Of a stretch of DNA of 35,969 bases, positions 1 to 35,969 are shown in pieces. Position numbers and translations under genes: made by a program. Position 1 is the first letter of the stretch. Each line of letters begins with the position of its first letter. The notes beneath the pieces are model-generated. The model saw nothing but the letters and a program-made list of their open reading frames with translations. It was not told where the DNA came from and did not search any database. Source of the stretch: Chitinophaga pinensis (GTDB lineage Bacteria > Bacteroidota > Bacteroidia > NS11-12g > UBA955); NCBI GenBank assembly GCA_945888525.1, contig CAMDAF010000026.1, forward strand, positions 1-35,969, written 5' to 3'.

Positions 1-182
1 ATAAATAAAGAATCTATTTATTTTCATTGACACGAAAATAAAATAGTTTTTTCATTAAACCACAATTACCCAAAAATTGCAATTCAAATATTTCTGTTCA
101 AGAATAGTTGATTAATCCCCTTAAAGGTCTTAATTCAGGATGTTATAATAAATATTTTCATCATTTATATTTGATAATATTG

Positions 183-190
183 TAGTTTTG
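183..190 (+). promoter_or_regulatory. Promoter -7 box of the thiolase gene
   Basis: TAGTTTTG matches the Bacteroidota housekeeping -7 consensus TAnnTTTG and ends 9 bases before the ATG at 200. No good -33 TTG lies 17-21 bases upstream, so the call rests on the -7 box alone. Transcription from it would begin within a few bases of the start codon, giving an mRNA with almost no leader. Confidence 0.5.
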
Positions 191-199
191 CCCCACAAT

Positions 200-1405
200 A
201 TGAGCCAATCTATATACGTAATTGATGCCGTTAGAACCGCAATTGGAAAATATGCAGGAACCCTCTCTGCAACCAGACCGGATGACATGGGCGCCCATGT
301 GATTAAGGCCTTGATCAACAGAAATCCCAATATCCCCTTTGAAGAAACCGAAGAAGTAATTTTAGGTGCAGCCAATCAAGCTGGAGAAGACAACAGGAAT
401 GTTGCGCGTATGTCTGCTTTGTTGTCGGGCCTTCCTACCAGCGTTTCTGGCTATACAGTCAATAGATTGTGTGCCAGTGGACTTCAAGCCATAGCCAACG
501 CGTATATGGAAATCAATGCAGGCAATGGCGGATTGTATATTGCCGGCGGGGTTGAGAGCATGTCGAGGGCGCCATTTGTAATGGCCAAATCAGACACCGC
601 TTTTGGCCGTGCTCCAGAAATTCATGATACCACCATAGGTTGGAGATTTACCAATCCTGCCCTATCAAAGCTATACCATCCATTTACCATGGGTGAAACG
701 GCTGAAAATATTGCTGAACGCTGGGGAATTAGCCGTGAACAACAAGACCAATTTGCCTACGACTCTCAATTAAAATGGAAGCAGGCCCAAGATGCCGGGA
801 AATTTAAAGAAGAAATAGTGGCATACGAAATCCCACAGAAAAAAGGCGAAAGCATACTATTCGATACCGATGAGCAAGCCCGCTTGAGCAGCATTGAAAC
901 ATTAAACAATTTAAAACCGGCATTTAAAAAAGATGGCAGTGTAACGGCTGGAAATTCTAGTTCAGTTAACGATGGCGCCAGCGTTTTGGCTATTGCCTCT
1001 GAATCTTTTGTTAGAGCGCATGGTTTAAAACCAAAAGCTAGAATTGTTGCAACAGCCGCATCAGGTGTTGAGCCAGCCATTATGGGGATAGGACCGGTTG
1101 AGGCGGTGCGCAAAGCTTTAAAACGGGCTGGACTTAACATTGAAGACATTGGATTATTTGAATTAAACGAAGCATTTGCGTCTCAAAGTATTGCCTGCAT
1201 TAAAGAGCTAGACATAGACATCAATAAAGTAAACGTAAATGGTGGTGCTATCGCTATTGGCCATCCATTGGGTTGCAGTGGTGCGCGTATCAGCAGCACG
1301 TTAATTCATGAAATGCAAAAAAGACCCGATGTAAAATATGGCGTAGCTACTATGTGCGTTGGCGTTGGTCAGGGAATGGCCATCGTTTATGAGAATATTT
1401 TATAA
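200..1405 (+). CDS. Acetyl-CoA C-acyltransferase (thiolase, FadA/PcaF type)
   Basis: This 401-residue enzyme should cleave 3-ketoacyl-CoA with CoA to acetyl-CoA and a shortened acyl-CoA, or run the reverse condensation, in the cytoplasm. The nucleophilic cysteine lies in NRLCASG near residue 91. The C-terminal GGAIAIGHPLGCSGAR block and the final CVGVGQG supply the catalytic His and second Cys. The length is normal for the family. The ATG at 200 (MSQSIYVIDAVRTAIG) fits the usual thiolase N-terminus better than the in-frame TTG at 188, which lies inside the promoter box. The gene stands alone, with an upstream AT-rich region and decayed genes downstream. Substrate length cannot be read from sequence. 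The sequence resembles beta-ketoadipyl-CoA and fatty-acid thiolases more than biosynthetic acetoacetyl-CoA thiolases. A CoA-transferase subunit sits about 29 kb away, which is no operon link. Confidence 0.93.
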   Translation: MSQSIYVIDAVRTAIGKYAGTLSATRPDDMGAHVIKALINRNPNIPFEETEEVILGAANQAGEDNRNVARMSALLSGLPTSVSGYTVNRLCASGLQAIANAYMEINAGNGGLYIAGGVESMSRAPFVMAKSDTAFGRAPEIHDTTIGWRFTNPALSKLYHPFTMGETAENIAERWGISREQQDQFAYDSQLKWKQAQDAGKFKEEIVAYEIPQKKGESILFDTDEQARLSSIETLNNLKPAFKKDGSVTAGNSSSVNDGASVLAIASESFVRAHGLKPKARIVATAASGVEPAIMGIGPVEAVRKALKRAGLNIEDIGLFELNEAFASQSIACIKELDIDINKVNVNGGAIAIGHPLGCSGARISSTLIHEMQKRPDVKYGVATMCVGVGQGMAIVYENIL

Positions 1406-1469
1406 TTGGTATAGTTTGGCACATTTTTCTCCTCTTTTTTAAAATAGTGTAACTTTACGGCACAACAAA

Positions 1470-1762
1470 TTGAAATTTTTTTCAAGAATCATACTGAGCA
1501 TTTGGATTATTTGTGGCCATGCATATGAATATCCGCTTTTGGCGTTTGTATTTCTGTTGGTAGGCTTGGATTTAATGGGTTTCCCTACTTCACCTACATT
1601 TATTGGCAAAGATTTAATTTTTAGCAAGATCAGTTCTTTTTAGCATTGTTTAATTCTCTCGCATTCATCACAGGTGGAATTGCAATTATCAGAATGTATG
1701 TCCGATTATTTTTAGGCTCACGCGTTAAAACCTACCACGAAACACCTTATCAATCATCATGA
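1470..1762 (+). pseudogene. C-terminal remnant of a proton-conducting membrane transporter subunit (NuoL/DabB-like), frameshifted
   Basis: No intact gene is present, but two reading frames join into one recognisable protein end. The first frame (about 1470-1642) reads a hydrophobic helix and then GFPTSPTFIGKDLIFSKI, typical of the NuoL/NuoM/MrpA superfamily and close to the DabB-like subunits found with DUF2309 proteins. It stops at TAG 1641. The next frame (1643-1762) continues with ALFNSLAFITGGIAIIRMYV, an FLGSRVKTYHE stretch and a stop at 1760. The TGA overlaps the ATG of the DUF2490 gene as ATGA, a sign of former translational coupling. The N-terminal several hundred codons are missing. 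Assignment to DabB rather than a complex I subunit is inferred from the neighbours (DUF2490, SulP). Confidence 0.7.
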
Positions 1763-2502
1763 AAATTCAATTATTTAACCCATCAATCATTTTGTTGTGT
1801 TTAATGACCATATTAAGCACCGCAGCAAATGCCCAAGTAAAAACCCAAAACAATAATATTTGGGTACATTATGTCAGCAAAGTCAACTTCAGTAAGAAGC
1901 TATCATTTACTCTTGAGGCCACCAGACGAAATACAGAATGGGGACAAAAACCCCAACAGTGGTTTGTTCGCCCGTCTATCGACTACAACATCAATAAACT
2001 ATTTACCGCTGGCATTGGCTACACATATTATGAAACATTTTCTTATGGCACACCTGCAATTTTCAAATCGCCAATTGAAGAAGACCATATTTGGATGCAG
2101 TTAAATGGAAAGTTTAGCATTAAATCATCAACCTTACAAACGCGATTAAGAGATGAGAATAGATTTATTGGGACAGATAGGATTTACAGAAACCGTTTGC
2201 GATTTATGGCACTATATGCGCATCCAATCATGAAAAAACAAGAGGCCAATTTGTTGAGTTTTGTCATTGGTGATGAAGTATTCTTTAATGTTGGTTCATA
2301 CAGCGGAAAATCGTTAATGAATCAAAACCGCATTATCGCAGGCTTTGCATACAATTTCAACAAACACAATCAAATACAAATCAATTACATTCATCAAAAT
2401 ATTTGGAACTATTCTAATACCATTTTAGAAAGCAATCCAACAATCAGATTTTCATATTTCCAAACCATTAACATTAACAAATATGAGCCGTCAAAAAAAT
2501 AA
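1759..2502 (+). CDS. DUF2490 family outer-membrane beta-barrel protein
   Basis: This is an intact 247-residue frame. A signal peptide at residues 1-25 ends in ANAQ, and the mature part is rich in alternating aromatic strands (WVHYVSKVNF, RNRLRFMALYAH, the closing strand IRFSYFQTI), as expected for an outer-membrane barrel. It resembles the DUF2490 family, whose function is unknown. Its ATG overlaps the stop of a broken DabB-like gene, and its 3' end overlaps the start of a broken SulP gene by 20 bases. It is therefore the only intact member of a former operon. No own promoter was recognised, so it may be expressed by read-through from the thiolase or may itself be on the way to loss. Confidence 0.75.
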   Translation: MKIQLFNPSIILLCLMTILSTAANAQVKTQNNNIWVHYVSKVNFSKKLSFTLEATRRNTEWGQKPQQWFVRPSIDYNINKLFTAGIGYTYYETFSYGTPAIFKSPIEEDHIWMQLNGKFSIKSSTLQTRLRDENRFIGTDRIYRNRLRFMALYAHPIMKKQEANLLSFVIGDEVFFNVGSYSGKSLMNQNRIIAGFAYNFNKHNQIQINYIHQNIWNYSNTILESNPTIRFSYFQTININKYEPSKK

Positions 2503-2645
2503 TTTGCCGAAAGATGGCTTTACAGGATTAAAAGAAAACTTTGCGACAGATGCTTTATCGGGGTTTAGTATTTTTTTATTGGCGTTGAGTTAAGGTATTG
2601 CCAAAACTTCAGAATTTCCTCCTATTATGTTCCTATTAATTGGCA
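2483..2645 (+). pseudogene. N-terminal remnant of a SulP family anion transporter
   Basis: The frame opens MSRQKNNLPKDGFTGLKENF, then a stretch through ALSGF, and after an in-frame TAA at 2591 continues GIAKTSEFPPIM. Intact Bacteroidota SulP transporters read approximately KDGLxGLKENFxxDxLSGF...ALPLSLGIAKASEFPPIMG here. Two codons appear deleted and a Leu codon has become TAA. Similarity ends near 2640, just before the 3' end of the convergent CDF gene, so the other ~500 codons are gone. The ATG lies inside the DUF2490 gene (20-base overlap), which suggests tight operon packing in the ancestor. SulP proteins of this context carry bicarbonate or sulfate; the ancestral substrate is unknown. Confidence 0.8.
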
Positions 2646-2648
2646 ACA

Positions 2649-3644
2649 TTATGCTAAGCCATGCTTAGAATTGGAAACAATATTGCTGTAAGTCCATTGA
2701 ATTGATTCATTGAAAGGCTGTTTTCTAACAGAACAATTTTGTACCGAGCATAGGTTGCATTGTTTTGAAACACAACCATCGATGTGAATAAAAAATTCTA
2801 CCCTGTCTTTAAAGTGCAGCCGCAACATATCTGTTAAAGCATCAAGCAAGGCATGGGCTTCGTTGACATTGATGTAGTAAGGCACGGTTAAGTGGCAATC
2901 AATATGGTAAAAGCCAGCATAATTGATTACACGCATATTGTGAACATCAATCCAATCAGACCTTCTATGCTCATTTAAAACCAACACAATTTCATTTATA
3001 ATGGCTGTATCAGACTCGTCCATAATACCGGATATAGAACGTCTAATAATTTTATATCCAGTATAAATAATTACGAAAGCCATAATTAGAGCGGCAACGC
3101 TGTCTAACCACAAATAGTCCGTCATATAAATCAAAAATAGACCCAACAAAATTCCAAGGGTTGAATAGGTATCTGACTTAAGATGTTGGCCGCTAGCTAA
3201 CAAAATTGGAGAAGCTTCTTTTTTTCCTTTTTGAATGCATAAATGTCCCATTATAAAATTCACAACTGCAGTAATTGCTATAAGTACCATACCGCTGTCT
3301 AATTTTTGCAAGGCATGTGGATGTATAAGATTATTTAAGGACTCGTAAACAATGAACAAACCAGCAATTGAAATAAGCAACCCTTCTAAAGCCGAAGACA
3401 AAAACTCAACTTTGCCATGGCCATAAGGATGCTCCTGGTCTTTTGGCTTGGCCGATAAAACGATGCTGTACAAACCGATAATACCGGCTACGACATTCAC
3501 AGTGCTTTCTAAGGCATCGGTTAAAATAGCAACGGAACCCGTAAGGTACCAAGCGGTAATTTTTATAATAAAAAGCACAACGGAAACAACAAGCAAAGAT
3601 TTTTGCATATTGACAGCACCATTACCCTTGCTTATTGCTACCAT
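2649..3644 (-). CDS. Cation diffusion facilitator (CDF) metal exporter
   Basis: This 331-residue inner-membrane antiporter should move Zn2+ or a similar divalent ion from cytoplasm to periplasm. Six helices fill roughly residues 12-205, followed by a cytoplasmic CDF dimerisation domain. Metal-site residues are seen in helix 2 (LTDALES) and helix 5 (HLKSD, the HxxxD pair). The loop HPYGHGKVE after helix 2 is typical. The tail is Cys-rich (CVSKQCNLCSVQNC) and may sense or bind metal. It is the last gene of the efflux operon, 28 bases after the czcB stop, so it supplies the periplasm that the CzcCBA pump empties. Its 3' end abuts the truncated SulP remnant, so its last residues may have come from the deletion junction. 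The exact ion is not predictable. Confidence 0.9.
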   Translation of the reverse strand: MVAISKGNGAVNMQKSLLVVSVVLFIIKITAWYLTGSVAILTDALESTVNVVAGIIGLYSIVLSAKPKDQEHPYGHGKVEFLSSALEGLLISIAGLFIVYESLNNLIHPHALQKLDSGMVLIAITAVVNFIMGHLCIQKGKKEASPILLASGQHLKSDTYSTLGILLGLFLIYMTDYLWLDSVAALIMAFVIIYTGYKIIRRSISGIMDESDTAIINEIVLVLNEHRRSDWIDVHNMRVINYAGFYHIDCHLTVPYYINVNEAHALLDALTDMLRLHFKDRVEFFIHIDGCVSKQCNLCSVQNCSVRKQPFNESIQWTYSNIVSNSKHGLA

Positions 3645-3672
3645 GATTCTAGTTTAATTTATTTAAGTTTAA

Positions 3673-4812
3673 TTATTCAGCTGTATTCTTTGCCATCATC
3701 AGCAAATCATAAGACCCATTAACGACAACTTTAGCCCCTATTAATTGAGGGTTTTCTTCGATTTCCACCATGCCCTTGCTTCTAGACAATGCTTTAACCG
3801 TTACCATTTCAAAGTGCTTATTTGATTTTTCAATAAATACATACTCAACACCTTCATGAGACACTACGGAAGCTTCTGGTAATGCCAAAGCTAGTTTCGA
3901 ATCCGATTCTAGTTCAGCATTCATATACATTCCAGGAATAAGAATATTGCTGTAGGTTTGAAAATGGCAATGCACTTGAACGAACCCTTCTTTTGAAACG
4001 TCCTGACCAATTAAAATCACATCGCAATCATATATTTTATCAGAATTGTTATTAGAGAAGGCCTTGACTTTGCTTCCAATATGTAAACTTTGTAAATCCT
4101 TTTCGTAGATGGTTAAATTTAAATGAATGTCATCAGGATTCACCAATTCAAACATCACGTCTGAAGGACTAATGTATCGACCTATATTTACATTGACTTT
4201 ACTGACAAAACCATTAATTGGCGAATACACATTGATGCTTTTGGACATGTTATTTTCATTCAATTGAGCAGGATTAAGACCGATTAACTTTAGCTTTTCA
4301 GACAAGGCATTGATCAAAATCTTTTGGCTTTGGTAATCAGACTTAGCTTGTTCGAACATTTTATCACTGCTTGCCTTGCTTTGGTTTAATTCTGCTTGCC
4401 TTTGGTATTGGTTTTCAATGTAGGAAAATTGTGCTTTAGCAGTCAAATAATCTTGTTGTAGTTGAATGTATTGTTGGTCTTCCATTACAGCGATTATATC
4501 ACCTTTATTCAAATGCATGCCCGGCAAAAGCTTAGTCTTAACTAAAAAACCACCCAAGGGTAAGCTAACGGATACCATATTTTGTGGCGGCACATCAATT
4601 ACCCCATTTACTTTAATCGTTCCTGATAGTTTAACAATCTTGGCCGTATCGAAGCCAATGCTTGCATTTTGCATTTGCGCGTCGGTCAAGGTAATTTCCT
4701 TAACCCTTATTTCGTTTGTTTTTGTTTCGCTTTCAGCAGCTTTATTGCCGCAGGCCTGAAAAACTATCATAACAGATAGTATTAAAAGTCCTAAATTTAT
4801 ATGTTTCAACAT
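3673..4812 (-). CDS. czcB: Heavy-metal RND efflux periplasmic adaptor (CzcB-like lipoprotein)
   Basis: This 379-residue membrane-fusion protein links the RND pump to the outer-membrane channel. The N-terminus is a lipoprotein signal with the lipobox FQAC at residues 18-21, so it should be anchored through Cys21. A biotinyl-lipoyl-like half motif (LPGMHLNKGDIIAVMED) is followed by a long alpha-hairpin coiled coil (about residues 110-185), a second lipoyl half (YSPINGFVSKVNV) and beta-barrel domains, the order usual for HlyD/CzcB proteins. It starts 16 bases after the czcA stop and is followed by the CDF gene. No His-rich metal-binding N-terminal domain is visible. CzcB versus CusB is decided by the pump's divalent-type motif, so the symbol is an inference. 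Confidence 0.88.
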   Translation of the reverse strand: MLKHINLGLLILSVMIVFQACGNKAAESETKTNEIRVKEITLTDAQMQNASIGFDTAKIVKLSGTIKVNGVIDVPPQNMVSVSLPLGGFLVKTKLLPGMHLNKGDIIAVMEDQQYIQLQQDYLTAKAQFSYIENQYQRQAELNQSKASSDKMFEQAKSDYQSQKILINALSEKLKLIGLNPAQLNENNMSKSINVYSPINGFVSKVNVNIGRYISPSDVMFELVNPDDIHLNLTIYEKDLQSLHIGSKVKAFSNNNSDKIYDCDVILIGQDVSKEGFVQVHCHFQTYSNILIPGMYMNAELESDSKLALALPEASVVSHEGVEYVFIEKSNKHFEMVTVKALSRSKGMVEIEENPQLIGAKVVVNGSYDLLMMAKNTAE

Positions 4813-4828
4813 TTCTTTATTTTAAATT

Positions 4829-7800
4829 TTATTTTCCCATCAAGTACATTAATTCTATTACGGCTTCGTTGTACAAACGAAGCATTTCCAAATAGTGGCT
4901 TTGGGCCGCAATCGATTGGTTGCTCAAGACCACCCAATCTGAGTAAGATATTTCACCCGCTTCCAATTGTCTGTTTGCCGACGCTTTTAAATTATTTGAA
5001 TTTTCAAGTCCAATGCTGTCGTAGAAATCAACTATCGCTTTATAGTTCGAAACCTTTGTTGCAGCTTGTGTCCATTGTTGCGCAATGGTTCTTTGTCCGA
5101 TGTCAAAACTATTGGCAGCAATTTCTTTGTCAATTTCAGCCGCTTTTACAACCGCTTTTTGCGCACCTATAAATATGGGGATCCCCACCCCAACTTGCAT
5201 CGATTGGAACCTGGTATTGGAGGAATATAAATGGTTATCTGCTCCAACCCCTTTCATACTCATATTCGAGTATGACAATTGCAAATCAGGTAAAAACCTT
5301 GACTTTTCTAACATTGATTTCGATTGACTAATTTGTAAGTTCTGCTGCAAAACTGCTAGTTGAGGATGGGTTGTCAATAAATTCGAATCCAAAATAGGCA
5401 TTTGAAGCATTAGCTCATCCGTATTAGGCAAGCAATCGTTTGTCGTATTTAACAGCCATTTTAATGACAATATTTTAAAAGCAATGTCTTGTTGCAACTC
5501 TGTTAATTGGATGGCAATTTGTTGTCTTTGCAAAGCGGCGGCAGACTTCTCCAAATTACCTGTTTCACCCAATTTGTATTTTGTTTCTGCTCTTGATAAG
5601 AAGGCTGAATACATTGAATCAGATTGCAGCAAAATATTTTCCTTAGCGAGCAAATACACCAGGCTGTAATAGTTTGAATACACTTGACGTTTCAACTCAA
5701 GTTCTGACAAATTGAGTTGCAACTGACTCGATTGCTGATAAGCCTCCAAGAGTTGTCTTTGTCTTTTGTAAACTTGAGGAAATTGTATGTTTTGAGACAA
5801 ACCAAAACGCTGGTCAATATAAGCACTGTTAATTTGTCCATTTTCGAAATTCAGATTTGTTTTAGGTAAATTATTTGCCGTCTTCACCAAAGCTGAATTA
5901 TAAGCTAGAGTTAAGCGATCGCTGCGCAAAACCAAATTATTTGCGATGGCTGAATCGACGGCAGCTTTAATGCTAATTTTATTTTGGGCATTACTATTGG
6001 ACGCCAAAAACAGACACACAATTAAAGTTATTTTGGCGTTTGAAAATTTCATTTTGAATCCCTGTTCAGAAATTCCATAAATTATTGGCAGAACAAATAA
6101 AGTCAAGAAAGTCGCAATGAGCAAACCACCAATAACGACTGTAGCCAGTGGCCGTTGAACTTCCGCACCTGCACCATTGCTTAATGCCATAGGAAGAAAT
6201 CCAAGAGATGCTACCAGAGCTGTCATAAGCACAGGACGCAAGCGTAAAGAAGTCCCTTTAATTACGATTTCACGTAAATCAGTAATTCCATCTGACTTCA
6301 GACGTTTGAATTCTGCAATTAAAACAATCCCATTCAATACAGCAACCCCGAACAAGGCAATAAAACCAACACCAGCACTGATACTAAAAGGCATGCCACG
6401 CATTGCAAGGGCTAGTATTCCACCTATTGCAGACAGAGGAATGGCTGTAAAAATCAATGCTGCTTGCTTGCTTGAATTAAACGCAAAAAACAAAAGCAGA
6501 AAAATCAAGAATAAGGCAATTGGAACAGCAACACCCAAGCGTTTTTTTGCAGCATTTAAATTCTCAAAAGCACCCCCATAGGTAATATAATATCCAGCAG
6601 GCAATTTAACTTTTTGAGCAATTTTAGTTTGTAGATCATCAACGATAGATTGAACATCCCTTCCGCGGGCATTAAAGCCCACCACGATTCGCCTTTTGGC
6701 ATCTTCTCTTTGAATTTGATTAGGGCCATCTTTTATTTCCACATCAGCCAAATGGGATAAAGGCACATTAATTGAAGGACCAACAGGAATTAATAAATTT
6801 TGAACATCTGACAACTCTTGTCTCTGATTTTTATTTAACCGGACCACCAAATCGAATCTCTTTTCACCTTCATAGATCTTGCCAGCACTTCCACCTGCAA
6901 AGGCTTTATTAACCGCCCTATTGACATCGCTGATTTTGACACCATAACGGGCAATTAAATCGCGTTTGTAATTGATCACAATTTGAGGAATTCCTGCTAC
7001 AGGTTCAACATAAACGTCTTGAGCACCGTCTACAACACTGGCAATTTTCCCAAGTTCAGCAGCGTAATGGGCCAAGGTATCAAGGTTTTCGCCAAAAATC
7101 TTACAAACTACATCTTGCCTCGCCCCCGTCATTAGTTCGTTAAACCTCATTTGCACAGGGTATTGAAAACCGAAAGTTACACCCGGTACATCCTTAAGTG
7201 CCTCGCCCATTTTCTCAGCCAATTCGTTAAATGTTTTAGCGCTTGTCCATTCTTTTTTATCTTTTAGAATAATCATTAAATCTTGTGCATCAATGGGCAT
7301 AGGATCTGTAGGCACTTCGCCACTCCCAATTTTGGCAACAACTTTTTCTACCTCAGGAAACTTCGTCATCAAAATCGCAGATGCTTGCTTTGCAGCTTTT
7401 AAACTAACATTGAGATTGCTACCAGGTAATACCCTGGTTTCTAATGCAAAATCACCTTCTTCAAGAGTGGGAATGAATTCGCCACCCAATTGCATCAACA
7501 CAATAATTGCTAGTGTAAACAGTGCCAATACTGAAGTTAAGACCATTTTTGGATAATTGAGTGTTTTATTCAATGTAGTTCTATAAACACCTTCGAGCTT
7601 TTCCATCATTTTATCGGATAGATTCTTTTTGGTGTGTATGGTCTTACTTAGGAACACACTACTCATCATTGGGATGTAGGTTAACGATAAAATAAATGCC
7701 CCCATTAAAGCAAAAGCAACAGTTTGTGCCATTGGTTTAAACATTTTGCCTTCAATGCCTTGCAGAGAGAATATCGGCAGGTATACAATTAAGATAATAA

Positions 7801-9172
7801 TTTGGCCAAAAACGGCGCTGTTCATCATTTTACTGGCTGAATGCTTAACGGTTTCGTCCATTTTATTTTGCTCAAGCTTTAAGAATCCTATTTTAGAACT
7901 GTGGTTGGTAAGCGCGTGCATCACAGCTTCAACAATGATAACGGCACCATCGACAATAAGACCAAAATCGAGTGCCCCTAAACTCATTAAGTTGCCGCTG
8001 ACGCCAAACGTGTTCATCATAATTACTGCGAACAACATTGAAAGTGGAATAACAGAGGCAACCAATAACCCTGCACGAACATTCCCAAGGAATAAGACCA
8101 AGACAAAGATGACGATTAAGGCACCTTCTAACAAATTGGTTTCAACTGTTCCAATGGCATTGTTTACCATTTTTGTCCTGTCTAAGAAAGGCTCAATAAC
8201 AACGCCGTCTGGCAATGATTTTTGAATAAGATCAACTCTTTCTTTAACATCTTTAATTACCTCACTGCTGTTTCCACCCTTAAGCATCATAACAACAGCA
8301 CCGGCCACTTCCCCAAGGGTATCGTAATGCATGGCTCCGTATCTAACTGCGGTTCCAAGTTTCACCTCTGCAATATCTCTTACCAATAAAGAAACACCAT
8401 TTTTCAATACCTTGACAGGAATATTACCCAGATCAGAAATGCTGTTTACCAATCCTTCGGTTCTAATGTATAAAACAGTAGGACCTTTTTCAATATAGGC
8501 ACCGCCTGTGTTTTCATTGTTGCTTTGTATGGCATTGAAAACGTCTTCAATGCTAATGTCCATAGATTGCAACTTATCAGGGTCAATGGCTATTTCATAT
8601 TGTTTTAAATGACCGCCAAAACTACTAACATCCGCCACACCTTTAACACTCAACAATTGTCTTCGCACTATCCAATCTTGAATGGTCCGTAATTCAACAC
8701 TGGTATATTTATGTTCATAGCCCTTTTTAGGTCTAATAACATATTGATATATTTCGCCTAAGCCAGTGGTTACAGGTCCTAGTTCAGGACTTGCAACGCC
8801 TGGAGGAATTAATGCCTTAGCAGACTGTAAGCGCTCAGATACTTGCTGTCTTGCCCAATATATATCGACACCTTCATCAAACACAATGGTCACCAAAGAA
8901 AGTCCGAATCGGGAAAAACTTCTAATTTCGTGTAGGCCAGGTATGTTGCTGTTGGCCTGTTCTACAGGAAAAGTAACCAAACGTTCAATATCCGTTGCAC
9001 CTAAAGAAGGTGCAATAGTTATTACTTGCACTTGGTTGTTGGTAATATCAGGCACCGCGTCAATAGGTAAGCGGGTTAACTCGTATGCACCATATAAAAT
9101 TAGACTTATTGTAAAAAGCCCAATGATTAATTTGTTTTTAATTGAAAATCCAATAATTGAATTTAGAAACAT
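4829..9172 (-). CDS. czcA: CzcA-type heavy-metal RND pump fused to a CzcC/TolC-like outer-membrane factor
   Basis: This 1447-residue protein has two parts. Residues 1-1040 are a full RND pump with the usual first helix, a large periplasmic loop opening with the LTRLPIDAVPDIT region, and the TM4 motif GALDFGLIVDGAVIIVEA near residue 400. Its acidic residues mark proton-driven export of divalent ions (Zn/Co/Cd/Ni type) rather than Cu/Ag. Residues 1041-1447 are an outer-membrane factor with the alpha-helical repeats of TolC/CzcC. At the join sits MKFSNAKITLIVC...SNAQ, a complete signal peptide beginning with an in-frame ATG at 6052, preceded by an AGGGA sequence 7 bases upstream. The outer-membrane part may therefore be made separately or cut off by signal peptidase. 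Such fused genes are known in Bacteroidota. It is the main gene of the metal operon. Confidence 0.93.
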   Translation of the reverse strand: MFLNSIIGFSIKNKLIIGLFTISLILYGAYELTRLPIDAVPDITNNQVQVITIAPSLGATDIERLVTFPVEQANSNIPGLHEIRSFSRFGLSLVTIVFDEGVDIYWARQQVSERLQSAKALIPPGVASPELGPVTTGLGEIYQYVIRPKKGYEHKYTSVELRTIQDWIVRRQLLSVKGVADVSSFGGHLKQYEIAIDPDKLQSMDISIEDVFNAIQSNNENTGGAYIEKGPTVLYIRTEGLVNSISDLGNIPVKVLKNGVSLLVRDIAEVKLGTAVRYGAMHYDTLGEVAGAVVMMLKGGNSSEVIKDVKERVDLIQKSLPDGVVIEPFLDRTKMVNNAIGTVETNLLEGALIVIFVLVLFLGNVRAGLLVASVIPLSMLFAVIMMNTFGVSGNLMSLGALDFGLIVDGAVIIVEAVMHALTNHSSKIGFLKLEQNKMDETVKHSASKMMNSAVFGQIIILIVYLPIFSLQGIEGKMFKPMAQTVAFALMGAFILSLTYIPMMSSVFLSKTIHTKKNLSDKMMEKLEGVYRTTLNKTLNYPKMVLTSVLALFTLAIIVLMQLGGEFIPTLEEGDFALETRVLPGSNLNVSLKAAKQASAILMTKFPEVEKVVAKIGSGEVPTDPMPIDAQDLMIILKDKKEWTSAKTFNELAEKMGEALKDVPGVTFGFQYPVQMRFNELMTGARQDVVCKIFGENLDTLAHYAAELGKIASVVDGAQDVYVEPVAGIPQIVINYKRDLIARYGVKISDVNRAVNKAFAGGSAGKIYEGEKRFDLVVRLNKNQRQELSDVQNLLIPVGPSINVPLSHLADVEIKDGPNQIQREDAKRRIVVGFNARGRDVQSIVDDLQTKIAQKVKLPAGYYITYGGAFENLNAAKKRLGVAVPIALFLIFLLLFFAFNSSKQAALIFTAIPLSAIGGILALAMRGMPFSISAGVGFIALFGVAVLNGIVLIAEFKRLKSDGITDLREIVIKGTSLRLRPVLMTALVASLGFLPMALSNGAGAEVQRPLATVVIGGLLIATFLTLFVLPIIYGISEQGFKMKFSNAKITLIVCLFLASNSNAQNKISIKAAVDSAIANNLVLRSDRLTLAYNSALVKTANNLPKTNLNFENGQINSAYIDQRFGLSQNIQFPQVYKRQRQLLEAYQQSSQLQLNLSELELKRQVYSNYYSLVYLLAKENILLQSDSMYSAFLSRAETKYKLGETGNLEKSAAALQRQQIAIQLTELQQDIAFKILSLKWLLNTTNDCLPNTDELMLQMPILDSNLLTTHPQLAVLQQNLQISQSKSMLEKSRFLPDLQLSYSNMSMKGVGADNHLYSSNTRFQSMQVGVGIPIFIGAQKAVVKAAEIDKEIAANSFDIGQRTIAQQWTQAATKVSNYKAIVDFYDSIGLENSNNLKASANRQLEAGEISYSDWVVLSNQSIAAQSHYLEMLRLYNEAVIELMYLMGK

Positions 9173-9227
9173 GTTGTTTGTTTTAATAAAAATTGAAATT
9201 GAGGCAAATAAGCCAAAGCATTATTTC

Positions 9228-9297
9228 TAAGGATCGAAAGCAAAAGCAAGAAATGAATGAAACTCTTTGTAAAACACAAAGAGGGTTAAGATCCTTA
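9228..9297. repeat. Nested inverted repeats upstream of czcA
   Basis: An outer inverted repeat, TAAGGATC (9228-9235) and GATCCTTA (9290-9297), encloses a second hairpin, CTCTTTGT (9263-9270) and ACAAAGAG (9276-9283) with a 5-base loop. The structure fills most of the gap between the small upstream gene and czcA on the minus strand. It has no U-run, so it is not a standard terminator. It may be an RNA structure controlling czcA, a processing site or an operator. Confidence 0.5.
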
Positions 9298-9298
9298 T

Positions 9299-9676
9299 TT
9301 AACCCAACTGCGGAGGTTGCCAAATGGCACCCAAACTACTTGAAGTATAAAAAACCTCTTGGTAAGCAGCAGTTGTTATAGTCCCAGGGATTGATTTAAG
9401 GGGCGTAAACGAAGGGAAGTCGCATACCAATACCAATTGCAGCATATGCTGACAACCATGTGATTTAAAAGGCAATTCTTCGTGGGTCTGATCCGCTAAA
9501 TCCATGCCATCACTGTAGTGAATAAAAATAAAATCTGTAAACGACAGTGAATTGTCTAAAGATTTGTGGTGCATAAAATGTTGAACCAATATAGGCAGTT
9601 TCATCAATTGATGAAACTCTGTATTGCTGATTAACAATACAGACAAAAGGCATATAGAAACTATTTTTTTCAACAA
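9299..9676 (-). CDS. Small secreted protein of the metal-efflux operon, function unknown
   Basis: A protein of about 125 residues with an N-terminal hydrophobic signal (KKIVSICLLSVLLISNT). The mature region contains FHQLMKLPILVQHFMHHK, HYSDG, LPFKSHGCQH and the ending GAIWQPPQLG. Similar His-containing small proteins occur beside CzcA fusions in Bacteroidota, but no function is known. The cluster of His residues and one Cys make periplasmic metal binding possible, which is inference. The frame is open up to an ATG at 9748, but that stretch contains the act operon terminator and this gene's own promoter. A TTG at 9676 or 9673, just after the -7 box, is therefore the more likely start. It is the first gene of the operon with czcA, czcB and the CDF gene. 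Confidence 0.7.
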   Translation of the reverse strand: MLKKIVSICLLSVLLISNTEFHQLMKLPILVQHFMHHKSLDNSLSFTDFIFIHYSDGMDLADQTHEELPFKSHGCQHMLQLVLVCDFPSFTPLKSIPGTITTAAYQEVFYTSSSLGAIWQPPQLG

Positions 9677-9678
9677 TA

Positions 9679-9708
9679 CAAAGGTATAGCATAAAAACAA
9701 AAAAGCAA
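9679..9708 (-). promoter_or_regulatory. Promoter of the metal-efflux operon
   Basis: On the minus strand TTG (9708-9706), 19 bases, then TACCTTTG (9686-9679) is a full match to the Bacteroidota consensus TTG-N19-TAnnTTTG. The -33 TTG lies within the stem of the terminator of the upstream act operon. The likely start codons (TTG 9676 or 9673) are 2-5 bases downstream of the box, implying a leaderless message. No regulator gene for the operon is in the window. Confidence 0.75.
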
Positions 9709-9731
9709 ACTTTTCGAGGGTTTGCTTTTTT
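9699..9731 (-). terminator. Rho-independent terminator of the act operon
   Basis: A 12-base stem (AAAAAAGCAAAC at 9699-9710 and GTTTGCTTTTTT at 9720-9731) with a 9-base loop lies 20 bases after the actF stop codon. It has T-runs on both strands and so may act in both directions. It separates the act operon from the metal operon. Confidence 0.85.
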
Positions 9732-9750
9732 AGTTTATTTAATATCAATA

Positions 9751-11157
9751 TTATACACCAACGTCGTGGTGTGCACTTTCGTCAATGTATGGATGCTTAA
9801 CCGGAACTAAACCTTTTTTACTTAAAGCAGTAAGTACCCAGTAGATAAACAACCCAGCGAAAGCTAAAGCCATTCCTACTTCAAGGAAACCAATGCCAGC
9901 TTGTTTGTCGATGGTGCCTGGCATCAACATTAAGTATAAGTCATTCCAGTGACCGATAAGAATAACGATTGCAACAAAGGTTAAAATCTTAGGATTTCGT
10001 TTGTTGTTTCTAGTCATTAATACCAAGAAAGGAATTAAGAAGTTTAAAATTAGATTCAAGAAGAAATGCAATTTGAACGGAGACTCCCAACGTTTGTAAT
10101 AGTAAACGGTTTCTTCAGGAATGTTTGCATACCAAATTAAAATAAACTGAGCAAACCAGAGGTAAGTCCAGAATATAGAGAATGCGAACATAAATTTACC
10201 CAAATCATGTATGTGTTCATCGGTAACCAAATTCAAATAACCATTGCGTTTAAGGTATAGAACAAACAAGATAATAATAGCGATTGTACTAACCCAACCA
10301 GTGGCGAAATTATACAAAGAGAAGATGGTACTATACCAGTGCGCATCAACACTCATGTTAACTACCCAACTTAAGATAGACAAAGTAAAACCGAATACCA
10401 AAACAAAAGCAGCACCGAGACGGATAGATTTATTGAAGAAAGTTAAACCACCCTCAGCATCTTCTTTGTATGACAAACTTCTAAGTTTCATGCCGAACAA
10501 AATCCATGTTACAGGAATTGCGATTAGGAAACCAACAACTACTTTGCTGTTAAGGAACCATGATTTGCTGTCTAGTATCTTATCAAAACCAGCTTGGCCT
10601 TTGGTTAAATGCAATTTTTCGTATGCCAACCAATGGTAAATGTTTTCACCATCGATAAAGAAAACGGCAAGAATTACAATTGCTCCAATTGGCAAGAAGG
10701 TACTCATTGCTTGAGGAACCCTTAAAAGTACTGTAGCCCAACCAGCATTGGCAATGTATTGCAAGGCGAAGAAGAACAAGCCACAAACTGAAATTAAAAG
10801 AACAAAATATCCATTCAATAACAAGTTCATGAATACTCTGGTGGCAGCTGGTTTAGCATGCTCAGAAACAACAGGATACAATTGCTCATCAGCATGACCA
10901 ACGTCAACACCATTGATGTTTTGTCCAGGATATTCGTGGGCTGTTGCAGCATGCTCAGTTGCATGTTCTGCTCCGTGTTCCGCAACAGACGTTGCAACTA
11001 CCGGCGCTGCATGATGATGCTCTGTAACAGGTAAAGTAAAGATACCAATCACGGTAAAAAGAATACCGATTGCAAGTAAAGCTAAGCTCAAGGTTTTAGC
11101 TTTTCCTTTGAAAAGATAATTTTCTTGGTGGATATGGATTTCGTGTCCGTGGCTCAT
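9751..11157 (-). CDS. actF: Alternative Complex III subunit ActF (membrane, NrfD-like)
   Basis: This 468-residue integral membrane protein has about ten helices and is one of the two related NrfD/PsrC-type subunits of the quinol:cytochrome c oxidoreductase. It contributes to the membrane core. In solved complexes of this family quinol oxidation is assigned to the ActC side, with ActF as its partner. The first helix (LSLALLAIGILFTVIGIF) is followed by an extracytoplasmic His-rich linker at about residues 47-80 (HHHAAPV, AEHGAEHATEHAATAHE). That linker is unlike the rest of the protein and may be disordered or bind metal. It is the last gene of the act operon, 31 bases after actE, and is followed by a strong terminator. 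No cytochrome oxidase genes follow. Confidence 0.92.
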   Translation of the reverse strand: MSHGHEIHIHQENYLFKGKAKTLSLALLAIGILFTVIGIFTLPVTEHHHAAPVVATSVAEHGAEHATEHAATAHEYPGQNINGVDVGHADEQLYPVVSEHAKPAATRVFMNLLLNGYFVLLISVCGLFFFALQYIANAGWATVLLRVPQAMSTFLPIGAIVILAVFFIDGENIYHWLAYEKLHLTKGQAGFDKILDSKSWFLNSKVVVGFLIAIPVTWILFGMKLRSLSYKEDAEGGLTFFNKSIRLGAAFVLVFGFTLSILSWVVNMSVDAHWYSTIFSLYNFATGWVSTIAIIILFVLYLKRNGYLNLVTDEHIHDLGKFMFAFSIFWTYLWFAQFILIWYANIPEETVYYYKRWESPFKLHFFLNLILNFLIPFLVLMTRNNKRNPKILTFVAIVILIGHWNDLYLMLMPGTIDKQAGIGFLEVGMALAFAGLFIYWVLTALSKKGLVPVKHPYIDESAHHDVGV

Positions 11158-11188
11158 TTTGTTGTGAATTATTTTTAAGGTTCTTACT

Positions 11189-11884
11189 TTACGGTTTCAT
11201 TTTTTTAATAGACTTACTGCTATCAATTACAGCAGCAGTTGTTGCAGTTTCAACAACACCAATGGCTTTAATGACAGGTAAATTACCTAGGCTATCCATC
11301 ATACTTAAACGTTTAACATAGGTTGCAACACTCCATCTTTCTTTGGGCGTTAATGCATAGGCATAACTACCCATATTGTTTTTACCGTAGGTTAAAGTGT
11401 GGTATATTTTACCAATAGGCAATTCTTTTATGTATTTATCTTGGTAGTTGGGCCATGATGGCTTTAATGCAGCTTGTTTTGTTGAAACAGGCCCGTCGTT
11501 TCCGCCCATCATTCCATGGCATACTGAACAATAAATACCGAACAATCTTTCACCTTCTAATTGGTCTTTTTCAGACAAACTAATCTTCATACTCAAACCA
11601 GCACCTGCAGCTTCGTAGCCATCTGGTGTGTTGTCGTATGCATATTGGTAATCAAGTTGGCCTATGGCTACAGAACCTTTAACGGGCTCTCTCATACTCA
11701 TAAAATAAGGATTATATCTGTATTTGTTGGTGTCAGAATATTGTGTCATTGGCTCATACCCTTTTGAATAATACATGTCTGGGGCATATTCAATACCTGG
11801 GTCATTTTCACCTGCTTTCCACCCGCAAGAAGAGAGGGAGATGACAGAGATAATACTTAGGATGATATTAATTGGTTTCTTCAT
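11189..11884 (-). CDS. actE: Alternative Complex III subunit ActE (monohaem cytochrome c lipoprotein)
   Basis: A periplasmic monohaem cytochrome c of 231 residues. Starting from the ATG at 11884, the N-terminus is a lipoprotein signal with lipobox LSSC, so Cys20 should be lipidated, as expected for this subunit. The haem-binding motif CSVCH is at about residues 119-123, and NNMGSYAYALTP lies where the distal Met is expected. The start at 11884 is preceded by AAGGATC, a fair ribosome site. The frame is open further upstream to 11923, but that would overlap actD and place extra residues before the signal peptide. It passes electrons from ActB/ActA to soluble or oxidase-bound cytochrome c. It lies 16 bases after actD. 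Confidence 0.92.
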   Translation of the reverse strand: MKKPINIILSIISVISLSSCGWKAGENDPGIEYAPDMYYSKGYEPMTQYSDTNKYRYNPYFMSMREPVKGSVAIGQLDYQYAYDNTPDGYEAAGAGLSMKISLSEKDQLEGERLFGIYCSVCHGMMGGNDGPVSTKQAALKPSWPNYQDKYIKELPIGKIYHTLTYGKNNMGSYAYALTPKERWSVATYVKRLSMMDSLGNLPVIKAIGVVETATTAAVIDSSKSIKKMKP

Positions 11885-11900
11885 TGTGATCCTTGATTGA

Positions 11901-12491
11901 TTAATTTGCACTTTTGATTTCAACTTCCGTGAAATCTTCGTATCCGTTATTGGTTCTTTCTTTTACTAATACAGCACCACCGCTAAATAGCATGTTGCTT
12001 AATTCATTTTTGTCAACAGCGTTGTTGTCGGTTGCAATTGCAATAACCATTCTGTCGTCAGTTTGTCTAAAATCAATGCGTTCGCTTGGCATTTTACCGT
12101 GCAGCATTTTACTTCTAGTAAAGAACAATATTGCAAGGCCAAATGCGGTGAACAAAACAGTAGTTTCGAACAATACCGGCACATAACTCACCCCAATGGT
12201 TGGTTTGTTGCCAATAATCATAGGCCAATCAAAGTGCATGGTGTAAGATTCCAAAGCAGCTGCGGTTAAAAAACCTAGGCAACCACATATAAAAGCGCCA
12301 ATTGGCAAAAGAGAACGCTTCAATCCCATTGCTTTATCAATTCCGTGCATAGGAAATGGTGTATAGCAATCGATGATTTGCGCACCTTTTTGGTGAACTT
12401 TAGAAACCGTATCTAAAAACTTATCAGGGTTTTCAAATATCCCGAACATTACGGTTTTGTTTTTATCTAAAAATAATTTACTGTCTATCAT
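11901..12491 (-). CDS. actD: Alternative Complex III subunit ActD (DUF3341)
   Basis: A 196-residue DUF3341 protein. The N-terminal soluble domain (MFGIFENPDKFLDTVSKV, then CYTPFPMHGID) is followed by two transmembrane helices at about residues 60-85 and 105-125 and a C-terminal tail that returns to the cytoplasm (DDRMVIAIATD). ActD has no cofactor; in the family it is a structural subunit packing against ActC and ActF. It starts 21 bases after the actC stop and ends 16 bases before actE. Nothing is missing compared with its homologues. Confidence 0.92.
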   Translation of the reverse strand: MIDSKLFLDKNKTVMFGIFENPDKFLDTVSKVHQKGAQIIDCYTPFPMHGIDKAMGLKRSLLPIGAFICGCLGFLTAAALESYTMHFDWPMIIGNKPTIGVSYVPVLFETTVLFTAFGLAILFFTRSKMLHGKMPSERIDFRQTDDRMVIAIATDNNAVDKNELSNMLFSGGAVLVKERTNNGYEDFTEVEIKSAN

Positions 12492-12512
12492 GTATGTACT
12501 AATTAAGAAAGA

Positions 12513-13865
12513 TTATTCTCTATTTTTCAATATGCCTTTTACTTCTGCGATATTAATTACCGGTAAGAACTTGCTGAACAAGAAGAAACAAGTAAAGAAC
12601 AATCCAAATGAACCTAAGAAGATTCCGATTTCAACCAAAGTTGGTGAATACATCACCCAACCTGAAGGCAAATATTCTCTATGTAGAGAGGTTACGATAA
12701 TAACGAAACGCTCGAACCACATACCAACGTTTACAACGATTGACAACATAAAAATGAACCAAGGTGTTGTGCGGGCCCACTTAAACCAGAAGACTTGAGG
12801 GGCAACTAGGTTACATGTCATCATACTCCAATATGCCCACCAATAAGGTCCAGTCGCTCTGTTGATGAAAGCATATTGCTCGTATTCAACGCCTGAATAA
12901 GCCGCTACGAAGAACTCTGTAATGTAGGCTAAACCAACCATAGTACCGGTTAACATTACAACTTTACACATGGCTTCTAAGTGGCCAATGGTAATGTAAT
13001 CTTGGTAGTTCATTACCTTTCTGGCGATAACCAATAAAGTTAACACCATACCGAAACCAGAGAAAATTGCACCTGCCACGAAATATGGAGGGAAAATTGT
13101 TGTGTGCCATCCAGGAACAACTGAAGTTGCAAAGTCCATAGATACAATTGTATGAACCGATAATACCAACGGAGTAGAAATACCAGCAAGTATTAAAGAA
13201 ACCACTTCATATCTGTTCCAAGTTCTAACAGAACCTGTCCAACCCATTGAGAAGAAATTATACCAAAATTTTCTACCTGCTGTTGTAGCTCTATCTCTCA
13301 CTGTTGCGATATCTGGAATTAATCCAAGGTACCAGAATACCAATGAAACTGAGAAGTAAGTAGAAATCGCGAATACGTCCCATAACAATGGTGAGTGGAA
13401 GTTAACCCATAATGAACCAAAGGCATTTGGCAATGGGAATACCCAGTAACCTCCAACCCAAATACGACCCATGTGGAATAAAGGAAAAATAGCCGCACAC
13501 ATTACCGCGAAAATAGTCATCGCTTCAGCAGAACGGTTGATTGACATTCTCCATTTTTGTCTGAACAACAACAAGATCGCAGAGATCAAAGTACCAGCAT
13601 GACCAATACCAACCCAGAATACGAAATTGGTGATATCCCAACCCCATTGAACGGTTTTGTTTAGTCCCCAAGTACCGATACCCACATAAAGCGTGATGCC
13701 CAATGTTAGTAACAACAAGCCAAGGAAAATGGCTGAAATGGTAAATCCAACTTTCCAAGAAACCGACGGTTTGTTTTCGATTGGACGACAAATTTCTAAT
13801 GTAACATCATGTAGGTTCTTATCGCCTGTTACAAGGTTTGGTCTTATGATTGAATCGTGAATCAT
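12513..13865 (-). CDS. actC: Alternative Complex III subunit ActC (NrfD/PsrC-like quinol-binding membrane protein)
   Basis: A 450-residue polytopic membrane protein of the NrfD family with about ten helices, for example [20 protein letters not shown] and [18 protein letters not shown]. The family's quinol site is on the periplasmic face next to the iron-sulfur domain of ActB, so this is the likely site of menaquinol oxidation. The helix signatures HAGTLISA and FPLFHMGR, and the loop with [12 protein letters not shown], are typical. It lies 16 bases after actB. The length is normal and no frameshift is seen. Confidence 0.93.
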
Positions 13866-13881
13866 TTTTTATGGCTTAATA

Positions 13882-16800
13882 TTATGCTTGTTTTTCTGTA
13901 TCTCTAACTTTCACTAGGTATTTAACCGCAGTCATGGTATTTAATTCCTCAAGAACTCTGTATGAACGTTCGTTCTTAAACAATTTACGTACTTCGCTGT
14001 TCTCGTCGTTTACATCACCAAACACAATTGCGTTTGCTGGGCAAGAACGTTGACATGCTGTTTTAATTTCGCCGTCAGCCAAGGTGCGTTTTTCGCGTTT
14101 TGCTTTGGTTTTTGCACCTTGTATGCTTTGAACACACATGCTGCATTTTTCCATAACACCCCTTGTTCTAACCGTTACATCAGGATTGATAACCATTTTG
14201 CCCAAATCGTTGTTGAAATGGAAGTCAAAACGGTCGTTGTCGTTGTATCTAAACCAATTGAAACGTCTTACTTTGTATGGACAGTTGTTTGCACAATATT
14301 TAGTACCGATACAACGGTTGTAAGTCATTTGGTTTAAACCCTCAGAACTGTGGGTAGTTGCCAATACTGGACAAACTGTTTCGCATGGTGCTTGACCACA
14401 ATGTTGACACATCATTGGTTGGTGAACCACTTTTACATTTTCCCAATAGGTATATTCTGCGCCTTTCTTAGCTGATTCTAATTTATCCAATGCAGCTAAT
14501 CCAGTTTCTTTGGTTACATTTTTACCTTCAAAATCTCTCGATAAGAACAATTCTTTGGTATAATCTGTATTGTTTACATTTTCAAAAGTAAAATAGCGGT
14601 CGATACGCATCCAGTGCATTTCTCTTCTTCTTCTAACCTCAGCTCTACCAACAACAGGAACGTTGTTTTCAATGCTGCAACTTACTACGCATGATCCGCA
14701 ACCAGTACAAGCATTTAAGTCGATGGCCATAGCCCAGTGGTGATTTGGCGCGCCATCTTTCTTATAGTCTTTGGTTTCCCATAGAGTATATAAATGTGGA
14801 GCAGCAGCATCATTACCAGCTTTTGGATTGGTTTTGATTTCACCTAAGGTTGTCTCTCTAACAATATCTCTACCCTCAATTGAGTGGTGGGTTTGTGTTT
14901 GAGCCAATTCGTATGCACCAGCGATTTTTTCAATTTTAACGCCATTGGTAACTGTGCTGTATGTTCCGTTTTGTAAGGTTAAGAATGGGTATGCATTTTT
15001 ACCGATTGCATCGAATACACCTTTTTCTCCAACCTTTCCTTGACGGCCATAACCAACAGCAACTCCTATGGTTCCATTGCTTTGGCCCGGTTGAACAAAT
15101 ACTGGCATACCTTTCATAGATATTGCTCCTAATGTAATGTTTACCATGTCACCGTTTTTTATGTCTTTACTTTCAGCCAATGCTTTAGGTAAAGAAATAT
15201 AGTTGTCCCAAGTTACTTTACTCATTGGATCCGGAGTTTCTTGTAACCATGGGTTATTGCTTAGACTACCATCTTTAACCGAGATATTTTGATATAGTAC
15301 TAAGTCAATTTCTTCTTTTTTCCCTACTGTTTTTTCTAAATCTGCAACTAAAGAGTTCAATGCGATAGCAAAGGCTGGAACGCTTGAAGGTTTCTTCTTA
15401 TATTTATCAAAATTACCACCATCATGCAAAGCTGTGTTGAATGCTTCATCAGAAGCATCTTCTAATATAGCAGCCCATTTAGACTTGATGTACATGTAAT
15501 AAACTGAAGCAGATAGTTTTTGGCTATAAATACCTTTATGTTCAAAAGGATCGTTGGCAGGCTTAGCCGCTAAACCAGCCCAGGTCAACAATGAAGTTTG
15601 TGCTTGACGGGTATCAAATACTTCTGAAATGGTAGGTTGTGTTAATTGGAATAAACCAGCTTTAGGCTCAGCATCATTCCAAGACTCTAGATAATGGTTA
15701 TCTGGAGCAATGTATTGGCAATGCATTGCTGTTTCGTCTGCTGTACCAGCAAATGAAACTGACAATTTAGCCTTTTTCAAACCTGCGCTAATTTTCTCCG
15801 ATAAAGGAGAAGTATAAACAGGATTAGAATTCATGAAAATAACGCCTTGGTATACACCAGAGTTCAATTCATTAGAGAATTGAATGAAGTCAGCGTCAAA
15901 GCCTTTATATTGGTTAGAATGGTTTTCTAAATCGATGGTCGTTCCATAGTTGTTTAACAAAAGGTTGATACCATTAACCACTGATTGAATTTTAGGGTCG
16001 TTAGAACCTGAAATAACCATAGAAGCACCTTTTTCTTTCCAAAGTGATTCAGCTGTTTGTTTGATCGCACCGCCGGCCAATTCACCTGTCTTAGTCATTG
16101 GCAATTGAGCCACACCCGCTAAGGTTGCAAGGTTATTGTACAATGCGACAATGTAAACAGCTTCTTGAGAAGTTTTCATTGGGAAACGGTAATCTGCATT
16201 GGTACCGGTTAATGAAAGATTGCTTTCAAAAATGATGGTTTTTAATACTTTTCCGTCAGCGCTAATTCCGTCAACTTTTCTCTTAGCAGACCAAGCCTTG
16301 GTATATTCAACTGGAGAAATCCAAGTGCCTAAGAAATCAGCACCGAAACTTACAACCACATTGGCTTTATCAAAATTGTATGATGGTATAAATCCTTTAT
16401 CATCACCGAATGAAGCTTTATTAGCCATTAAAATACCGCTGTATCCCATTGCATCATAAGTGATGTGGGTGGTGTTGGTGTATTTGGTTTTGAAATCATT
16501 GATTACCGCTAAAGTAGAAGGCGAGTGAATGGTGCCAGAAACGATGGCCACTTTACCACCTGCAATTTGAATTGCATTTAGTTGAGCCGTTACGGCTGTA
16601 TCCAAAGAAGCCCAATCGGTGCTTTCTAAATTTGAACCATTAACTTTTTTAGGACCATCAAGTCTTTCGGTATCGTATAAACTCAAAATTGACGCTTGAC
16701 CAGTAGCACACAAACCGCCACCTGAAATAGGTGAGTTAACATTACCATCCACTTTAATTGGACGGCCTTCACGGGTTTTAACTGTTACACCACATGCAGA

Positions 16801-17106
16801 TGAACAAGCACCGCAGGTTGAATTGTAATAGTTTGCTACGCCAGGGGTAATTTCTTCCGGTTTAACTAAATAAGGAACAATGTTTCTTACAGGCGCCTTG
16901 TTACAAGCTGCTAAAGAGACAGCAGCAACGCTGAATCCGAAAAATTTCAGAAAATCTCTTCTGTTTGAATTTAGTCCTAAATCATTTTCACTGAAAACTT
17001 CATCTAGAGGCAATGCTTCATTGAACTCGTTTTTTTGAGAAGCAAGGAATTCCTTGGATCTTAAAAGTTCCTCTTCGCCTTTCCAGTATAATTGTTTTTT
17101 TGCCAT
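13882..17106 (-). CDS. actB: Alternative Complex III subunit ActB (molybdopterin-oxidoreductase-like plus iron-sulfur domains)
   Basis: A 1074-residue periplasmic subunit that carries electrons from quinol to the haems. It has a Tat signal, NRRDFLKFFG at about residues 48-57, followed by LAAC (Cys68), a lipobox that should anchor it. The large N-terminal half has the fold of molybdopterin oxidoreductases; in the family it is reported to lack molybdenum. Four cysteines resembling the N-terminal cluster motif of active enzymes remain (CGACSSAC at 98-105 and Cys133). The C-terminal part has ferredoxin-type motifs: CTGCGSC near 797, CQHCGQAPCETVCP near 895, CIGTKYCANNCP near 935, CSMC near 990 and CQRSCP near 1022, enough for the four clusters of ActB. 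It starts 27 bases after actA. Confidence 0.95.
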   Translation of the reverse strand: MAKKQLYWKGEEELLRSKEFLASQKNEFNEALPLDEVFSENDLGLNSNRRDFLKFFGFSVAAVSLAACNKAPVRNIVPYLVKPEEITPGVANYYNSTCGACSSACGVTVKTREGRPIKVDGNVNSPISGGGLCATGQASILSLYDTERLDGPKKVNGSNLESTDWASLDTAVTAQLNAIQIAGGKVAIVSGTIHSPSTLAVINDFKTKYTNTTHITYDAMGYSGILMANKASFGDDKGFIPSYNFDKANVVVSFGADFLGTWISPVEYTKAWSAKRKVDGISADGKVLKTIIFESNLSLTGTNADYRFPMKTSQEAVYIVALYNNLATLAGVAQLPMTKTGELAGGAIKQTAESLWKEKGASMVISGSNDPKIQSVVNGINLLLNNYGTTIDLENHSNQYKGFDADFIQFSNELNSGVYQGVIFMNSNPVYTSPLSEKISAGLKKAKLSVSFAGTADETAMHCQYIAPDNHYLESWNDAEPKAGLFQLTQPTISEVFDTRQAQTSLLTWAGLAAKPANDPFEHKGIYSQKLSASVYYMYIKSKWAAILEDASDEAFNTALHDGGNFDKYKKKPSSVPAFAIALNSLVADLEKTVGKKEEIDLVLYQNISVKDGSLSNNPWLQETPDPMSKVTWDNYISLPKALAESKDIKNGDMVNITLGAISMKGMPVFVQPGQSNGTIGVAVGYGRQGKVGEKGVFDAIGKNAYPFLTLQNGTYSTVTNGVKIEKIAGAYELAQTQTHHSIEGRDIVRETTLGEIKTNPKAGNDAAAPHLYTLWETKDYKKDGAPNHHWAMAIDLNACTGCGSCVVSCSIENNVPVVGRAEVRRRREMHWMRIDRYFTFENVNNTDYTKELFLSRDFEGKNVTKETGLAALDKLESAKKGAEYTYWENVKVVHQPMMCQHCGQAPCETVCPVLATTHSSEGLNQMTYNRCIGTKYCANNCPYKVRRFNWFRYNDNDRFDFHFNNDLGKMVINPDVTVRTRGVMEKCSMCVQSIQGAKTKAKREKRTLADGEIKTACQRSCPANAIVFGDVNDENSEVRKLFKNERSYRVLEELNTMTAVKYLVKVRDTEKQA

Positions 17107-17133
17107 TGTTATGTTAGCCTTTATATTGTTGTA

Positions 17134-18477
17134 TTAATAGTGACATTTTGAACATTCTAAAGCACCGTTTTGGGCAGGAGAGATATCGATCTTTCCGTCT
17201 TTGGTGAAGTATTTAGAATATGTTGAACTCTTGTTGTCTTTTTCTTGTTTGATTTTAGCGTGTAATTTTTCGTAGTAAGGGTTATTTTCTACATCAATTT
17301 TACGCTCCTTGTGACAATTGATACACCAAGCCATTTGCAAAGTTGAATATTGCTCTACAACTTCCATGGTTTGGATCGGACCGTGACAAGTTTGGCAGGT
17401 TACGCCTGCTCCTTTTACGTGCATGCTGTGGTTGAAGAAAGCGTGGTCAGGTAAGTTGTGAATTCTAATCCAACGAATTGGTTTAGGGTTGTTGCCATAA
17501 GTTTGATCTTCTGCATTGTAATCCATTGCAGCGTAAATCTTCTTGATTTCTGGCGAAATTTCACCTTCATATCTGTCGCGCAATTGCACCGCCTTGTGAC
17601 AGTTCATACAGGTGTTAACACTTGGAACACTTGCTTGCTTTGATTTTTCAGCGGTCGAGTGGCAATATTTACAATCAATTTGCAATTCACCGGCATGGAT
17701 TTTATGCGAATATTTAATTGGTTGTTCTGGACGGTAACCTTGCTGAACACCAACTTCTGTAACGCCAAAGTAAAAACCATAAGAAGCCAACAACAACAAT
17801 ATAATTATACCAACGCCTAGTTTGAATATGGTTGGGTTTGTGCGTTTTTTGTAGTAAGCAAGTTTTTCTTGAAAAGCACTTGGCTCAGCAATTTCTTTAA
17901 CTTCACCTTCGATTTCTTTTAATGATTGCTTTAAAGAGTTCTTGGTTCTTCTTAAAATCAATAAAACGACCAGTAATATTACCATCAAGAAACCCAAAAT
18001 ATATAAAGTTGTTTCGCTGTAGAAATTAGCCTTTGGAGCAGTTTCTCCATCAGCAGGCTTTGCCTTCACCGGTGCGGTCCATTCCTTGAAATAGGTTACA
18101 ATACTTTTTACTTGATCCTCAGAAAGGTTTTCAAATAAATTCATTGCTACCTTATTATTTTCATTGAAAACAGCAATAGCGTCTTTGTCTCCGCTTGCTC
18201 TTAATTTCTCATTGTTTCTTATCCATTTCACCAACCACTCTTCAGAACGTCTGGTGTGAACACCTTGCAGGGCAGGGCCTACTTGTTTGATGTCCATCGC
18301 GTGGCAGGAGGTACAGTTGGCTTTGAAAAGTTTCTCTCCTTCTGTTGCCTGCGCAGATAACTTTGCAGCTTCTGCAGCAAGACCAAGTTGGGCGTTGAAC
18401 GAGAGGTTCAGTAAACATACAATTGAGAAGACAATTGATTTTACTTTCAGATGCTTTTTGATTAGGTGTTTAACCAT
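17134..18477 (-). CDS. actA: Alternative Complex III subunit ActA (multihaem cytochrome c)
   Basis: A 447-residue cytochrome subunit with six CxxCH motifs. One is in an N-terminal cytochrome c domain (CTSCH, about 55-59). Five are in the C-terminal pentahaem domain (CKYCH 269, CMNCH 290, CQTCH 361, CINCH 385, CSKCH 442). A signal sequence (VKSIVFSIVCLLNLSFNAQ) opens the protein. Two hydrophobic segments lie at about 158-176 (LYILGFLMVILLVVLLI) and 217-238, separated by a charged stretch. The single-haem front domain is an addition to the classic pentahaem ActA. The ATG at 18477 is preferred to the TTG at 18501 because the signal peptide is then of normal length. It heads the operon actABCDEF. 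Confidence 0.93.
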   Translation of the reverse strand: MVKHLIKKHLKVKSIVFSIVCLLNLSFNAQLGLAAEAAKLSAQATEGEKLFKANCTSCHAMDIKQVGPALQGVHTRRSEEWLVKWIRNNEKLRASGDKDAIAVFNENNKVAMNLFENLSEDQVKSIVTYFKEWTAPVKAKPADGETAPKANFYSETTLYILGFLMVILLVVLLILRRTKNSLKQSLKEIEGEVKEIAEPSAFQEKLAYYKKRTNPTIFKLGVGIIILLLLASYGFYFGVTEVGVQQGYRPEQPIKYSHKIHAGELQIDCKYCHSTAEKSKQASVPSVNTCMNCHKAVQLRDRYEGEISPEIKKIYAAMDYNAEDQTYGNNPKPIRWIRIHNLPDHAFFNHSMHVKGAGVTCQTCHGPIQTMEVVEQYSTLQMAWCINCHKERKIDVENNPYYEKLHAKIKQEKDNKSSTYSKYFTKDGKIDISPAQNGALECSKCHY

Positions 18478-18515
18478 GTGTTTTTGACTGAAAAATGACA
18501 ATGCTAATAAGACCG

Positions 18516-18523
18516 CAAATATA
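18516..18523 (-). promoter_or_regulatory. Promoter -7 box of the act operon
   Basis: TATATTTG on the minus strand fits TAnnTTTG and lies 38 bases before the actA ATG. The nearest upstream TTG is only 13 bases from the box, shorter than the consensus spacing, so the -33 element is weak or unrecognised. Confidence 0.55.
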
Positions 18524-18629
18524 TTGCGTTATGTCCCAATGTAAAAAGTATTTATTAACAATTAATTCAATTTAGAATTATTCTACTTTAATTCTATAAA
18601 TACCTAAATAACAATAAAATACATAATTA

Positions 18630-18650
18630 AATAGAATTGTAAATTCTATT
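18630..18650 (-). terminator. AT-rich hairpin after the type A sorted protein gene
   Basis: A perfect 9-base stem, AATAGAATT and AATTCTATT, with a 3-base loop lies 12 bases after the stop at 18663 on the minus strand. It is AT-rich and has only a short T-rich tail, so termination strength is doubtful. The rest of 18524-18660 is AT-rich with no other recognised signal. Confidence 0.4.
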
Positions 18651-18662
18651 ATTTATAGACAG

Positions 18663-19562
18663 CTATTGTAGGAGGATTTTTTCTGTGAAAATTTGATTTC
18701 CCACTTCAATGTTTAAAATATACATTCCAGAAGCACATCCATTTATAGAATATTTGCCACTAATTATGTCAATTTTTAAATAATTTGAAATGTCTCTACC
18801 ATTAATGTCCAGCAGTTTTAATTTGTATTCTTCACTGCATTGAACGGCAAATGTGTTTGCTCCTTGAGCGAAAGTATAAGGCAGAATATTTTCAGGGGTT
18901 ACAGAGGTTCTCTTTGGTGTTAAAGTATACACTTGACCTCTACTTGGATAGCTCGAGATGCCGTTAAACGTGCCTGCGTTTATAACTCTCACCAAAACTG
19001 GGGCTTTAGCTGAACTATCAATTGACAAATATGGGCTGTTGTCATAATCTATAAGTCCTATATAAAAATAAGTGAAACTTGGATCCGTAATAATGGTTGA
19101 TCCAAAATGGTACTCAATGATATTGCTTGCTTCATACAACCAAATTTGAGTATTTAAACTGTATTCTAAAGACAGGTCAACGGTTGACTCATTGATATTT
19201 TTGTACTGAATTTTCAAAATACGGTTTGGCGAACTGCCAGTTAAAAGATACGAAATAGGCGATTCTGTAGGAATATTTCCTTTGGGTTTGAAATTATCAG
19301 TACCATAAAAAATATAATCATCTCCAGTATCAGAAAAATAAAAACCGTCAAAGGTGATGTAAATATTGTTGTATTTTTGCCCAAAGTACTTGAATTCAAA
19401 GGGCAGGCTCATTGTATGAACAGAAGTCCAAGCATTTACGGAAACATCAGTAGATCCGCTTAATTCTGTGTAAGTCGAATTAGAATAAGTAAGCGCATAA
19501 TCCAATTGCGCTTGAGCGCTCATGAAAATACTCAAAAAGATAAAAAGTAATTTTTTTTGCAT
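18663..19562 (-). CDS. Secreted protein with type IX (type A) C-terminal sorting domain
   Basis: A 299-residue exported protein of unknown role. The N-terminal signal peptide MQKKLLFIFLSIFMSAQAQ starts at the ATG at 19562, which is preferred to the upstream in-frame start at 19586 for its regular signal. The middle is beta-rich (FEFKYFGQKYNNIYITFDGF, similar in style to repeats in other Bacteroidota surface proteins). The last ~80 residues (CSEEYKLKLLDINGRDIS ... SGMYILNIEVGNQIFTEKIL) match the type A sorting module, which directs outer-membrane passage through the type IX system and is then removed. It follows a large type B cargo gene by 59 bases and may be cotranscribed with it. No enzymatic motif was recognised. 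Confidence 0.85.
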   Translation of the reverse strand: MQKKLLFIFLSIFMSAQAQLDYALTYSNSTYTELSGSTDVSVNAWTSVHTMSLPFEFKYFGQKYNNIYITFDGFYFSDTGDDYIFYGTDNFKPKGNIPTESPISYLLTGSSPNRILKIQYKNINESTVDLSLEYSLNTQIWLYEASNIIEYHFGSTIITDPSFTYFYIGLIDYDNSPYLSIDSSAKAPVLVRVINAGTFNGISSYPSRGQVYTLTPKRTSVTPENILPYTFAQGANTFAVQCSEEYKLKLLDINGRDISNYLKIDIISGKYSINGCASGMYILNIEVGNQIFTEKILLQ

Positions 19563-19621
19563 AATAAGGTCTATTTTGTGTTGCAATTATAACCAAATCG
19601 CTCGACCTTAAAAAACTTTTA

Positions 19622-22600
19622 TCAAGGCATGATGGTAACTGTGCCTTTTTGCGTGTAAAATTTATTGTTCCACCCCTTATAAGTAACAATCCAAATGAAG
19701 ACATCATTCATTGCCGTTTTGCCTCTGGTAACGCCGTCCCATTGGGTTCCTTTAAAATCATTGTCCCATACTTTTTCACCCCAGCGGTTGTATACCATCA
19801 TTCTATATTCACGAACAAAAGCATGAGAAACACCCCAAACATCATTGGTGTAATCGTCATTTGGAGAAAATGCATTGGGTACGTAAACCAAAGGCGGTTG
19901 TACGAGTCTAATTTCATTGGATAAACTTGTGGCAGAATAACCGTTTCCACTGTCGTTAAATCCTTCATAAGCTTTCACCACATAATAATACGCCCCCCAC
20001 CACAAATCCAAATCATCGTCGTGAAACACCCTTAACAAATTGGTGTTTGTAATTTTCCTAAGTTCTCCAGTATCAACACGTCGTTGTAGCTCATAACTAC
20101 CTACTCGTCCTACCCATTCGCGGTATGGCGACCAATCCAAATCGAAGGCCAAATGTGCGACACTTCCTTTTAAGACGATGTTACAAGCGTCGTTGCTCGG
20201 CTTACTGACATGGCCGCACTTGTCGTTTACACCGATTCTGTAACAATAACTTTTCTCTGCGACATTTACTTGATAATCTATAAAATTGGTGTCATTCAAG
20301 CTGTTTATGGTTTTAATTTTTCTATAGCCGACTGATTGCCCACCTATATTGTCAGCTCTGAAAACCTCATAGCTTCCAAAGTCAGGTTCTTTGCTCTTAA
20401 ACCAATTGACCTTAATTGCTTTGTTTTCAAAAACCGTTGCATAATGCACGTAGGTAGAATCTATTGGTGTGTTAAATTCCTTCATTGTGTTAACACGCAA
20501 ACCTGCATCATATGGCTTTCCACATATATTGTAACCTACCATATAGTATTGGTAGTTAACCGACTTCGGATCAAACGTTGGGAAATCCTTTATTTGTCCG
20601 CCAGTATTGCTAAATATGGTATCTAATATTTTTTTACTACCGTTCGGATTTTGTCTATACAAGAGCACATAATTAAAGAACTTGTTTTTAACAAATGGTT
20701 TCCAAGACAAGTTGATTGAACCATCTTCATTGAACAACATACAAATGGTTTCAGGTGTTATGGTTAATGGCGGGTCTTTAACCACGATTCTGATTATGGC
20801 TTGGTTGCTGTCTTGGGTAGGACAGCCTCTATCGTATACCTTAACTGTTAATTTTACCGTATCCAAACCGGCGTGTTTGCAGTTCGAGTACCACACAATT
20901 TTAGCTCTAATAGAATTTACCCCCGGCAATTTGACATAAGATACTATTTGCGGTAAGGGTTTAGGGAAGTTCGGGTCTTTAAAAATATCCCCGGATAAAA
21001 CAATGCGCAAACTGTCGCTTTTGTCAGGATCAGAAACGGTGACATCAAAATTCAAGGTGTCATTTGCAAATACATTGTAAAGAGAATCTTTGGCTTGAGG
21101 CTTTCTATTTAAATTCTCAAAATCAAATTTGAACAAGGCATTGTTGCAATTCTTTGCTTCGTTTTTATTGCTCCAAGCGCCTGGCGTGGTTGGAAACAAG
21201 CTTTGACCACCACAACCAGCACAAACAGATTGGTACATAATGCCTTTTTTATCAAACCGACTGGTTCCTCCATCCACATGTTCATGCGCATCTGTACTTC
21301 CATTGCTCATGCCCCCAAAGTAAGTTGCGTATTGTAATTCTTCAAAATTCTTGCTGAATACCGCCAAATAAAAGTCATATGCGTCTGTGGTTTTTTGGTA
21401 GGCATCTGCAGTTAAAGGCATATTGGCAGTACCACCACCGGTAAAGCCTGTAGTAAAATTAATCCCGCCCCAACCCGATATAAATATCCGTTCGCATTGG
21501 TCCACCAAAAATGCTGTAGGCGACAAATCTGGTTTGGATTTATTTATGGCCCCAAAGGTGGTTTCAACTTCAATTCTATCGCAATTAAAATCAAGTTTCT
21601 TCAAAAACATTTTTGCATCCTTAACAGAGTAAACTCCGCTGCTAATTCCATTAATGCCCTCAGATTGGCCATAAATAAATGGCTTCCCATATTTATCGGT
21701 TTTAACAAAATAAGATTGATCGTACGAACTTGTACCTATAAAGGTGTATGCACTGACAGCGAAAGAATTTAAATCAACGCGCAGCAAATACCCATCTGCC
21801 CGTCCGCCGTTATTAATTTGTTTGAGTCCCGGGCAAGTGTAGCCAAAAGAACTGCTGTTGCTTCCACCTGTGATATATAAATCGCTGTAGAGTCCAAGAT
21901 CTAATCCATAGCCAGCATCGTCAGAAACTCCCCCAATGTATGAACCAAAGACCATTGCACTTAGGTCGCTACTCAACTTAAATACACATCCATCTAAACG
22001 GCCATTGTAGCTTGGATCAAATGCATTTAAAGTTGGAAAATCGCTTGAAGTGGTGCTGCTGGCAACAAAGACATTGTCCAAATCATCCACTATAATTTCA
22101 CCTCTAAAATCATCGGCATAATTGTAAAGCAAAGCGCTGGTGTTGTTGCTTGGTCTATCGCCATTCAAACCATCGTAGCCTGTGCCACCTACAAAAGTAC
22201 CTGACAACAATTGAGAACCATCTTCGGAGAACTTTACAACGAAAATATCAGATAAGCCATTGTGGGAATCGTCAAACGCAGGGGCAATGCCAATTGGAAA
22301 GTCGCTCGACTTGGTGGTTCCCATAACCAGCAAGTTGTTTTTGCTATCAACAATCATACTATGGGGTTGCTCGTTGCTAATACTACCACCCAAATAGGTT
22401 GAAAAAAGTATCGACTTGCCATCTTTACTGTATTTTATTATTCCGCAGTCTCTATCGGTATATCCAATTGGGTTGGATTCAATATTGCCACCTGCAAAGG
22501 TCATTTGATAAGCCCCTGCGCTGCTGGGAAAACCAAAACTAAACACCGTTCCTCCTGAGTATCCGTGCCCTGCCGTATCGAAAGTTGCCGTATAACCAAA

Positions 22601-23356
22601 ATTGTCTGCTTTTGAACCGCTATAGGTTGAAAAAACCAATATTGGATCGATCACTAAAGTTTGATTTAGATTTCTTTTTCCATTTAGTCTAAATGAAAGC
22701 ACATTTTTATTCAAGGCGTAATTTGATGAAATGGTTTTTCCAACAAGATCTCCATCCATCTGATAAACCAATGGCTTTAGTTCATTGATTGCACCAAAAG
22801 TGTAATTCACCTGAATGGTCTCATTTTTTAGAAAAACACTGTCAGCGCCGTTGTATTGGATTTGAATGTCATTTGGATTCCCTCCAGGCAAAACGATAAA
22901 ATTGTATTTTAACCGCCCCTTATCTTCAAACAATTCAAAGTCAATATTTTTATAAATGTCTTTGATATACAATTTGTGGTAACTTTTTACCTGCGATTTC
23001 CATTGATTTGGATTGTTGCCTCTGAAGTAGTTGCTATAATCGGAATAGGCCATTTGCCCGGCATATTGGGCTTGAGGGTTTGCGTTTAAGAATTTTACTT
23101 TAACAACATGGACCTGAACAGAATCTTTTTCTTTTGGGTTGTGCTCTATTTCTGAAATTTTAGCCCCGTCGTAAAAGAGATAACACAACTCCCCATTGGC
23201 AACAAACAATTTAGCAGAAACCAAGTCGGCCCTAAATTTTACTTCCGGCTGCCATTGTCCGAGGTTTTCTGTGATCCTAAATTGAGCATAAATATTTAAC
23301 CCTGCAAGACAGAGAAAAGTCAATAAAATATTTTTAACTTGCCGTCTCAAATACAA
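19622..23356 (-). CDS. Large surface protein: DUF7948-like domain, SBBP repeats, FN3-like domains, gliding-motility-type C-terminal domain
   Basis: A 1244-residue secreted protein. After a signal peptide (KNILLTFLCLAGLNIYAQ) comes a domain beginning RITENLGQWQPEVKFRADL, typical of DUF7948, to about residue 235. SBBP-type beta-propeller repeats follow at about 240-740, seen as recurring FSTYLGGS, GTFVGGTGYDG, FGSYIGGVSDDAG and YATYFGGMS. Ig/FN3-like beta domains cover about 780-1130. The C-terminal VPNAFSPNDDYTNDVWG ... YNRWGEKVWDN module is the gliding-motility-associated (type B, CHU_C) sorting domain used by the type IX system. No ATG is available at the start; TTG at 23356 or 23350 is likely, so the start is uncertain by a few codons. 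The ligand is unknown; it is likely displayed on the cell surface or released. Confidence 0.9.
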   Translation of the reverse strand: MYLRRQVKNILLTFLCLAGLNIYAQFRITENLGQWQPEVKFRADLVSAKLFVANGELCYLFYDGAKISEIEHNPKEKDSVQVHVVKVKFLNANPQAQYAGQMAYSDYSNYFRGNNPNQWKSQVKSYHKLYIKDIYKNIDFELFEDKGRLKYNFIVLPGGNPNDIQIQYNGADSVFLKNETIQVNYTFGAINELKPLVYQMDGDLVGKTISSNYALNKNVLSFRLNGKRNLNQTLVIDPILVFSTYSGSKADNFGYTATFDTAGHGYSGGTVFSFGFPSSAGAYQMTFAGGNIESNPIGYTDRDCGIIKYSKDGKSILFSTYLGGSISNEQPHSMIVDSKNNLLVMGTTKSSDFPIGIAPAFDDSHNGLSDIFVVKFSEDGSQLLSGTFVGGTGYDGLNGDRPSNNTSALLYNYADDFRGEIIVDDLDNVFVASSTTSSDFPTLNAFDPSYNGRLDGCVFKLSSDLSAMVFGSYIGGVSDDAGYGLDLGLYSDLYITGGSNSSSFGYTCPGLKQINNGGRADGYLLRVDLNSFAVSAYTFIGTSSYDQSYFVKTDKYGKPFIYGQSEGINGISSGVYSVKDAKMFLKKLDFNCDRIEVETTFGAINKSKPDLSPTAFLVDQCERIFISGWGGINFTTGFTGGGTANMPLTADAYQKTTDAYDFYLAVFSKNFEELQYATYFGGMSNGSTDAHEHVDGGTSRFDKKGIMYQSVCAGCGGQSLFPTTPGAWSNKNEAKNCNNALFKFDFENLNRKPQAKDSLYNVFANDTLNFDVTVSDPDKSDSLRIVLSGDIFKDPNFPKPLPQIVSYVKLPGVNSIRAKIVWYSNCKHAGLDTVKLTVKVYDRGCPTQDSNQAIIRIVVKDPPLTITPETICMLFNEDGSINLSWKPFVKNKFFNYVLLYRQNPNGSKKILDTIFSNTGGQIKDFPTFDPKSVNYQYYMVGYNICGKPYDAGLRVNTMKEFNTPIDSTYVHYATVFENKAIKVNWFKSKEPDFGSYEVFRADNIGGQSVGYRKIKTINSLNDTNFIDYQVNVAEKSYCYRIGVNDKCGHVSKPSNDACNIVLKGSVAHLAFDLDWSPYREWVGRVGSYELQRRVDTGELRKITNTNLLRVFHDDDLDLWWGAYYYVVKAYEGFNDSGNGYSATSLSNEIRLVQPPLVYVPNAFSPNDDYTNDVWGVSHAFVREYRMMVYNRWGEKVWDNDFKGTQWDGVTRGKTAMNDVFIWIVTYKGWNNKFYTQKGTVTIMP

Positions 23357-23449
23357 TTCGAATATAAATATTTTCTATTCATTTTACAAGTTAGACTAAA
23401 AAAGCGACAATAATGTTGCATCTTTTCGAAAATAAATGAAAACAAGGTT

Positions 23450-23457
23450 TAATTTTG
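23450..23457 (+). promoter_or_regulatory. Promoter -7 box of fmt
   Basis: TAATTTTG matches TAnnTTTG and ends 4 bases before the fmt ATG at 23462. A TTG at 23416-23418 is too far (31 bases) to be a regular -33 element. The spacing implies a leaderless fmt transcript. Confidence 0.5.
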
Positions 23458-23461
23458 CCCC

Positions 23462-24394
23462 ATGCCATTGAAAGACAAATCAAGCCTTAGAATTATTTTT
23501 TTTGGCACCCCTGCTTTTGCTGCAACATCCCTTAAACTTATATTTGAAAAGGGTTATACTATTGTAGCCGTGGTAAGCGCGCCTGACAAACCTGCCGGAA
23601 GAGGTTATCAAGTTCAAGCATCTGCAGTTAAAGCTTGTGCGCTTGAATTGAATTTACCAATTTTACAACCCAGCAATTTGAAGTCGCCAGAATTTATAGA
23701 GACTTTAAAATCTTATCAAGCCGATATTCAAATTGTCATTGCATTCAGAATGTTACCAGAAATGGTTTGGAACATGCCGCCAATGGGTACTTTTAATTTA
23801 CACGGAAGTTTTTTACCCGCCTACCGAGGTGCAGCGCCAATAAACCGAGCCATTATGAATGGGGAAACTGAGACTGGGGTAAGCACCTTCTTTTTAAAAC
23901 ATGAAATAGATACCGGCAGCATATTGTTGCAAGAAAAAATATCAATTTTACCCGATGACAATGCGGGTACATTGCACGACAAAATGATGGAGCATGGTGC
24001 AGAGTTGGTCTTAAAATCATTGGATCAAATCTGCACAGGTGAATTCATTTTGACCCAGCAAGCGGCAGGCGATTTTCCGCATGCTCCTAAAATATTTACC
24101 GAAGATTGCAAAATTGATTGGACCAAATCGGCAAATGAAATTCACAACCAGATTCGCGGTTTAGCACCCTACCCGACGGCTTTCACAGAATTTAAAGGCA
24201 AAAAATTAAAAGTGTTTACCAGTCAATTGTCTCAAGAAAAATCAGAAAATCCAGGTTTGATTGAAGCTATTGGAAAGGACAAATTATTTGCCCATTGCTC
24301 TGATTACAAATTAGAATTAACGGATCTGCAGTTGGAAGGGAAAAAACGCATGCCTGTTAGAGACTTTATCAACGGCATGCAAAGCCTTACTTAA
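23462..24394 (+). CDS. fmt: Methionyl-tRNA formyltransferase
   Basis: A 310-residue enzyme that formylates initiator Met-tRNA with 10-formyl-tetrahydrofolate. The N-terminal Rossmann part (RIIFFGTPAFAATSL) and the signature region FNLHGSFLPAYRGAAPINRA, with its conserved HxSLLP-like and YRG elements, are clear. The C-terminal OB-like domain (KIFTEDCKIDWTKSANEIHNQIRGL) is also intact. The length is normal. No def gene is adjacent. The 3' end overlaps the convergent thioredoxin gene by 8 bases, so no terminator can lie between them. The start at 23462 is supported by the promoter box and by homology at the N-terminus. Confidence 0.96.
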   Translation: MPLKDKSSLRIIFFGTPAFAATSLKLIFEKGYTIVAVVSAPDKPAGRGYQVQASAVKACALELNLPILQPSNLKSPEFIETLKSYQADIQIVIAFRMLPEMVWNMPPMGTFNLHGSFLPAYRGAAPINRAIMNGETETGVSTFFLKHEIDTGSILLQEKISILPDDNAGTLHDKMMEHGAELVLKSLDQICTGEFILTQQAAGDFPHAPKIFTEDCKIDWTKSANEIHNQIRGLAPYPTAFTEFKGKKLKVFTSQLSQEKSENPGLIEAIGKDKLFAHCSDYKLELTDLQLEGKKRMPVRDFINGMQSLT

Positions 24395-24878
24395 GACAAT
24401 TTGAAACCGCTTGAATGGTTTCTGTGTTATACCAATCTATTCCCTCTACCCTTTTCAATTTCTCCCTACCCTTTTTATCGATTAAAATGGTGGTTGGATA
24501 TGCACTCACACCAAGATCTGTTTTCAATTTTGCATCGCTGTGGTAAAAGCTCAAATTGGATTGAAATTTTTCTTTGAATGCTTTAATTTTTGCAATGGGC
24601 TCATCGCTTACCATTAAGATTGTAAGGCTATCGCCAAAACGGTTTTGCAATTTCTGCAGTTCAGGTTGTTCCTTTACGCAATCGCCACACCAAGTTTGGA
24701 AATAAGAAACCACACAAACTTTACCTTTCAAAGATTTCATATCGTAAGCCTGGCTGTCCAAAGTTTTTAGCGCAGGAATTTTAGCATCCATTGGTTTTCT
24801 CATGCTTTTGATAAACACAAAAGAGGCAACACTTGCTAAAAGCAAAGACAAAATGATGTTTGTTTTTAATTTCACCAT
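24387..24878 (-). CDS. TlpA-like periplasmic thioredoxin-fold protein
   Basis: A 163-residue membrane-tethered or exported protein with the thioredoxin fold of the TlpA/ResA/AhpC family. One N-terminal helix (TNIILSLLLASVASFVFI) is followed by the redox site WCGDC (CxxC) in SYFQTWCGDCVKEQP. The cis-Pro region is VSAYPTTILIDKKG. It should reduce periplasmic disulfides, for example in cytochrome maturation or oxidative defence; the partner is unknown. The frame stays open well upstream of the ATG at 24878, but that part runs antisense to the metalloprotease start and has no homology. TACCTTTG lies one base before the ATG. The tail overlaps fmt by 8 bases. Confidence 0.88.
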   Translation of the reverse strand: MVKLKTNIILSLLLASVASFVFIKSMRKPMDAKIPALKTLDSQAYDMKSLKGKVCVVSYFQTWCGDCVKEQPELQKLQNRFGDSLTILMVSDEPIAKIKAFKEKFQSNLSFYHSDAKLKTDLGVSAYPTTILIDKKGREKLKRVEGIDWYNTETIQAVSNCLK

Positions 24879-24879
24879 G

Positions 24880-24887
24880 CAAAGGTA
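24880..24887 (-). promoter_or_regulatory. Promoter -7 box of the TlpA-like gene
   Basis: TACCTTTG on the minus strand is a perfect TAnnTTTG and sits one base upstream of the ATG at 24878. The region 20 bases further up has TTT but no TTG. If used, transcription would start at or just inside the ATG. Confidence 0.45.
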
Positions 24888-24976
24888 AGTTAGAAATCCG
24901 AATGCGTAAATTGAAATTTCGATAGAAATGATCTTGGTACACATTAGAATCCGAAGAGAATGAAATTTTATCGAAA

Positions 24977-25023
24977 AAGCTTTAAAATAAGCATTCAAAT
25001 AGGTAATTTGCCAAGCTTTAAAA
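24977..25023 (+). repeat. Two direct copies of AAGCTTTAAAA before the metalloprotease gene
   Basis: AAGCTTTAAAA occurs at 24977-24987 and again at 25013-25023, 36 bases apart, the second ending 3 bases before the ATG at 25027. The core is palindromic (AAGCTT). The divergent promoter region between the TlpA-like and protease genes spans 24879-25026, so the copies could be regulator sites, but they are short and AT-rich. Confidence 0.4.
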
Positions 25024-25026
25024 GAC

Positions 25027-27582
25027 ATGAAACGTAACTTACCTATAACATTGCTCATCTGCTTAATTACAAGCAGCACGACGGCAGCTTTTGCCAAGAA
25101 AAAGAAGCCTGAACCACCAGCAGCACCTAAACCAGCAGCGACAATGACCATCGCTGAAAAGGTCAAAAAATGCAAAAAAATAGATGGTCTTTTTACATTA
25201 TACAGAGACACCACCAATGGCTCATTGATGATGTTGATTAAAAAGACACAACTAAATAATGAATTTATTTATTTCAGTTATGTAGAAAACGGAAATACCA
25301 CTACAGGACATAACAAAGGAACATTTAGAGACAATAAAATTTTCACCATTTCTAAATACTACAACCAAATAGAATTCATTACCCAAAACACATCTTTCTA
25401 TTTTGACCCTAGCAACCCAATTTCAAAGGCTGCCGATGCAAACGTTACAAATGCGGTAATGGCAAGTGAAAAAATTGTGGTAGCAGACGAGGTAAAAGGA
25501 GAATACTTAATTGAAGCAGATAATCTTTTCTTGAGTGAAACCTTGTATCAAATAAAAAGAGCAAGCTCTGGACCAGGCTTTAACTTAGGTGGCTTGAGCA
25601 AAACAAAAACAAAATACCAATCGGTTAAAAACTATCCAGAGAATACTGATATCGTGGTTAAATATGTTTATGACGATCCAAATTCAAGAGGAAGCAGCAG
25701 TGAAGCTATTGCAGATGGGCGCTACGTTGACATCGTTTTGCAGCACAGTTTTATTGAAATGCCAAGAAACGACTACAAGCCAAGAATGGATGATCCGAGA
25801 ATTGGTTATTTTTTAACAGAAATAAATGACATGACCACCACGGAGTCTATAAACTACAAAGACTTAATTCACCGTTGGAACTTGGTAAAAAAGGACCCAA
25901 GTGCGGCTTTATCTGAACCAGTTAAACCAATCACTTGGTGGATTGAAAACACAACCCCTAAAGATTTAAGACCAATCATCAAAGCAGCGATTCTGCAATG
26001 GAATATCGCTTTTGAAAAAGCCGGTTTTAAAAATGCAGTTCAAATATTTGAACAACCAGATGATGCCACTTGGGATGCTGGTGATATCCGATACAATGTG
26101 TTGAGATGGACCAGCAGTCCTGAGCCTCCATTTGGTGGTTACGGTCCAAGTTTTGTTAACCCAAGAACTGGCGAAATATTAGGTGCAGACATTATGTTTG
26201 AATGGGTATTTATCACCAACAGATTAAAATCACAAAAAGTATTTGACAAAGCGGGTATTGAATGGTTGATGAATGAAATAGAATCAGAAGAATCCCATCC
26301 AAGATTTAGCTGTGAGGCTGGCGAGCACATGCACATGCAAAATTTATTGGGCTTGCAGTTCCTAGCTTCGCAAAATGCGAGTGAAGATGAAGTAAATACC
26401 TTCTTAAAAGAGTCATTATACTATTTGGTGTTGCATGAAGTAGGCCATACCCTCGGATTAAACCACAACATGAAAGCCACCCAATTGCATGGTTTGAATG
26501 ATTTATACGACATCAACAAAACCAGAAGCATGGGTTTAGCAGGCAGTGTTATGGATTACCCTGCGGTAAACTTTAGCAATAGAAAAGGTGTCAAATCGCA
26601 ATTTTATACAGACAGACCAGGACCATACGATTTATGGGCAATTGAATTTGGTTACTACCAAGAATCAGACAGCAGCATAGATGCAAGTCGCCGCGACAAC
26701 ATATTGGCAAGAAGCACAGAGCCTGCTTTGTGTTTTGGAAACGATGCAGACGACATGCGCGCGCCGGGTAAAGCCATTGACCCAAGGGTAATGATCGGCG
26801 ACATGAGTAGCGACGCCATCGGATATGCCAGAGAGCGTATTGGTTTAATTAAAACCCTACAAAGCAATTTATTGGCTGAATATGGAAAAGAAAACAGAAG
26901 TTACAACGAGTTGCGCAGCAACTATTTGGTATTAAGTAGCGAATGGGCAGTCCAAGCTGGTGTGGTTTCAAGATACATTGGTGGTGTTTATGTAGACAGA
27001 AGTTTTAGCAACCAAAATTCTACAATTAAGCCATTTACTGCCGTTCCATTGGAGACCCAAAAGAATGCAATGAAAACACTAAGCGAATTTGTTTTTGCAC
27101 CCAATGCCATGGAATTACCCAATGAAATAGCAGCTTATATGCAACAGCAAAGAAGAGGTTATAATTTCTTTAGTTCAGGAGAAGATCCAAAATTGCACAG
27201 AAGGGTTTTAAATGTTCAAATGGCCGTATTAACCCACATCTTGCATCCTAGCACCTTACAAAGAATGCTTGACAGCAAATTGTATGGCAATCAATACGAA
27301 ATTGGTGAAATGTTCAAAGATTTGAGCAACGCCATTTTCCAAGCAGATATGAATGGCAGCATCAACACCTACAGACAAAACCTTCAAATTACTTACATTG
27401 AATTCTTAAGCTATATTTACGAATCACCTCTATATGACCCAATTAGCAAAGCTAAAGCCCATGCTCAATTGACAAATATTCAGAAATTAATTAGCGCATC
27501 TTTGCCTTCGTCGATGGGAGATGCCAAAGAACACAAGAATTACATACTTTCGTCGATAAAAACCGCTTTAGAGCCAAAGTAA
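25027..27582 (+). CDS. Secreted zinc-dependent metalloprotease (DUF5117/DUF4953 type)
   Basis: An 851-residue exported protease. The N-terminal signal peptide (MKRNLPITLLICLITSSTT) ends near AFA and is followed by a Lys/Pro/Ala-rich linker (KKKKPEPPAAPKPAA). A DUF5117-like domain follows at about residues 90-280. The zinc site HEVGHTLGLNH (HExxHxxGxxH) lies near residue 480, with GSVMDYPAVNF shortly after, like the Met-turn of metzincin-type enzymes. The C-terminal ~350 residues form the DUF4953-type helical part. No sorting domain is seen at the C-terminus, so the protein is probably periplasmic or outer-membrane associated. Homologues are common in Bacteroidota; the substrate is unknown. 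It is a single-gene unit ending at a strong terminator. Confidence 0.92.
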   Translation: MKRNLPITLLICLITSSTTAAFAKKKKPEPPAAPKPAATMTIAEKVKKCKKIDGLFTLYRDTTNGSLMMLIKKTQLNNEFIYFSYVENGNTTTGHNKGTFRDNKIFTISKYYNQIEFITQNTSFYFDPSNPISKAADANVTNAVMASEKIVVADEVKGEYLIEADNLFLSETLYQIKRASSGPGFNLGGLSKTKTKYQSVKNYPENTDIVVKYVYDDPNSRGSSSEAIADGRYVDIVLQHSFIEMPRNDYKPRMDDPRIGYFLTEINDMTTTESINYKDLIHRWNLVKKDPSAALSEPVKPITWWIENTTPKDLRPIIKAAILQWNIAFEKAGFKNAVQIFEQPDDATWDAGDIRYNVLRWTSSPEPPFGGYGPSFVNPRTGEILGADIMFEWVFITNRLKSQKVFDKAGIEWLMNEIESEESHPRFSCEAGEHMHMQNLLGLQFLASQNASEDEVNTFLKESLYYLVLHEVGHTLGLNHNMKATQLHGLNDLYDINKTRSMGLAGSVMDYPAVNFSNRKGVKSQFYTDRPGPYDLWAIEFGYYQESDSSIDASRRDNILARSTEPALCFGNDADDMRAPGKAIDPRVMIGDMSSDAIGYARERIGLIKTLQSNLLAEYGKENRSYNELRSNYLVLSSEWAVQAGVVSRYIGGVYVDRSFSNQNSTIKPFTAVPLETQKNAMKTLSEFVFAPNAMELPNEIAAYMQQQRRGYNFFSSGEDPKLHRRVLNVQMAVLTHILHPSTLQRMLDSKLYGNQYEIGEMFKDLSNAIFQADMNGSINTYRQNLQITYIEFLSYIYESPLYDPISKAKAHAQLTNIQKLISASLPSSMGDAKEHKNYILSSIKTALEPK

Positions 27583-27603
27583 ACTTTTTTTAAAAGCTTC
27601 GTT

Positions 27604-27648
27604 AAAAAGCCTTAACTATCTGAAATAATGATGGTTAAGGCTTTTTTT
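27604..27648 (+). terminator. Terminator after the metalloprotease gene
   Basis: AAAAAGCCTTAAC (27604-27616) pairs with GTTAAGGCTTTTT (27634-27646), a 13-base stem followed by further T residues. It lies 21 bases after the stop codon. It can work in both directions. Confidence 0.88.
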
Positions 27649-27671
27649 ATTGAGGGTTCAAAAGTTAAATT

Positions 27672-27700
27672 TTGATATCTTGTTCTAATATTTAGATTTG
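27672..27700 (+). promoter_or_regulatory. Promoter of the RRM protein gene
   Basis: TTG (27672-27674), 18 bases, TAGATTTG (27693-27700) is a full Bacteroidota promoter. It leaves a leader of about 20-25 bases before the ATG at 27730, unlike most other genes here. Confidence 0.78.
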
Positions 27701-27729
27701 TCTTGCATTAAAAAAAATCGCTTATTGAA

Positions 27730-28008
27730 ATGAGAATTTACATTGGAAATTTAAACTACAGATTGCGTACAGAGGAGCTAAAGAACGTCTTTTTACCATA
27801 CGGTGAAGTGATCGGGGCAAAGATTGTACGGGATTTAGAAACCAAACGCAGCAAAGGCTTCGGATTTGTCGAAATGGCAAATGAAGCGGATGGATTAAAG
27901 GCCATCGAGGAATTGAACGGTTTTGATTTAAGCGGAAGAAAAATGATCGTTACAATGGCAAAACCAAGAGAAATTGTTCCATTGGACAATCCGAATACAG
28001 ACGCTTAA
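27730..28008 (+). CDS. RNA-binding protein with one RRM domain
   Basis: A 92-residue protein that is essentially a single RNA recognition motif. RNP2 is IYIGNL at residues 3-8. RNP1 is KGFGFVEM at about 42-49, with the aromatic residues that stack on RNA bases. A short acidic tail (PLDNPNTDA) follows. Small single-RRM proteins of this kind are frequent in Bacteroidota and cyanobacteria, and are often abundant or cold-inducible; the RNA targets are not known. It has its own consensus promoter and its own terminator, so it is a monocistronic unit. No auxiliary glycine-rich domain is present. Confidence 0.93.
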   Translation: MRIYIGNLNYRLRTEELKNVFLPYGEVIGAKIVRDLETKRSKGFGFVEMANEADGLKAIEELNGFDLSGRKMIVTMAKPREIVPLDNPNTDA

Positions 28009-28030
28009 AATTTTCTATTTTTCTATTTTG

Positions 28031-28058
28031 AAAGGCAACATTCGTGTTGCCTTTTTTT
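28031..28058 (+). terminator. Terminator after the RRM gene with a TTCG loop
   Basis: AAAGGCAACA, loop TTCG, TGTTGCCTTT form a perfect 10-base stem (28031-28054) capped by a UUCG tetraloop and followed by T residues. It lies 22 bases after the stop and between two convergent genes. Confidence 0.9.
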
Positions 28059-28069
28059 TGATCAAAACC

Positions 28070-28918
28070 TTAAATAATAGATTTTGTTACCAAGAATTTT
28101 AGAAGTTCGATAAGGAAATTGTCAGATTTGAGCTGCACCGTAGAGAAACGCATATCCCTTTGAGTTAATAAATTCCATTGTATCAATTTATTTCCATTGC
28201 TTGAAGGCATTTTACTGGCAACACAAACCAAAGCACCGGTTGAATTAAAAATACTGTATTGAACAATTTTACCATTTGGCCCGTCCAATTCTTCTTCTTC
28301 ACAACGACCCAAGAAAATTCCATCTTGGGATATTTCGATGTCTTCAATTTTTATTTCTGCGTTTTTGTTGCGCTCAACAATAAAAAGTTTCTCAGCATCT
28401 ACTTTTTTTGTATTTTGATCAAGTATATTTCCATGAATCGTAGCAAACATTTCTGCTTTAAGGGTATCTAAGCCGGCTTTATTGATCAATAAATATTCAC
28501 AAACAATCTCATTAACATTTTTGGACTGGATTTTTGGTTTATAATCCGCAGTCATTTGAATATTGGGAAACTCGAAATGAAAATACAATTGAGCTTGATT
28601 CGTGCTTGCCTTGGTATTTCGCATAGGCTTAACACTTAATAAGAGACTGGTGTCATTGATGTGGTAATAATAATAAGTAACAGAAGAATCATTTTTGGCA
28701 TTTACCGTTATGATTGTGGCTATAGGTTTTTGGGCGCAAAACAAGGTGTCAAATTGCTTTGTCTTTTTCCTGTTTTTCTTAAGTGAAGATGTTGATTCAC
28801 TAAGAGAATGAATATCCGCGGAAAGCGTATTCGAGTAAAAAGAAAAAACACCTAAAACTACAGATAAAACAAAGGTTCTAGGCAGGTTTGATTTGTATAT
28901 TTGAGTTTGTAAATGCAT
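28070..28918 (-). CDS. Exported protein of unknown function, possible type IX cargo
   Basis: A 282-residue protein I do not recognise. The N-terminus from the ATG at 28918 (MHLQTQIYKSNLPRTFVLSV) has a positively charged start and one hydrophobic helix, probably a signal peptide ending near TLSA. A basic stretch (KKNRKKTKQ) and a beta-rich body follow. The last ~60 residues (VQYSIFNSTGALVCVASK ... VQLKSDNFLIELLKFLVTK) have the rhythm of a type A sorting module, but the fit is loose and the usual Gly-x-Tyr pattern is missing. Its start lies 41 bases inside the 3' end of the ABC ATPase gene, so the two are probably cotranscribed. The in-frame extension upstream to 28969 would overlap further and is less likely. 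Confidence 0.65.
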   Translation of the reverse strand: MHLQTQIYKSNLPRTFVLSVVLGVFSFYSNTLSADIHSLSESTSSLKKNRKKTKQFDTLFCAQKPIATIITVNAKNDSSVTYYYYHINDTSLLLSVKPMRNTKASTNQAQLYFHFEFPNIQMTADYKPKIQSKNVNEIVCEYLLINKAGLDTLKAEMFATIHGNILDQNTKKVDAEKLFIVERNKNAEIKIEDIEISQDGIFLGRCEEEELDGPNGKIVQYSIFNSTGALVCVASKMPSSNGNKLIQWNLLTQRDMRFSTVQLKSDNFLIELLKFLVTKSII

Positions 28919-29474
28919 ATTCAATTGGGTTATTTCCAGCAATGATGACAATTTTGTTGTTGATATCATTCAAACAATTTTTGTACCAATCTTCACCCTT
29001 TGAATCCATATTTGAAAGTGGTTCATCCAGCAATAAAATTGGAGAATTGCTGCTTAAGCACAAGGCCGTTTTAAGTCTTTGCTGCATGCCTGAGGAAAAC
29101 AACTTCACGGCTCTTTGGGCTTGCACTTTGCTAAAATCACTGAAAGCTAGGAATTCATCCAAATTGGCATTCATCTTCTGCGTCCGCTTGTACAAATCGT
29201 GTATTTCAATGAGGTTAAACTCCATTGGCAACTCTAGGTAAGGCGCACTTAAAGCGAAAACTTCATGGGGTTTGTAATTGGAATTGCCATTGAGTAACAC
29301 CTCTCCTTCACTTGCCTGCACCAAGCCGTATACAATTTGCATAAAAGTCGATTTTCCGCTGCCATTGTGACCAGTAACAGACAAACTATCGCCCAATTTA
29401 AGCTCAAGATTGATGTTCCTGAACAACCATTGGTTTTGGTAGCGTTTGCCGATATTGTTTATTTGAAGTTGCAA
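28878..29474 (-). CDS. ABC transporter ATP-binding protein, no permease nearby
   Basis: A 199-residue ATPase with Walker A (GHNGSGKST), signature loop (LFSSGMQQR, a variant of LSGGQ) and Walker B (ILLLDEP). It is shorter than usual and resembles CcmA-type ATPases in size, but no ccmB or other permease gene lies here, so substrate and direction are unknown. The first codon is uncertain. The frame opens at a TTG at 29483 that is part of the promoter box, and the TTG at 29474 (start QLQINNIGKRYQ) is more likely. The 3' end overlaps the following gene by 41 bases. It may partner a permease encoded elsewhere. Confidence 0.88.
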   Translation of the reverse strand: MQLQINNIGKRYQNQWLFRNINLELKLGDSLSVTGHNGSGKSTFMQIVYGLVQASEGEVLLNGNSNYKPHEVFALSAPYLELPMEFNLIEIHDLYKRTQKMNANLDEFLAFSDFSKVQAQRAVKLFSSGMQQRLKTALCLSSNSPILLLDEPLSNMDSKGEDWYKNCLNDINNKIVIIAGNNPIEYAFTNSNIQIKPA

Positions 29475-29480
29475 GGGGTA

Positions 29481-29511
29481 CAAACTTAATTTTTTTTCAG
29501 AGGCTAAACAA
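29481..29511 (-). promoter_or_regulatory. Promoter of the ABC ATPase gene
   Basis: On the minus strand TTG (29511-29509), 20 bases, TAAGTTTG (29488-29481) matches the consensus. The -33 part lies inside the mnmD coding end. The likely TTG start codon at 29474 begins 6 bases after the box, again implying a leaderless message. Confidence 0.7.
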
Positions 29512-30178
29512 TTGCTTTTATTTTTTTGGCCACGGTAATCTCTCGTTTACCAAAAGGACCCGGCGGACAAGCGATTTCAAATCCGAGTTCCTTTAAGTTG
29601 CGTTTAAATTGTCCTTGGGAACAATAGGTCACAAACAAAGCCTCCTCAGCCAACAGATTTGCAACAGTTCTTAAGGTTTCCAAAGACCACATCTCAGGTT
29701 GTTTTGAGGGTGCAAAGGCATCATAGTATACCAAATCAAAGTTCGGAAATTCTTGCTTTGAAACATTCAGGTCTTGCAATTTGGATTCTATTAATTTGAA
29801 ATTAAAATGTTCATTGATCGTTTGCAAACCTTGGGCCTGAATCATTTTAGGCAAGTCTGCTAAACTCTTCGGTTTTTCAGAAAAACCATGGTAATATGTA
29901 TTTAACAATTCTTCTGAAAGAGGAAATGCTTCAATGCTGTAATAATTAATTTTAGTATTGGGCGCTTGGTGGTCAATACTTAGCAAGGCATTTAAACCTG
30001 TACCAAAACCAATTTCTAAAATATTGATGGACTTTAATTGGGGAGAGAGGCGCTTCAGTCCATGGTTAATGTAAACATGCAAACTTTCGCCAAGTGCACC
30101 ATGCACGGAATGGTAGGTTTCATCCAGCGTTTCATCAAACAAGGTATTGCTGCCATCAGAGGTGGCAATGATTTTCAT
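29504..30178 (-). CDS. mnmD: tRNA 5-methylaminomethyl-2-thiouridine methyltransferase MnmD
   Basis: A 224-residue SAM-dependent enzyme that completes mnm5s2U at the wobble position of certain tRNAs. The N-terminal DETLDETYHSVHGALGESLHV and the SAM-binding ILEIGFGTGLNAL are the hallmarks of the MnmC methyltransferase half. Later YYDAFAPSKQPEMWS and the C-terminal PPGPFGKREITVAKK also fit. Unlike the enterobacterial fused MnmC, the FAD oxidoreductase half is absent, which is usual in Bacteroidota. It begins 5 bases after the CoA-transferase gene and is probably cotranscribed with it, without a functional link. Confidence 0.93.
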   Translation of the reverse strand: MKIIATSDGSNTLFDETLDETYHSVHGALGESLHVYINHGLKRLSPQLKSINILEIGFGTGLNALLSIDHQAPNTKINYYSIEAFPLSEELLNTYYHGFSEKPKSLADLPKMIQAQGLQTINEHFNFKLIESKLQDLNVSKQEFPNFDLVYYDAFAPSKQPEMWSLETLRTVANLLAEEALFVTYCSQGQFKRNLKELGFEIACPPGPFGKREITVAKKIKAIV

Positions 30179-30183
30179 AAGAA

Positions 30184-30882
30184 TTACGCTTTTTGTCTTA
30201 CCGTTCTTTGCTCAATGCGTTTTTCATAATTTGAACCTTGAAAAATGCGGTGAACATATATACCAGCGGTGTGAATTTGGTTGGGATTTAGGCTTCCTGC
30301 AGGCAGCAATTCTTCAACTTCGGCAATGGTTATTTTTCCAGCCATTGCCATTAAAGGATTGAAATTACGGGCTGATTCTTTAAAGATTAAATTACCGTGG
30401 GTATCGCCTTTCCATGCTTTAACAATCGCAAAGTCAGCGTCGAAAGCATATTCCATTAAATAGGTTTTGCCATTGAAGTCGCGGGTTTCTTTTCCTATTG
30501 CCACTTCAGTTCCAACACCAGCGGGGGTGTAAATTGCTGGCATGCCATAACCAGCAGCCATGCAACGGGTAGCCAAAGTGCCTTGGGGAATCAATTCCAC
30601 TTCCAATTCACCAGACAACAACTGTCTTTCGAATTCTGCATTTTCACCAACATAGGAAGAAATCATTTTCTTAACCTGTTTGGTTTGAAGCATCAGCCCG
30701 ATACCAAAATCGTCGACCCCAGCATTGTTAGAAATACAAGTTAATTCCTTGCTTCCTTTTTTTACCAAGGCTGTGATACAATTTTCAGGAATACCGCAAA
30801 GGCCAAAACCGCCAAGCATGATTACTGCTCCGTCGTTGATGTCTTTAATTGCTTCTTCTGCATTCGAAACCACTTTGTTCAT
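30184..30882 (-). CDS. scoA: 3-oxoacid CoA-transferase subunit A
   Basis: A 232-residue alpha subunit of succinyl-CoA:acetoacetate-type CoA-transferase. The N-terminal GAVIMLGGFGLCGIPENCI is the CoA-binding family signature. Later ELIPQGTLATRCMAAGYG and the PAIYTPAGVGTEVA region are typical of SCOT subunit A. It would move CoA between succinyl-CoA and a 3-oxoacid, feeding acetoacetyl-CoA to a thiolase. The catalytic Glu is in subunit B, whose gene is not adjacent: mnmD follows after 5 bases and only intergenic DNA precedes. The partner must be elsewhere or lost. The box TATCTTCG ends 4 bases before the ATG. Confidence 0.93.
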   Translation of the reverse strand: MNKVVSNAEEAIKDINDGAVIMLGGFGLCGIPENCITALVKKGSKELTCISNNAGVDDFGIGLMLQTKQVKKMISSYVGENAEFERQLLSGELEVELIPQGTLATRCMAAGYGMPAIYTPAGVGTEVAIGKETRDFNGKTYLMEYAFDADFAIVKAWKGDTHGNLIFKESARNFNPLMAMAGKITIAEVEELLPAGSLNPNQIHTAGIYVHRIFQGSNYEKRIEQRTVRQKA

Positions 30883-30886
30883 GCTG

Positions 30887-30894
30887 CGAAGATA
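30887..30894 (-). promoter_or_regulatory. Probable -7 box of the CoA-transferase gene
   Basis: TATCTTCG on the minus strand differs from TAnnTTTG at one position and ends 4 bases before the ATG at 30882. No strong -33 TTG was seen. Confidence 0.4.
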
Positions 30895-30942
30895 ATTAAA
30901 AAGGCCAAAGGCGAAAAAAAATGAAGGGGTGAAATTTGGAGA

Positions 30943-31152
30943 TATTTTTGCTTGAATACCAACCTTCTGAGATACTCGAACAAGTTTCTGAAGACGAGTT
31001 TAAAAAAATTTTAAATATTTTTTAAAAGCCATGCAACGAAGCGAGTAAGTCCTGTGTCTTAATCGCACACGTGTAATGGTTATTGCATGTTGTAAATATT
31101 TCTCACGATTCATTTAATGCGCAAAAACCCTGATGAACAATCAGGGTTTTTT
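30943..31152 (+). ncRNA. Candidate small RNA or short transcript in the scoA-CPBP intergenic region
   Basis: TATTTTTG at 30943-30950 is a perfect -7 box, and a strong terminator ends near 31152, giving a possible transcript of about 195 bases. Inside are the stems ACTCG/CGAGT around 30974-31000 and CATGCAA (31030-31036) with TTGCATG (31083-31089). A 29-codon frame from a TTG at 30936 (EIFLLEYQPSEILEQVSEDE) also exists and would need a start upstream of the box. No -33 TTG is at the right distance, and I match this to no known RNA family. The terminator may simply belong to the convergent CPBP gene. Confidence 0.35.
31123..31152. terminator. Bidirectional terminator beside the CPBP gene
   Basis: AAAAACCCTGAT (31123-31134) pairs with ATCAGGGTTTTT (31140-31151) over a 5-base loop, with T-runs on both strands. 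It lies 4 bases past the stop of the CPBP gene on the minus strand and would also end any plus-strand transcript from the intergenic region. Confidence 0.85.
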
Positions 31153-31155
31153 GTT

Positions 31156-32079
31156 TTACCAAGTGCCTCGTATCCAATTGCCTAAAAAACCGCCCAGTTC
31201 CATAAGCCAAGCGATGCCCATATGCACCATAATGCCTCCATAAATACTGCGGCTGTGGAAAGCCAAGACCCCTAAAATGGTGCCGCCAAAAAACGAGCTA
31301 ATGGCCTCTCCCATTGGCTTTCCATAATGTATAGACATATAAAAAACAGCCATAGGTAAAATGGCATGTGGTCCAAGGTAACGAATAAAGGCCATGACCA
31401 TAAATCCTCTAAAGAAAAATTCAATAGATATAAAGTCCATCCCATAGAACAATTCATAGGTCAACATATTTAAAACGGTGCCATTGGCATTGTTGATTTT
31501 TCTAAGGCGCGGATAATAATCTAAAAAATCGCTGAGCATACTTGCCCCTGCAATGAGTGGCACCATGCACAAAAGCAGTATCCAATATACTTTTTGTTGA
31601 TGCCCAATGCCACTGAAGCCATACATAGGCATTTCTTTTTTGTCTCTTAAAAACCAAATAAGGGCAACTGGAACAAACAAATATAAGAACCTGAAAATAT
31701 CGTTGTAAACCAAATGGTTGATGTAACAATGCCATTCGACAGAAAAGTAATCGATAATTTTAAGGTGTTGCCAAGTTACCGCACGGAAGGCAAAAATCAT
31801 AAAACCCAAAACCAAAATCAACCAAAATCCGGGTTTTCTGAAAAACGCAAAAGATTTGGAAACTAAGGCATACAATACGAAGGCAAACAAACTATGAATT
31901 GCATACAAGAGCACATAAGCTCCATATTCATTCCATCCTTGCATAGTATCCATGTAAGCTTGTAAACCCCAAGCATAATTTGCATAAACACTAATTGAAC
32001 AAAAAGAAAGCAGAAATACCCAATACCAGATTGGATAATATTGTACATAAGACTTTAATTGATCTATGATTTTCTTCAT
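31156..32079 (-). CDS. CPBP family intramembrane metalloprotease
   Basis: A 307-residue membrane protein with about eight helices. The C-terminal half has the CPBP (Abi/CAAX protease) motifs: SIEFFFRGF (motif 1, with one Glu of the usual EExxxR replaced), FYMSIHYG (motif 2 His) and GGIMVHMGIAW (motif 3 His). These would form the metal site facing the membrane. In bacteria such proteins act in peptide maturation, immunity to bacteriocins or unknown roles. Its ATG overlaps the stop of the LuxE-like gene as ATGA, so the two are translationally coupled. The substitution at the first Glu could lower activity, although variants occur in the family. Confidence 0.85.
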   Translation of the reverse strand: MKKIIDQLKSYVQYYPIWYWVFLLSFCSISVYANYAWGLQAYMDTMQGWNEYGAYVLLYAIHSLFAFVLYALVSKSFAFFRKPGFWLILVLGFMIFAFRAVTWQHLKIIDYFSVEWHCYINHLVYNDIFRFLYLFVPVALIWFLRDKKEMPMYGFSGIGHQQKVYWILLLCMVPLIAGASMLSDFLDYYPRLRKINNANGTVLNMLTYELFYGMDFISIEFFFRGFMVMAFIRYLGPHAILPMAVFYMSIHYGKPMGEAISSFFGGTILGVLAFHSRSIYGGIMVHMGIAWLMELGGFLGNWIRGTW

Positions 32080-33059
32080 ACCAATAAATTACAACCACGC
32101 GTGTCGCTGTGGTCGATGCGGCCTAAAACTTCAAAAGTACCATCGCTGTATACTTTACCCAAATCGGAACTGGCAATAAATGAACAAGAATGTAAATTGG
32201 CCAAATCGATAATATTCAATGCTCCATGTTTATTTGCTATGGGCTTGCTCAGCGGATCGTTGATTTCGCGTGCACTTACACGCATCCAATTGGGTGCTCT
32301 GTATAAGCCATCTTTAAGCGCATAGGCTTGGCTCATCAACTCGGTCATTCCATATTCCCCTGCAACAGAAGAAATTGAAAAGGCTTGTTTCAAATGGCTG
32401 TGCATTTCTTCTCTGGTTATTTCTTTTCTTCGGCCTTTCATACCCCCCGTTTCCAGCACAATGGTGTGCTTGAGTGGGATTTGAAACTGTTCAATGAAAT
32501 CGAGCAGAGCAAAACTCACACCCCATAAAAGTGTTGGCAGAGCTGCTGCTTCATTTTCTTTCAAGTGCTCAACAAGTGCGTTCACTTGGTGCAGGTAAAA
32601 TGAAGAGCCCAAATGCTTGGTGTCTTCTATAAAACCACTGACTTGGTATACGAGCGAAGAATTCTGTCTTTCCAAATAAGAAGGCAATAAAGCCAAATGA
32701 CAATAGTTTGTATGCGGGCCAAAGGCCAAATCAAAACTGGCTTTAAATGCTTGCTTGTATAAGTCTGAAGATTTTACAAAATGGCGGCTAATGCCTTTGC
32801 CCGTCGTACTGCTGCTCTCAAAAACAAGTTCTTCCTTAAATGAATTTGTTTTGACTTCAAATTGTTTAAAAAACTCGATTGGTAGGTATGGAATCTCTTC
32901 TAAATGGATTATCTTTGAAGCATCAACTTGTAGAAAACTGAGATAACGGCTATAAACCTCACAACTTTGGCTTTGGTTTTGGAATACCTGCATGGCAAAG
33001 TCATTGAATTGAGATTTATCCAAGGTAAAAACAGCCTGCTGCAGCTTGTCAAACTCCAT
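32076..33059 (-). CDS. LuxE/PaaK-like acyl-protein synthetase family protein
   Basis: A 327-residue protein of the LuxE-like branch of adenylate-forming enzymes. FESSSTTGKGISRHF, with its Ser/Thr/Gly-rich stretch, is the phosphate-binding-like signature. SVAGEYGMTELMSQAYA is the second family motif, and the tail GRIDHSDTRGCNLLV closes the small C-terminal domain. It probably activates an acyl or carboxylate group as an adenylate; the substrate is unknown. No luciferase, reductase or other lux gene is nearby, so luminescence is not suggested. In Bacteroidota such genes occur alone or near cell-envelope genes. It is translationally coupled to the CPBP gene and diverges from a lipoprotein gene with overlapping start codons. 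Confidence 0.8.
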   Translation of the reverse strand: MEFDKLQQAVFTLDKSQFNDFAMQVFQNQSQSCEVYSRYLSFLQVDASKIIHLEEIPYLPIEFFKQFEVKTNSFKEELVFESSSTTGKGISRHFVKSSDLYKQAFKASFDLAFGPHTNYCHLALLPSYLERQNSSLVYQVSGFIEDTKHLGSSFYLHQVNALVEHLKENEAAALPTLLWGVSFALLDFIEQFQIPLKHTIVLETGGMKGRRKEITREEMHSHLKQAFSISSVAGEYGMTELMSQAYALKDGLYRAPNWMRVSAREINDPLSKPIANKHGALNIIDLANLHSCSFIASSDLGKVYSDGTFEVLGRIDHSDTRGCNLLV

Positions 33060-33573
33060 GCTTCAAAAGTATATCAAAATATCGGTATTCGTATTACTAA
33101 GCGCCTGCAAATCGGAAGTTTTTAATTTCCCAGCAGAGCCGGTCTTAAGCATTAAAAAAACAGTAGAGCAGATTAAATTGAACGGCAAGGATTCTATTTT
33201 AAAAATAACTGTTCACTACACCGACGGCGATGGTGATATTGGCTTAGAACCCTCCGATACCTTGGCACCCTTTAACTATGGAGGAAAATATTTTTACAAT
33301 TTATTGGTAAAAGTTTATGCCGTTGAAAATGGCATAGGGAAAAGAATCCCAATACCTTCGAGCACAGACACGGTAAACTTTAACGACCGCATTGCAAACA
33401 TTACCCCAACAGGTAAAAACAAAGCAATTTACGGGGATTTAACAATAACATTAAGGTCGACTCCCTACCCTGGCATAAAACCAGATTCAATGTATTACAC
33501 GGTACAAATTGCAGATAGAAGTTTACACTTCAGCAACATTGTAAAAACGCCTACTATGCGTTTCGAATTTTAG
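33058..33573 (+). CDS. Lipoprotein of unknown function
   Basis: A 171-residue protein with a lipoprotein signal (MLQKYIKISVFVLLSAC, lipobox LSAC, lipidated Cys17). The mature part is beta-rich and includes HYTDGDGDIGLEPSDT, an Asp-rich run resembling a calcium-binding loop, and ends TPTMRFEF. Similar small Bacteroidota lipoproteins are annotated only as hypothetical. The ATG at 33058 overlaps the ATG of the divergent LuxE-like gene (33059) in the palindrome CATG. The 3' end overlaps the dcd gene by 4 bases. No plus-strand promoter box was seen close to the start, so its promoter must lie inside the LuxE-like coding region. Confidence 0.75.
   Translation: MLQKYIKISVFVLLSACKSEVFNFPAEPVLSIKKTVEQIKLNGKDSILKITVHYTDGDGDIGLEPSDTLAPFNYGGKYFYNLLVKVYAVENGIGKRIPIPSSTDTVNFNDRIANITPTGKNKAIYGDLTITLRSTPYPGIKPDSMYYTVQIADRSLHFSNIVKTPTMRFEF
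33064..33071 (-). promoter_or_regulatory. Promoter -7 box of the LuxE-CPBP unit
   Basis: TACTTTTG on the minus strand matches TAnnTTTG and ends 4 bases before the ATG at 33059. It lies inside the first codons of the divergent lipoprotein gene. No clear -33 TTG is present. Confidence 0.5.
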
Positions 33574-34106
33574 AATTTATTCTTCCACATCATGCTCTCA
33601 ACAGGGCGAATGGTGCGGGTGTTGTATTTTGCATTCTTCTTTTTGTTGTACATGGTTTTAACATCGCCATTTACCACAAAATAGATTAACTGACCGATAG
33701 GCATTCCGTAATAAATCTTTACAGGTTGGGCCACGCTAATTTCTAAGGTCCAGGTATTGCAAAAACCAACATCACCTTTACCTGCAGTGGCGTGGATATC
33801 GATACCTAATCGACCGGTGCTGCTTTTGCCTTCTAGAAAAGGAACATGGCTGTGCGTTTCGGTATATTCTTCGGTAACGCCCAAATACAAAGTGCCAGGC
33901 TGCAAAACAAAACCATCCTGAGGAATTTCGAAATGGTCAATTTTATTGTGCGCTTTAGAATCCAAAACGCGGTCTTGATAGGTTGCAAGGTATCTTCCAA
34001 GGTGCACATCATAACTATTGGTTCCTAAACACTCAGGGCGATAAGGCTCAATTAAAATGGTTCCCTTTTCGATTTCTTCTAAAATTTGGTAGTCTGTTAA
34101 TATCAT
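33570..34106 (-). CDS. dcd: dCTP deaminase
   Basis: A 178-residue enzyme that deaminates dCTP to dUTP on the route to dTTP. Features are MILTDYQILEEIEKG at the start, GTNSYDVHLG, and the catalytic region EGKSSTGRLGIDIHATAGKG, which contains the Arg and Ser of the family, followed by TWTLEIS with the active-site Glu. The ATG at 34106 overlaps the stop of the WD40 gene as ATGA; the frame extends a little further upstream, but this start gives the family N-terminus. It probably depends on that gene for translation. Dcd versus the bifunctional dCTP deaminase-dUTPase cannot be settled by eye. Confidence 0.92.
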   Translation of the reverse strand: MILTDYQILEEIEKGTILIEPYRPECLGTNSYDVHLGRYLATYQDRVLDSKAHNKIDHFEIPQDGFVLQPGTLYLGVTEEYTETHSHVPFLEGKSSTGRLGIDIHATAGKGDVGFCNTWTLEISVAQPVKIYYGMPIGQLIYFVVNGDVKTMYNKKKNAKYNTRTIRPVESMMWKNKF

Positions 34107-34981
34107 TTTTGGTCTTGGATTTCGAAGCACATCAGCGTGCGGTCATCACTGCACGAAATAAAATTGTTTTTATCAAACCACAAAATTTTATTCACTGAAC
34201 TTCGATGCGCGTTTTGCTTCGACAAATTTACAACTTTTAAAAGTTTGTTTTCCCTTACATCCCACAATTTTATTTCTTTGTCCATACTTCCACTCAAGAG
34301 TCTTGAATTTTCTTTGTTTACAGCCAAAGTGTGCACATGCAACAAATGGGCATTTAAAGTCTCTTTTTGTATCAAGTTGTCGTAAAAATTGATGCGCGCA
34401 TCTTTTCCCCCGCTGAACAATTTGCCAGTATTTGGATCGTAAGCCAAAGAAAAAACACTACCCTCATGGGCCAGCAAAACGTCGTCAATTTCTAAATTGT
34501 AATCTAAAATTGTAATTTTTCCATCGGAACAAGCCAAAGCGAATCCAGTTTTATAAACAATTATTTGACGGATACTTTTATTTGAAACCTGCAGCGTTTT
34601 GATTAATTCAAAATCAAGGTTAAATCCCCTCATAAAACCATCGCCAGAAACAATAAAGATGCGCTCTTGATCGAACAAAATATCAAATATTGGAGAATCC
34701 GAAACTTTCAAAAATTTAAACAAATTAAATTTAAGGTCAAACACACTGAGGTTTCCTTTTTGGGTGCCTGCCAATATATAATCTTGGGTCGAACACAAAG
34801 CATAACATGCTGCATCTAACTTTGCACGCATTACGCCGTCTTCCTGATTCAAATTCCACTCAACCAAAAGGGTGTCGGCTCCTGCGCTAAAAAAACCGTT
34901 CCCATACGGATTTAAACACATTGCATATACTGCTTGTGTATGTCCTATAAACTCGCGTATTTTTACCACCTCAATTGCCAT
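34103..34981 (-). CDS. WD40 repeat protein
   Basis: A 292-residue beta-propeller protein with about seven WD40 blades. Clear repeats include IGHTQAVYAMCLNPYGNGFF...LVEWNL, AHEGSVFSLAYDPNTGKLFS, AHLLHVHTLAVNKENSRLLS...IKLWDV and NAHRSSVNKILWF. The propeller probably serves as a protein-binding scaffold; no enzymatic domain is attached. The ATG at 34981 (MAIEVVKIREF) is chosen because the longer upstream frame runs antisense through the phosphopantetheinyl transferase gene and has no repeats. Its start codon overlaps that of the divergent gene in CATG, and its stop overlaps the dcd start. Its link with nucleotide metabolism is positional only. Confidence 0.88.
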   Translation of the reverse strand: MAIEVVKIREFIGHTQAVYAMCLNPYGNGFFSAGADTLLVEWNLNQEDGVMRAKLDAACYALCSTQDYILAGTQKGNLSVFDLKFNLFKFLKVSDSPIFDILFDQERIFIVSGDGFMRGFNLDFELIKTLQVSNKSIRQIIVYKTGFALACSDGKITILDYNLEIDDVLLAHEGSVFSLAYDPNTGKLFSGGKDARINFYDNLIQKETLNAHLLHVHTLAVNKENSRLLSGSMDKEIKLWDVRENKLLKVVNLSKQNAHRSSVNKILWFDKNNFISCSDDRTLMCFEIQDQK

Positions 34982-35579
34982 GCCTCTTGTATTTGAAAAA
35001 CAAATTACGTCTGCAAAGAAACTCGCTGTTTGGGATATAACCGAGCCCTTTGATTTTTTTCTTGAAAAATTAAAAATCGAACGCATTCCAAACCGCAATG
35101 AGCAAAGGCAAGTTGAGCAAGCTGCCGCCATGCATTTATTAAATGTATTGTCTGGCAAAGACCTTCACTTGGCCTTGGAAAAAGACAAATTCGGAAAACC
35201 ATATATTACAGACCAAGCTTGCTCGGTTTCTTTTAGCCACTCGAAAACCCTCGTGGCTTGTATGTATTGTGCCGAAGGATCAGCGGTTGGAGTTGACATT
35301 GAATACCAAAGAGAAAACATTCACTTATTGGCCAAGAAATTTTTATCAGAAAGTGATAAAACAGGTTACGAAGGAAGTCTTCACCAACAAATTTCTTGGG
35401 GCGCAAAGGAAGTATTGTATAAAATATATGGCATTAAGGAGCTTAACTTTATAAAACATTTGCATTTAAGTTTTGAGAGTAATTTGCTTTTTGGGAAAAT
35501 TTCTAAGGAGAATTATACCGCTAAATTCCAATTGGAACACACAATGATCAACCACTCGGTTTTGGTTTGGAATGTTTGA
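34980..35579 (+). CDS. 4'-phosphopantetheinyl transferase superfamily protein
   Basis: A 199-residue enzyme that moves the phosphopantetheine arm from CoA to a carrier protein. Family motifs are FSHSKTLVACMYC, VGVDIEYQRENI (metal-binding Asp/Glu) and WGAKEVLYKIYG (the W-x-x-KEA-like motif with catalytic Lys). It fits the Sfp/HetI type rather than the small AcpS type. The ATG at 34980 is preferred to an in-frame ATG at 34872, which lies deep in the WD40 gene. Its start overlaps the WD40 start in CATG. No carrier-protein or synthase gene is in the window, so it may serve fatty-acid ACP or a remote cluster. TATTTTTA, one base off the -7 consensus, lies 13 bases before the ATG. Confidence 0.88.
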   Translation: MPLVFEKQITSAKKLAVWDITEPFDFFLEKLKIERIPNRNEQRQVEQAAAMHLLNVLSGKDLHLALEKDKFGKPYITDQACSVSFSHSKTLVACMYCAEGSAVGVDIEYQRENIHLLAKKFLSESDKTGYEGSLHQQISWGAKEVLYKIYGIKELNFIKHLHLSFESNLLFGKISKENYTAKFQLEHTMINHSVLVWNV

Positions 35580-35808
35580 GTTTTGGGGATATTTTTTAAT
35601 CGCTCATTTTATTAAACAAAAAAGTAGCAATCAGTTAAATTTCAATTTATTAAGAACATCTAACCCCACACTTTTTTGCTTAAATAAATAAAAAACTTTA
35701 CATTCAAGAGGCAAAAGGTTTGCACTTTAAAGCAAAAACACCTATTATTGTTCAAGATTTTTAAAACCTTCATACCACATTTTGATGGTTTTAAATGTCT
35801 AAATAAAA

Positions 35809-35969
35809 ATGAAACATTTGAAACCGTCGATTCTCTTTATCCTGCTAATGCGTTTGAGCATGCTTAATGCCTGTGACGTAATCAATGGATCTGACATTAT
35901 CTTCAGACACCTAGGAGGCTATAAATACCACGTAAAATTTGTTTTATACCACCAATGTGTTTGTAAACT
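35809..35969 (+). CDS. Start of a probable secreted surface protein, cut by the window end
   Basis: An open frame from ATG 35809 runs off the window after 53 codons. It begins MKHLKPSILFILLMRLSML, a signal peptide, and continues NACDVINGSDIIFRHLGGYK and YHVKFVLYHQCVCK. Many large Bacteroidota surface proteins begin their mature part with a similar (G)(S/G)DI.Y.CLGG..Y.V...LYRDC pattern and carry gliding-motility or type IX sorting domains at the far end. That assignment rests on this short stretch only. The 229 bases before it are intergenic, with a weak hairpin at 35716-35743 and another at 35763-35791, and no clear promoter box. Confidence 0.6.
   Translation, partial: MKHLKPSILFILLMRLSMLNACDVINGSDIIFRHLGGYKYHVKFVLYHQCVCK

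Follow-up and report, generated by a model that had tools for sequence, protein, structure and literature searches.

A divergent LuxE-like/lipoprotein gene pair with overlapping start codons and candidate promoters embedded in the opposing coding sequences

Analysis of a 35,969-nucleotide stretch of DNA (the window) identified a conserved head-to-head gene pair that lacks noncoding DNA between its members and in which, as we consider likely, the two promoters are reciprocally embedded and face each other. In this arrangement each coding sequence would house the housekeeping-type (sigma-A, TAnnTTTG) promoter of its neighbor. Divergent overlapping pairs are described as strongly underrepresented in prokaryotes, probably owing to the upstream regulatory DNA that both genes need (PMC2174442). 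The synonymous-site evidence presented here suggests that both promoters can be encoded in the opposing coding sequences and kept family-wide, which would represent a new form of the known divergent overlaps. The pair provides a natural system for measuring the constraint that promoters place on protein sequence, for following promoter relocation inside coding DNA and for asking whether face-to-face promoters act as switches, and RNA 5'-end mapping can test the predicted boxes and RNA starts directly.

The gene pair and its shared start

The pair and the genes that flank it are as follows.

32076–33059, minus strand: gene for a LuxE-like acyl-protein synthetase of 327 aa (Pfam LuxE PF04443, E 5.2e-10)
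33058–33573, plus strand: gene for a 171-aa lipoprotein with an LSAC lipobox (Cys17), belonging to no family in Pfam or NCBIfam
33057–33060, both strands: CATG tetramer with the LuxE-like ATG (33059-33057, minus) and the lipoprotein ATG (33058-33060, plus)
31156–32079, minus strand: gene for a CPBP/Rce1-like membrane protease, coupled through ATGA to the end of the LuxE-like gene
33570–34130, minus strand: gene for dCTP deaminase, given here as the GTG-start frame; the likelier start is an internal ATG at 34106

The CATG holds both start codons, which overlap by 2 nt. The initial annotation had placed the two ATGs in this palindrome, and every coordinate that it gave is correct. The tetramer is conserved in 12 of the 13 genus genomes carrying the pair, the exception (locus L092) having a 2-nt gap. 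The genome from which the window derives comprises 2.42 Mb in 63 contigs and its relatives are Bacteroidota records; across the genus, the lipoprotein and LuxE-like genes occur together in 13/17 genomes and neither is found in the other 4. This is a divergent overlapping gene pair with a 2-nt start overlap, of which both genes are conserved. In 436 kb sampled from the genome (the window and 20 other stretches; longest-ATG open reading frames of at least 100 aa), one of 44 divergent pairs overlaps, and that one is the LuxE-like/lipoprotein pair. The shared-start layout is beyond chance.

The LuxE-like protein scores 39.2 bits against PF04443, above the gathering cut-off of 24.9, but only 30.5 bits against the true LuxE equivalog NF052244 (NCBIfam), for which the cut-off is 550; we therefore name it only LuxE-like. 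The lipoprotein starts with the signal peptide MLQKYIKISVFVLLSAC, which contains the lipobox, and Cys17 is invariant in an alignment of 24 sequences and in the 13 genus sequences, as in bacterial lipoproteins. Its structural model (pLDDT 80.6) consists mostly of β-strands and is probably a β-sandwich. A Foldseek search with this model gave no match at E ≤ 0.001, and sequence searches of the PDB gave none for either protein. The CPBP/Rce1-like gene adjoins the LuxE-like gene in all 13 genus loci. At the other end of the pair, the lipoprotein stop codon overlaps that of the convergent dCTP deaminase gene at 33570-33573, which leaves the lipoprotein gene flanked by noncoding DNA at neither end; a dCTP deaminase gene lies near the lipoprotein gene in 8/13 genus loci.

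Candidate promoter boxes in the opposing genes

The candidate promoter elements of the pair, with the RNA features predicted from them, are:

33064–33071, minus strand: −7 box TACTTTTG of the LuxE-like gene, lying in the Gln-Lys-Tyr codons (3-5) of the lipoprotein gene
32910–32917, plus strand: −7 box TATCTTTG, attributed to the lipoprotein gene and lying in codons 48-50 of LuxE
33059, minus strand: predicted LuxE-like transcription start on the A of the ATG (leaderless mRNA), from the 4-nt box spacing
32922–33057, plus strand: predicted lipoprotein 5' UTR of 136 nt, running antisense to LuxE codons 1-45 (derived by applying the −12 to −5 rule to the box)
32922–33059, both strands: predicted 138-nt 5' overlap of the two transcripts, with starts at 33059 (minus) and 32922 (plus)

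The first box, read as CAAAAGTA on the plus strand and TACTTTTG on the minus strand, sits within the lipoprotein gene, just as the initial annotation had claimed. The second was absent from that annotation and was found here. With this reciprocal box, the more general claim that each promoter must lie inside the neighbor is supported by conservation in both genes: each box matches TAnnTTTG, the −7 consensus of Bacteroidota sigma-A promoters, in 13/13 genus genomes (which are related, so that these counts are not independent events), and each occupies the sole such place in its gene. In contrast to the usual sigma-A promoters of this phylum, the LuxE box lies within a signal-peptide sequence and shares its bases with codons 3-5.

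The LuxE box takes the form TA[CT]TTTTG in the genus. A scan of the whole lipoprotein gene revealed antisense TAnnTTTG in 13/13 at codon 3 alone, the next best place reaching 2/13. When the lipoprotein codons were resampled with the protein held fixed, 13/13 was reached in 6 of 1000 trials. Residues 3-5 are an invariant QKY among the 13 genus sequences, while the rest of the signal peptide is variable. The box lies 4 nt upstream of the LuxE ATG in 12/13 genus genomes and 8 nt upstream in L092. Inspection by eye of the 35 nt upstream of the LuxE box in the 13 genomes showed no conserved TTG (−33 element) at the expected distance.

The corresponding scan of the LuxE gene identified codon 48 as the single place with an antisense box in 13/13, the next best being found in 1/13. 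Resampling of the LuxE codons with the protein fixed gave at most 6/13 over 300 trials. Codon resampling ignores the tree and kinship of the genomes, and comparing columns inside these genes provides the better control: the third base of LuxE codons 48 and 50 is A in 13/13 although the encoded residues vary (S/T/A and I/V, respectively), and in third-base conservation these codons rank first and second among 85 highly degenerate LuxE columns, followed by columns at 11 and then 9 of 13. Moreover, variation within this box is confined to its two "n" positions in the 13 genomes. The box stands 140 nt upstream of the lipoprotein ATG. No lipoprotein promoter near its own ATG was found in the genus, this being the best conserved box, and across the 13 genomes no other conserved lipoprotein-strand box was seen up to 200 nt upstream (the next best has a mean of 4.2 of 6); the L092 junction is shifted by 4 nt, which lowers its score for the lipoprotein box when sequences are aligned by junction.

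In F. psychrophilum the −7 box is reported to occupy positions −12 to −5, a placement given for Flavobacterium (PMC9723704). Together with the 4-nt spacer, this placement predicts transcription from the A of the LuxE ATG and hence a leaderless LuxE-like mRNA. Leaderless mRNAs are put at 5.5% in F. psychrophilum (PMC9723704), and 5' UTRs of less than 10 nt at about 3.7% in B. thetaiotaomicron (PMC7366714). In the genome sample, 27/303 genes have boxes 2-12 nt before the ATG, against about 0.21 expected per position, and the sequences suggest that leaderless mRNAs, or ones with very short leaders, may be frequent in the window's genome.

Conservation in the genus, family and order

A divergent lipoprotein gene adjoins the LuxE-like gene in 111/130 loci, representing 99 distinct junctions. 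At the order level we assembled 49 loci from 19 genera in two families; the set leaves out L106, which was fetched (1 of 50) but gave no lipoprotein match, and six of the 56 LuxE matches lie outside the analysis (G019, G020, G031, G036, G058 and a weak second match in G028). Starts in this set were chosen by a signal-peptide rule, an earlier rule having been dropped because it mis-called several, among them L091 (+64), L092 (+32), L135 (+55) and L137 (−158). With these starts 48/49 pairs overlap, 23 of them exactly by CATG, in 9 genera. The relative phase of the two frames is common to 47/49 loci. As phase is independent of the choice of in-frame start, its constancy indicates, by our inference, that no noncoding spacer was present while the order diversified. 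Held-out loci of the family, fetched after the patterns had been seen, were in phase in 20/20 cases and carried a box in both genes in 20/20.

Boxes were found in both genes in 39/49 order loci, one or both being missing in the other 10, and their positions differ between lineages. The genus f2g15 carries them in LuxE in 5/7 loci and in the lipoprotein gene in 7/7, at places other than those of the window's genus. In f2g16 (6/6 and 6/6) and in the mixed f1 genera (7/9 and 7/9) the boxes likewise have their own positions. In f2g17/18 the box in LuxE, which would be the lipoprotein promoter, is present in only 1/5 and that in the lipoprotein gene in 4/5. More distant relatives, including many Cytophagales records, keep the pair with spacers of mostly 27-153 nt. 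Overlap is thus not required for the pair to work.

Two further groups of loci are worth recording. Three loci labeled Cytophagales/Flammeovirgaceae (L011, L012 and L017), in which a spacer separates the genes, also have TATCTTTG in LuxE, at the codons that hold it in the window's genus. A separate group (L024, L037, L041, L044 and L051) has a 9-nt start overlap and its own box pair, with the LuxE box 5 nt before the ATG in 5/5 and the lipoprotein box 22 nt before the ATG in 5/5.

The persistence of the overlap could be passive. Under such a lock-in an ancestral spacer was lost, promoters were used or arose inside the neighbors, and the overlap then persisted without a regulatory role, since shared bases cannot drift and a spacer is not easily regained. 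We judge the case for this reading to be evenly poised; it contests only the regulatory step taken up below and leaves the anatomy of the pair unaffected. In favor of lock-in, the phase stays fixed in the order set and in the held-out loci while starts shift in whole-codon steps and genera differ in where the boxes lie. A LuxE tree used to ask if CATG had a single origin requires 8 changes of the CATG state, of which well supported branches force at least 3; this tree was made by a quick method with 17/49 rows under half filled, and gain and loss are not distinguishable on it. The retention of the pair in relatives with spacers and the movement of the promoters are likewise consistent with lock-in. 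On its own, however, lock-in does not predict RNA overlap in every two-box lineage beyond the need for an embedded promoter.

Predicted transcripts and their possible interference

In the arrangement that we favor, with reciprocally embedded promoters, polymerase bound at 33064-33071 would initiate the LuxE-CPBP mRNA at the A of the LuxE start codon, and polymerase bound at 32910-32917 would initiate the lipoprotein mRNA about 136 nt upstream of its ATG. The promoters would face each other, either polymerase would have to traverse the opposite promoter, and the two RNAs would be complementary at their 5' ends over about 138 nt.

Such a layout could act as a switch in cis that renders expression of the two genes mutually exclusive by way of promoter occlusion, polymerase collision and antisense pairing. 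This step is less certain than the anatomy, and we advance it tentatively. Transcriptional interference and antisense pairing would be joined by masking of the leaderless LuxE start by the lipoprotein 5' UTR, a contribution that we propose with the same reserve. The predicted 5' overlap is 138 nt in 12/13 genus genomes and 142 nt in the thirteenth, which is in keeping with a switch, but its length varies from about 28 to 174 nt across lineages and distant relatives have spacers. Moreover, a positive RNA overlap largely follows by construction once the promoters lie inside the neighbors. It is doubtful that a cis-acting toggle inside two coding sequences holds the LuxE-like/CPBP operon and the lipoprotein gene mutually exclusive throughout the order, with promoters relocating repeatedly and RNA overlap retained.

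Phage 186 pL-pR, lambda PR-PRE and pCF10 prgQ/prgX are phage or plasmid systems with known regulators. They resemble the present pair in having convergent promoters and overlapping 5' RNAs, and interference is described in these similar layouts, which counts in favor of a switch (PMC4519249). Unlike them, the pair described here would have both promoters within the protein-coding sequence of two chromosomal genes. By analogy, the excludon is the nearest named concept. Excludons with long 5' UTR overlaps have been described, which also favors a switch, and as in the present prediction their opposite transcripts are complementary at the 5' ends and RNA starts lie inside the neighboring coding sequence (PMC7154746). 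In contrast, the coding sequences themselves overlap here, both promoters appear to be embedded and one mRNA is predicted to be leaderless; exclusive expression of the present pair is a tentative proposal. Divergent overlaps in prokaryotes share with our pair the overlap of 5' coding ends on opposite strands, but in the present case candidate elements can be located and the overlap is maintained across family and order. Searches of the open-licence PMC literature on divergent overlaps with shared starts, promoters inside the neighbor and acyl-protein synthetases in Bacteroidetes found no description of the LuxE-like/lipoprotein pair or of reciprocal promoter embedding.

The assignment of the box in LuxE codons 48-50 could also be questioned, as it might drive an antisense RNA against LuxE and not the lipoprotein mRNA. 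The 140 nt to the lipoprotein ATG would make a long leader, and in F. psychrophilum antisense RNAs are reported to overlap 281 coding sequences (PMC9723704). This reading is nevertheless improbable, given that the lipoprotein strand offers no other conserved box within the 200 nt scanned in the 13 genomes.

A final alternative concerns the start codons, which are frequently mis-called in general: one gene might begin further in, making the overlap an annotation artefact. While the rarity of divergent overlaps (PMC2174442) adds to this suspicion, such an error is very improbable here because the signal peptide MLQKYIKISVFVLLSAC requires the ATG at 33058-33060, no conserved in-frame alternative start exists among the 13 genus genomes (a TTG four codons upstream is present only in the window and its nearest relative) and the phase of the two frames does not depend on the starts chosen.

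Elsewhere in the window, a CATG at 25026-25029 is open on both strands. We rejected it as another shared start because the minus-strand gene there likelier starts at 24878, where its signal peptide begins. Within 24876-24887, this thioredoxin-like gene on the minus strand carries TACCTTTG only 1 nt before that likely ATG, a spacing that would place the expected RNA start inside the thioredoxin-like frame. Across L111-L130 and the window, the distances of −7 boxes lying 2-12 nt before an ATG peak at 4 and 8 nt.
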